Shown here piece by piece: positions 1 through 34,692 of a stretch of DNA of 34,692 bases. This DNA comes from a virus: IMG/VR virus record IMGVR_UViG_3300047388_000390, positions 1 through 34,692 of that record, one strand, 5' to 3'. Position numbers and translations under genes: made by a program. The notes below the pieces were generated by a model that saw only the letters and a list, made by a program, of their open reading frames with translations, was not told the origin of the DNA and searched no databases. How positions within the stretch are numbered: position 1 is the first letter of the stretch; each line of letters begins with the position of its first letter.

Positions 1-1
1 G

Positions 2-52
2 TCACGAGCCACCGCGGGAAATAAAAAGGTGCCGTTTTGCAGGGGTTTTCAT
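2..52 (-). CDS. possible 16-residue ORF at the window edge
   Basis: An ATG that overlaps the stop of the 86-residue gene by 4 nt (ATGA) opens a 16-codon frame ending in TGA at 4..2. A GTG overlaps that stop, so another gene may continue beyond the window. The peptide is basic and resembles nothing known to me. The only support is the 4-nt overlap pattern used throughout this genome, so it may not be expressed. It contains one copy of the 14-bp repeat also seen at 9137-9150. Confidence 0.2.
   Translation of the reverse strand: MKTPAKRHLFISRGGS
36..49. repeat. 14-bp direct repeat TTTGCAGGGGTTTT, copy 1
   Basis: The same 14 bases occur at 9137-9150, close to the 3' side of the integrase gene. 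The sequence resembles the variable/T-arm part of a tRNA 3' half, where tyrosine integrases often recombine. An attachment-core role is only a guess; a shared terminator fragment or chance are alternatives. Confidence 0.35.
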
Positions 53-309
53 GTCTCGCGTCTGGTTAGGGCTACCGCGAGTTCTTCACGTACGCCCCTC
101 GTGGCTTGACGGAGGAGCCCGGCGCCCCAGTCGGATGGCATCTCCCCGCCGGCGTCTCGGATCGCGTCGCGAACGAGTGCTGGCTTGATCTCGTCGTCGT
201 CGTCGCAGCCGTCAAGCATCACGACTATCCATTCGGCGAAGGCTTCGTGTCTCGTCATGGCCTCGGGTGTCATGGCGGCGAAGAACTCCTGGTTCGCTGG
301 AGTGATCAT
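49..309 (-). CDS. hypothetical acidic phage protein, 86 aa
   Basis: The frame starts at ATG 309, directly after the TAA of the upstream 28-residue gene (TAAATG), and has strong GC at third codon positions, so it is probably translated. The protein is mainly helical, with an acidic run (CDDDDE) around residues 35-40 and a basic C-terminal helix. There is no signal peptide, membrane segment or recognisable domain. It is among the last genes of the early leftward operon. I do not recognise its family. Confidence 0.6.
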   Translation of the reverse strand: MITPANQEFFAAMTPEAMTRHEAFAEWIVVMLDGCDDDDEIKPALVRDAIRDAGGEMPSDWGAGLLRQATRGVREELAVALTRRET

Positions 310-396
310 TTAGCCCCAGCCGTTGAAGTAGGCGAGCACGACGAAGACGGTGATGATGACCATGCAGACTTCGTTGATCGTTGGCCGCCAGGTCAC
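310..396 (-). CDS. 28-residue single-span membrane peptide
   Basis: A GTG start overlaps the TGA of the SAM-methyltransferase gene by 4 nt (GTGA) and the frame ends at TAA 312..310, immediately before the next ATG. After about ten polar residues comes a hydrophobic stretch (MVIITVFVVLAYF) long enough for a short transmembrane helix, then a Gly/Trp end. Perfect abutment on both sides argues that it is a real coupled gene. Function unknown; tiny membrane peptides of phages can modulate host membrane enzymes or exclude other phages, but nothing here shows which. Confidence 0.5.
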   Translation of the reverse strand: MTWRPTINEVCMVIITVFVVLAYFNGWG

Positions 397-1088
397 TCGG
401 CTGCGGGCTGCTCGGGTTGTGGGAGCGCGGCGCGTAAGTTCGCGACGATCGCGTCGATGTTCTCCTCGAACGCGCGGAGTTGTTCGTCGGCGGTCTGTAC
501 TGCAGCGCGTAGGCGTTCGTATTCGGCGTTGATGTCGGCTTGTGCGGCTTGTGGGATGAGTACGACGCCGATGCCGAAGCCGCCGGGCTCGGTGATCTCG
601 GTCGTGTCGTGGGCGGCGGTGAGCTCGGCCCATAGCGGCGCGACGTCGATGGAGGGGTCGCTGGTCTCGGTGATGTCGTGGAGGACGACGACGCTGCCGG
701 GTGCGGCGAGCGGGCTGTAGTGCCGCCAGTCGGCTCGGACGCTGGGGTCGTGGTGGTCGGCGTCGATGAAGATCCAGTCGTAGGGTGCGTGGCGGGCGGC
801 CCGGGTGGCGGTGTCGGGGTCGGTGCTGTCGCCGCTGATGACGTGGAGCTCGACGTCGGGGGTGGTCCAGTCGGGGTAGAGGTGGCGGTTGTCGGCGTGG
901 ATGTGGTGGTCGATGCTGACGATGACGGCGCCGGGCTGGGCGTTCTGGAGCCAGTGGTAGAGGGTGCCGCCGTGGTAGGTGCCGACCTCGAGGACGCGCC
1001 GTGGGTGGCGTTGGCGGTAGAGGTCGAGGAGCTGGTCGAACTCGCCTTGGTGTTGGAGGAGCGGGACGGGTGTTTCGATGGTGGTCAT
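393..1088 (-). CDS. class I SAM-dependent methyltransferase
   Basis: A 231-residue protein with a Rossmann-type SAM site: motif I VLEVGTYHGG at about residues 32-41, an acidic strand end SIDHH near 58-62, and a motif IV-like strand WIFIDADHHD around 104-113. It most resembles the Methyltransf_24 / cephalosporin-hydroxylase-like group acting on small molecules or sugars, and lacks the DPPY or PCQ motifs of DNA methylases. The last about 50 residues form a probable coiled coil plus a Pro/Glu tail. The start ATG overlaps the preceding glycosyltransferase stop (ATGA). Co-translation with a glycosyltransferase suggests methylation of a sugar or nucleotide-sugar, which is inference from context; substrate unknown. 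Confidence 0.75.
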   Translation of the reverse strand: MTTIETPVPLLQHQGEFDQLLDLYRQRHPRRVLEVGTYHGGTLYHWLQNAQPGAVIVSIDHHIHADNRHLYPDWTTPDVELHVISGDSTDPDTATRAARHAPYDWIFIDADHHDPSVRADWRHYSPLAAPGSVVVLHDITETSDPSIDVAPLWAELTAAHDTTEITEPGGFGIGVVLIPQAAQADINAEYERLRAAVQTADEQLRAFEENIDAIVANLRAALPQPEQPAAE

Positions 1089-1555
1089 CCTTTGGTGGCG
1101 ATCACGTCGTCGTGGAGGATGGGGGTGTCGCCGCGGAGCTCGATGGTCGAGGCGATGAAGTCGTAGTCGCCTTCATAGCGGTCGCCCCAGCGACCGAGTT
1201 TTCCGTGGGTGTTGGGGACGCAGAGCATGGATGTGTCGACGTACCCGATCTGGAGGGGCCATGCGGGGTGGACGACGCGGCCGTCGCTGTAGGCCATCGC
1301 GAAGAGGTGGACTCGGTCGGGCGCGTGAGCGACTTCTTCGCGGACGTATTCGAGGGCGCCTTTGAGGTGGTGGTCATCGTCGTCGATGAACATGAGGTGC
1401 GTGCCGTTGCAGCGAGGCAATGCGTTGTTGCGTGGGGTGTGGCCCCAGTCGCCGGTCGAGTCGCGGAGGATGAGGATCTCGTCGCCGTGCTCGAGCTGCG
1501 GGGTGAGCGCGCTGAGCGTTGTGGTGATGGTGGGGCGTCCGCTGGTGGCGATCAC
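1085..1555 (-). CDS. family 2-type glycosyltransferase, short
   Basis: A 156-residue protein with a GT-A beginning (VIATSGRPT, nucleotide-sugar binding), a helix with TPRNNAL, and a metal-binding acidic cluster IDDDD at residues 57-61 equivalent to DXD. Later conserved aromatic and acidic residues (GDYDF) fit the acceptor side. GT2 enzymes transfer a sugar from a nucleotide donor. The start is uncertain: residues TLSI encoded just upstream look like the natural first beta strand, but the only usable start codon I see is GTG 1555, 20 nt after the preceding stop and without a clear Shine-Dalgarno. It is shorter than usual (200-300 aa). Coupled to the SAM methyltransferase; probably a sugar-decoration pair. 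Confidence 0.72.
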   Translation of the reverse strand: MIATSGRPTITTTLSALTPQLEHGDEILILRDSTGDWGHTPRNNALPRCNGTHLMFIDDDDHHLKGALEYVREEVAHAPDRVHLFAMAYSDGRVVHPAWPLQIGYVDTSMLCVPNTHGKLGRWGDRYEGDYDFIASTIELRGDTPILHDDVIATKG

Positions 1556-1575
1556 GATGCTGAGGGTGACGGGGG

Positions 1576-2115
1576 CTACTGCTCGGCCTCGTCGTCGTCG
1601 TCGGTGTCGGGCTCGTCGGGCTCGGGCTCGTCGGGCTCCGGCTCGGGTTCGGCGACGGGCTCGACGGTCTCGGTCTCGGTCCTCAAGTTGGCCCCTTTCA
1701 GGGTTGCGGTTCCTGTCGTCGAGCGCCGGGGGCCCCCTGGACGCGTCGACGACCGAACACGGTCGCCGGGAACACTAGCGGGTTTTGCGGCGATTTCCTG
1801 CTCGGGCTCGGTGACGCCGATCCGGCCGGCCTGCTGCGCGATCTGGACGAACTCCCAGAAGTCGAGGCAGACGATCGGGCGGCGGTCGTTGTGGCCTGCA
1901 ACGACGCAGAGCCACGGCCTGTTTTCGCGGCGGCCGTTCGTGCGGGCCTGCGTGATCCACTGCGACAGGACCGGCGGGCCGAGCCGGCTCGAGCGCTTCA
2001 CTTCGACGGCGAAGGGGGTGTTGACGCAGTCGCTGACGCTGGCGCCGAGCGGGCCGGCGCGGCGTCCGCCGAGGGCGTTGCAGATGCGGCGCTCGAGATC
2101 CTTCCAAGCGGTCAT
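1576..2115 (-). CDS. Holliday-junction-resolvase-like nuclease with acidic tail
   Basis: A 179-residue protein whose first about 95 residues look like a small PD-(D/E)XK nuclease: WKDLERR start, a Gly/Arg-rich loop, then a Cys/Asp followed by FAVEVKRS (the ExK signature) and a Gln in SQWITQA. This matches phage resolvases related to archaeal Hjc, which cut branched DNA after recombination. From about residue 150 the protein becomes a repetitive Glu/Pro/Asp tail ending in DDDDEAEQ, unusual for the family. ATG 2115 overlaps the previous stop (ATGA). Location next to RecT/exonuclease and replication genes supports a role in recombination or resolving DNA before packaging. VRR-NUC-type nuclease is an alternative. 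Confidence 0.65.
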   Translation of the reverse strand: MTAWKDLERRICNALGGRRAGPLGASVSDCVNTPFAVEVKRSSRLGPPVLSQWITQARTNGRRENRPWLCVVAGHNDRRPIVCLDFWEFVQIAQQAGRIGVTEPEQEIAAKPASVPGDRVRSSTRPGGPRRSTTGTATLKGANLRTETETVEPVAEPEPEPDEPEPDEPDTDDDDEAEQ

Positions 2116-2384
2116 CGGCGTTGTTTCTGGCGTTCGAGTGTGTTGACGATCGCCTTGACGTACTCCTCGGCGGTCATGGTTCGGGTTTCGCCGTCTGGGT
2201 CGCCGGTCCAGACCTGGAGGGCGATTGGGCCGCATGCCTCGGCGAGTCTTTCGGCGCGGCTGGGTTCGGGTGCGAATCCTGTGCCGTCGCAGATTTCGCA
2301 TCCTTCGTAGCCGCAGTCGGGGCATGGTGGGCGGTAGTTCGGTTCGTAGGCGGCGTCGGTTGCTGTGGGCGGCGGGTTACGCAT
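2112..2384 (-). CDS. zinc-ribbon protein, 90 aa
   Basis: Residues 20-37 contain four cysteines as CPDCGYEGCEICDGTGF, close to the DnaJ-type CxxCxGxG zinc-binding pattern, so the protein probably binds one zinc. The remainder is helical and charged, ending in a basic KQKRR-like tail. It starts 8 nt inside the end of the DnaD-like gene and its stop overlaps the resolvase start, so the three are co-translated. Likely role is nucleic-acid binding or adaptor; no enzymatic motif is visible. Confidence 0.6.
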   Translation of the reverse strand: MRNPPPTATDAAYEPNYRPPCPDCGYEGCEICDGTGFAPEPSRAERLAEACGPIALQVWTGDPDGETRTMTAEEYVKAIVNTLERQKQRR

Positions 2385-3015
2385 ATTGGCCGGCCCTCTC
2401 TAGTTGCCTGAGTGTGCCGATGAGGTAGCTGATTTCGGTGCCGCGGAGCCGTTTGTTGTTGGCGGCTTCGTGTGTGGCCTCGAGCGCGTTTCGGAACGCG
2501 GCTTCGGGGAGCCCTCGACGTGCGAACGACGCGAGGACTTGTGGGGTGCGGTCGTCGGCGCCTTTGAGCGTGACGAGCTGTGAGAGCAGGTCGGCGGGGA
2601 GCTGCCGGGGTTTGCTCTTGTGATTGCTGAGAGCAGATTCGGTGTCGTAGCTAGCTACGGCTGTAGGAAGACCTGCTCTTAACACTCTCTTCTGTTTTTC
2701 TGTTGCTGTTCTGTTCTGGGCTAGCGTGGTGCTAGCAACAAGGTCGATGAATCCCGCATTGTTGAGCGATTCCAGTGTGTGCGAGGAGACCCTGAGGTTG
2801 AGTCGAGCGGAGAGCGAGCGTGTGTCGAGACGGAGTTGACGGCCGCTCGAGGCGTACGCGAGCCAGAGGCCGTGGAGTACGGCGCGCTGGTGCCCTGTGA
2901 GGTTGCGGTATGCGTCGTCGTGGAGCAGCCGTGTGTAGGTCCGGATCCAGATCGGGTCGCGGTCCTTGTAGTGCTGGAACTTGTCCCAGTCGCGCACGAC
3001 TACCCACCCATCCAT
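2377..3015 (-). CDS. DnaD-like / phage replisome-organizer-type replication protein
   Basis: A 212-residue protein. The N-terminal about 100 residues have the pattern of phage replication initiators with a winged-helix DNA-binding domain (VVRDWDKFQHYKDRDPIWIRTYTRLL, then a helical segment ending TLESLNNAGFIDLV as the recognition helix and wing). A Ser/Lys-rich linker follows, then a helical C-terminal domain. It lies between recombination genes and zinc-ribbon/resolvase genes, as expected for an origin-binding or helicase-loading factor. No helicase, primase or polymerase is seen nearby. The start ATG 3015 follows the RecT stop by 1 nt. Confidence 0.6.
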   Translation of the reverse strand: MDGWVVVRDWDKFQHYKDRDPIWIRTYTRLLHDDAYRNLTGHQRAVLHGLWLAYASSGRQLRLDTRSLSARLNLRVSSHTLESLNNAGFIDLVASTTLAQNRTATEKQKRVLRAGLPTAVASYDTESALSNHKSKPRQLPADLLSQLVTLKGADDRTPQVLASFARRGLPEAAFRNALEATHEAANNKRLRGTEISYLIGTLRQLERAGQYA

Positions 3016-3016
3016 G

Positions 3017-4009
3017 TCACGGCACGTCGGGCTCGTCGGTGAGCTCCTCGAGGGCGTTGATGGTGGCTTGCTCCTCGGGTGTGAGCTGCTGCCATCTGGT
3101 GAGGGCTTCGATGACTTTTCCGGCTTCGCTGATGGTGAGCTCGTTCGAGGTTTGGATGGTGCGGCCGATCGTTTTGATGGTGTAGGCGAGCCGGTCTTCT
3201 CGGTTGTCGATGCCGATGTCGCGCATGAGCGCGAATATTTGGCGTTGCTGGGCGCCGGTCATGGCGGGTTCGTCTGGGATTTCGGGCTTAGGCTGGGTGT
3301 CCGGTGGTGGGAGTGGTTCCGGCGCCTGGGCGCCGCCGCTGGGGGATGGGGAGCTTGGCGGCGGCGCGGGCGCCGGTTCTGTGGCCGGTGCGCGTTTCCG
3401 GCGGGTCGCCGGGCGCTTCGGCCTCTCGGTCTCGAGCTGGACGGTGGGCGTGACGCCGTTGTCGGGTTCGCCTTCGAGCTCTTCGACGGCTGCCATGCCG
3501 CCGATGACGTCGGCGAACATCGCGCGGGCGAGGGCTGCGCTGGCGCGTGCGCGGAGCATCTCGGCGGGGTAGCGCTGATAGTTGTGTTGTCCGGCGAGCC
3601 CGGCGCGTTTGGCGTCGTCGAGGGTCCAGGTGATGCGGGCGATGCGGTCGGAGCCGCGGCGTCGGCCGGCGGCGATCGCGCGGGTGATGGTGGATTCCTC
3701 GAACCAGAGCTCGTGGCCGGCGGCGAGGATGAGTGAGCGTTGCCCTTCGGCGAGCATCGCGGGTTTGCCTTTGATGTGGGCGACCATCGCGAGGGCGCGC
3801 ATGGGTTCGAGGCCGACCTCTTCGCCGTAGAGGATGGCGGCGGTGATCGCTTCGGGGCGGTTGCGGAGGGCGTCGGGGACGAATTCGGTGCCACCGATGT
3901 AGGCGGCGATCTCGGCGGCGGCGCGCAGCCGGGTGACCCACGTTTGGGCGCGTTGGTCGAGCTCGATGGCGGGGAGCCGCTCGGGGGGCTCGTAGGGTGT
4001 GATGGTCAT
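3017..4009 (-). CDS. recT: RecT-like single-strand annealing protein
   Basis: A 330-residue protein. Residues about 45-175 contain the RecT core seen in actinophage proteins: FVPDALRNRPEAITAAILYG, EEVGLEPMRAL, HIKGKPAMLAEGQ and a following beta-rich DNA-binding region; then a long Pro/Ala/Ser linker (about 195-250) and a charged C-terminal helical part (TGAQQRQIFALMRDIGI) like the C-terminal module of many phage RecT/Bet proteins. RecT anneals complementary strands and pairs with a 5'-3' exonuclease. The exonuclease gene lies immediately upstream with ATGA overlap, the classic exo-annealase pair. Symbol given by family resemblance only. Confidence 0.72.
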   Translation of the reverse strand: MTITPYEPPERLPAIELDQRAQTWVTRLRAAAEIAAYIGGTEFVPDALRNRPEAITAAILYGEEVGLEPMRALAMVAHIKGKPAMLAEGQRSLILAAGHELWFEESTITRAIAAGRRRGSDRIARITWTLDDAKRAGLAGQHNYQRYPAEMLRARASAALARAMFADVIGGMAAVEELEGEPDNGVTPTVQLETERPKRPATRRKRAPATEPAPAPPPSSPSPSGGAQAPEPLPPPDTQPKPEIPDEPAMTGAQQRQIFALMRDIGIDNREDRLAYTIKTIGRTIQTSNELTISEAGKVIEALTRWQQLTPEEQATINALEELTDEPDVP

Positions 4010-4776
4010 GCGGCCTCTTCTCGTTCTGGTGGCTGGATGATTTCGCCGATCCAGTGCTCGCGGGGTTCTGCGCGAAACTGGGCGACGGCTTGGACGGCGC
4101 CGAACGCGGCGAACGCCTGGGGGCCCGCCTGGATTTCGACGAGGTCGTAGCCGTCGGCGCGGAGCCAGACGACACCGGTTTGGTCGACGCGGGGCATGGC
4201 TCGTTCCTGGTGGCCGTCGAGCCAGAACTCGGCGTACCTGTAGGCGGCGAGCTGCAGCGCGACCTCGGGCCAGGGTTCGCCCTTGGAGGTTTTCCAGTCG
4301 AGGAGCCAGCGGTGGCCGTCGTTGAGGTCTGCGACGAGGTCGACGGTGCCGCCGTACATGAACTCGCGGCTGAAGACGGGGGCTTCGACGAGGAGCTCGG
4401 TGGGCTGCCAGTCTGTGACGAACTGGAGGTACGCGTCGACGTGGCCGATGAGTGGTTCGGGGACGTCGATTTCCTCGCCGGCCTGGAGCCGCTGGGCGAG
4501 GTCGTGGACGGCGGTGCCGCGGACAGTGGCGGCGCTCGTGACCTCGTAGCGGGCTTTCTCGATCCGGCGGAGCCGGTCGGCGCTCCCGAGCTCGGTGAGC
4601 TCCGCCCAGTGGTCGACGGCGTAGCCGGCGGCGACACGGCCTGCCCAGTCGACGAGGGCGGGTTTGGGGTAGCCCTCGCTGAGGCAGCGGGTGACGCCGT
4701 CGACGGGGGCGCCGTCCAGCAGGTAGCTGTGGCCTTTGCCGCGGTTGATGCGCCTGGTGGCGGGCTCAGCGGTCAT
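4006..4776 (-). CDS. RecB-family (PD-(D/E)XK) exonuclease
   Basis: A 256-residue protein with all elements of the RecB/Cas4/lambda-exo nuclease fold: RGTAVH at 86-91 (the GxxxH helix), GGTVDLVAD at 142-150 with the metal-binding Asp at 146, LLDWKTSKG with Asp160 and Lys162, and a QLAAYRYA motif at 175-182 (QxxxY). These enzymes resect double-stranded DNA ends 5' to 3'. The gene directly precedes, and overlaps by 4 nt, the RecT-like gene, supporting a RecE/RecT-type recombination system. No cysteine cluster is present, so it is not an iron-sulfur Cas4. Confidence 0.8.
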   Translation of the reverse strand: MTAEPATRRINRGKGHSYLLDGAPVDGVTRCLSEGYPKPALVDWAGRVAAGYAVDHWAELTELGSADRLRRIEKARYEVTSAATVRGTAVHDLAQRLQAGEEIDVPEPLIGHVDAYLQFVTDWQPTELLVEAPVFSREFMYGGTVDLVADLNDGHRWLLDWKTSKGEPWPEVALQLAAYRYAEFWLDGHQERAMPRVDQTGVVWLRADGYDLVEIQAGPQAFAAFGAVQAVAQFRAEPREHWIGEIIQPPEREEAA

Positions 4777-4782
4777 CGGCGT

Positions 4783-5109
4783 TCAGCAGCCGTCGTAGGG
4801 GCACCACGCCGAGCAGCCGACGTGCCGCCAGAGCAGCCAGGCGCGGTAGTCCTGCTCTGCTTCGGTGGCGCTGCCGGCGTCGCCGCTGCCGCCCATCGCG
4901 CGCCACGTCCCGCCCTCGAACTGCCACTTGCCTCCGGGGATGTGAACCTGGCCGCGTGACTCGCGGTAGACGACGCAGCGAACCGTGGCGGATTGCAGCC
5001 AGCTAGTCGGAGGGTCCGGCCAGCGTTTCGGGGAGGCTTTCGCGGTGACCGCGACAGCGAGCAGAAGCAAATACAAACCGAAAATGGATGTGGCTGTTGC
5101 ACGCTTCAG
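4783..5109 (-). CDS. secreted Rpf/transglycosylase-like protein, probable CTG start
   Basis: The C-terminal about 68 residues match the resuscitation-promoting-factor/transglycosylase-like fold: VRCVVYRESRG with the putative catalytic Glu (residue 50 from the CTG start), GKWQFEGGTWRAMGG, an acidic helix with a QD pair, and a Cys/Trp/Pro-rich end (CSAWCPYDGC). This domain cleaves peptidoglycan glycan strands. If CTG 5109 is the start, the N-terminus begins MKRATATSIFGLYLLLLAVA, an ideal signal sequence, preceded by GGGAAGG; a TTG at 5076 is the conservative alternative, giving 97 aa but no charged n-region. At 108 aa it is a minimal single-domain form. It lies outside the lysis cassette, next to recombination genes, so it may act early or in lysogens. 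Confidence 0.65.
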   Translation of the reverse strand: MKRATATSIFGLYLLLLAVAVTAKASPKRWPDPPTSWLQSATVRCVVYRESRGQVHIPGGKWQFEGGTWRAMGGSGDAGSATEAEQDYRAWLLWRHVGCSAWCPYDGC

Positions 5110-5166
5110 ATCACCTTCCCTTTCATGCGTTTTGGTGGCCTCGCGCGTTTTGCGCGGCGTTCAGTT

Positions 5167-5231
5167 GCGGGCGGCCCGACTGCGGCAAGACCGGGCCGCC
5201 CGCTCTCTCGGCGGGCGCTGGAAAGCCCGCC
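5167..5231. terminator. two strong tandem hairpins in the dcm/Rpf intergenic region
   Basis: Arms GCGGGCGGCCCG (5167-5178) and its exact complement (5192-5203) enclose a 13-nt loop; then GGCGGGC (5210-5216) and GCCCGCC (5225-5231) enclose 8 nt. Neither is followed by a good T-run on either strand, so these could be weak intrinsic terminators, RNA-stability elements or an insulator. They lie between the plus-strand 45-residue gene and the Rpf-like gene. Confidence 0.45.
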
Positions 5232-5251
5232 AAGCTGGTCATGAGAGGTGT

Positions 5252-5268
5252 GCCATAATGGATCGGCA
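5252..5268 (+). promoter_or_regulatory. candidate extended -10 promoter, leaderless start
   Basis: TGCCATAAT (extended -10, CATAAT at 5254-5259) sits 8 nt before ATG 5268. Transcription would begin at about the start codon itself, as in actinobacterial leaderless mRNAs. No good -35 is visible, which is acceptable with an extended -10. Confidence 0.4.
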
Positions 5269-5405
5269 TGCAAATCGTGATCAAGCCACCGAAGCCTTGG
5301 AGAAGACCGCGTGACTGGTGGCGTGTGCGGCGGTCTAAAAACGCTGCCGTGATCGAGATCGATCGACGGAACGCTAAGCCGACCAACCCGGTGTTTCGCG
5401 GGTAA
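5268..5405 (+). CDS. 45-residue basic protein on the opposite strand
   Basis: An ATG frame of 45 codons, beginning MQIVIKPPKPWRRPRDWWRV and ending in a Pro/Phe/Arg/Gly tail before TAA. It is strongly cationic and Trp/Pro-rich, with composition far from random frames, and it fills the only leftover space between dcm and the hairpins. It is the only plus-strand gene in the early region and has its own promoter-like sequence. The family is unknown; small basic phage proteins often bind DNA, RNA polymerase or other host targets, but this is not shown here. An overlapping alternative frame from ATG 5258 encodes an 18-residue peptide and looks less protein-like. Confidence 0.5.
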   Translation: MQIVIKPPKPWRRPRDWWRVRRSKNAAVIEIDRRNAKPTNPVFRG

Positions 5406-5427
5406 CCCTGACTCGATCTCAGAAGGG

Positions 5428-6669
5428 TCATCCGGCCTCCATGAGTCGTCGGCCGATCCATTCGGCGACGGTGGATGTGACGGCGTCACCGAGCGCGGCG
5501 TAGCGTCGGCTGTCGGGTGTCCCTCCGAGGTCCGTCCAACCGTCGGGGAGCGCCTGGAGGCGCTCGCACTCGGTCGGGGTGAGACGGCGAACGGAGGCGC
5601 CTGCGACGTGCGGGATCGAGTTGATCGAGCGCCCGCGGTCGGTTCCCATGCCGCCGGCCTGGAGCGCCATCGCCACCTCATCCTCGGTGGAGTTGCGAAA
5701 GTCCACCGAGACGAGGTTCGGGTCGTCTTCGCTGCGTCTGCCGACCCCGTCGTTGCCACCGCCGAGCGGCCCTGCGATGTAGTTCGTGTTGTGACCTTGG
5801 CCGACACCACCGGGGTCTTTCCGGAGCGCGTAGGCGACGAGGTTGACGTCGTCTTCCTGCCGCCGTCCGGGTTGGTTGACGCCCTGGCCGATCGCGGATC
5901 CCTTCGTCAGCGGCGCAGCGATCAAAGCTGTCCTGTCTGGGTTGGCGTCCCAGCCGCGGTCGCCGCCAACGCTTGCTCCAAGTGTCGGGGCAACATCCGG
6001 CCCCGCTTCTCCGCGCGTCGCAGGATGCCGGTCGCAGCGCGTGCCGACAGCGAGTACCTGGCCGCAACGTTCTGCGGCGGCTCGAGGATCGCCGACAGCG
6101 AGGGCTCCGAGGATGAACACCCTTCTTCGTCGCTGCGGCACTCCGAAGTAACGGCTGTCGAGAACCCGCCATCCCACGCCGTACCCGATGTCGGCCAGCG
6201 TTCCAAGCACGACTCCGAAGTCCCGACCGCCGTTCGAGCTGAGGAGCCCGGGTACGTTCTCGACGAGTAGCCATCGGGGTCGAAGAGCGTCAGCGACCCG
6301 GGCGAACTCGTGGAAGAGCCCGGAGCGGCTGCCGGCGAGCCCTCGTCGTTGCCCGGCGACGCTAAGGTCCTGGCAGGGGAAGCCTCCGCAGAGGAGGTCA
6401 GAACGAGCGTCGCCGTTCTCGGCCCATGCCCGGCCGCGTCCACTGTCGGAGCCACTGAACTCTCTGCCCACGACTCCGGGCTCGGGTCGTCCTCGCCCGC
6501 CCGTCGCAACTTCGCGTACGTCCTCGTAGACGGGCACGCCGGGCCAGCGGGCGGCGAGGATGGCTCGCCGATACGGGTCGGACTCGCAGAAGAACAGATG
6601 GCGGTGTCCGGCCCGGTGGAGTCCGTGGTCGAGTCCGCCGATCCCGCTGAAGAGCGATCCGACATTCAC
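5428..6669 (-). CDS. dcm: C5-cytosine-specific DNA methyltransferase
   Basis: A 413-residue enzyme with the ordered motifs of m5C methylases: motif I LFSGIGGLD (6-14), motif IV GGFPCQDLS with catalytic Cys99, motif VI ENVPG (137-141), motif VIII QRRRRVF (179-185), a long target-recognition region (about 195-365), then RRLTPTECERLQALPDGW and LGDAVTS for motifs IX-X. It transfers methyl from SAM to cytosine C5. GTG 6669 is preceded by GGGAGGA. No cognate restriction endonuclease is visible, so it probably protects phage DNA from host restriction. The target region is rich in Gly/Asp/Arg and gives no specificity clue. Symbol by family. Confidence 0.88.
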   Translation of the reverse strand: MNVGSLFSGIGGLDHGLHRAGHRHLFFCESDPYRRAILAARWPGVPVYEDVREVATGGRGRPEPGVVGREFSGSDSGRGRAWAENGDARSDLLCGGFPCQDLSVAGQRRGLAGSRSGLFHEFARVADALRPRWLLVENVPGLLSSNGGRDFGVVLGTLADIGYGVGWRVLDSRYFGVPQRRRRVFILGALAVGDPRAAAERCGQVLAVGTRCDRHPATRGEAGPDVAPTLGASVGGDRGWDANPDRTALIAAPLTKGSAIGQGVNQPGRRQEDDVNLVAYALRKDPGGVGQGHNTNYIAGPLGGGNDGVGRRSEDDPNLVSVDFRNSTEDEVAMALQAGGMGTDRGRSINSIPHVAGASVRRLTPTECERLQALPDGWTDLGGTPDSRRYAALGDAVTSTVAEWIGRRLMEAG

Positions 6670-6773
6670 CGTTCCTCCCGGTAGAGCTCGAGCAGCTCAA
6701 GGATGTCCTTCCAGAGCTCGTTCATGACCGCGCCGATCGCGACGCCGACGACGAGCAGGAGCGCGGCGGTCAC
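6666..6773 (-). CDS. 35-residue single-span membrane protein
   Basis: GTG 6773 overlaps the stop of the 23-residue membrane peptide (GTGA), and the TGA overlaps the dcm start. The sequence is a hydrophobic helix (AALLLVVGVAIGAVM) followed by an acidic amphipathic helix (LWKDILELLELYREER), a typical small membrane-anchored protein. Its 3' end contains GGGAGGA, the ribosome-binding site for dcm, so translation of this gene probably drives dcm. Function unknown. Confidence 0.5.
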   Translation of the reverse strand: MTAALLLVVGVAIGAVMNELWKDILELLELYREER

Positions 6774-6841
6774 CGGCGCCCCACAAGGAGGATCGTGACG
6801 AGGAGGACGAGGACGAGCGTGGCGATCAGCGCGGTGGTCAC
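6770..6841 (-). CDS. 23-residue hydrophobic peptide
   Basis: GTG 6841 overlaps the stop of the 66-residue zinc-ribbon gene by 4 nt and its TGA overlaps the next GTG. All but the first two and last three residues are hydrophobic (ALIATLVLVLLVTILLV), with an RR end, so it is essentially a lone transmembrane helix. Two consecutive tiny membrane ORFs could form a toxin-like or pore-like unit, or merely be coupling peptides. Support is the exact overlaps and composition. Confidence 0.4.
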   Translation of the reverse strand: MTTALIATLVLVLLVTILLVGRR

Positions 6842-7038
6842 GGGTTCGGATCCTCGAGGCAGTCGGGGCAGAAGCCACTGGTGACGAGCTCGCAGTCGAC
6901 CATGATGGCGTCGAGGCGTTCGAGGTAGGGGTCGCCGTCCTGCATGACGTGGTGGCAGGCGGGGCAGCTGAGGCCGTGGGGCCAGTCGGCGTCCCGGTAG
7001 ATGAGCCGTCCACCGTGGTTCGAGTCCGGAAGGGTCAC
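6838..7038 (-). CDS. zinc-ribbon protein, 66 aa
   Basis: Starts at GTG 7038 with MTLPDSNHGGR, the N-terminal signature shared with the mini-ORFs of this array. Residues 25 onward carry LSCPACHH and, 33 residues later, FCPDCLE: two CxxC knuckles forming a probable zinc ribbon. Overlaps both neighbours by 4 nt. Probably a small nucleic-acid or protein-binding factor. The MTLPDSN part may be a translation-initiation add-on rather than part of the fold. Confidence 0.55.
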   Translation of the reverse strand: MTLPDSNHGGRLIYRDADWPHGLSCPACHHVMQDGDPYLERLDAIMVDCELVTSGFCPDCLEDPNP

Positions 7039-7217
7039 GGCCGCAGGTCTCTCGCGTCGGCTATGGCCTTGTCGATAGCCACCCCGAGCGTTGTCCCGGT
7101 CGTGCCGACATAGGTAACGCCGTTCTTCATCCACGAGTACATCCGCAGCCCTTCGACTAGTCCACATTCGTAGAGCGAGAGCGGCTCGTGTTTCTTGACG
7201 GCGTCCTCGTACCTCAC
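7035..7217 (-). CDS. 60-residue hypothetical protein
   Basis: GTG 7217 lies at the end of a 35-bp repeat that supplies AGGTGG six nt upstream. The protein (MRYEDAVKKHEPLSLYECG start) reads as a compact alpha/beta fold with WMKNGVTYVGTTG and a terminal helix AIDKAIADARDL. No family recognised. Overlaps both neighbours by 4 nt. Confidence 0.55.
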   Translation of the reverse strand: MRYEDAVKKHEPLSLYECGLVEGLRMYSWMKNGVTYVGTTGTTLGVAIDKAIADARDLRP

Positions 7218-7248
7218 GGCCGTCCACCTGGGTTCGAGTCCGGGAGGG
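7214..7248. repeat. 35-bp perfect direct repeat, copy A
   Basis: Identical to 8146-8180. On the coding (minus) strand each copy encodes the peptide end LPDSNPGGRP, contains the Shine-Dalgarno-like AGGTGG, and ends in GTGA, which is both the stop of a mini-ORF and the start of the next gene. Confidence 0.9.
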
Positions 7249-7252
7249 TCAT
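7214..7252 (-). CDS. 12-residue mini-ORF MTLPDSNPGGRP (coupling leader)
   Basis: ATG 7252 overlaps the stop of the 92-residue gene and its TGA overlaps GTG 7217. The peptide matches the first eleven residues of the downstream 66-residue zinc-ribbon gene apart from N-P/H changes. It is too short to fold; most likely a translational-coupling leader or a remnant of module duplication. Confidence 0.4.
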   Translation of the reverse strand: MTLPDSNPGGRP

Positions 7253-7527
7253 CGGCGCTCGTACTCCAACTCCACGACCCTCGCCGCGAGCAATTCGATT
7301 GCTTCGGCTGCTTCGGAGAGCAGCCCGTTTAGTTCGTAGAGCAGCGGGCCTCCCCCGGCGAGGCGCTCATCGACGACAGTTCGAAGTCGAAGGGCTAGCG
7401 GAAGGCTTAGCGAGCCGCCGGAATCCGAGTGACAGCTCGGAGACGCGCCTAGCGCATCGGCCTGTCCAGAGGCCTCCGGCAGCTCGCTCAGCGACCGTTT
7501 ACTGGGGTTCGAGTCCGGAGGGCTCAT
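7249..7527 (-). CDS. hypothetical protein with C-terminal helix, 92 aa
   Basis: ATG 7527 overlaps the previous stop (ATGA). The N-terminus MSPPDSNPSKRS carries the PDSN signature shared by this array; residues about 12-45 are Ser/Pro/Gly-rich and disordered, and the last 45 form an amphipathic helix (LLYELNGLLSEAAEAIELLAARVVELEYERR region) resembling a short coiled coil. No known domain. Confidence 0.5.
   Translation of the reverse strand: MSPPDSNPSKRSLSELPEASGQADALGASPSCHSDSGGSLSLPLALRLRTVVDERLAGGGPLLYELNGLLSEAAEAIELLAARVVELEYERR
7501..7521 (+). repeat. T-arm-like repeat unit (GGTTCGAGTCCGG)
   Basis: One of six same-orientation copies of GGTTCGAGTCC in this array, at about 7018, 7231, 7505, 7803, 8163 and 8224. 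The core equals the T-loop of tRNAs, but no tRNA folds around it. On the minus strand it encodes DSN. Confidence 0.7.
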
Positions 7528-7796
7528 ATCGGCCCGTCCGTGTACCGCTCCGGATGGTCGACCCGCGGGTCGTAGTCCGGCCGTGGCCGGTAGCGGCGCT
7601 GCCACCATTCGGGGGAGTGGTAGTGCGTCCAGTCCCCCTGGGCCATGCCGCCACAGACGGGCCCCCACTGTTTGCGTGGGAGCCCGCAGCCGTTGCACCA
7701 TTCTTCGGTGAGCGCGACCTCGAGCCGGGAACTGGGACTTTCGCGGTCGCGCAGCATCTTCTCGGCGCGGCGGAAGTGTTCGCGCGGCTCAGGCAT
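7524..7796 (-). CDS. Cys-containing hypothetical protein, 90 aa
   Basis: ATG 7796 lies in TAATG close to the end of the mini-ORF. An N-terminal charged helix (EHFRRAEKMLRDRE) precedes WCNGCGLPRKQWGPVCGG, a CxxC plus third Cys that may bind zinc with a nearby His, then an aromatic/Arg/Asp-rich tail (SPEWWQRRYRPRPDYDP). Family unknown; composition suggests nucleic-acid binding. Confidence 0.5.
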   Translation of the reverse strand: MPEPREHFRRAEKMLRDRESPSSRLEVALTEEWCNGCGLPRKQWGPVCGGMAQGDWTHYHSPEWWQRRYRPRPDYDPRVDHPERYTDGPI

Positions 7797-7848
7797 TACC
7801 GGGGTTCGAGTCCGGGAGGCCGGGAAGCTTGGTTCTCGGCCCGGTCAT
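7789..7848 (-). CDS. 19-residue mini-ORF ending LPDSNPGNA
   Basis: ATG 7848 overlaps the preceding stop (ATGA) and TGA 7791..7789 falls 6 nt inside the next gene. It begins MTGPR and ends with the LPDSNPG peptide, like the other mini-ORFs. Probable coupling leader or decayed module. Confidence 0.35.
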   Translation of the reverse strand: MTGPRTKLPGLPDSNPGNA

Positions 7849-8066
7849 TCGCCTCTCCGGCGTGCGCGATCGGCGGCTACGGCGGCGTCATCGACAAGTT
7901 CGCGCACCTGCTCAAGCAGCCCTTCGGCCTCATCGCGAGCAAGCATCACCGTGAACACATGGCCGGGATGCCGCTGCGAATAGTCGCGTTCTTCGGCGAC
8001 CTTGCGGGCGAACGTGACGAGCCAATCGCGCGTCGGACTGGGATCCGCATCCCGCCGCCCCGTCAC
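7845..8066 (-). CDS. hypothetical helical protein, 73 aa
   Basis: GTG 8066 begins MTGRRDADPSPTRDWLVTFA; the MTGRRDA start is encoded by a variant of the 31-bp repeat and shared with two neighbours. The body is charged and helical (EERDYSQRHPGHVFTVMLARDE, then ELVDDAAVAADRARRRGE). No domain recognised. Overlaps both neighbours by 4 nt. Confidence 0.5.
   Translation of the reverse strand: MTGRRDADPSPTRDWLVTFARKVAEERDYSQRHPGHVFTVMLARDEAEGLLEQVRELVDDAAVAADRARRRGE
8035..8065. repeat. 31-bp repeat, diverged copy
   Basis: Matches 8180-8210 and 8341-8371 with about three substitutions. On the minus strand it supplies the MTGRRDA start and the preceding stop. Confidence 0.75.
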
Positions 8067-8149
8067 GTCGTCACCGTCTCGGCGCGCTCGAGCTGCGCAC
8101 GCAGCCACGCGATCAGCTCCGCGTCGCTGACGATCCAGGCTGCGGTCAC
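8063..8149 (-). CDS. 28-residue helical peptide
   Basis: GTG 8149 lies at the end of the 35-bp repeat with AGGTGG upstream. The peptide (MTAAWIVSDAELIAWLRAQL start) is an amphipathic helix. TGA overlaps the next GTG. Probably a real small gene or coupling peptide; function unknown. Confidence 0.4.
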   Translation of the reverse strand: MTAAWIVSDAELIAWLRAQLERAETVTT

Positions 8150-8180
8150 GGCCGTCCACCTGGGTTCGAGTCCGGGAGGG
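8146..8180. repeat. 35-bp perfect direct repeat, copy B
   Basis: Identical to 7214-7248, 932 bp away. Abuts a 31-bp repeat (8180-8210), so the two repeat types form a composite gene junction. Confidence 0.9.
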
Positions 8181-8211
8181 AACTGGGATTCGCATCCCGC
8201 CGCCCGGTCAC
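8146..8211 (-). CDS. 21-residue mini-ORF made wholly of repeat sequence
   Basis: GTG 8211 to TGA 8148..8146. It begins MTGRRDANPSS (31-bp repeat) and ends LPDSNPGGRP (35-bp repeat), joining the start module of one gene type to the end module of another with nothing between. Both ends overlap neighbours by 4 nt. Looks like a module-junction product. Confidence 0.4.
   Translation of the reverse strand: MTGRRDANPSSLPDSNPGGRP
8180..8210. repeat. 31-bp perfect direct repeat, copy 1
   Basis: Identical to 8341-8371. Contains GGGATTCGCATCCC, a 5-bp-stem hairpin. Supplies the MTGRRDANPSS start on the minus strand. Confidence 0.9.
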
Positions 8212-8372
8212 GCGTCGTCCTTGGGGTTCGAGTCCGCTAGGCTTGCTATGCCGGTCCGAGCGCGGATGGAGCCAGAGTCGGGTAGCCGGACCTCATCGTC
8301 CTTCACAAGAGCCCTTCGGGGCTCTTGGCGCATGAGCCATGAACTGGGATTCGCATCCCGCCGCCCGGTCAT
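8208..8372 (-). CDS. 54-residue ORF between 31-bp repeats
   Basis: ATG 8372 overlaps the previous stop (ATGA); TGA overlaps the next GTG. It starts MTGRRDANPSSW and ends LADSNPKDDA, the usual array modules, but its middle spans an 8-bp UUCG hairpin and is charged and low in hydrophobics. It may be a noncoding spacer with a regulatory hairpin that happens to stay open. Confidence 0.35.
   Translation of the reverse strand: MTGRRDANPSSWLMRQEPRRALVKDDEVRLPDSGSIRARTGIASLADSNPKDDA
8307..8326. terminator. hairpin with stable tetraloop, possible terminator
   Basis: AAGAGCCC-TTCG-GGGCTCTT is a perfect 8-bp stem closed by C(UUCG)G on the plus strand (CGAA loop on the minus strand). No T-run follows in either direction, so termination would be weak; RNA processing or stability is equally possible. 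Confidence 0.45.
8341..8371. repeat. 31-bp perfect direct repeat, copy 2
   Basis: Identical to 8180-8210; together they bracket a 130-bp segment containing the tetraloop hairpin. Confidence 0.9.
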
Positions 8373-8584
8373 AGCAACGACACCTGCTTCGGCGACACAC
8401 CCGATTGCACGAGGGCGATGCAGCCGGAGTGGGCGAAGTCGGCGACGGACTCGCGGAGGACGATGTCTGATCCGCCCTTCCTGCTCTCGGCCAAGGCTTT
8501 GCGTTCCCAGCCGACGACACGCCGGTAGGTGTCGCGGGCGAGCGGGTCGACCGGCTCACCACAGAAATGACACGCGGACGTCAT
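8369..8584 (-). CDS. putative zinc-binding protein, 71 aa
   Basis: Begins MTSACHFCGEPVD (CxxC knuckle) and later has FAHSGCI, giving a possible C-C-H-C zinc site; between them is a basic helical insertion (WERKALAESRKGGSD). Similar small proteins are common in actinophage early regions and may relate to degenerate HNH or treble-clef folds. Start overlaps the MT-A70 stop and its own stop overlaps the next ATG. Confidence 0.55.
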   Translation of the reverse strand: MTSACHFCGEPVDPLARDTYRRVVGWERKALAESRKGGSDIVLRESVADFAHSGCIALVQSGVSPKQVSLL

Positions 8585-9126
8585 GCGCCAATCTCGACGT
8601 GCTCGAAGGCTTCGTTGCCCCAGGTGTCCCAGCCGAGCCGATTACGCCTCGCGAACATCTCTAAATACGGGCCTGGGCAGACGGTCTCGACAAGGTCAAG
8701 GAACGCCTCAGGCTTGACGCTGTGGCCTGAACGCGACCACTCCCACCAGTCACGCGAGACCTTGCCATACGTCTCAGGCTTGCCACGACGCCCGTAAAGG
8801 ACGAACTCGCAAGAGTTACCGAAAACGCCTCCGAGGCTAAACCCAGTTGGCGGCTTGCACCATACGAGCTGTTTGACGTAACGGAATCCCCATCTGTCGA
8901 GCACCTCGTGGCCGGTGATGAGATAACGCTGTGTAGTCCACAGGAACAGGTGCGCGTCCTCCGCGGCGAGATCACGTATGGGTAGGGCCGCGATTTCTTC
9001 ACTGCGCATCGTCGAGTAGTCAAGAAATGGTTCAGCCTCGCCGCTCGGTGTACCTTCGCGCCATGAAAAGCCGCCCCGCTGGTCGTAGAACCACGGCGGG
9101 TCAGCGACGATGGTGCGGTACTTCAC
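8581..9126 (-). CDS. MT-A70-family adenine N6-methyltransferase
   Basis: A 181-residue protein with the MT-A70 catalytic motif ADPPWFYD (residues 8-15), LFLWTTQRYL, VKQLVWCKPPTG, and a terminal AdoMet-binding strand PYLEMFARRNRLGWDTWGNE. The FAR-R-GWDTWGNE ending is the family hallmark. Phage members methylate adenine N6 in DNA and usually act without a partner nuclease, protecting phage DNA. GTG 9126 overlaps the preceding stop (GTGA). Length is normal for the phage form. Confidence 0.85.
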   Translation of the reverse strand: MKYRTIVADPPWFYDQRGGFSWREGTPSGEAEPFLDYSTMRSEEIAALPIRDLAAEDAHLFLWTTQRYLITGHEVLDRWGFRYVKQLVWCKPPTGFSLGGVFGNSCEFVLYGRRGKPETYGKVSRDWWEWSRSGHSVKPEAFLDLVETVCPGPYLEMFARRNRLGWDTWGNEAFEHVEIGA

Positions 9127-9359
9127 AAATCCCCCATTTGCAGGGGTTTTATGGTTTGGGAGGCGGCGGGATGGTTACGCGGGTACGCAGCCCGCCGTGC
9201 GGGCTCGGCGGCACGGCCGGAGCCGGTGACGATCACGCGGACGGAGGTCACCGCGGCGCACGGCTCCGGCCCCTGCGGCAACAGGTGCCGCCGACCCTGC
9301 GAACGCACCAGACCACCCGTTATCGTGCGTTCGAGGAGATGTTTGGCTCTATCAGCCAT
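9123..9359 (-). CDS. hypothetical 78-residue protein between integrase and MT-A70
   Basis: ATG 9359, 26 nt after the integrase stop, opens a frame with nearly all G/C at third positions through its middle, and its TGA overlaps the MT-A70 start by 4 nt. The protein is basic with no visible domain; the C-terminal part (AASQTIKPLQMGDL) is encoded over the 14-bp repeat. There is no clear Shine-Dalgarno, so the start is uncertain. This stretch could instead hold attP. Confidence 0.4.
   Translation of the reverse strand: MADRAKHLLERTITGGLVRSQGRRHLLPQGPEPCAAVTSVRVIVTGSGRAAEPARRAAYPRNHPAASQTIKPLQMGDL
9137..9150. repeat. 14-bp direct repeat TTTGCAGGGGTTTT, copy 2
   Basis: Identical to 36-49. It is preceded by CCCC(C)A, giving a weak CCCC/GGGG inverted repeat around the core. 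It is located 236 bp from the integrase 3' end, a usual place for attP, but no host junction is available to test that. Confidence 0.35.
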
Positions 9360-9385
9360 CTTGCGAGACACCCGAACGCAACACC

Positions 9386-10456
9386 TTAATAATCCCTCTG
9401 GGCTTCCTCGACGAGCTTGAGCGCGGCCCGCAGGTCGTCTGCGCTCGGGTGCAGATATGCAGCCGTCGTCGCCGGTGATTGGTGGCGGAGCAGCAGCTGT
9501 GCGAGCACGATGTTCCCGGTGCGCCGCCAGATGTGATCGGCGGCGGTGTGCCGCAACTCGTGCATCTGGATCGTCTGCGGCAGGTCGGCCTTCGCGAGGC
9601 AGCGCTTGAACCAGCGATGAACCGATGACGGGTTCATCGGCGTGGTTCGGCGGTTCCTCGCGTACAGCAGATATTCGTCGCCTGGGTCGCCGCCGGCCTC
9701 GAGGCGGCGCTCGAGCCCATGGGTGCTGAGGTCGCTCGTGAGGTCGAGGAACACGATCGGGAGCTCCTGCCGTTTGCCGCCCTTCGCGTGGTTGAGCTGG
9801 ATCGTGTCGACGATCAGGTCGATGTCGCGGATCTGGAGCATGCGGACGTCGTTGCGGCGCAGCGCGAGCCGGAACAGCCCGAGGGCGCACCGGTCACGGA
9901 GCGATTCCTGCGCGTTGATGAGGCGGCTCACGATCTCCTGGTCGTAGGCGCGGCGCTCTTTCAGGTTCCTCGGCGCCTTGGGCTTGCGGATGCTGCGAAC
10001 CGGGTTGAACGGCAGATCGCCTTTCTCGACGCACCAGCCGCAGAACCCGTTCAGGATCCGGTAGCGCTGCGCCCGCGTGTTCTCCGACTTCGTCGCCCAG
10101 TTCATGTAGAGGAAGTCCTCGAGCAGTTCCGGTCGTTCGCAGAACTCCCCCACTCCGGCGAGGTCGTCGTGTGTGAGCGCCAACTTCGCGAGGACACCTT
10201 CATAGGCCTCGAACGAGTTGTCCATCATCCCGGCGTACTGCATCGCTCGCAGGTATCGCCAGACGGTCTGGCCGACCGGGCTCTCGCGGTAGCTTTTGTC
10301 TTTCACGTCAGCCTCGACGGCAGCGAGCAGCTGCCGGATCAGCGGGCCGACCGGTGTACCTTCTGGCGTGCATGGGAGCTGATACCTCCTGTGCCGTGCC
10401 CGGGCCGTTTCGGCGGTGCCGGGCTTTTTGTTGTCGGCCAGGATGGTACCGCTCAT
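9386..10456 (-). CDS. int: tyrosine recombinase / phage integrase
   Basis: A 356-residue protein with an N-terminal SAM-like core-binding domain (about 35-160) and a C-terminal catalytic domain. Visible catalytic residues: Arg in LALRRNDVRML (200/201), Lys in HAKGGKRQELP (225-228), HELRH (His299, Arg302), His325 in LLLRHQSPATT and Tyr334 in AAYLHP. It catalyses site-specific integration and, with a directionality factor, excision, so the phage is temperate. ATG 10456 overlaps the upstream 54-residue gene stop (ATGA), tying integrase translation to the repressor operon. Confidence 0.92.
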   Translation of the reverse strand: MSGTILADNKKPGTAETARARHRRYQLPCTPEGTPVGPLIRQLLAAVEADVKDKSYRESPVGQTVWRYLRAMQYAGMMDNSFEAYEGVLAKLALTHDDLAGVGEFCERPELLEDFLYMNWATKSENTRAQRYRILNGFCGWCVEKGDLPFNPVRSIRKPKAPRNLKERRAYDQEIVSRLINAQESLRDRCALGLFRLALRRNDVRMLQIRDIDLIVDTIQLNHAKGGKRQELPIVFLDLTSDLSTHGLERRLEAGGDPGDEYLLYARNRRTTPMNPSSVHRWFKRCLAKADLPQTIQMHELRHTAADHIWRRTGNIVLAQLLLRHQSPATTAAYLHPSADDLRAALKLVEEAQRDY

Positions 10457-10617
10457 GTGGCGAGCTCCTCGAGCCGGTCGAGCGCGGCGAGCGCCTGACG
10501 GCACGCCTGCCGGACCTCCTCGTCGCCGGCGAGCTCGGCTCGGTCGGCGAGGTACAGGAGGGCGGCGCGGACGGTCTTCGCTTCGGCCACGACGAACGCT
10601 TCGCGGACGACGCTCAC
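10453..10617 (-). CDS. 54-residue helical protein between repressor and integrase
   Basis: GTG 10617 overlaps the repressor TAG by one base (TAGTG) and its TGA overlaps the integrase ATG (ATGA). The protein begins MSVVREAFVVAEAKTVRAAL and is a nearly continuous Ala/Glu/Leu/Arg amphipathic helix pair, with high third-position GC. The exact fit between two genes makes it convincing despite its size. Possible roles are a repressor partner or a coupling leader; no family recognised. Confidence 0.6.
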   Translation of the reverse strand: MSVVREAFVVAEAKTVRAALLYLADRAELAGDEEVRQACRQALAALDRLEELAT

Positions 10618-10868
10618 TACGGCAGCACGTCTCCGAACATCAGGTAGGCGGCTGTGACACGGAGCGCCTTGGCGATGTGGACGAGGTTTTCGTCGCTGGG
10701 GAAAAGCCGCTCGTTCTCGTAGCGGCAGATGGTGCCGTAGGTGAGCCCGACGGCCAACGCGAGCTCGCGTTGGGTCTTGTTGATCGCGAGCCGTGCGGCT
10801 CGGATGCGGAGACCGAAGCCGGGGGTCGGATCGGCCGCGTTTGCGGACGCGTCAGCCAGCGCTTCCAT
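10617..10868 (-). CDS. HTH (Cro/C1, XRE-type) repressor
   Basis: ATG 10868, preceded by GGAGGG nine nt upstream, gives 83 residues. Residues 19-77 form an XRE-type helix-turn-helix: LRIRAARLAINKTQRELALA, turn, VGLTYGTICRYENERLFPSD and a C-terminal LVHIAKALRV helix. There is no peptidase or large dimerisation domain, so it is a small single-domain regulator. It lies at the head of the leftward repressor/54-aa/integrase operon and diverges from a plus-strand HTH gene, the usual immunity layout. An in-frame upstream start at 10991 would add 41 residues over the presumed operator and is less likely. Confidence 0.75.
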   Translation of the reverse strand: MEALADASANAADPTPGFGLRIRAARLAINKTQRELALAVGLTYGTICRYENERLFPSDENLVHIAKALRVTAAYLMFGDVLP

Positions 10869-10917
10869 CCCTGTTCGCCCTCCATCTGCCGCATGTCGCA
10901 AGTCAGTGGACGGGTAG

Positions 10918-10946
10918 TTTTTACGCTCAGATGAGAGGGGCCGCAA
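10918..10946 (-). promoter_or_regulatory. candidate leftward promoter for the repressor operon
   Basis: On the minus strand TTGCGG (10946-10941), 17 nt, then TAAAAA (10923-10918). The matches to -35/-10 are partial (3/6 and 4/6) but spacing is ideal and the position, 50 nt before the repressor ATG, fits. Confidence 0.35.
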
Positions 10947-11046
10947 CCAGTTTTTGTCGCATTTTGCGTCCCCTTCCCTTGGAGTACGCAACTAAACGCA
11001 CATGGGCGCCACCATACGCTCTATGCAGGTGGTATGAGTCCTCGGA

Positions 11047-11062
11047 GTCCGTGTTCACGGAC
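11047..11062. promoter_or_regulatory. candidate operator dyad GTCCGTGTTCACGGAC
   Basis: Seven-bp arms GTCCGTG/CACGGAC separated by 2 nt, located about 40-50 nt before the plus-strand HTH gene. The size and symmetry suit a dimeric HTH regulator. Confidence 0.4.
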
Positions 11063-11097
11063 GACCCCGTCACGATCTCGAAGCGGCAGGAAGACTC

Positions 11098-11301
11098 TTG
11101 GCTGGCATGGCGCGTAAACACCTGGACGCTGTCCGCCGTGCGGTCAGACGGTCCGCCGCCGCGGACGCCCACGTCGGTGACGCGATGCTCGCAGCGAAGG
11201 AATCAGGCGAGACGATCAAAGACATCTGCGAGGCCGCCGGGATGGGCCGGACGAAGGCCTACGAGCTGATCAGGCAAGCTCGAGAGCGTCGGCAGAAGTA
11301 A
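11098..11301 (+). CDS. small HTH DNA-binding protein (Cro- or excisionase-like)
   Basis: 67 residues from TTG 11098 (AGGAAG about 5 nt upstream) or 64 from ATG 11107. A basic N-terminal helix (MARKHLDAVRRAVRRSA) is followed by AAKESGETIKDICEAAGMGR and TKAYELIRQARERR, a resolvase/Hin- or MerR-like helix-turn-helix with the recognition helix at GRTKAYELI. It is first in a plus-strand unit diverging from the repressor, so it is a candidate Cro-like antagonist or recombination directionality factor. Which one cannot be decided from sequence. Confidence 0.65.
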   Translation: MAGMARKHLDAVRRAVRRSAAADAHVGDAMLAAKESGETIKDICEAAGMGRTKAYELIRQARERRQK

Positions 11302-11475
11302 GTCGGCCGGCGCCAAGCACTGGTCACAGGGCTCGGCGGCCGGCCACCCCGCACCGTAGCCCAGCCCGGACACCCCAGATGGGGGATGCGGCTCGGCCCC
11401 GCCCGGGCGCTACCTTCCTGGGTGAACCCCGGCGGGTCTTCCGGCGGGGGAACTGGTCACAAAGGAGAGTTTGAG
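11302..11475. other. 174-bp leader between plus-strand genes
   Basis: No ORF of substance. It contains the direct repeat ACTGGTCACA (11319-11328 and 11452-11461), the second copy abutting the ribosome-binding site AAAGGAGAG, and an imperfect GC-rich hairpin around 11427-11450. TACCTT at 11411 fits a TANNNT -10 without a -35. The next gene may have its own promoter. Confidence 0.35.
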
Positions 11476-11796
11476 ATGAAAGGTTTGGCTTCCGCCGCGG
11501 TCCTGGTCATAGCGGCGTTCGTCATCATCGGCGGTGTCAATCTCGGCAGCACCGTCAACCACGACCAGCACACCAGCGACAGGGTCTCGGGTGTCTGGTC
11601 GGAGGTCAGGATCGGCATGGTGAAAACCGACGTACAGTCGATCCTCGGGCCGCCCGACAGCAGCGACCATTTCGCGACGAGCGACTATGAAGGTGGCGTC
11701 ACCCACATGGATACGTGGTTCTACGGGACACTCGGGTCGACGAGCTATCAGGTTTCGTTCACCGACGGGGTCGTCGACAGCAAATCCTCGATGTAG
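11476..11796 (+). CDS. membrane-anchored BamE/SmpA-like protein
   Basis: ATG 11476 follows AAAGGAGAG at ideal distance and gives 106 residues. Residues 5-25 are a signal anchor (ASAAVLVIAAFVIIGGV). The exported part has VRIGMVKTDVQSILGPPDS (45-63), the hallmark start of the BamE/SmpA/OmlA fold (GMTKxxVxxxLGxP), then a WFYG strand and YQVSFTDGVVDSKSS, the final strands of that small alpha/beta domain. In actinobacteria such domains occur in secreted proteins of mostly unknown role. It lies in a plus-strand unit opposite the lytic genes, so it may be expressed in lysogens to alter the cell envelope (inference). Confidence 0.6.
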   Translation: MKGLASAAVLVIAAFVIIGGVNLGSTVNHDQHTSDRVSGVWSEVRIGMVKTDVQSILGPPDSSDHFATSDYEGGVTHMDTWFYGTLGSTSYQVSFTDGVVDSKSSM

Positions 11797-11821
11797 CCCA
11801 GACGTGATCCTCAAATCGACG

Positions 11822-11998
11822 ATGTCCCGGTTTGCTGTTCTCGCTCTGCTCTGCCTCGCCGCCGTTGGATGCGGCGGGCATAGCGGCCCGGCGAAAGTCT
11901 GGTGTGTAGCACCAGGCGAGAAGGTCACACCTGCCTTCAAGCGTGAGTATCCCGACCTCTACATACCTAAAGTCGCCTGCGACGCCGCCAACCGCTAG
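11822..11998 (+). CDS. small lipoprotein, 58 aa
   Basis: ATG 11822 gives MSRFAVLALLCLAAVGCGG: Arg-containing n-region, hydrophobic core and lipobox AVGC with Cys17 as the predicted lipidated residue. The mature about 40 residues contain two more cysteines (VWC and VAC), possibly a disulfide, and a YPDLYIPK segment. Phage-encoded tiny lipoproteins in other systems block superinfection by binding receptors or injection machinery; that role is suggested here by class and position next to immunity genes, not proven. Its TAG shares CTAG with the convergent gene's stop. Confidence 0.6.
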   Translation: MSRFAVLALLCLAAVGCGGHSGPAKVWCVAPGEKVTPAFKREYPDLYIPKVACDAANR

Positions 11999-12258
11999 CC
12001 GGGTTTCTCGGGCGGGAGGTTTGGCGGCAGCTCGGCCGTCCGGTCCGTCCAGTCCGGCAAGGACTGGTGTTCGGGCGGCTCGAGCTGCAGCCACTTGTCG
12101 GGCTCCTCGTCGAAGCGTTCGCGTTCGACGAAGAACCCGTAGCGCGTGCGGGCGATGTCGCGGTCGCGGTGGAGGAGCCGGTAGCCGAGCACCAGTGCGA
12201 GCGCGACCAGGAGGCCGACGGTGAGGAGGATCGTCCAGTCGACCGTCGCGGCGATCAC
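11995..12258 (-). CDS. single-span membrane protein, 87 aa (lysis cassette)
   Basis: GTG 12258 overlaps the preceding stop (GTGA). Residues 8-29 (WTILLTVGLLVALALVLGYRLL) are one transmembrane helix, followed by RDRDIARTRYGFFVERER and a Pro/Glu-rich tail. The topology is probably N-out, C-in. It is the last gene of the late operon after endolysin and two other membrane proteins. It could be a holin, a holin modulator or a spanin-like factor; no family motif decides. Its stop shares CTAG with the plus-strand lipoprotein. Confidence 0.5.
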   Translation of the reverse strand: MIAATVDWTILLTVGLLVALALVLGYRLLHRDRDIARTRYGFFVERERFDEEPDKWLQLEPPEHQSLPDWTDRTAELPPNLPPEKPG

Positions 12259-12575
12259 GTTTTGACGCAGGTCCAGATTTCGGTCTGCCCACCGGGGGCG
12301 TTCAGGATTACGGCCTGGAACGTTGAGCCGGTGGGGCAGTCCTGGGGGCCGCCGGAGCCGGCTGGTCCTTGCGGGCCTGTTGGCCCGGCGGGGCCGGGGT
12401 CTCCGGGCGGCCCCTGCGGACCGGTCTGGCCTTGCCCGACGTTCACCGTGACGGTCTTCGTCGGTGGCGTCCCGGCGGTCCCGAGCCCGAGCGCCACCGA
12501 CGTCCCGTAGCCGGCGGCGCCGGCGAGGCCGAGGCTGCCGATCATGAGCAGCACGCTAGCCCTTGGGCGCTTCAA
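12255..12575 (-). CDS. membrane-anchored collagen-like protein
   Basis: 106 residues. MKRPRASVLLMIGSLGLAG begins a signal anchor (about 7-32), then a Thr/Val-rich spacer, then eight Gly-X-Y triplets (TGPQGPPGDPGPAGPTGPQG and on, residues 51-75), then a short C-terminal domain with two cysteines (QDCPTGST and IWTC) that may be disulfide-bonded. Collagen triplets are frequent in phage fibres but unusual on a membrane anchor in a lysis cassette. It probably trimerises outside the membrane. Overlaps the preceding gene by 20 nt. Confidence 0.6.
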   Translation of the reverse strand: MKRPRASVLLMIGSLGLAGAAGYGTSVALGLGTAGTPPTKTVTVNVGQGQTGPQGPPGDPGPAGPTGPQGPAGSGGPQDCPTGSTFQAVILNAPGGQTEIWTCVKT

Positions 12576-12756
12576 CCCAGTCCGTCTCTTCCGATGTGTC
12601 GGCCACGACGATCTGCGCCTCCGGTGTCTTCTTCGGTTGCGGCTCCGCGCCCGCCCGTTTCAACGCTGCGTACCCGGCGAGGAAGCTGCCTATGCCCGCG
12701 AGTAGGCTGCCTAGCCCGACGAGGGTGATCTCCCACGTGACGTCCAGGTAGGTCAT
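12556..12756 (-). CDS. putative holin, 66 aa
   Basis: ATG 12756 directly follows the endolysin stop (TGAATG). A 25-residue hydrophobic span (EITLVGLGSLLAGIGSFLAGY) precedes a Lys/Glu-rich cytoplasmic tail. A short single-span protein immediately downstream of the endolysin is the best holin candidate by position and form; the span is Gly-rich, which suits oligomerisation. No sequence family is recognised, so this is a positional call. Confidence 0.5.
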   Translation of the reverse strand: MTYLDVTWEITLVGLGSLLAGIGSFLAGYAALKRAGAEPQPKKTPEAQIVVADTSEETDWVEAPKG

Positions 12757-13668
12757 TCACGGCTCGTCGACCCTAACGAACACCGTCCCTTGCCTTGCCG
12801 CGCTGCGCTGCTTGCGGCAGACCGCGCCGCCGTTCGATTGGTCGCCGCGGTCGTCGGAGGCGGTGTTCCCTTCGACCGCGCTAAACGAGGCTGGCGCCCC
12901 GCTCTCGAAGATCCCGACGTGGTCGAAGGTGCCGTCCTGACCCCAGTCGTAGCAGACGAGGTCGCCGGGGACGGGGCTGTTGGTGAGGGTGAGCCCGTTG
13001 GTGGCTTTGGCGGCGTCCGCGACAATGTACGGGACGTACGCGTAGCGGCTGCCGCGGGCGAACGACGGTGAGCCGCCGGCCTCGACTTCGTAGCAGTAGG
13101 TGACGAACATGGCGCACCACGGGTTCCGGTCGAGTGAGTACCACGAACCGAACTGGGTTTGGTTCGACCCGGCGGGGCTCTCGGTGTAGCCGATCCACCC
13201 AGCGGCCCCATCGAGCGCCTGCTCCCGGACGGTCGCCCTCGCGGCGGGTTTCGGGTGGAACAGCGCGTACGCCTCCGCGATCAGGTTCTGGGCGTTCGCG
13301 TCCATGCACATCTCCCCCGCGTGCGGCTTGCCTTCCGGGACGCGGAGGGAGCGGAGGGTGTTGAACATCTCCTGGGTGATGGCGCCGTCGTCGGGCATGT
13401 TCTGCTGCCGCTGCACCCCAGCGATCCCGGTGTCGATGACGTTGGGGCCGCACCCGTACGCGAAGCCGTCCGAGTAGGTGTTGTCGAACCGGGATGCGGG
13501 GCCCTGCCAGCGGCCGGCACGCCACACGGTGCGTTTGTAGGCGAGCACGTCACTTCCGTCGGGCATCGGCTTCCCGGCGTTCCGATCCGACGGGTAGAGC
13601 TCGCGGGGGAAGCCGGGGACGGGCACCATGGGGCCGCCCTTGTACGGGGTCTGCCACCATTCGCTCAT
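12757..13668 (-). CDS. endolysin: PG-binding-like plus CHAP domain
   Basis: 303 residues from ATG 13668, which overlaps the PKD gene stop (ATGA). The middle part (about 75-112: VIDTGIAGVQRQQN, DDGAITQEMFNTLRSL) resembles PG_binding_1. The C-terminal half is a CHAP amidase/endopeptidase: NPWCAMFVTYCYE with catalytic Cys185, VPGDLVCYDWG, and FDHVGIFES with catalytic His250. CHAP enzymes cut peptide bonds in peptidoglycan. A distinctive N-terminal region (GFPRELYPSDRNAGKPMPDG) may form a separate small domain. No signal peptide, so release needs a holin. Confidence 0.82.
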   Translation of the reverse strand: MSEWWQTPYKGGPMVPVPGFPRELYPSDRNAGKPMPDGSDVLAYKRTVWRAGRWQGPASRFDNTYSDGFAYGCGPNVIDTGIAGVQRQQNMPDDGAITQEMFNTLRSLRVPEGKPHAGEMCMDANAQNLIAEAYALFHPKPAARATVREQALDGAAGWIGYTESPAGSNQTQFGSWYSLDRNPWCAMFVTYCYEVEAGGSPSFARGSRYAYVPYIVADAAKATNGLTLTNSPVPGDLVCYDWGQDGTFDHVGIFESGAPASFSAVEGNTASDDRGDQSNGGAVCRKQRSAARQGTVFVRVDEP

Positions 13669-14483
13669 ACGAAGTCGACGCGGATCACGCCGCCGCCTTC
13701 GTCGGTGACGACGAGCCGGTTGCCCCACTTGATCTTCGTGAGTGTCCCCGACGGGTTCGCGACGGCCACGTAGCCGGTCCTGGTTTTTGTGTTCGACCCG
13801 GCCGCGTTCGTCGCGACGAGGACGACGGTGTAGGTGCCGACGGTCGTGTAGCTGTGGGTCGGGTTCTGGGAGGTTGAGGTGCCGCCGTCGCCGAACGTCC
13901 ACGCCCAGCTCGTCGGGGTGTTCGTCGAGCTGTCGGTGAACGCGACGCTGAGCGGCCAGATGCCAGTCAGCGGGGTACCTGTGAAATCCGCGACCGGGGT
14001 CGTGGCGGCGGCCCCGGTCACCGCCCACACGCTGAGGAGGCCGGTCGAGGGGCCAAAATCGGTCGTGCCGTACGGGTCGCTCGGCGGCGAGACGGTGGTG
14101 CCGCCGAGGATCGCTTTCAGGGTGCCGGTCGAGGCGTCCTCGCGGACGTCGCCCTGCGCGTTGGTGAACGAGACGCCGAGCCAGTAGTCGCCCGCCGCGA
14201 GCGCGGTCGAGAACCCGGACTGGCTGATCTCGACGACCGCCGGCCCGCCTGCCTGCACGATCGAGCTCGTGTACGCGACCCGGGCGCCCGGGGAGCCGGA
14301 GCTGTCCGCGTAGATGTGAATCGTGTAGGTGTTGCCGCCGCCGCCGGCCGAGCCGGGGTAAACCCAGGCGTGGAGCTCTTGCAGCGTCTGCGCGCTCGCA
14401 AGCGTGAACTTGGTAGACGCCTTGCGTCCGGCGGCAGCGCTGAAGGTGCCGCCGCCCTGGACGTTGTTGCCGAGGATCGCCAT
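13665..14483 (-). CDS. tail-fibre/virion-surface protein with PKD domain
   Basis: 272 residues. Residues 1-150 are a beta-rich lectin-like or jelly-roll region (IHIYADSSGSPGARVAYTSS, AGDYWLGVSF). Residues about 160-240 form a PKD (Ig-like) domain with its signature (PLSVAFTDSSTNTPTSWAWT, FGDGGTSTSQNPTHSY, TVVLVATNAAGS). The C-terminus KIKWGNRLVVTDEGGGVIRVDFV-like strand (cut here for length) resembles the N-terminus of the collagen-like fibre gene next to it. Such proteins bind polysaccharides or other surface ligands. Located after the minor tail genes. Confidence 0.68.
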   Translation of the reverse strand: MAILGNNVQGGGTFSAAAGRKASTKFTLASAQTLQELHAWVYPGSAGGGGNTYTIHIYADSSGSPGARVAYTSSIVQAGGPAVVEISQSGFSTALAAGDYWLGVSFTNAQGDVREDASTGTLKAILGGTTVSPPSDPYGTTDFGPSTGLLSVWAVTGAAATTPVADFTGTPLTGIWPLSVAFTDSSTNTPTSWAWTFGDGGTSTSQNPTHSYTTVGTYTVVLVATNAAGSNTKTRTGYVAVANPSGTLTKIKWGNRLVVTDEGGGVIRVDFV

Positions 14484-15272
14484 CTACACGTCCTCCCACA
14501 GCAGCGAGCCTGCTGCGGTAGCCCACTTGACACCCAGACTCTGGGTGCTGTCAGCGGTGAGTACCTGGCCGTTCGTGCCGACCGGGAGCCTGGAGAAGTT
14601 GTTCGCGCTCGGGGCGACGATCAGGTCGCCCTTCGTGGTGGCGACGTTCTTCAGGACCGCCTGCCGGGACTTCCAGACGCTTGAGCCGGCGTCCCAGTAC
14701 AGGACGTCCTCGTCGGCTGGCGTGGGTGCGGTGACGTCGCCGATGTCGTCGAGGTGCGCGACGGTCGCCGACGGTGTCGTCCAGCCGCCAACGCCGTTCA
14801 AGTAGTGGCCGCTGTTCCCGTCGGTGTTGACCTTGAGCGTGTCGCTCGCAATCGCGATCGTTGTCCCGTCCACGTTCACGGAGAGCACATCGCTGGCCTC
14901 TGAGAGCCCCGCTCCGGCGACAGACGCTGCTATCCCGGGGTTGGGGTAGTTGCCGTCGAGGGCGCCGCCTGCGGCCCCTGTTGGCGCGCCGCCGCCGCCC
15001 GAGACGGTTGACCAGTGGGTGTCGTAGTCGGTGCCGCTGACCTTCGTCAGTGCCTGCCCGCTGCTGCCACCTGTGGGAACGCCGGGGCCGGCGGGTCCTG
15101 TTGCGCCTGTAGCTCCGGTCGGCCCTGCGGGTCCTGTGGGGCCTGCCGGCCCGGTGCCGCCCCCGCCCCCGCCGCCGCCACCGTCGACGGTGATCACGCT
15201 CGGGTCGACGCTGTCGGGGGTGACGGTGAACCCCGAGCCCCAGATGATCTTCGAGAACTTCGTGGTCGGCAT
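14484..15272 (-). CDS. collagen-like tail-fibre protein
   Basis: 262 residues: N-terminal KIIWGSGFTVT beta module (6-17), nine consecutive glycines (31-39), Gly-X-Y triplets at 40-65 (TGPAGPTGPAGPTGATGATG), then a repetitive beta-rich shaft (LSVNVDGTTIAIASDTLKVN; DDIGDVTAPTPADEDVLYWD; RLPVGTNGQVLTADS) like many phage fibre tips. Trimeric collagen segments act as rigid stalks. Its stop abuts the PKD gene start. Likely a distal tail fibre involved in adsorption. Confidence 0.75.
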   Translation of the reverse strand: MPTTKFSKIIWGSGFTVTPDSVDPSVITVDGGGGGGGGGTGPAGPTGPAGPTGATGATGPAGPGVPTGGSSGQALTKVSGTDYDTHWSTVSGGGGAPTGAAGGALDGNYPNPGIAASVAGAGLSEASDVLSVNVDGTTIAIASDTLKVNTDGNSGHYLNGVGGWTTPSATVAHLDDIGDVTAPTPADEDVLYWDAGSSVWKSRQAVLKNVATTKGDLIVAPSANNFSRLPVGTNGQVLTADSTQSLGVKWATAAGSLLWEDV

Positions 15273-15928
15273 CAGTCGGAGTGGTAGGAGTCGAGAGGGT
15301 CACCGAGACGGAAACCCCACAGGCCGAGCCACGACACCACCCACGCAAAGTTGTCGGGAGAGTTAGTCGCAAACGTTGGCTGTATTTCAAGCGGGAACGT
15401 CGTGAAGTCGGTGAGGCTGATCGGGTGAAGCCGCTGGAGGCTCACGTCCGCGTCCTCGGACACGGTAGTGGTGTCCGGGAAATCAAAGCGCGTGCCCAGC
15501 AGCCGCTCAGAGCCATTGAGAAGGCTACTGACGGCCCACGGGATTTCGATCGAGAAGCCGACGCTACCGCCATATTGGAGCTGGAGATAAGCGTCGACCT
15601 GAGCGGTCAGGTCGACGCTCGGTTTCGTGTCGATTTGGCAACCGATGACATACATGCCAGGGGCGAGGATGCAGGCGCGCCCGCCGCTGCTCATGTCGAA
15701 CGTGGCGCTGTCGGTCGTGGAGAAGTGGGGGGCGGAGCCGAGCGCGGCAGCATCGAGGATGACCGGCGCATCATCGGTGTCGAATGAGAAGGTGCCTCCG
15801 GTGAGCGCGAAGGTCGGGAATCCGCCGCCGCCTCCGGTCCCGGTTGACTCCCACACGATCCGGACGGGGTCGGCGCCGCCGTGCTCGTGGTCGCGGGCGT
15901 GGACGATCGGCTTCGTGGGCTTGGTCAC
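15272..15928 (-). CDS. minor tail / fibre-associated protein
   Basis: 218 residues starting MTKPTKPIVHARDHEHGGAD, a His/Asp-rich N-terminus often seen in phage tail proteins just after the tail hub, then a Gly5 hinge and a beta-sandwich that looks like a TNF/C1q-like jelly roll (APGMYVIGCQIDTKPS, AQVDAYLQLQYGG). Stop and next start share TGATG. Probably a receptor-binding or fibre-connecting protein; exact role unknown. Confidence 0.6.
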   Translation of the reverse strand: MTKPTKPIVHARDHEHGGADPVRIVWESTGTGGGGGFPTFALTGGTFSFDTDDAPVILDAAALGSAPHFSTTDSATFDMSSGGRACILAPGMYVIGCQIDTKPSVDLTAQVDAYLQLQYGGSVGFSIEIPWAVSSLLNGSERLLGTRFDFPDTTTVSEDADVSLQRLHPISLTDFTTFPLEIQPTFATNSPDNFAWVVSWLGLWGFRLGDPLDSYHSD

Positions 15929-17319
15929 GAGAACGGGTTCGTGTCGTAGTACGCCTTCGGTGACAGGTCGAGCGTGAGGGTGACGTCGTCGTAGGTCTCG
16001 CCGAGCGGCTGCACCTGCTCGTGGACGCCCTCGACGTAGTAAGGCTCGAGGATGAACCCGCCGCCGCCCGGGGAGCCGACGGTGATGTCGACCTGATCCG
16101 AAACGTCAACCAGACTCAATAGCCGCCACGTCTCGGCTGCACCGACCTGGGTGGGCGCCATGGTGCGGAACCCGCAGGCGGTGACGCGGTTCTTCGGGGT
16201 CTTGTAGTTGTCGACGTAGTAGGTCGCGAACCGTTTCGTCTCTTCGAGCGCGGTGGTGTAGTCGACGGTGCTGCCGACGGGGCCGAGGGTGTGGAGGTTT
16301 TCAGACGACCATGACCGGATCCCATAGAGGGCGATCGAATCGGGGTCGGTGACCGTCTGCCCAGGCACGTCTTCGTCCTGGATGTCTTTCGGGGTCGCGA
16401 GCGCGCTGTTGATGATCTTCGACAACCCACGGTTGAACGCGAACTGCCGCACATGCGCGGTGACAGTCGGGGCGGCGTTGACGGCGGCGCCGTCACCGAC
16501 CTGCCAGTGATGCCAGTCCCACACGTCGGGGACGCCGGGGCCGGCGAGCACACCGGCCGGGTCAAACTTGGCCTCCCTGCCGTGCGCCACCAGCTGGCCC
16601 AGGCGGTTTGTGTACACGTTGGAGACCCCAGGCCATTCAGCATCGACGGCGGTCTGGACGACGTCCATGGCCGACTCGCCGGGGCTGAACGTACCCTCGT
16701 AAAGCCAGACGTTGCCGGTGAAGATGACGGAGAATTCGTCGGGGATCCCGGCGTTCTTGAGGACCTGTTTGATCCGGTCGCCCATCTGCGCGTTGTCGTA
16801 GAAGATCTGCCCCGCTGACTTCTCGGGCGGCTCGTCACCCCAGATCCCCTCGACCGCGTCGGTGGGGTCGGCCGGGTAGGGGCCGCCGGGGACCATCTCG
16901 ACCGCCGAGAGGATCTCGAAGATGTCGATGAGGGTGACCGTGAGCCGGTTGACCCGCTGGGACGGGTCGAAGTCATAGTCCATCTCCTCGATGAAGCCGC
17001 GGTAACGCGTGTACCAGCTGTCGGTGACGGGGTTGTAGCGGCCCAACGTGGCCTGCAAGAGCGGCCGGATCTTGGTGTCGTGGGCGGTGTCGTCCCAGAA
17101 CGGGCCGAACGGGTTGGTGGGGTCGAGGATCCCGCTGGGGTCGGCGACCTGGACGGTGGCTCGGCCGACGTCGGTGCGGTCGAGCTCGTACTGCCGGCCC
17201 CGGTCGATCGTGTACGACGTCAGGAGGTTCGGGTAGCTGTCGATCCGCGTCCACGTCGGCGACGGCTCCAATGTGGGGTCGTCGAACGCGATCAGGAACC
17301 GGCCGGTCGGGTCCGCCAT
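15925..17319 (-). CDS. minor tail protein (tail hub / distal tail type)
   Basis: 464 residues located directly after the tape measure with TGATG overlap, where siphovirus distal-tail and hub proteins lie. The N-terminal about 130 residues (YTIDRGRQYELDRTDVGRAT, DPTNPFGPFWDD) match the frequent actinophage minor tail module; later segments are mixed alpha/beta (YYVDNYKTPKNRVTACGF near 370). No enzymatic motif. It probably forms part of the baseplate to which the fibres encoded downstream attach. Confidence 0.72.
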   Translation of the reverse strand: MADPTGRFLIAFDDPTLEPSPTWTRIDSYPNLLTSYTIDRGRQYELDRTDVGRATVQVADPSGILDPTNPFGPFWDDTAHDTKIRPLLQATLGRYNPVTDSWYTRYRGFIEEMDYDFDPSQRVNRLTVTLIDIFEILSAVEMVPGGPYPADPTDAVEGIWGDEPPEKSAGQIFYDNAQMGDRIKQVLKNAGIPDEFSVIFTGNVWLYEGTFSPGESAMDVVQTAVDAEWPGVSNVYTNRLGQLVAHGREAKFDPAGVLAGPGVPDVWDWHHWQVGDGAAVNAAPTVTAHVRQFAFNRGLSKIINSALATPKDIQDEDVPGQTVTDPDSIALYGIRSWSSENLHTLGPVGSTVDYTTALEETKRFATYYVDNYKTPKNRVTACGFRTMAPTQVGAAETWRLLSLVDVSDQVDITVGSPGGGGFILEPYYVEGVHEQVQPLGETYDDVTLTLDLSPKAYYDTNPFS

Positions 17320-20042
17320 CAGGTGCCCCGGCGGGTGTGCGCCCTAGCCTTGGCGCGCTTCGTGATCTGGTTCTCGAGCCCGGCCATGTCCTGAACGCCG
17401 TGCATATGGACGCCGCCATGGATGACGATCCCGGCGGTGAACTGCCCGGAGCGGCCTGCGGGTGCGGTGCCGCGAGCGCCGACGGTCGTGAACCGCGCTT
17501 CGATCGCGCGGCGTTGCGCCCCCGTCAGGTTCACGCCGAGGGAGTCGACGAACGCCGTCGAGGACATGTGGCGGAACTTCGTCTGGTCGCCCTGATGCGA
17601 CTTCAGCTTGTCGCGGATGTCCTTGTACATCTGGTCGATCGCCGACCGCACCGACTCGCTGACCGACCCGAACTTGCCGCTAAGGATCTTCGCGATGTGA
17701 TCGAGCTCCGACCCGGTTTTGCTGGTGTCGAGAAACGTGCCCTTCACGGCGTCCCGGATCCCGGCGAGGCGTGTCTTGAGGTTCGCGACGCCCGGGACAA
17801 GGGCGCCGCCGGTGGGGCCGAGGCCGAGGAGCCCGAACTGGAGCGCGTCACGTCTCGCCTTGGCCGCGTCGGCGGCGTCCTTCGCCCGCTGCTTCGCGGC
17901 GGCGGCATCCTGCTTCGCCTGCTGCGCGATCTGGTCGCGGACGCCTTTGATCACAACCTGCTGGTTGACGATGTCGAGCGCGCTCGCGTGGGTCGCCCTG
18001 AGAATCTGGAGATACTTCTCTTGCGAGGCGAGGTCGTCCTGGGCGCTCGTGGTGAGGCCAGCCCGCGCGATCGCGAGCTGCCCGGCATCCAGCTTCGCCT
18101 GCTTTGCCGCGTCTGCGCGCTGCTTCATCGTGGCTTGCACGGCCTGCTCCGCGTCAAACAGCTGGGTTTGCAGGTCGGCGTTCTGCCGGTCGGCCGCGAG
18201 TTGCTTCTTCAGGATCTCGACGAGGTGCTGCTGCGTGGCGAGGTCGTCCTGGTAGCCGGGTGTGGCCTGCGCTCTCGTGACCGCGAGTTGGGCGACCGCG
18301 AGAGCGTGTTCATGCGCGGCCTGCAGCCTGTCCTTGGCGTTCTGTGTGATCTGTGCCTGGTCGCCGCGAATCGTGCGCTGCACCTCGCGCAACTTGTCTT
18401 CGAGGTTCAGCTTCCGGGTGATGTCCTTCGTGACCGAGATCCGTTTCGTGATCTCAGCTGAGATTTGCTGGAGCCGGGTGATCTGACCGGCGATCGACTG
18501 GATGTCTTGGACGCGGCCGAGTTGCCGGTTGATCATCGCGTCGAACCAGGTGTTTCGCTGGGTCGCGGTGGCGCCTTGAGGGCCGCCCCGGGCTCTTGCT
18601 GTCACGGCTGGTGCTGTCGGCGCTCCCGGTGCGGCGGGCGTCGCGGCGATGGCCGGTGTTACCGCCTTCGCCTTGCCGACCGCGGCCTGCGCCCTGCTGT
18701 ATTCGTCCGCGACCCTGCCGGCCTGGTCGGCGAGGTAGCCGAGGTCGGCGCCAACCTTGTCTTTGAGGTCTCGTGCCCATTTCCCGAGCCCGCCGGGGAG
18801 ATGCGAGAACGGCTCGATGATCGCCGCGAACGTTTTGTCCGCGGTTGTTTGGAGCCACAGCCAGAACTCCGCGAACCAGTACTTCACTTTCTCCCAGTGC
18901 GCTATCGCCTCGGTGGCGGCGACCCCGGCAGCAACAGCGAAGATGCCCCAGCCGGTTGAGATCAGCGCGGCCTGCCATGCCTTCTCGGTGATCCCGGCGG
19001 CGATCACGTTCGCAGTACCGACAGCGACCGCCGTCCCAATCCCGACGGCCTTGAATCCGAGGAAGGCGCCGCCCAGGATGATCAGGGCGCTGTGCCAGCC
19101 GCCGAGTTTCCCGACGACGTCCTGGATCACGCCGCTGATCTTCCGAATCGAGTCGATGGTGAGATCAACAGCCCGTTTCAAGTCCTGCTGCACCCGCTTC
19201 TGATGCTCGCTCTTACCGAGCCAGTCATTGATCTTCGTGATGACGTGCGTGATCGACGGGACGAGCGCGACCCCGAGCGCGATCTGTAACTGCCGGACAT
19301 TCGCCTGGAGGATCCGTTCCTGGTTCGCTAATCCGCCGGAGGTGCGGGCGAAGTCGCCCTGCGCCTGCCCGGTGTCCTTGTAGATGATCGCGAGCCGGGC
19401 AATCACCTTCTCCTGGTCTGTGAGCTGCGAGGCGTGTTTCTTCCCGGTCTCGCGCAGCGCCTCCAGGTTCACGCGGGTCGCGGACAGCATCACGCCGTAC
19501 GCACGGAGCGGCCTGACTTGCCCTGTGAGGCCGGACTGGATCGCGTCCAGGGCGCTCTGAACGTCGGTGTTGTAGAACGACGCGAGATCGGCGCCGAGCT
19601 GGGTGAGTTGCTCCGACTGTTTCGCGGCCGTTTGCCCGGTGATCCCCAACGGCCGCAACAGCGCACCGAACGAGCTCGCGGTCTGCAATGCCTGGTCTTC
19701 GGCGAGCCCCATCGAGTTGACCGTGGTTTTCGCCCACGACTCAACCGCTTTTGCGGAGCCGCCGAACACCACATCCGATTTCGAGAGTTGTTCCTCGAGG
19801 TTCGACGCGGCCTCGACGGCGCCTTTGATGACGGCGACGAACCCGACGCCGCCGAGGAACGCTGAGGACGCGAACGCGACCGATCGGCCCAACGACCGGA
19901 ACGCCCCGGAGCCGACGAGCGCGCCACGGGTCGCCTTCTCGATGCTCTGACCGAACCGCTGCGTCCCGGCCGCGGCGCTCCTGTACGTCTTCTCGAGCGA
20001 GGAGGCGTCCCCGACGATCTCAACAATGAGCTTCCGGGCCAT
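17319..20042 (-). CDS. tape measure protein
   Basis: 907 residues. The N-terminal part (SLEKTYRSAAAGTQRFGQSI, SDVVFGGSAKAVESWAKTT, GQTAAKQSEQLTQLGADLAS) matches the phage tail tape-measure family; central hydrophobic stretches (about 300-360, GGAFLGFKAVGIGTAVAVGT) are probable membrane-inserting segments for DNA delivery; a long helical Gln/Ala/Arg-rich region (about 490-720) follows. At about 0.15 nm per residue this predicts a tail near 135 nm (rule of thumb). It follows the chaperone frameshift genes, as expected. No lytic domain is apparent. Confidence 0.9.
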   Translation of the reverse strand: MARKLIVEIVGDASSLEKTYRSAAAGTQRFGQSIEKATRGALVGSGAFRSLGRSVAFASSAFLGGVGFVAVIKGAVEAASNLEEQLSKSDVVFGGSAKAVESWAKTTVNSMGLAEDQALQTASSFGALLRPLGITGQTAAKQSEQLTQLGADLASFYNTDVQSALDAIQSGLTGQVRPLRAYGVMLSATRVNLEALRETGKKHASQLTDQEKVIARLAIIYKDTGQAQGDFARTSGGLANQERILQANVRQLQIALGVALVPSITHVITKINDWLGKSEHQKRVQQDLKRAVDLTIDSIRKISGVIQDVVGKLGGWHSALIILGGAFLGFKAVGIGTAVAVGTANVIAAGITEKAWQAALISTGWGIFAVAAGVAATEAIAHWEKVKYWFAEFWLWLQTTADKTFAAIIEPFSHLPGGLGKWARDLKDKVGADLGYLADQAGRVADEYSRAQAAVGKAKAVTPAIAATPAAPGAPTAPAVTARARGGPQGATATQRNTWFDAMINRQLGRVQDIQSIAGQITRLQQISAEITKRISVTKDITRKLNLEDKLREVQRTIRGDQAQITQNAKDRLQAAHEHALAVAQLAVTRAQATPGYQDDLATQQHLVEILKKQLAADRQNADLQTQLFDAEQAVQATMKQRADAAKQAKLDAGQLAIARAGLTTSAQDDLASQEKYLQILRATHASALDIVNQQVVIKGVRDQIAQQAKQDAAAAKQRAKDAADAAKARRDALQFGLLGLGPTGGALVPGVANLKTRLAGIRDAVKGTFLDTSKTGSELDHIAKILSGKFGSVSESVRSAIDQMYKDIRDKLKSHQGDQTKFRHMSSTAFVDSLGVNLTGAQRRAIEARFTTVGARGTAPAGRSGQFTAGIVIHGGVHMHGVQDMAGLENQITKRAKARAHTRRGT

Positions 20043-20046
20043 CCGG

Positions 20047-20543
20047 CTACCCTTGCGCTTTCACCCACGCGTGGCAGGACTCGATCTGGGTGGGGGTCAT
20101 CCGACCGAGATCCTCGGGGCGGAGATGGCACCAGTGTCCGAGCCAGGGCTGCCAGAACCATTCGCCTCTGTGGGTTCCTGGGCCGGCTCCCCAGTGGTTG
20201 AGGAAGTCTCGCCAGAACCGCTGCTCGGCGAGCGCGACCCGGGCGCGTTGGGAGGAGGGAGCTCTTCGACCTCGACGCTGATGTCAGCGAACACCCGCTC
20301 GAGCTCCCTGACTTTGATCTGGCCGACGACCTGGCGGATCGTCTTCGCGGTCTCCCCGGGTTCGGCGCGGGCGACCGCGACATGGATCAGAGCGGCGACG
20401 ACTCCGGGGTGGAAGCCTTCGAGGTCGGGGATCTGGTCAAGGCTGAGCTTGGTGTACTCCCACATGACGATCGCCTCGTCGAGGGTGAGATCGTCCAGGG
20501 TGACGAGTTCGTAAGGTTTTGCGTTGACGGTGATCTGGGCCAT
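20047..20543 (-). CDS. tail assembly chaperone, -1 frameshift product (G-T type)
   Basis: A second frame, -1 to the chaperone, stays open through its 3' half and continues past its stop to TAG 20049..20047, 4 nt before the tape-measure ATG. It encodes a protein-like, Trp-rich sequence (RFWRDFLNHWGAGPG, EWFWQPWLGHWCHLRPEDLG, RMTPTQIESCHAWVKAQG), typical of the C-terminal T domain of siphovirus chaperones. The shift probably occurs near 20247-20261 (CTCCCTCCTCCCAAC on the minus strand), where the G domain ends; no canonical XXXYYYZ heptamer is present. The two products together fold the tape measure. Confidence 0.7.
20097..20543 (-). CDS. tail assembly chaperone, unshifted form
   Basis: 148 residues if read straight through. 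Residues 1-95 are the folded part (ITVNAKPYELVTLDDLTLDE, IKVRELERVFADISVEVEEL), the rest is Ser/Gly/Pro-rich and low-complexity because that DNA is mainly selected in the -1 frame. In related phages the unshifted form is made in excess. ATG 20543 has GGAACCC upstream. It precedes the tape measure gene, the defining position of this family. Confidence 0.72.
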   Translation of the reverse strand: MAQITVNAKPYELVTLDDLTLDEAIVMWEYTKLSLDQIPDLEGFHPGVVAALIHVAVARAEPGETAKTIRQVVGQIKVRELERVFADISVEVEELPPPNAPGSRSPSSGSGETSSTTGEPAQEPTEANGSGSPGSDTGAISAPRISVG

Positions 20544-20550
20544 GGGTTCC

Positions 20551-20934
20551 TTAGTGGTTGAAGTCGTCGGCGATTCGGTCGAGGAGCTCGGCGAACCTGG
20601 CCTCGATCTCGCCGGCGTGCTGGTCGAGAGCGGGCTGCATCGCGCGGTCCATCAGCAGCGGGGCGAGGTTCGGGCGGCTGCTCGGCCGACGGCCGCGGCT
20701 GCCTCGCTGTCTGGGTGCGACGTAGACGAGGTCGCGGGTGATCCCGACCCGCATCCTCGACCAGCGCGACCCGATCCGATGGATGTTCGCCTGGGCGAGA
20801 TCCTCCGCGCCGCGCTGCACAGGCTCAGCGACCTGCCGCAGTCCGGCACGGACCCCCAGCCTGGTTTGGCGGTCAGCCTTAGCTAGTGCGGCCTGCAGCT
20901 CGTGCAGACCCTGAACCCGGACAAGTCCGGCCAT
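20551..20934 (-). CDS. HK97 gp10-like tail/neck component
   Basis: 127 residues matching the gp10-like pattern: N-terminal LHELQAALAKADRQTRLGVRAGLRQVAEPV helix pair, then a basic loop and beta strands (GSRWSRMRVGITRDLVYVAP), and a terminal helix PALDQHAGEIEARFAELLDR. In HK97-like phages this protein is usually encoded between the head-tail stopper and the tail terminator; here it lies after the major tail protein. Start ATG 20934 is 3 nt after the preceding TAA. Role: head-tail joining or tail completion. Confidence 0.62.
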   Translation of the reverse strand: MAGLVRVQGLHELQAALAKADRQTRLGVRAGLRQVAEPVQRGAEDLAQANIHRIGSRWSRMRVGITRDLVYVAPRQRGSRGRRPSSRPNLAPLLMDRAMQPALDQHAGEIEARFAELLDRIADDFNH

Positions 20935-20937
20935 AAC

Positions 20938-21369
20938 TTAAGTTGGTGCGACGGTGCCCCAGGTCCAGACGGCCCCGGGTGCTGGCTTGAACGTGACGGT
21001 CATCTGCGCATCCGCGCCCAACGCGCCGGAGAGACCGTTGTAGTCGTACAACATCGCCGACCCCCCGAACGCCGGGTTCGTTGCGCTCACCGACCCGGAT
21101 GTCGGGGTCGTGTACATGACGAACACCGACCCGCCCGCGTAGAGCGGGTAGAGGGTGGCGTGGACGCTGTTGGCCGCGAAGTCCGACCGGAACTGGACGG
21201 TGATCGTCTGGTCGGCGATCCCGGGGAGGAATTCGCTGCTATGGGCCGGGTTGAACCCACTCACGTCGATCTGTGGTTTCGCCTCGGGCGTGTCGATGTT
21301 GAAGGCGTAGTTGGAGAGATCCTTGGCCCCGACCACCACCCTCAACTCCTGCAACAGGAACTTGCTCAT
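20938..21369 (-). CDS. major tail (tube) protein
   Basis: 143 residues from ATG 21369, whose ATGA overlaps the GT2 stop; AAAGGGG lies just upstream. The sequence is beta-rich (VVVGAKDLSNYAFNI, EFLPGIADQTITVQFRSDF, AGGSVFVMYTTPTS, QMTVTFKPAPG), matching short actinophage tail-tube proteins. Position before gp10-like, chaperone and tape measure genes agrees. A tube protein of this size is small but complete in form. Translational coupling to a glycosyltransferase suggests it may be the glycosylated substrate (inference). Confidence 0.7.
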   Translation of the reverse strand: MSKFLLQELRVVVGAKDLSNYAFNIDTPEAKPQIDVSGFNPAHSSEFLPGIADQTITVQFRSDFAANSVHATLYPLYAGGSVFVMYTTPTSGSVSATNPAFGGSAMLYDYNGLSGALGADAQMTVTFKPAPGAVWTWGTVAPT

Positions 21370-22007
21370 CGTGTAACCCCTTTCATCACCAGGGCGCGTA
21401 CCCGCTCCTGGTATCGCTGTTGGTTTGCTCTGGCTGCCGCGTCGGTTGCCTGGTTTGTGTGTGGGGTGCCGGCGGTCGCGCCGACCCGGTGGAGCAGACC
21501 GACCTCGGTCTGCCGCAACGTGAAGCCTCGGGCGCGGGCCTCGAGGCAGAGGAGGTTGTCCGAGAAGTAGGCGGGCTCCTCCAGCGACGTGTCGAACCCG
21601 CCGAGCTCGAGGAGGTCTTCGCGGAGGCCGGCGAGGCACCACCCGTCGATGTAGGGGTAGACGCGCCCGTCGACCTGCGTGTGCGCGTCGGAGCGGATCC
21701 GAGCGCCGACGAGCACGGACGGCCGGGCGGCGTCTTGGAGCTCCTGGAGCCAGCCGTGCTCGGTCGCGGCGATGTCGTTGTTCAGGAAGACGACGACGTC
21801 GCTCGTCGCCGCATCGAGGCCCTGGTTGGAGGCTTTGCAGAAGCCGAGGTTCTCGTCGTTGCGGATCGCGGCGAACCCCAGCGGGGGCGCGGAGCCGTTG
21901 TCGACGATCAGGAGCTCGTCCGGCCACGGGCCGAGCTCGAGCGCACGATCGTAGTCGGGCTGCAGCTCGAGGTGCTGGTGCCACGGCGTGACGACGGCCA
22001 CCGTCAT
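21366..22007 (-). CDS. GT2-family glycosyltransferase in the tail operon
   Basis: 213 residues with GT-A features: start TVAVVTPWH, donor-binding ELLIVDNGSAPP (31-42), IRNDENLGFCKASNQGLDAA (the rhamnosyltransferase-like loop), metal site VFLNNDIA (73-80, NND as DXD), and LGGFDTSLEEPAYFSDN with acceptor-site acidic residues. Such enzymes transfer rhamnose, glucose or related sugars. It sits between another glycosyltransferase and the major tail protein with ATGA overlaps on both sides, so it is expressed late with virion genes. Confidence 0.85.
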   Translation of the reverse strand: MTVAVVTPWHQHLELQPDYDRALELGPWPDELLIVDNGSAPPLGFAAIRNDENLGFCKASNQGLDAATSDVVVFLNNDIAATEHGWLQELQDAARPSVLVGARIRSDAHTQVDGRVYPYIDGWCLAGLREDLLELGGFDTSLEEPAYFSDNLLCLEARARGFTLRQTEVGLLHRVGATAGTPHTNQATDAAARANQQRYQERVRALVMKGVTR

Positions 22008-23209
22008 CTGCCGCTCCTCGCGAGCGCGCTCCGGAGCTCCTGCTGCGCGAGCGGCGCAACCTCACGCGGCCGGTCTAGCGCCTCGAGCGTCGGCACCCAG
22101 TAGGAGCTTGTGACGAGGTCGGCGTCGTAGAGGTCGGCGAACGCAGACGCGCCGGCGCGGAGCTCCTGGTCGTCGCGGGCCTCGTAGGCGGCCTCCAACG
22201 CCCCGTAGATCGACCTGACCGACGGGACGATCAGGAACGAGTCCTGTAGCGCGTCCCACCACGGGTCGCCCTGCACCAGCCACCCGGCCTGGGTGAGTTC
22301 GGTCATCGCGGAGTGGTCGGACGCGATGACGGGGCAGCCGCACGCCTGCGCCTCCAGGATCGGGATCCCGAACCCCTCGCCCATCGATGGGTTCAACAGG
22401 ACGTCGAAGGCCTGGTAGAGATTCGAGACGAGCTCTGTGGGGGCGCCGAGATGCCAGACGCTCGCGGGCGGGAACTTGACCCTGTCGGTGGGGCAGCGCG
22501 TCGCGAGCGTGAGCTTCTCGAGGCTGATCCCGCTCCCCTCCGGCGGCTCGGCTTCGCTGTGGACATAGAGCCACGCGTCGTCGTGCTCGGCCGCGAAACG
22601 CGAGAACGCGAGTAGCGCCTGCGGAAACGCCTTTCGGGGCAGCATCGGACTCGCGGTGTTCGCGGCGACCATCCCGACCAGGAACACCCCGGCGGGGATC
22701 CCGAGCTCGGCACGGATCGCGTCACGGTCCTGCGGGCGCGGGTTGAACACGGTGCGGTCAACGCCATGGGGGACGTACAAGGGGTCGAGGCCGCAGTCGG
22801 CCATCAACGTCTCCCCGAACCGGCTCATCGCGATCGGCCGCACCTTCTCGTGCGCCAACGTCGCGAGGACGGCGGGCGGGATCGGGTAGTGGTCGACCGG
22901 CGCCCACACCGCGACCCTGATCTCGTCGGGCCACTGGTCTGGTCTGAGCACCCACGCGTCACAGAGCGCGATCACGTGGTCGGCCCGGAAGTGGTTCGCG
23001 TACGTGCCGAGTACCCTGTTGCCCCACTGGTTGTCGGACGGGTAGTACGTGAGGGGGCCAGCGTCGATCGTCATGCCCTGCACGCCCCAGTTGCACTGGA
23101 CGGCGAGCTCGTGCCCCAGCGCCATGAGCCGGGGCACGAACAGCGCCGCTTGCTCGCCGTACCCTGACCGCACCCCGGGCGGATTCCCGAGCCAAAGGAT
23201 CCTGCTCAC
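22004..23209 (-). CDS. GT-B (GT4/GT1-type) glycosyltransferase in the tail operon
   Basis: 401 residues from GTG 23209, which overlaps the tail-terminator stop (GTGA). N-terminal Rossmann domain begins ILWLGNPPGVRSGYGEQ with the Gly-rich donor/acceptor loop; the C-terminal domain has VHSEAEPPEG, then NPSMGEGFGIPILEAQACGC with the E-x7-E pair (Glu278, Glu286) typical of retaining GT4 enzymes, and CPVIASDHSAM. No signal or membrane helix, so it acts in the cytoplasm. With the adjoining GT2 it likely builds a sugar chain on a virion protein. An in-frame start 9 codons upstream is less likely. Confidence 0.85.
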   Translation of the reverse strand: MSRILWLGNPPGVRSGYGEQAALFVPRLMALGHELAVQCNWGVQGMTIDAGPLTYYPSDNQWGNRVLGTYANHFRADHVIALCDAWVLRPDQWPDEIRVAVWAPVDHYPIPPAVLATLAHEKVRPIAMSRFGETLMADCGLDPLYVPHGVDRTVFNPRPQDRDAIRAELGIPAGVFLVGMVAANTASPMLPRKAFPQALLAFSRFAAEHDDAWLYVHSEAEPPEGSGISLEKLTLATRCPTDRVKFPPASVWHLGAPTELVSNLYQAFDVLLNPSMGEGFGIPILEAQACGCPVIASDHSAMTELTQAGWLVQGDPWWDALQDSFLIVPSVRSIYGALEAAYEARDDQELRAGASAFADLYDADLVTSSYWVPTLEALDRPREVAPLAQQELRSALARSGR

Positions 23210-23221
23210 AGCAGGATCCTT
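23195..23221. promoter_or_regulatory. 12-bp perfect hairpin around the GT start codon
   Basis: AAGGATCCTGCT (23195-23206) and its exact complement (23210-23221) enclose just 3 nt, the GTG start of the glycosyltransferase, whose stop-start GTGA lies at the apex. The folded mRNA would hide the start codon until ribosomes translating the tail terminator open it. No T-run, so not a terminator. Confidence 0.6.
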
Positions 23222-23664
23222 GTCCGCCACTCGCACCCGACCAAGTAGCCCTCGTTCTGGATCGGGCTGTACGCGATGATCCCGGTCGGCGTCGGGTCCG
23301 GGAACCCGAGCTCCTGGACGAGACCGCCCAGCGTCCGGTCGGACGCGATCGCCGCGAGCACCGACGTGTCGGCGCGCGGGTCCATCAGCTGGTACAGCAG
23401 CGTGAAGGTGGCGTCGACGTCCGCGGGGGCGACGCGGGCCCTGACCGTGAAGAACACGTCGCGCTCACGAACGACCCCGAACGCGAGCGCCGTCGAGAAC
23501 GGGTCAGCGGGGTAGATGTCGATGCACGGCGGCGTCGGGTTGAGGACGAGGAACGGCCATACCTGCAATGCCTCCCCGCCGAGATCGGCGGTGGCGACGT
23601 TGTCGGTGATCTGGTCGGCGAGCGCCTCCACGATCTCAACCAGTGACGCGACCACGGTTGCCAT
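23206..23664 (-). CDS. tail terminator protein
   Basis: 152 residues matching the actinophage tail-terminator pattern: N-terminal helix VEIVEALADQITDN, VWPFLVLNPTPPCIDIYPAD, FFTVRARVAPADVDATFTLLYQLMDP-like strand-helix (shortened here), and a final strand EGYLVGCEWRTRILL. This hexameric protein caps the tail tube and joins it to the head. It follows the head-tail adaptor by one nt and overlaps the glycosyltransferase. Confidence 0.68.
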   Translation of the reverse strand: MATVVASLVEIVEALADQITDNVATADLGGEALQVWPFLVLNPTPPCIDIYPADPFSTALAFGVVRERDVFFTVRARVAPADVDATFTLLYQLMDPRADTSVLAAIASDRTLGGLVQELGFPDPTPTGIIAYSPIQNEGYLVGCEWRTRILL

Positions 23665-23665
23665 C

Positions 23666-24289
23666 TCAGGAAATCCCCCATTGTTCTTTCAAGGGCGCGA
23701 GCTTGAGCGCGTGTCGCTCAAAGGTGTCGCGGCCGACGACGACGGCACCGACGGCGTTCTCCCAGATCCCGTACGGCACCTCCTCCTGCTGCCAGTGCTC
23801 GACGGCCCGCTCGAGCGTGACCTCGGTGGCGAGCATGAGTTGCCAGGGGGCGAGGGGATCGATGCGGTCGATCTCGCTGTTCACCTCGCCCGACGCAGCT
23901 GTGAGCACTCTTTCCAGTGCGGCGGTCTGGTCGGCGGTGGGGGCGCGGAGCTTGAGGATCCGGGCGAGCTCGTCGGTGGTGCCGTACACGTCGCTGGTGA
24001 CGGTCGATCCGGCGGTGTTCTGGACGGGCGTGGTGGGTTGGCTGACGTCCCCGTCGAGGTCAGCGAAGATGACGCGGTACCAGTAGCCAACGTCGGTGCC
24101 GAGCTGAGTCGTGAACGAGCGGGCGGCGGGGTGCGCCGGGTCAGTGTCGAGCGGCGACAGCGCGATCGTCTCGAGGTGCGCGTACGTGCCGGTCTCGGTC
24201 GCGGCCTCCTCGATCCGCACCTCCGTCCACGGCAGCTGATCGAATCGTTCCGGGGGCCGGTAGCCGACGAACGAGACAACCTCGCCCAT
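23666..24289 (-). CDS. head-tail adaptor with N-terminal FN3-like domain
   Basis: 207 residues. Residues about 8-95 look like a fibronectin-III/Ig-type beta sandwich (WTEVRIEEAATETGTYAHLE, GYWYRVIFADLDGDVSQPT). Residues 100-207 are the helical adaptor (YGTTDELARILKLRAPTADQ, TLERAVEHWQQEEVPYGIWE), similar to HK97 gp6-like connectors. The adaptor binds the portal ring. An N-terminal FN3 fusion is uncommon and may project from the neck. Overlaps the repeat-protein stop by one nt. Confidence 0.65.
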   Translation of the reverse strand: MGEVVSFVGYRPPERFDQLPWTEVRIEEAATETGTYAHLETIALSPLDTDPAHPAARSFTTQLGTDVGYWYRVIFADLDGDVSQPTTPVQNTAGSTVTSDVYGTTDELARILKLRAPTADQTAALERVLTAASGEVNSEIDRIDPLAPWQLMLATEVTLERAVEHWQQEEVPYGIWENAVGAVVVGRDTFERHALKLAPLKEQWGIS

Positions 24290-25830
24290 CAGCGGCCTGC
24301 CTTCGCGAGTTCGCCGGTGCCAGCGTGGCTGAGTTCGCCTGCGGCACCGGCGGTGATCCGTCCCGGCCAGGTGGCGGGAAACGCGGGGATAGCGGCGAAC
24401 CCGCCGCTGGTCGCGGTCGCGTACTCTCCCCGGTCGGGATGGTCGATCCTGCCGATCCCGGTGAACACGACGCCGCCCCGCTGCGGGTTGAGGATCCAGC
24501 CCGGGTCGAGCCGGATCGTGGTCGTTGCGTCCGTGTGGAGGGTCGCGTATAGGGCGACGGTCGCGGCGCCTACCGCTGCCCGGCCGCCACCGCTCGTGAT
24601 GGTGACGTGCTCCGACGCGGCGGCCTGTCCGTAGTGGACGCGGGCGCCGAGCGTGATGATGGCGACGGTCTGGTGGACGCTGCTCGCCGCGAATGTCTGC
24701 CGTCGCCCGGCGGTCGTAGTGGCCGCTGTCTCAACGACCGCAGCCTGCCCGAACGTTTTGCGACTTCCGGTGGTCGTAACGCTGTCGGTGACGGTGACGG
24801 TCGCGGAGCCGAACCGGGTCGGGTGCGTGGCGGTGCCGGCGCTGGTGACGGTGACCGTTTCGGCGACCGTCGAGCTCGAGGTTGTTCGGCGCCGCCCGGC
24901 TGTCGTGACGGCGGCGGTCAGCGCGACAGTGGTAGCGCCGATCGCTTTCCGCACCCCGGCAGTGGTGGCGGGCACGGTGAGCGTGACCGTTGAGGCCGCG
25001 AACGTTTCCCGCACGGCGGCGGTCGCGACGGAGACGAGCACGGCGGCCGTGGAGGCCGCCTTTGCCGTGAGCCTGCCGGCGGTCGTGCGCACGTCGGTCA
25101 GCGGAACGGCGGTCGCAACGAACGTTCTGCGGGTGCCGGAGGTCGTGCGGACGTCGGTGAGTGCGACGGTCGCGGCACCGAGATAGGTGACGGGGCCGCC
25201 GGTGCCGGTGCCGGCGGTCGTGACGGTGACGGTCTCGCCGGTCGCGCTCGCGGCTTTCGAGGTGAGCCGCCCGCCGGTCGTGCGGGAGTCGATGAGCGCG
25301 ACCGTGCTCGACGTGAGCGCCTTGCGGGTGCCGACGGTGACAACTGACACGGTCTCGCCGACCGTGGCGGCGGTGCGGGCAGTGAGCCGACTGGCGGTTG
25401 TCCGCTGATCGGTGAGCGCAGCAGTGGCGGCAGCCCTCGCGGTGAGACGCCCTAGCGTCGTGACCGTGCCGGTGAGCCCGACCGTTGCCGACGACGTGGT
25501 CTTGCGAGTGCCGGCGCTGCTGCGAACGTTTGTGAGCGCCACGGTGGCGCCGCCGAACGTTTTGCGTGCTGCCGCGATCGTGACCGTGGCGGTGAGCACG
25601 ACGGTGGACACACCGAGCGCTTTCCGGGCGCCGCTGGTCGTGACGGTGCCGGTGAGCCCGACCGCAGAGACCGCGAACGTCCCGCGGACGCCGGCGGTCG
25701 TCAGGCTGTCCGTGACCTGGACGGTCGCGGCACCGGTCCAGGTGGTCGGGCCGGCCTTGGCCGGAAGGTACGACCGCGACCCGGGCCCGCCCAGCCTGGG
25801 TTGCGGCACCGCCCGGGTCGTCTGGCTCAT
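24289..25830 (-). CDS. repeat-rich virion protein with about twenty 20-residue repeats
   Basis: 513 residues. From about residue 30 to 436 it is built of about twenty degenerate repeats of 19-21 residues (a few with Gly/Thr insertions), pattern R-K/L-x-F-x-x-x-T-V-x-L-T-x-x-V-T-T-x-G, e.g. RKALGVSTVVLTATVTIAAA, RKTFGGATVALTNVRSSAGT. Thr/Val/Ala-rich with one Arg at each start, they suggest a beta-solenoid or stacked-hairpin fibre. A 77-residue non-repeat C-terminus (WILNPQRGGVVFTGIGRIDH...) follows. It lies in the head block between decoration-like genes and the adaptor. Family not recognised; role as head or neck fibre is inferred. Confidence 0.7.
   Translation of the reverse strand: MSQTTRAVPQPRLGGPGSRSYLPAKAGPTTWTGAATVQVTDSLTTAGVRGTFAVSAVGLTGTVTTSGARKALGVSTVVLTATVTIAAARKTFGGATVALTNVRSSAGTRKTTSSATVGLTGTVTTLGRLTARAAATAALTDQRTTASRLTARTAATVGETVSVVTVGTRKALTSSTVALIDSRTTGGRLTSKAASATGETVTVTTAGTGTGGPVTYLGAATVALTDVRTTSGTRRTFVATAVPLTDVRTTAGRLTAKAASTAAVLVSVATAAVRETFAASTVTLTVPATTAGVRKAIGATTVALTAAVTTAGRRRTTSSSTVAETVTVTSAGTATHPTRFGSATVTVTDSVTTTGSRKTFGQAAVVETAATTTAGRRQTFAASSVHQTVAIITLGARVHYGQAAASEHVTITSGGGRAAVGAATVALYATLHTDATTTIRLDPGWILNPQRGGVVFTGIGRIDHPDRGEYATATSGGFAAIPAFPATWPGRITAGAAGELSHAGTGELAKAGR
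24523..25743 (-). repeat. about 20 tandem 60-bp coding repeats
   Basis: The 1.2-kb DNA encoding the repeats shows recurring GTG-ACG-GTC words (plus strand) with about 60-bp period. Units are diverged, so they are ancient or selected at the protein level rather than recent slippage. Confidence 0.75.
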
Positions 25831-25831
25831 C

Positions 25832-26272
25832 TCACTCGATCCACTTCATGTAGACGTCCAGGATCTGGCCGGTGCCGGTGGGGCAGTAGACGCCGATCCC
25901 GTTCGCGGCGGCCGGTATCACGGTGAGCTCCCACGGCTGGAACGTCCAGATCACCCCGGAGCCGATCGCGGCCCCGAGTGACCAGCGGTAGCCGAGGTCG
26001 GTGAGCGTCGGCCCGGTCGATGTGTGTGACTGGACGGCGGTGCAGGTCGGGAGCACGCTCGACTGGTCGAGGTTGGCCTCGGTCAGACCGGTGCCCTGCG
26101 TCCCGGCGCTCGTCAGGCGGCATAGCCCGACGACGCAGGCGACGGCGGTGGTGTTCGTGATCCCGATCTCGAGCATCGAGAAGTTGATGGTCGCGGTCGC
26201 GTACAGGCTGATCGCCGGCAGGGTGGCGGTGGGGGCGTTGGTGGTTCTCGCGCCTACGGCGTAGACAGCCAT
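25832..26272 (-). CDS. putative virion protein, 146 aa
   Basis: Begins MAVYAVGARTTNAPTATLPA; the whole protein is beta-rich with alternating hydrophobics (ISLYATATINFSMLEIGI, GAAIGSGVIWTFQPWELTVI, LDVYMKWIE). Such compact beta-sandwich proteins occur near capsid genes of soil actinophages. No catalytic motif. One nt separates it from the repeat protein start. Decoration or minor capsid role is inferred from position. Confidence 0.55.
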   Translation of the reverse strand: MAVYAVGARTTNAPTATLPAISLYATATINFSMLEIGITNTTAVACVVGLCRLTSAGTQGTGLTEANLDQSSVLPTCTAVQSHTSTGPTLTDLGYRWSLGAAIGSGVIWTFQPWELTVIPAAANGIGVYCPTGTGQILDVYMKWIE

Positions 26273-26284
26273 CCGCTTCTCCTT

Positions 26285-26971
26285 CTAAGTGACGGTAAGG
26301 GCCATGCCAACGTCCGGGATCGCGGCGGCGGCGGCGGCCTTGAAACTGGCGACTGCAAGCGCTAGAGAAGAAAGGCTGCTACTGGTGTCCGACTGGCTGG
26401 TCTGATCGGCAGCCGAGTTTCCGGTTGTTGCACCCCACGCGAAACGGTAGTGGTTGCCGGTAGTACTGGTCGCGTCATTGTTCAGGTTGCTGGTCGGAGT
26501 TGCGCCGTTGTTATAAGTGTCGGCGGTCGTTGTGGATGCCGACATGCTGAGGGCGTGACCACCGCACGTCACGAAGAGCTGACCGCTAGCAACATCAGCA
26601 GCGGAACATGCGCCAACGACTGGTGACACAGAACCGGAATTGTTCCCTACCTTGTCCAGTGGCGAGACGGTGGCGCCGCCCGAGAACTCGGCGAGAGCCG
26701 CCCACATCGTTGTGACACTGGCCGTGAAGGTTGGTGCAGTCTCACCCGCCGAACAGTTCGGTTTGTAGAAAATAGCCGGGCGGACTCCGGTCGTAGTGTT
26801 GGATGCTGCGGAAGACCAGCCAGGCGATGTTGTAGTGGCCGCGGCGCTTCCTGCTGCCATTACCCAAGCGATCAGGAGGTTCCCCGCCGTTGTCGCTTGC
26901 GCGAACGCTGGGGTGAGAGTGCTACCCGCGGTCGCGACGGTGCCGACGTTCCCGACGAGCGCGTACGCCAT
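26285..26971 (-). CDS. putative virion protein, Ser/Thr/Ala-rich beta-sandwich, 228 aa
   Basis: Begins MAYALVGNVGTVATAGSTLT and reads as a jelly-roll/lectin-like domain with many short strands (AGNLLIAWVMAAGSAAATTT, GQLFVTCGGHALSMSAST). Third-position GC is visibly lower here than in the flanking genes, and the codon mix differs, hinting at recent acquisition. Similar modules occur as surface-exposed phage proteins. Probable capsid decoration; no family assigned. Confidence 0.55.
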   Translation of the reverse strand: MAYALVGNVGTVATAGSTLTPAFAQATTAGNLLIAWVMAAGSAAATTTSPGWSSAASNTTTGVRPAIFYKPNCSAGETAPTFTASVTTMWAALAEFSGGATVSPLDKVGNNSGSVSPVVGACSAADVASGQLFVTCGGHALSMSASTTTADTYNNGATPTSNLNNDATSTTGNHYRFAWGATTGNSAADQTSQSDTSSSLSSLALAVASFKAAAAAAIPDVGMALTVT

Positions 26972-26972
26972 C

Positions 26973-27347
26973 TCAGACTGTACTCGCCTCTAGCTCCACG
27001 TACGTGAAGAGGTCGGAGCCGCAGCAGGTATTGAACTCCGGGGTCACCGGTGTATCCAGCTCGGATTCCGGGAACCGTCCTTTCGCGACGAGTACCTGTA
27101 GATGGTCGTGATCCTCGATCAGGGTTCCGTCCGCGAGAGTCGAGCCGATCATGCAGTCGCCACGGTGGTCGCATGTGCCGTGAACTTCCCACCGTCGGCC
27201 GTTCGACGCGCGGTACCGAACGAACCCGGAGCGCTGCTCCTCGATCCAGATGTCCGGGTCAATGGTCGGGGTGAGCATGGCCGACTCGTACAGCTCGCGC
27301 GGAACCGAGTCGGACGTGGTGTTGACGGTGTAACCGACGCTCGCCAT
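26973..27347 (-). CDS. hypothetical head-region protein, 124 aa
   Basis: Contains WIEEQRSGFVRYRASNGRRW, EVHGTCDHRGDCMIGSTL, HDHLQVL and FNTCCGSDLFTYVELEAS: four cysteines and several His/Asp residues could form a metal site or disulfides. No known family recognised. Located between the head-fibre-like gene and the beta-sandwich gene with 1-5 nt spacings, so co-transcribed with structural genes. Confidence 0.5.
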   Translation of the reverse strand: MASVGYTVNTTSDSVPRELYESAMLTPTIDPDIWIEEQRSGFVRYRASNGRRWEVHGTCDHRGDCMIGSTLADGTLIEDHDHLQVLVAKGRFPESELDTPVTPEFNTCCGSDLFTYVELEASTV

Positions 27348-27352
27348 CAGCC

Positions 27353-27745
27353 CTAGGCGGCCACCGGGGTCACCGCGACCGTCAGCGACCCGATCGGGAT
27401 CGTGAAGTTATCCCCGACCGCGACAGTCCTGGGGGTGTTGAGGTCATCCGAGCCGAGGAACGTCCCCGCGCTCGACGCGGTCCAGAAACTGACGTGCGAG
27501 TAGGTTTCGGCGTTCGGGACGTTCGTCCAGTTCAGATCCGCCGTGGTAGTCGACGACCCGCCGGACGCGGACCCGAACGTCGCCTGCACCCGCGTCGTGT
27601 TCGCCGCCGGGCTCGTCGCCCCGGCCGAGCCAGGGTCGCCGAGATGGAGCTTCACGTAGAACGCGACGGGGGCGGTGTAGTTCGTGCCTTTGCAGAGCGC
27701 GTCGAGCCAGCCGTTCAGAACCGCTGCTGCGAGTCCGATCGCCAT
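27353..27745 (-). CDS. head-fibre / tail-fibre-like family protein, 130 aa
   Basis: Matches the pattern of the phage family often annotated as tail-fibre or head-fibre protein: helix AAAVLNGWLDALCKGTNYTA, then PVAFYVKLHLGDPGSAGATS, RVQATFGSASGGSSTTTADL, YSHVSFWTASSAGTFLGS and DNFTIPIGSLTVAV. It immediately follows the major capsid gene, supporting a capsid-associated role. Confidence 0.6.
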   Translation of the reverse strand: MAIGLAAAVLNGWLDALCKGTNYTAPVAFYVKLHLGDPGSAGATSPAANTTRVQATFGSASGGSSTTTADLNWTNVPNAETYSHVSFWTASSAGTFLGSDDLNTPRTVAVGDNFTIPIGSLTVAVTPVAA

Positions 27746-27759
27746 CAGAAGCTCCCTTC

Positions 27760-29031
27760 TTAGGCGATGTGGATGAATCGGTTCGGGTCGAACACCTTCG
27801 CTTTGAACGCGCCGATCACGCCGACCTGCATCCCGCCGATCGTCGGCTCCGCGACCCGCATCTCCACGGGGGCGCCCTGGTTCTCGCCGACGAGGAACGC
27901 GGAGCCGTCACCGAGCACCGCGGTGTTGTTCGGGAACCCGTAGCTGCCGACGACCCGGAGGCCGGAGTAGTTCCCGGTCATCGTGGAGATGTCCAGCGAC
28001 CCGACGCTCGAGATCTGCAGCACCGCCGCCGAGCCGAGCCCGGCGAGCTGGAAGAACTTGTCCGCGCTGAGGTACATGGTGTCGGTCTTCGCGCGGCCGC
28101 CGGTCGCGGTGTAGATCCCCTGCAGCCCGGCCATCACCACGGCGCGCCACGTCGCGAAGTCCTCCGTCCCCGCCGTCCCGAGCTTCGGGGTCGAGGTGCC
28201 GCCGCCGGCGGTCCCGAGCTCCGAGCACGCGGCCGTCTCGGTCTGCCGAGCGTAGGCCTCCGCGGCCAGGTCGAACCAGAGCTGGAGCGCGTCAGGCTGC
28301 GACCACGTGATCGTCTGCCACGACAGGTCGCCTCCGCCGAGGTAGGTGTCGGCGGTGATCGTCGTCAGCGTCACCTGCATGTTCGCGGTGCCGGCCTCGG
28401 TCTTCTCAGCCGCCTGCTTCAGCACCGTGGGCCGCTGCGCGATCACGGGGTAGGTCAGCTGGCCGCTCGACAGGTTCACCTGCCGGGCGGTCGAGACGAC
28501 GGGGCGGCCTTTGTTGATCAGGTCCATGATCTCGGTGATGTGCGCCGGCGTGATCAAACCGGCCACGTTCGACGAGGTCGTGTTCTGGATTGTCCGCTGG
28601 AGCCGCTCCTGGGCCTGCTCGACGGCGCCCATGGCGGCCCCGCCGGCGGCGTTCGCGATCAGCGGGTAGCGGGTGATCAGCTCATCGCGGACGTATTGCG
28701 CGTAGGTCCGGTGCACGATCTCGCCGCCGTAGCCGTTGCCGTTGCCGTTCCCTGTCGGGGCTGGCACCGGGGTTTGGTCGCCGCGGCGGATCAGCGCCGA
28801 CACGTCGCGGGACGCCTCGGCCCGCTCGAGGTCGACCGCGTACCCGGCGATCTCCTCCTCGAGCTCGCCGAGCCGGTTGCGGTACCGGTCGATCTGCTGC
28901 TGCTCGTGCTCGACGAGGTCACGCTGCTCGTCCTCGGCGAGCTTGACCGTGTCCTCGATCTTCTCGTTGGTGCGTTGCCGCTCGTCTGCGAGCCGCTCGA
29001 GCCGCAGCCGGGTGTTGTTCAGGGATGACAC
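27760..29031 (-). CDS. major capsid protein (HK97 fold) with scaffold domain
   Basis: GTG 29031, preceded by GGAGG with 9-nt spacing, gives 423 residues. Residues 1-75 are a charged coiled coil (SLNNTRLRLERLADERQRT; ERYRNRLGELEEE-type), the delta/scaffold domain removed by the prohead protease. The rest has HK97-fold features: TPAHITEIMDLINKGRPVVS, a beta-rich E-loop region, and a C-terminal GNYSGLRVVGSYGFPNNTAV, VIGAFKAKVFDPNRFIHIA. Its place after the protease supports the call. A TTG 18 nt upstream lies inside the SD and is unlikely. Confidence 0.85.
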   Translation of the reverse strand: MSSLNNTRLRLERLADERQRTNEKIEDTVKLAEDEQRDLVEHEQQQIDRYRNRLGELEEEIAGYAVDLERAEASRDVSALIRRGDQTPVPAPTGNGNGNGYGGEIVHRTYAQYVRDELITRYPLIANAAGGAAMGAVEQAQERLQRTIQNTTSSNVAGLITPAHITEIMDLINKGRPVVSTARQVNLSSGQLTYPVIAQRPTVLKQAAEKTEAGTANMQVTLTTITADTYLGGGDLSWQTITWSQPDALQLWFDLAAEAYARQTETAACSELGTAGGGTSTPKLGTAGTEDFATWRAVVMAGLQGIYTATGGRAKTDTMYLSADKFFQLAGLGSAAVLQISSVGSLDISTMTGNYSGLRVVGSYGFPNNTAVLGDGSAFLVGENQGAPVEMRVAEPTIGGMQVGVIGAFKAKVFDPNRFIHIA

Positions 29032-29211
29032 GCGGGTCCACCTCCACAAGGCTCAGGGGGAAACGTTCTGGGAACCCGGCGGGTGATGCCCTCAGAGCCC
29101 TACGACGGTGTCGCCTCAGCGTACGGCGGGGTGATCGCTGCTTCAGGCCCGGCACGGTGCGCCGTTCAACCCGGGATGCTACACCCGGGCCCGGAAGGCG
29201 GCTGCTGCCCG
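29032..29211. other. 180-bp gene-free stretch before the capsid gene
   Basis: Contains a hairpin CCCGGG-8 nt-CCCGGG (29170-29189) shortly after the protease stop, then the capsid ribosome-binding site at its left end. No T-run follows the hairpin. It could be a partial terminator or mRNA-processing site letting capsid mRNA be made or kept separately. No ORF or clear promoter is seen. Confidence 0.4.
29170..29189. terminator. hairpin after the prohead protease gene
   Basis: CCCGGG (29170-29175) and CCCGGG (29184-29189) pair with an 8-nt loop. GC-rich but short and without a T-run, so at best a weak terminator. Confidence 0.3.
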
Positions 29212-30156
29212 TCAGGCGAGCGCGCGTAGGCTCGGCGGCGGCTCCATCCCCGCGGCGCCGTAGTACCGGATCAGCTTCCTGGCCGCGGCGGACCTCTGCG
29301 CCCCGGTGACGTTCCGGACACCACCGCGGGCGCCCGCCAGCACCGCCGCGGCGGCACCCAACGCGTTCGTGTTCAGCGTCCCGTCCGGCTCGAGCACCGG
29401 CAGCGACGCCCTCGCCTTCGCCGGCCCGTCGCCGCCACGGTCGACCAGGCAGGAGCGCAGGTACTGCTCATCGGTGAACCTCGCCGGTGAACCGTCCCAC
29501 GGCTTCGACGTGACCGCGACCCGCTGCAACGGCGTCACGCCGAGCGCCTCGAGCCGGCTCGTCAGATCCGGCGACAGCACTGGACCCACCGGGGCGGTGG
29601 TGATCGGCTCCTGCCGGACAGCGAGCACCTCGGCGCCCTCGTAGGCCGGGAACCGGCACAGCGACACCGCCTGGATGTGTGCGCGGAGGCGATGCACGAC
29701 CCCGTCGACGACCTTCGAGCGGAGCGCCGCGAACTCGAGCGACAACCCCGTCAGGAGACCCTCCTGGACGAGCTGCAGCGCCTTGTCGCCGTCGGGGTTC
29801 TCGAGCACCCGGAAGTCGCCGTGCAACCCGTCCGACCGGTCGTGGAGCTCGAGACCGTGCCCGACGATCCCGCGGAGCCCCTGCTCATGCTCGAAGTTCA
29901 GCCAGATCCGCACCCGGTCCGGGGCCGACAGCTGCCGCTCGAACGCACCCGGCGCGAACAGCTCCTGGTAGGGGACGAAGTCCGGGGGGTCAGCGACCCT
30001 CGCCGGCGTACCGTACGGCGCGATCCTCGCCTCTATCGTGCGGCCGTCACCGGCGGCGAGCTCCGCGTCGAACGCCCGGACGAGCGTCGCCTGCGGCTCC
30101 ACGAGCAGAACAACCTCGCTGACCGACGAGCCTGTGGTGGTCGCGATGACGCTCAT
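29212..30156 (-). CDS. prohead protease (HK97/U35 type) with C-terminal extension
   Basis: 314 residues. Residues 30-190 are the protease: IEARIAPYGTPA, YQELFAPGAFERQL, WLNFEHEQGLRGIVGHG with His90, and EGLLTGLSLEFAALR with Ser139 (the His/Ser pair of this serine protease). It cleaves the capsid delta domain during maturation. Residues 200-314 add an extra helical module (FTDEQYLRSCLVDRGGDG, AARKLIRYYGAAGMEPPPSL) also seen in some actinophage proteases. ATG 30156 overlaps the portal stop (ATGA). Confidence 0.85.
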   Translation of the reverse strand: MSVIATTTGSSVSEVVLLVEPQATLVRAFDAELAAGDGRTIEARIAPYGTPARVADPPDFVPYQELFAPGAFERQLSAPDRVRIWLNFEHEQGLRGIVGHGLELHDRSDGLHGDFRVLENPDGDKALQLVQEGLLTGLSLEFAALRSKVVDGVVHRLRAHIQAVSLCRFPAYEGAEVLAVRQEPITTAPVGPVLSPDLTSRLEALGVTPLQRVAVTSKPWDGSPARFTDEQYLRSCLVDRGGDGPAKARASLPVLEPDGTLNTNALGAAAAVLAGARGGVRNVTGAQRSAAARKLIRYYGAAGMEPPPSLRALA

Positions 30157-31379
30157 GCCGACCCCCCGGTTCCCATCACCGTCGGCCGGAGCTCCTGCAC
30201 GACCGCCGACGGCTGCTGAGCCGGTGACGCCGCCGCCGTCGGCGGCTCCGTCAGCTCGTCCAACGCCTCGCCCTGCGCCAGCGGCGGCAGGTGCAGCACA
30301 TCCGCGCGAACCTCATCAACAGTCATTACGCCCTCCTTCAACAGAGCGAGCTTCGCCGTCACGTCATCCTGGAACGACGGCGCCAACACCTTCCCCGCGT
30401 CGAACTCGACCCACGACCCGCGCGGGAGCATGTTCGCCGACAGCGCCCGCTGGATCCGGCCCGCCAACGGCCGCAACGCCGACCGCCACCACACCTCGAA
30501 CAGCATCTCGGGGTTCTGGTACACGAGGCTGCCGCGCTGCTCCAGGTTCAGCATCAACGACGGGACACCGAACGCCGACGCGATCACCTTCGCGTTGAAC
30601 TCCTGCAGCTCCAGCAGCGCCAGGTCCTGCGCGTTGAACGACAGCTGGGTGAAATCGAGCTCCGGCGGGAGAACCGCCGGCGCCCCCATCGTCGACCGCG
30701 ACCTCGCCGCGACCCACTGCTGCTGAACCGCCTGCGCCTGATCCGCCGTCAGCTTCCGCGTCGACTTCAGGACCGCGTTCGGGACACCGCCGTTCGAAAC
30801 GATCGCCCTCCCGAGCTCGCTCGCCGCCAACAGACCCCACGCCTGCGACGCGTACGCGTGCAGCGCGCTCGTCCCCCGCAGACCGCCGCGCGGATCCCTC
30901 GAGATCTGGATCACGTCCTCGGGGCTCAGCTCGACCTGGCGGTCGTGGTAGACGCGGCGGCCCTTCTCCACCTGCACGTTCATCGTCGCCGGGTCCAACA
31001 CCGTCCACGCCGCCGGCATCCCAGACGCGTACCGGTCCGTGATCAACAGGAACGAGTCGCCCCACGCGAGCTGGTGCCACGTCGCCGCGAACACCGCGTC
31101 CCCGATCCCGTTCGGGAACCAGTTCGGGTCAGGGTTCGACACCCACGCCGGCTCGTAGGAGCCGAAGAACCTGAGCGGCATCGTCGAGATCATGTCCGCC
31201 GTCAACTGCATACAGCGGTTCGCGACCCACAGCCGGTCCACCAGCCGCGGAGACCAGAACGGGCCCGTCGACGCCTCCGGGCCGTACTGCGACCAGAACG
31301 CCGACACCAGCGGGAAGATCGCGTCGTCGACGAGCGAGTCATCGACGCTCTGGCGCTGCCGGGACGGCCACAGCCTCAC
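30153..31379 (-). CDS. portal protein
   Basis: 408 residues from GTG 31379, whose GTGA overlaps the terminase stop; the open frame extends further upstream but that part is antisense noise over the terminase gene. Portal features: RLVDRLWVANRCMQLTADMI helix, FAATWHQLAWGDSFLLITDR, VEKGRRVYHDRQVELSPEDV, ISRDPRGGLRGTSALHAYAS, IASAFGVPSLMLNLEQRGSL and FEVWWRSALRPLAGRIQRAL. The dodecameric portal forms the DNA entry vertex. Slightly short for the family (usually 400-500 aa) but complete. Confidence 0.85.
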   Translation of the reverse strand: MRLWPSRQRQSVDDSLVDDAIFPLVSAFWSQYGPEASTGPFWSPRLVDRLWVANRCMQLTADMISTMPLRFFGSYEPAWVSNPDPNWFPNGIGDAVFAATWHQLAWGDSFLLITDRYASGMPAAWTVLDPATMNVQVEKGRRVYHDRQVELSPEDVIQISRDPRGGLRGTSALHAYASQAWGLLAASELGRAIVSNGGVPNAVLKSTRKLTADQAQAVQQQWVAARSRSTMGAPAVLPPELDFTQLSFNAQDLALLELQEFNAKVIASAFGVPSLMLNLEQRGSLVYQNPEMLFEVWWRSALRPLAGRIQRALSANMLPRGSWVEFDAGKVLAPSFQDDVTAKLALLKEGVMTVDEVRADVLHLPPLAQGEALDELTEPPTAAASPAQQPSAVVQELRPTVMGTGGSA

Positions 31380-32815
31380 CAGATCACCGGATCCTGCCCG
31401 GGGTCCCAGCCCAGCGTCGAGGAGCCCCACAGCGCCAGGGTGAGCGCGACCAGCGGGCTGATGTCCACGGTCGAGTTTTTCCGCGACCAGGCCCACGCGT
31501 CCCCGAGCGGCCTCCTGGTGGCACCCTTGAGTGCCGACACCAACTCGCCGCTCCCCAGGTGCCTCAGTTGCTGCTCGTCGACGAGGTCGACCAGCATCCC
31601 GCACGCCTTCGCATGGTCGGGGGCGCTCACCGGCTCCACACCGAACCCGGCCTCCTCGCACCTGTGCACCATCGACCCGGCCGGCCCCGTCGCGTCGAGC
31701 ATCACCGCGACCGGGTCCCACCGCTCCCGCAACTGCGCCAACCGCGGCACCAGCCAGCCGGTGCCGCGGCGGTGCTCGACAACCTCGGCGTGGAACAGCC
31801 CGTCGTGGCGGCGCCCGGCTGCCGCGATCGCCGCTGTCGCCCGGTCGGGCGCGACGTCGAACGCGAAGCAGACCGGGTCGGTGAGCGCCGATGTCTCCTC
31901 GACGAGGAGCAGCCAGCGCTCGAGCGGGATCACCTGGTCGGCGTCCTGGCTCGTGTCGGGCCAGTCGCCCACGCCCAACCGCTCGACCGCGAAAGTGCGA
32001 CGGTCGAGGGTGCGGAGCTCGTCGGCGACCGCCTCCGTGGTGATCCGGATCCCGAGCCCCGGGTTCGCCCGCGCCCACAGCTCCTCGTCCTCCAACTGGC
32101 TCTCGTCGAGCAGCTCCGGCCGTTCCGCGTCAACCGACCACTCGAAGTACGCGAGCCTCGGGTCGCGGCCCGCCAGGGCGCGTTCCCGTACCCGCGCGAA
32201 CACGACCCCGTCCGCGTGGACGAGCTGATCGACCGCCGACCCGGCGTACCAGCGCTGCCGGTTCGGCATCGCCGACTGCACCGGCACCAGCGCCCCCAGT
32301 GACGTCTCAGCGAGGAACATCGCCTCGTCGAACACCACCAGCGGCGCCGAGAACCCGCGGCCCGCCGACTTCGTCCGGGCGAAGAACAGGATCCGCTGCC
32401 CGTCGTGAAGCTCGATCGCTTCCTCGCCGTGGGTGCGCACGACCCGCTTGACCCGCCGCTCGAGCTCCGGTGTCCCTTCGATCAGCGACAGCAACCGGAG
32501 GAAGTGCTCCTTCGCGGTCTTGAACTGCTGCGCCGAATGGATCACGAGCCGCTCGTCGAGCAGGAACAGCGCCGCCAGCTCCCTGGCCTCGAGCACCGCG
32601 TTCTTCCCGTTCTGCCGCGGCACACAGAGCCCGACGTCGGCAGCGGCCCAGCGCCCGTCGGGGCCCTCGCCGAGCGCGTACTCGAGCACCAGCGCTTCCC
32701 ACGGGTCAAGGACAAGACCTGCGAGGGCGGCGAGCTCGACCGCCTCCGTGCCGGCGCTCGACCCGTAGTCCGGGGCGTACAGCACGCGCGGCATCACGGT
32801 CTCGACGACGCTCAC
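31376..32815 (-). CDS. terL: terminase large subunit
   Basis: 479 residues. ATPase: Walker A-like VPRQNGKN (65-72, Lys71), then VIHSAQQFKTAKEHF, and Walker B LVVFDEAMFL (159-168) with catalytic Glu164. Nuclease domain: VCFAFDVAPDRATAAI with metal-binding Asp, VMLDATGPAGSM, and a terminal STVDISPLVALTLALWG strand. This HK97-like motor translocates DNA into the prohead and cuts it. ATG 32815 overlaps the small terminase stop. It supports a cos-type, linear packaged genome, though cos itself is not identified. Confidence 0.9.
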   Translation of the reverse strand: MSVVETVMPRVLYAPDYGSSAGTEAVELAALAGLVLDPWEALVLEYALGEGPDGRWAAADVGLCVPRQNGKNAVLEARELAALFLLDERLVIHSAQQFKTAKEHFLRLLSLIEGTPELERRVKRVVRTHGEEAIELHDGQRILFFARTKSAGRGFSAPLVVFDEAMFLAETSLGALVPVQSAMPNRQRWYAGSAVDQLVHADGVVFARVRERALAGRDPRLAYFEWSVDAERPELLDESQLEDEELWARANPGLGIRITTEAVADELRTLDRRTFAVERLGVGDWPDTSQDADQVIPLERWLLLVEETSALTDPVCFAFDVAPDRATAAIAAAGRRHDGLFHAEVVEHRRGTGWLVPRLAQLRERWDPVAVMLDATGPAGSMVHRCEEAGFGVEPVSAPDHAKACGMLVDLVDEQQLRHLGSGELVSALKGATRRPLGDAWAWSRKNSTVDISPLVALTLALWGSSTLGWDPGQDPVIW

Positions 32816-33252
32816 GGCCTGGCCGCCCTACGCGCCTGGCGCTTCCCCGCCAACTCGTCCAAACCATCAGCGACGACCAGCGGCGGCGCCGACTCCTCGC
32901 TTGCCCGCAGCGCCGGCCTGCCCCACCGGTCCGGGTACTGCCGCTCAAGCAGCCACGCCGCCGCCTGCCAGTTCTCCCCGGCGGCCTGCGCGATCCTGTC
33001 GATCCCGCGAACCTCGGCCTCCGCCCGAGCCACCTCGACCTGGTCGCGCACCTCGGCCGGGAGCCGCTCGAGCGGAACACCGGCGGCCCGCGCCGCTACC
33101 TCGAGGTAGTTCCCGGCGCGAAGCATCGACACCAGCGTCGCCACGAGCTCGGGCGGCAACTCGTCGCGGTGCGCGAAGCAGCGGTCGCTACCCGCCATCA
33201 CCCGCGCCCGGCATGGTGTGCCGCGCTTCGTCGTTGCGTTACAAGTCGGCAC
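32812..33252 (-). CDS. terS: terminase small subunit with zinc-finger-like N-terminus
   Basis: 146 residues from GTG 33252. Residues 4-30 contain C-x7-C-x10-C-x2-H (CNATTKRGTPC, RCFAH), a Cys/His knuckle. A helix-turn-helix follows (AGNYLEVAARAAGVPLERL), then a helix with IAQAAGENWQAAAWLLERQY PDRWGR, the ending typical of actinophage TerS. It recognises cos/pac DNA and recruits TerL. It overlaps the methyltransferase by 14 nt and TerL by 4 nt. Confidence 0.78.
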   Translation of the reverse strand: MPTCNATTKRGTPCRARVMAGSDRCFAHRDELPPELVATLVSMLRAGNYLEVAARAAGVPLERLPAEVRDQVEVARAEAEVRGIDRIAQAAGENWQAAAWLLERQYPDRWGRPALRASEESAPPLVVADGLDELAGKRQARRAARP

Positions 33253-34417
33253 GCTCCGCCTTCCCGCCCGTGTGCCGTTCCCAACGGTCGACGATCACGT
33301 CGCAGTAGCCAGGGTCGATCTCGAGCGCATAACAGACGCGCCCGGCTTCCTCGGCGGCAATCACAGTCGACCCCGACCCCGCAAACAGGTCGAGCACCGT
33401 CGGCGCGTCATGGTTGAGAAGAGCCCGCACGCTTAGCTCGATCGGCTTCTGCGTCGGGTGAAGATCATTGACCGCAGCACGATCGATATCCCAGACCGTG
33501 ACCTCGTTCGTCGGTCCGCACCAGTTGACGGTACGGCCACGCTTGAAGCAGTAGTAACACGGCTCGTGCTTCTGCTTGTACTGGGCACTGAGAGCGCCGT
33601 ATTGAGCCTGGTTCTTGTTCCAGACGATCTCGCAACGAATCTGGTAACCAGCGGCAGCGGCAGCGGCAGCGGCAGCGGCAGCGATCCCCTTGACACCCGC
33701 GTGCCACAGGTACAGCGGCGCGTCTCTACTCGAGAACAGAAACCCCATCTCGCAGGCAGGCCCGTAGAGCCCCGTCGAATGGTCACCCGCGAGCCGCTCC
33801 CGCACCTTCGTCCCACCGTCGTACGCAACGCCGTAAGGCGGGTCGGTGAAGACCATGCTCGCCAGCTCCCCGCCCATCAGTCGCGCGACCTGATCGGTAT
33901 CAGTGGCATCCCCGCAGAGAAGACGATGCGGGCCTAGATGCCAGAGGTCACCCGCCTTGCTAGTCGGCTCAGCCGGTAGCGGCCCCGCGTCGGTATCACG
34001 AAGATCCCTGCCGCGCTCGAGGCTAGCGAGCAGCGCGGCGAAGTCATTGGCGGCCCAACCGGTGCCGACGTAGTCCTGCTCGAGCGAGATGAGTAGTTCG
34101 GCGAGCTCGGCGTCGTCGTAGCCAGCGAGATCCGCCGTCCGGTTATCGGCAAGCACGATCCGCGCCGCCTCCTCGTCATCGACGTCGACGAACGTCGCGG
34201 CGATCATCGACCAGCCCAGCTCGACCGCAGCCGCCAACGTGTGGTTCCCCGCCAACACCTCGCTAGTGCGGCGGTTCACCACGATCGGCCGATACTGGCC
34301 GTTCACCTCCAGCGACCGGCGGATCGCCGCCACATCACCACGCCGCGGGTTCCTGCCGTACGGCCTAATCGAGGCGATCGACACCTCAAGACCGGTAAGC
34401 GTCTCCGCGATCACCAC
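33239..34417 (-). CDS. ParB-domain / DNA methyltransferase fusion
   Basis: 392 residues. Residues 1-115 are a ParB/sulfiredoxin-type domain (VSIASIRPYGRNPRRGD, VNRRTSEVLAGNHTLAAAVE, IVLADNRTAD). Residues 155-392 are a beta-class amino-methyltransferase: motif IV FTDPPYGVAYD (DPPY 192-195), HPTQKPIELS (320 on), and SAM motif DLFAGSGSTVIAAEEAG (343 on), in the DPPY-before-FxGxG order, methylating adenine N6 or cytosine N4. An 11-Ala run at 246-256 interrupts the target region. Such fusions are common in phages next to terminase and often modify DNA without a nuclease partner. Confidence 0.88.
   Translation of the reverse strand: MVIAETLTGLEVSIASIRPYGRNPRRGDVAAIRRSLEVNGQYRPIVVNRRTSEVLAGNHTLAAAVELGWSMIAATFVDVDDEEAARIVLADNRTADLAGYDDAELAELLISLEQDYVGTGWAANDFAALLASLERGRDLRDTDAGPLPAEPTSKAGDLWHLGPHRLLCGDATDTDQVARLMGGELASMVFTDPPYGVAYDGGTKVRERLAGDHSTGLYGPACEMGFLFSSRDAPLYLWHAGVKGIAAAAAAAAAAAGYQIRCEIVWNKNQAQYGALSAQYKQKHEPCYYCFKRGRTVNWCGPTNEVTVWDIDRAAVNDLHPTQKPIELSVRALLNHDAPTVLDLFAGSGSTVIAAEEAGRVCYALEIDPGYCDVIVDRWERHTGGKAERADL
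33651..33683. repeat. hexanucleotide microsatellite (GCGGCA)5 inside the methyltransferase
   Basis: Five uninterrupted GCGGCA units plus GCG. On the coding strand it alternates GCT/GCC alanine codons, producing an 11-Ala run. Unit gain or loss would change length by two Ala without breaking the frame. Confidence 0.85.
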
Positions 34418-34647
34418 GACCTCGAAACCCGCCGCGCCAACGGCCCACCAGGAGCCGTCGCCCGGTTACAACGACGATGCTCCGGACCCGCATACCGCGA
34501 CCGATCACCATCCACATGCCCCAAATCCCACGGCTCACCCGGAAGAATCGGCATAGCGCACCGAGCGCAACACGCACGCCCGCTAGCAACGATTCCCGCC
34601 AGAGAACGCCGGATCGCCCTGTGCTGCGCCCCATAGCCGCGCTCCAC
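34411..34647 (-). CDS. HNH endonuclease, small
   Basis: 78 residues from GTG 34647. The core CARCAMPILPGEPWDLGHVD contains a CxxC zinc knuckle and the DLGH histidine, followed by DRSRYAGPEHRRCNRATA (the AGPEHRRCN part holding His and Asn/Cys), an HNH signature in treble-clef form. Small HNH proteins next to terminase genes are required for cos cleavage and packaging in HK97-like phages. First gene at this end of the window, so the packaging end is probably nearby. Confidence 0.8.
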   Translation of the reverse strand: MERGYGAQHRAIRRSLAGIVASGRACCARCAMPILPGEPWDLGHVDGDRSRYAGPEHRRCNRATAPGGPLARRVSRSW

Positions 34648-34692
34648 CGTCGATCCCCGCCAACGACGCCGAACAGGGGGGGGTAAGACGAC
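34648..34692. other. right end of window, G8 run
   Basis: 45 bases before the HNH start with no gene. They contain eight consecutive G (34676-34683), a place where assembly length errors or a genome terminus/cos site might lie. No overhang can be defined from one end. Confidence 0.3.

Follow-up and report, generated by a model that had tools for sequence, protein, structure and literature searches.

Whether phages acquire small accessory genes through special boundary sequences has long been debated, and the debate persists because most phage gene junctions have no common sequence. The locus described here raises this question in a concrete form: in the window, the whole 34,692-nucleotide viral contig that was analysed, an array of small ORFs is linked by a repeated junction sequence. 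This junction, which we call the adapter, is explicit and translated, occurs in no fewer than 16 phage contigs and goes along with breakpoints, which makes the boundary hypothesis directly testable. The adapter is also relevant to gene callers and start-site annotation and, if it drives expression or joining, would represent a natural plug-in start module.

Adapter copies in the window

Nine adapter copies lie between positions 7000 and 8372, all on the coding strand and in a single frame, reading either …[LA]PDSNP… or RRDANPSS (Table 1). Between positions 9126 and 6669 (minus strand), 13 of 14 consecutive ORF junctions are exact 4-nt ATGA or GTGA overlaps, the sole exception being an 8-nt overlap at 7796. 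A previous sequence-only reading had described nearly all junctions as ATGA, GTGA or TAATG overlaps; the first two hold, but the quoted TAATG involves a third frame. RTGA overlaps by themselves are ordinary in tightly packed phage genes.

The perfect 35-bp pair (7214-7248 and 8146-8180) and the 31-bp pair (8180-8210 and 8341-8371, with a diverged copy of 90% identity at 8035-8065) reported by that reading are present. They are located at junctions, as it had stated, but its set was incomplete, since further copies occur at 7000-7034, 7489-7523, 7796-7820 and 8218-8242. The two units, which it had treated as separate, form one family in which RRDANPSS and LPDSNPGG stand in the same frame, and AGGTGG, proposed as the ribosome-binding site of the 35-bp unit, turned out to be peculiar to two window copies and absent from the family consensus. 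Mini-ORFs built only of repeat modules do exist, namely 8211-8146 (copies 3 and 4) and 7214..7252 (copy 8). The 11-mer GGACTCGAACC occurs six times in the 34.7 kb, with all six occurrences inside 7017–8235, and copy 7 matches the family consensus exactly (0 mismatches). The array proteins of the window gave no PHROGs match of note. The two short ORFs past the array are kept in the relative G005 (77% nucleotide identity), and the 71-aa ORF has homologues in L020 (55%) and L026 (81%); a scan of genomes with this 71-aa neighbour protein as query returned no relative.

Table 1 Adapter copies and neighbouring genes in the window
Feature	Position	Strand	Description
Cytosine-C5 DNA methyltransferase	5428..6669	-	Downstream of array
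Two short ORFs (6841-6770, 6773-6666)	6666..6841	-	First backbone genes past array, no adapter
Adapter-linked small-ORF array	6838..8372	-	Bounded at its 3' end by homology to relative G005, exactly at GTGA 6841
Adapter copy 9	7000..7038	-	GTGA + MTLPDSNHGGR; translated start of Cys-rich 66-aa ORF 7038-6838; score 13.3
Adapter copy 8, 35-bp type	7214..7252	-	Makes up entire mini-ORF MTLPDSNPGGRP
Adapter copy 7	7495..7527	-	ATGA + MSPPDSNPSKR; starts ORF 7527-7249; score 36.7
Adapter copy 6	7789..7822	-	GLPDSNPGNA-stop; ends mini-ORF 7848-7789, overlaps start of ORF 7796-7524; score 11.8
Adapter copy 5, diverged 31-bp type	8035..8066	-	MTGRRDADPSP; starts ORF 8066-7845
Adapter copy 4, 35-bp type	8146..8185	-	LPDSNPGGRP-stop/GTGA; second half of mini-ORF 8211-8146
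Adapter copy 3, 31-bp type	8180..8211	-	GTGA overlap + MTGRRDANPSS; first half of 21-codon mini-ORF 8211-8146
Adapter copy 2 (LADSNPKDDA)	8218..8242	-	C-terminal end of ORF 8372-8208
Adapter copy 1, 31-bp type	8341..8372	-	ATGA overlap + MTGRRDANPSS; starts ORF 8372-8208; score 16.8
71-aa Cys-containing ORF	8369..8584	-	No adapter
MT-A70 adenine methyltransferase	8581..9126	-	Begins MKYRTIVADPPW, no adapter
Tyrosine integrase	9386..10504	-	Upstream of array

Adapter family in other viral contigs

The sequence-only reading had suggested a search of related phages for the units, and the adapters indeed recur in 15 other IMG/VR contigs with differing genes. A profile scan, with a profile built mainly from relatives, detected 57 good copies, counting the window together with these contigs, with scores of about 14–44 bits compared to a best score of 6.0 bits in a null of 457 kb of reversed sequence. 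All copies of a contig occupy one strand (16 contigs). In most copies, stop and start overlap as RTGA, and the reading frame then continues as M-[TS]-(G)-L-[AP]-D-x-N-P-S-[KSY]-R. RTG is found close upstream in 48 of the 70 listed sites and RTGA in 43, and a Shine–Dalgarno (SD)-like motif precedes 17 of 40 adapter starts, compared with 14% of random 12-mers, in line with genuine starts. Other copies lie within an ORF or at its C-terminal end (G006 at 15181 and 15346; G005 at 6543 and 6663), so the label "start adapter" fails for these. At the same locus, contig G003 carries unrelated start-associated repeats that include an SD sequence.

Searching IMG/VR directly for a 19-bp core taken from the 31-bp unit gave no match, and an initial pattern search among viral contigs recovered for the most part genuine tRNA T-arms. 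Two additional pattern scans added no new contigs, and the family therefore looks nearly exhausted in IMG/VR. The search of GTDB for prophage or host copies gave one match, in a Lachnoclostridium MAG, which is probably due to chance; no adapters were found in INPHARED, and the plasmid search produced matches but no convincing adapters.

Genes joined to the adapter and breakpoints between related phages

Dozens of unrelated small genes share one start adapter of ~30 bp, and the genes joined to it vary between viruses. The genes behind the adapter are almost all non-homologous, with only a handful of matches in tblastn of these genes against the contigs, and include MT-A70, DUF1643, HTH_17, two transglycosylase-like proteins and a phage zinc finger. 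For one and the same gene, the adapter can be present or absent. MT-A70 in the window starts MKYRTIVADPPW and has no adapter, while its homologue in G006 starts MTLPESNPSYRTIVADPPW with an adapter that contains the sole upstream start codon; likewise, a transglycosylase without adapter in G017 is fused to one in G015.

Three phage pairs were compared, and in two of them DNA homology sets in precisely at the adapter end or at the array-adjoining RTGA: (i) at the array-ending GTGA for the window and G005, and (ii) at the adapter 3' end for G006 and G017. The third pair, G011 and G018, shares about 80–90% identity over most of its length with the integrase-plus-array segment replaced (1 array adapter in G011, 7 in G018); here, the breakpoint lies 165–230 bp past the last adapter and not at an adapter or RTGA start. 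We found no cassette that had moved between two adapter contexts. The proposal of the sequence-only reading that cassettes are swapped through standard adapters is borne out in part, as far as differing genes, phages with shared flanks but different interiors, and genes with or without adapter are concerned; active swapping is a putative process.

These observations bear on the idea that the repeats are plain recombination debris, either decayed tRNA or tmRNA att fragments or functionless tandem duplications. Despite the resemblance to a T-arm and the perfect 35-bp duplicates in the window, this is highly improbable: frame, strand and near-constant distance to the start are the same across 16 contigs, and a real methyltransferase uses the adapter start codon.

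We favor, with a probability of about one half, a start adapter that is translated and also serves as the joint at which small genes recombine. In temperate, actinophage-like viruses, where it mostly occupies an accessory segment located downstream of the integrase, the adapter (about 26–36 bp) would supply the stop of the preceding small gene, the TGA of RTGA, together with the overlapping start and the first 9–11 codons, M-T/S-(G)-L-A/P-D-S/G/Q-N-P-S-K/S/Y-R, of the next. As a fixed joint, it would allow recombination at or next to it to exchange the small gene that follows the start, and newcomers would stay in frame and translationally coupled to the preceding gene. The driving event would be recombination at the joints, most likely homologous and possibly aided by a phage recombinase; the fused adapter peptides would presumably be made, and mini-ORFs consisting only of adapter may most simply represent joints without payload.

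Conservation of the adapter at the DNA level

Rare codons are fixed in the adapter: AGT, which accounts for 4.8% of the serine codons of these contigs, occupies its adapter position in 40 of 57 copies; the corresponding values are 8.3% of asparagine codons and 31 of 56 copies for AAT, and 4.8% of leucine codons and 20 of 57 copies for CTA. Conservation therefore reflects the DNA level or recent ancestry rather than a selected peptide, and peptide selection as sole cause was discarded. Left halves combine freely with right halves (Fisher odds ratio 1.04, p = 1; Mantel r = −0.002, both tests counting copies as independent), and copies from one contig resemble each other no more than copies from different contigs do. 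Unlinked halves could also reflect many sites evolving separately under one constraint.

Three further candidates were rejected. For a conserved RNA structure, the outer arms show no covariation, and Rfam gave nothing above chance in the array. For remnants of tRNA genes, ARAGORN detects none in the window, and what recurs is limited to the part resembling a T-arm, invariably in a single frame. A link to the tmRNA tag, suggested by ADSNQR, which resembles an actinobacterial tag, was dropped because the tmRNA fragment of G011 lies on the strand opposite to the adapters.

The rare codons also bear on an alternative in which the adapter is a functional start-associated sequence, whose RNA or first codons aid (re)initiation after the overlapping stop or which is bound by a phage protein, a role of the sort put forward for SAS repeats (see below), with gene turnover being ordinary mosaicism. 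A/T-rich rare codons near the start in a GC-rich genome, the fixed distance to the start codon with its RTGA overlap, and the unrelated repeats of G003 agree with such a role. It does not predict the breakpoints seen at two array/adapter borders, however, and the internal and C-terminal copies, an SD-like motif upstream in only 17/40 and arms without covariation speak against it, so that we regard this explanation as possible but tentative.

Integrase and attachment-like sites

The adapters are mostly located downstream of a tyrosine integrase, the exceptions being G009 and G014, with an integrase distant from the adapters; the best family matches of the window integrase are phage integrases. 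Six contigs contain CTAGCGG-(7 bp)-CCGCTGT, and in five the site closely follows the gene for the integrase. The left arm of this attP-like site, and often its centre too, equals that of the adapters, and TCG-type adapters resemble an antisense tRNA T-loop. In Ms6, the attP core of 26 bp has its exchange within the 7-bp T-loop (PMC1762012).

Shared arms, T-loop likeness, the Ms6 precedent and halves shuffled about the centre would all fit an integron-like array, an unlikely reading in which the tyrosine integrase or a relative acts at T-loop att half-sites and the adapters are capture scars or sites by attP. Equally unlikely in our estimate is its extension to a protein-coding counterpart of integrons, where genes would be captured beside attP via T-loop half-sites that are in-frame starts, translated at once by coupling. 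Array copies lack the symmetry of arms around a 7-bp centre expected of a T-loop att core (2.3/7 matches versus 5/7 in attP-like sites), and centres are mixed inside one array. Moreover, the same adapters occur in G013 and G016, although their attP region looks different, and the likely attP core of G011 is the tmRNA 3' end, with the attP-like site beside it.

Comparison with known systems

The sequence-only reading knew of no described equivalent, which proved too strong, since parts of the pattern are seen in start-associated sequences (SAS), in the nin genes of lambda with their ATGA links and in the in-frame palindromic elements of Rickettsia. The adapters are start-associated repeats and ATGA gene chains in a new form. 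SAS/ESAS are known from Cluster K mycobacteriophages and Cluster EF Microbacterium phages (PMC3203893, PMC7302621). Like these, the adapter is an asymmetric repeat at the starts of several unrelated non-structural gene families, in one orientation. SAS, however, are 13 bp long, lie 3–7 bp upstream at the position of the ribosome-binding site and mostly in gaps over 50 bp, whereas the adapter motif follows the start codon, is translated and sits at RTGA overlaps. The 13-bp SAS consensus (GGGATAGGAGCCC or GGGAAAGGACCCC) gave 14 scattered matches with ≤2 mismatches in all contigs, none of them in the window.

Genes of the lambdoid nin region are ATGA-linked (Kroger and Hobom 1982, cited in PMC8022706), and they share with the array chained small accessory genes, overlapping stop and start codons and mosaic content; the nin-type overlap recurs here as ATGA/GTGA at the window junctions and as RTGA at the family sites. 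PMC8022706 describes ATGA overlaps between these genes and reports no shared 30-bp translated adapter.

In integrons, too, a repeat separates short genes of variable content, with a tyrosine integrase and an att-like site located upstream, an arrangement found here except in G009 and G014. The adapter differs in being a translated gene start without hairpin covariation, next to an integrase that matches ordinary phage types, and the attC core motifs RYYYAAC and GTTRRRY are both present in 0 of 57 copies.

Rickettsia palindromic elements, about 150 bp long and palindromic, reside in bacterial metabolic genes (reviewed in PMC10969869) and resemble the adapters in that the conserved peptide of a short repeat is fused in frame to unrelated proteins, whereas the adapters are located at gene starts in phages and their conserved part spans about 26–36 bp. 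That the adapter is a selfish in-frame insertion element of this kind, spreading itself into gene starts, is very unlikely, even though N-terminal in-frame fusions to unrelated proteins and internal copies exist and GGATTCGAATCC forms a perfect palindrome at the centre of 12 of the 57 copies; at ~30 bp the whole is not palindromic, and copies sit mostly at RTGA starts, in a single orientation and largely at one locus. Cluster O phages also have repeats at gene junctions, and a gene flanked by 17-bp direct repeats is missing from relatives (PMC4351075); their abundant repeat, in contrast to the adapter, is a genome-wide palindrome unlinked to starts or frame (PMC4351075).

The adapter family in the window and its relatives

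The window, a virus record of 34.7 kb, is actinophage-like, because its terminase shares about 40% identity with terminases from Rhodococcus and Arthrobacter phages. Downstream of the integrase, an MT-A70 methyltransferase, a 71-aa Cys-containing ORF, the chain of small ORFs and a C5 methyltransferase follow one another on the minus strand. Of 14 ORF junctions examined between 9126 and 6669, 13 overlap by 4 nt as RTGA and the remaining one by 8 nt, in agreement with the near-universal RTGA overlaps of an earlier sequence-only reading. The 35-bp and 31-bp repeats that it had reported lie exactly where it placed them, but they are one family rather than two units, read in the identical frame as LPDSNPGGRP and RRDANPSS, respectively. 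The 11-mer GGACTCGAACC occurs six times in the window, confined to 7017-8235, and is read as DSN every time. Nine copies of this translated start repeat (the adapter) could be placed in the window; copy 7 (MSPPDSNPSKR) matches exactly the coding-strand family consensus RTGA[CG]C(GGC)CT[AT][GC]CGGA[TC]-(TCG|GGT|CAG)-AA[TC]CCCAGT-(AAA|TCT|TAT)-(CGG|AGG)C.

A first pattern search for relatives matched chiefly true tRNA genes or antisense tRNA fragments, because the adapter core resembles a tRNA T-arm. Searching with the integrase retrieved L020 (71% identity to the window integrase), where MSLPASNPSSRPR begins a gene; a codon-degenerate pattern yielded L025-L028 and a refined pattern L029-L039. 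Whole contigs were scanned with a 26-position profile, giving 57 good copies in the window and 15 other contigs, with all copies of a contig on one strand; the null, 457 kb of reversed sequence, never scored above 6.0 bits. A search of INPHARED gave no member of the family, matches in PLSDB were unconvincing as adapters and GTDB gave a single, doubtful match.

Coordinates of features in the window and in retrieved sequences
Feature	Sequence	Position	Strand
Tyrosine integrase	Window	9386-10504	minus
Adapter copy 7	Window	7495-7527	
GGAGGCGGCGGGA, possible attP	Window	9146-9165	
Terminator-like hairpin AAGAGCCCCGAAGGGCTCTT	Window	8300-8330	minus
Degenerate tandem-like repeats	Window	24749-25725	
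513-aa ORF containing these repeats	Window	24289-25830	
Putative attP region with tmRNA 3' end	L054 (G011)	3020-3062	
Putative attP region with tmRNA 3' end	L042 (G005)	9330-9380	
Inverted repeat GGTGCTAGCGGAG...CTCCGCTAGCACC	L052 (G010)	5866-5907	
(T)GGGACACCACCACCAGAGGAG, five copies	L022 (G003)	4168-5657	
TGACCCGCCGCGCCGTCGCC, two copies	L020	8730-8757, 9018-9045	
TGACCCGTCACAACGCCGC, two copies	L023	4227-4257, 4505-4535	

Adapters at gene starts

Among 70 listed sites, which include attP-like and weak ones, 48 have an ATG or GTG at most six codons upstream, in 43 cases as RTGA; others are internal (three copies within one ORF of contig G006) or C-terminal. The window, G012, G016 and G017 have short ORFs that contain nothing but adapter sequence. 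In contigs with a Pfam integrase, the array lies downstream on the same strand, at most a few kilobases away, except in G009 (about 8 kb) and in G014, whose single copy is about 15 kb away.

The proteins encoded behind the adapters hardly match one another, and their Pfam identities comprise MT-A70, DUF1643, HTH_17, transglycosylase-like (twice) and phage zinc finger. In G006, the MT-A70 domain starts at residue 10, immediately past the adapter, whose own start codon is the only one upstream; the window MT-A70 begins MKYRTIVADPPW, without adapter. The transglycosylases of G017 (without adapter) and G015 (with adapter) form a second such pair.

Over nine adapter codons, third positions are almost as informative as first positions (9.8 compared to 11.0 bits), and codons that are rare genome-wide are usual in the adapter: AGT (4.8% of serine codons, 40/57 copies), AAT (8.3% of asparagine codons, 31/56) and CTA (4.8% of leucine codons, 20/57). 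Therefore, the DNA itself and not just a peptide is conserved, or else the copies have a recent origin in common. A functional sequence associated with gene starts is a less probable alternative to the recombination joint considered below.

Left and right adapter halves combine freely (odds ratio 1.04, p = 1; Mantel r = -0.002), and copies within a contig are no more similar than copies from different contigs. Free halves are expected both from reshuffling and from separate evolution of positions under one constraint; the alternatives are, however, block-like (TAGC/TTCC; GGT with AAT; CAG with AAC), and reshuffling is therefore favoured.

Homology breakpoints

The start adapter serving as a recombination joint is the best-supported mechanism, at a probability of about one half; in addition to starting genes, the adapter would double as the joint at which recombination takes place. 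The window and G005 have much of their backbone in common (roughly 70-80% nucleotide identity) and no array genes, and the point at which homology restarts is precisely GTGACCACC (window 6841), where the gene following the last adapter gene begins. Homology between G006 and G017 runs from the first base past the adapter (G006 16974). G011 and G018 share about 80-90% identity across most of their length, but the segment from integrase to array end is replaced (one versus seven array adapters); this boundary lies 165-230 bp beyond the last adapter and is thus not exact at it. The observation made in the sequence-only reading is correct, and its cassette idea has partial support.

Relation to attachment-like sites

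Five contigs carry a CTAGCGG-(ATTCGAA, AGTCGAA, ATTCCAT or ATCACAT)-CCGCTGT variant directly past the integrase, and a sixth site of this type lies in G010, where no integrase was found in the contig. The G010 attP-like site is surrounded by a long perfect inverted repeat, followed by an odd G/C-rich low-complexity stretch. In G006, G012 and G018 the site resembles an antisense tRNA T-arm and acceptor strand. The fragment adjoining it in the putative attP region of G011 is a tmRNA (ssrA) 3' end (Rfam tmRNA E = 6e-10), near-identical in sequence to one in the putative attP region of G005. The tmRNA 3' end is a usual integration target. Between integrase and MT-A70 of the window, GGAGGCGGCGGGA shares 13 identical bp with the tmRNA 3' end of G005 and G011 in antisense and may be the attP of this phage, in opposite orientation.

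Adapters match the CTAGCGG site in its left arm and in many cases also in its centre, and are likely to share an origin with it. An array built by the integrase itself is nevertheless improbable: adapters are without the right arm (2.3/7 symmetric arm positions versus 5/7 in CTAGCGG sites), and the same adapters are carried by phages with other attP regions. Active use of adapters by the integrase is not supported. In the Ms6 precedent, exchange occurs within the 7-bp T-loop of a 26-bp core (PMC1762012).

Comparison with known systems and further observations

SAS repeats are the closest described kind, but they precede the start codon and are not translated (PMC3203893, PMC7302621), whereas adapters are translated. 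The array resembles the lambdoid nin region, a classic case of ATGA-linked chains of small genes (PMC8022706), and adapters resemble Rickettsia palindromic elements in being in-frame repeats fused to proteins (PMC10969869). In the openly searchable literature we found no description of a translated stop/start adapter that many phages share and that falls on module borders.

G003, a relative without the adapter, carries at the same locus, downstream of integrase and MT-A70, a different, SD-bearing repeat, (T)GGGACACCACCACCAGAGGAG, with four of five copies 5 nt ahead of small-gene start codons. Two further duplicated start modules, TGACCCGCCGCGCCGTCGCC and TGACCCGTCACAACGCCGC, occur in relatives of the window integrase region and open with a TGA resembling the RTGA junction. 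Elsewhere in the window, a 513-aa ORF contains repeats with a 60-bp unit (about 20 aa). The strong terminator-like hairpin AAGAGCCCCGAAGGGCTCTT lies within ORF 8372-8208, which casts doubt on this ORF as an ordinary gene.

What the first reader, a model, noticed from the sequence alone, without database searches (positions are those of the whole stretch)
24289..25830. Head-region protein with about twenty 20-residue repeats
Residues 30-436 are an almost uninterrupted array of Thr/Val-rich 20-residue units starting with Arg, a pattern I do not recognise from known phage fibres. The regular period suggests a novel beta-solenoid or stacked-hairpin rod near the head or neck. The many Thr/Ser residues would also suit O-glycosylation by the phage's own enzymes.
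Basis: partly seen in the sequence, partly recalled or inferred. Interest (0 to 1): 0.68.

Follow-up and report, generated by a model that had tools for sequence, protein, structure and literature searches.

The report
Repeat fibre docked at phage neck
This uncultivated soil phage carries a gene for a long protein built from twenty copies of a 20-residue unit; comparison with about 80 related viral sequences suggests it is a swappable fibre that plugs into a dedicated docking domain on the head-tail connector ring, a fibre system found here only in uncultivated phages.

Summary
ORF 24289-25830 lies on the minus strand (513 aa) and holds 20 units of exactly 20 residues (residues 29-436; autocorrelation z = 11.8). 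Neither Pfam, PHROGs nor the PDB matches it. 24 further viral contigs carry the same repeat family, always just downstream of a gp80-type fibre gene. The strongest result came from the next gene, the head-tail adaptor, whose N-terminal 93 residues are an extra domain. Across 78 distinct adaptor cores, 44 of 47 adaptors with this domain have a protein with ~20-residue repeats just upstream (often of unrelated sequence), against 0 of 31 without it; seven well-supported independent tree contrasts all agree. 46 of 51 such upstream proteins end in a GxPhi...GxPhi tail. The window's adaptor is a mosaic: docking domain 90% identical to a repeat-bearing phage, core 75% identical to one without the domain. 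Best explanation: a neck fibre whose repeats form a beta stalk, anchored by its C-terminal tail to the adaptor domain. Anchoring is inferred; the fold is unresolved (AlphaFold pLDDT about 52). Glycosylation by the phage's own transferases is not supported by co-occurrence. It works like, but is not, the lactococcal neck passage structure.

The parts
24289..25830 (-). Gene for the 513-aa repeat fibre protein (REP)
   Evidence: ORF; dN/dS 0.54-0.58 against orthologues L017/L018
25747..25830 (-). REP residues 1-28: short N-terminal segment before the repeats; in relatives this place can hold a jelly-roll-like or LamG-like domain (L019, L023, L030, L022, L025)
   Evidence: domain labels by eye
24523..25746 (-). 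REP residues 29-436: 20 units of 20 residues. Hydrophobic residues at positions 9/11/13/15, Thr/Ser at 8/12/14/16/17, Gly at 19, basic at 1
24292..24522 (-). REP residues 437-513: C-terminal tail with GxPhi motifs (GRI...GEL...GEL), proposed anchor
   Evidence: 46 of 51 upstream proteins carry the motif (shuffled mean 21, max 31);
24011..24289 (-). Adaptor residues 1-93: proposed docking domain, found with repeat proteins directly upstream
   Evidence: Start codon overlaps the REP stop (TGATG)
23666..24010 (-). Head-tail adaptor core (Ad1-like) and stop codon
   Evidence: phrog_137 head-tail adaptor Ad1, weak (window E 0.053, best relative 0.0055); gene order before the tail terminator
25832..26272 (-). 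146-aa cassette protein, 89% identical to one next to REP in L017; also relatives in L032/L033
26285..26971 (-). 228-aa cassette protein, possibly jelly-roll-like. Its last residues (IPDVGMALTVT) are identical to those of an otherwise different 412-aa protein in L017
   Evidence: sequence; weak match to L026 protein (E 0.04), which matches minor-tail PHROG 553
26973..27347 (-). 124-aa cassette protein, no known relative
27353..27745 (-). gp80-type fibre protein at the head of the cassette
   Evidence: PF23140 E 1.2e-26; PDB 8JOU chain a E 7e-9; phrog_240 E 5e-29

Best explanation
The gene encodes the stalk of a neck fibre. The 20-residue units form an elongated beta-rich rod, probably in an oligomer. 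The C-terminal GxPhi tail anchors it to the extra N-terminal domain of the head-tail adaptor, so that copies radiate from the connector ring. Distal N-terminal or partner domains (jelly-roll, LamG-like, lyase in relatives, and the gp80-type protein) touch the cell surface or its polysaccharides as an accessory adhesin. Docking domain and fibre gene are exchanged together as a cassette. Shown: the repeat array; its conserved place in the cassette; the strict link with the adaptor domain; the C-terminal motif; the mosaic adaptor gene. Inferred: beta rod, oligomer, physical tail-to-adaptor contact, adhesion.
For: Same repeat family just downstream of gp80 in 24 of 61 gp80 contigs with at least 2.5 kb downstream, all on the same strand. 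Adaptor N-domain present in 47 of 78 distinct adaptors: 44 of these have a ~20-residue-periodic protein upstream, against 0 of 31 without it. At least 7 starred independent pairs all agree, p = 0.016. In a sample ascertained on the adaptor core alone: 22/27 against 0/29. Many of the periodic proteins have unrelated sequences but keep the period (18-22) and the C-terminal motif. Window adaptor: N-domain 90% identical to L018 with core 57%; core 75% identical to L230, which lacks the N-domain. Stop/start overlap TGATG couples the two genes. gp80 matches a chain of the GP4 virion structure. Alternating hydrophobic/Thr positions in the unit. REP evolves faster than gp80 (dN/dS 0.54-0.58 against 0.14-0.20), as expected for an exposed part.
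Against: No virion proteomics or structure. Neighbouring genes are inherited together, so linkage alone may explain part of the association. Adaptor identity rests on weak PHROG matches and gene order. Gene position does not prove virion position: gp80 homologues in mycobacteriophages lie among minor tail genes. The AlphaFold models are poor (pLDDT 52). No isolated phage found here carries the docking domain.
Confidence: 0.6

Rival explanations
1. REP is a fibre or spike stalk, but part of the tail-tip or capsid decoration. The adaptor domain is merely co-inherited with it by hitch-hiking in the same recombination block.
For: gp80 homologues of mycobacteriophages lie in the minor-tail cluster after the tape measure gene. 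The genes are adjacent, so one crossover moves both.
Against: The adaptor breakpoint falls between N-domain and core, so only the domain travels with the fibre gene. No periodic protein upstream of any of 31 adaptors lacking the domain. A different N-domain type (L008, L211, L230) goes with a different upstream gene.
Confidence: 0.2
2. REP is a mucin-like, glycosylated brush on the neck (or head) that shields the virion; its Thr/Ser are decorated by the phage's two glycosyltransferases.
For: Thr/Ser fill several unit positions (up to 84%); GT4 and GT2 genes lie nearby.
Against: GT4 in 1 of 13 REP-bearing and 4 of 7 REP-lacking records. Strict 20-residue spacing with an alternating hydrophobic face and Gly19 argues for a folded rod rather than a disordered mucin.
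Confidence: 0.1
3. Low-complexity repeat expansion with little function.
For: T/A/V-rich composition; units homogenise within a protein (within-protein identity above between-protein in all 15).
Against: Conserved period over 15 diverged proteins and 216 units; dN/dS below 1; family-wide tail and neighbour domain.
Confidence: 0.05

Closest known systems
Neck passage structure (NPS) of lactococcal 936/P335 siphophages (PMC6669499)
   Same: Optional fibre protein at the neck of siphophages; swappable carbohydrate-binding or pectin/alginate-lyase-like ends; proposed accessory adhesin; TP901-1 NPS reported as expressed with the capsid and proposed to attach to the portal.
   Different: NPS is anchored by an N-terminal BppU-like beta-sandwich and has a trimeric coiled-coil stalk. 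Here the stalk is 20-residue beta-type repeats, the common motif is C-terminal, and the adaptor itself carries the linked domain.
Podophage GP4 tail fibres (PDB 8JOU; Pfam PF23140 'fiber I protein gp80'; J Mol Biol 2023;435:168258, cited in PMC13243795)
   Same: The first gene of the cassette encodes a gp80-type protein.
   Different: GP4 is a podophage; no relative of REP was found in 8JOU or any PDB entry.
LSH1 gp34-36 module (PMC13243795)
   Same: Optional co-occurring module of a lyase-like payload, a protein matching 8JOU_g and an Ig-like protein, modelled as payload on a fibril.
   Different: Encoded downstream of the lysis genes; no 20-residue repeats or adaptor domain described in the passages read.
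T4 fibritin (wac) whiskers (from general knowledge, not tested)
   Same: Fibres at the phage neck.
   Different: Coiled-coil trimer; unrelated sequence.

Membership tests
Lactococcal-type neck passage structure protein | N-terminal BppU-like beta-sandwich anchor | tested here: inconclusive
   No Pfam or PHROG match anywhere in REP; N-terminus before the repeats is only 28 residues, too short for the ~130-residue domain. No profile-profile comparison against BppU was run
Lactococcal-type neck passage structure protein | Trimeric coiled-coil stalk | tested here: not met
   All-beta periodic stalk, no helix in the AlphaFold models, which are of low confidence
Lactococcal-type neck passage structure protein | Location at the head-tail connector in virions | not testable with these tools
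   Gene order and adaptor-domain linkage only
Pfam PF23140 (GP4 fiber I, gp80), for the neighbour gene 27353-27745 | Match above curated cut-off | tested here: met
   93.9 bits against cut-off 27, 8-123 of 130 aa
PHROG 19041 'virion structural protein' | Profile match | tested here: not met
   Relatives L024 (7.6e-9) and L020 (9.4e-8) match; the window protein does not at E up to 1
Known beta-solenoid / triple beta-spiral families | Sequence or fold match to a solved structure | tested here: inconclusive
   No sequence match; Foldseek with a low-confidence model gave nothing significant

The most novel reading that the evidence does not exclude
A general plug-and-socket system for phage neck fibres: the head-tail adaptor carries an exchangeable N-terminal socket domain. 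Each socket type goes with its own fibre class. The socket found here accepts many unrelated fibres that share only a ~20-residue structural period and a C-terminal GxPhi plug.
Probability: 0.45. Interest if true: 0.75.

Novelty: new variant of a known kind. Interest (0 to 1): 0.62.

Why it matters
Neck appendages are among the least understood parts of siphophages. A strict, repeatedly evolved pairing of an adaptor domain with fibres of unrelated sequence would explain how phages swap neck fibres without disturbing the connector. It would give a sequence marker for finding such fibres in uncultivated phages, and it raises a sharp structural question: why is the ~20-residue period kept while the sequence is not?

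Tried and rejected
Single-sequence searches with the repeat protein found no relatives in viral contigs or isolated phages: its makeup defeats tblastn filters and exact seeds; the gp80 neighbour was used instead. No match in 397 actinobacterial genomes nor in 7 named phage or bacterial records with gp80; neither search had a positive control in the set. Only three bacterial genomes gave gp80 relatives. AlphaFold: full protein with 14 homologues (pLDDT 52.6, pTM 0.41) and a gapless 6-unit, 19-row alignment (51.5, 0.37); a first 69-row alignment was discarded because MAFFT slid overlapping copies. Fold searches gave nothing significant. My first reading that the adaptor domain occurs only with THIS repeat family was wrong: 43 of 69 independently fetched loci lack it; most of them hold a different repeat protein in the same slot. 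FN3-like character of the adaptor domain was considered by eye but not supported by Pfam or PDB.

Full report
WHAT IS THERE. The window is one IMG/VR virus record of 34,692 bases. Coordinates 24289-25830 hold a 513-aa ORF on the minus strand. Residues 29-436 are 20 units of 20 residues, with insertions of 5 and 3 residues; the lag-20 self-identity is 11.8 standard deviations above shuffles. Across 216 units from 15 proteins, position 19 is Gly in 90%, position 1 is charged in 62%, hydrophobic residues prevail at 4, 9, 11, 13 (58-73%; 48% at 15), and Thr/Ser at 8, 12, 14, 16, 17 (58-84%). This alternation is what an amphipathic beta strand looks like.

SURROUNDINGS. On the minus strand the order is terminase, portal, protease, major capsid, then gp80-like (27353-27745), 124 aa, 228 aa, 146 aa, REP, adaptor, tail terminator, two glycosyltransferases, tail proteins. 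The gp80-like protein matches PF23140 and PDB 8JOU chain a. Relatives close by terminase (74-80% identical: L003, L004, L007, L009, L010) lack the whole cassette, the capsid gene being followed directly by the adaptor. The cassette is therefore an exchangeable insertion. The window's gp80 is 95% identical to that of L017, whose major capsid protein is only 26% identical.

FAMILY. Scanning with gp80 and with a profile of the repeats found the repeat family in 24 of 61 gp80 contigs with at least 2.5 kb downstream, always downstream and on the same strand; none of the other viral-contig loci fetched by terminase held it. Some members carry an N-terminal domain before the repeats that looks jelly-roll-like or LamG-like by eye. 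Cassette partners include pectate-lyase-type spikes (L013, L020), a GHL15-type glycosyl hydrolase (L025) and minor-tail PHROG 553 proteins (L020, L026). This fits surface adhesion or depolymerisation.

THE ADAPTOR DOMAIN. The gene after REP, joined by a TGATG stop/start overlap, has an N-terminal 93-residue domain on top of the adaptor core. All detectable adaptors in REP loci had it; the seven terminase relatives did not. Fetching 80 loci by this domain alone showed REP in 26 of 69, so the domain is not tied to this family. But the ORF directly upstream in most of the rest is also a tandem-repeat protein, of period 18-22, with a different consensus (such as GFGTVGxVGAGxS, SGADVAEHSETGS, VGTxRKTISGTTA). 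46 of 51 non-redundant upstream proteins end in GxPhi-x(2-12)-GxPhi (shuffled mean 21, max 31; internal windows 18%). Fetching by the adaptor core alone gave 22 of 27 periodic upstream proteins with the domain and 0 of 29 without. On 78 distinct cores it is 44 of 47 against 0 of 31; in the subset found by core or terminase only, 10 of 13 against 0 of 31. The domain changes state at least 10 times on the best core tree, and all seven well-supported independent pairs agree (p = 0.016). Two of the three exceptions have only short open frames upstream and one falls just under the threshold.

MOSAIC. The window's adaptor N-domain is 90% identical to L018 while its core is 57% identical to the same phage; the core is 75% identical to L230, which has a different N-terminal domain. 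L008 and L211 resemble L230 there and have mutually similar upstream proteins. Thus the domain goes with the fibre, not with the core.

MECHANISM. The most economical reading is a socket on the connector ring and a plug on the fibre. REP's C-terminal tail docks on the adaptor domain, the repeats form the stalk, and variable domains or partner proteins do the binding. The docking contact, oligomeric state and adhesion are inferences. gp80 is optional: it lies upstream in 20 of the 69 loci.

FOLD. AlphaFold with homologues gives only strands, but with pLDDT 52 and pTM 0.4; one model has two strands per unit, the other one long strand per unit. This may mean that the fold needs an oligomer; it does not decide between solenoid, hairpin stack and triple spiral.

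GLYCOSYLATION. Several records are incomplete, so this weakens but does not exclude the idea.

COMPARISON. Functionally the nearest known thing is the neck passage structure of lactococcal phages (PMC6669499): an optional neck fibre with swappable carbohydrate-binding or lyase-like ends. The reported coiled-coil stalk was not met here and its BppU-like anchor was not found, so REP is not filed as an NPS. The system is a new variant of a known kind, neck fibres.

Noticed in passing
L008 14900-15718 and 15715-16344; L206, L211, L230: Adaptors with a second, different N-terminal domain (GLVGTLALGLLDNQG...YTLLWSLDG), preceded in L008/L206 and L211 by mutually similar ~270-aa proteins: possibly a second socket/fibre pair.
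   Followed up: partly
L024 10597-11103; L205 and L212 upstream of adaptor: An HNH-endonuclease-like ORF sits between the repeat gene and the adaptor, a likely homing element in the exchange hot spot.
   Followed up: no
L095, L097, L098 (mycobacteriophages Lumos, Bernardo, prophiGD54-2): gp80-family genes lie among minor tail genes after the tape measure, though PHROG 240 calls the family 'head protein'; the label may be misleading.
   Followed up: partly
window 22004-23236 and 21366-22007: GT4- and GT2-type glycosyltransferases between tail terminator and major tail protein; GT4 is also kept in relatives without the repeat fibre, so its target is more likely something else.
   Followed up: partly
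window 26285-26971 and L017 7394-8629: Two otherwise different cassette proteins end in the same peptide (IPDVGMALTVT), suggesting N-terminal domain swapping in the cassette.
   Followed up: no
window 14484-15272 and 13665-14483: Collagen-like GxY run and a PKD-like stretch (by eye) in the putative tail-tip genes, so the phage probably has other surface-binding proteins.
   Followed up: no
window 33239-34417, 5428-6669, 8581-9126, 9386-10504: By eye: ParB-fused DNA methylase, C5-methyltransferase, MT-A70-like methylase and a tyrosine integrase; probably a temperate phage.
   Followed up: no
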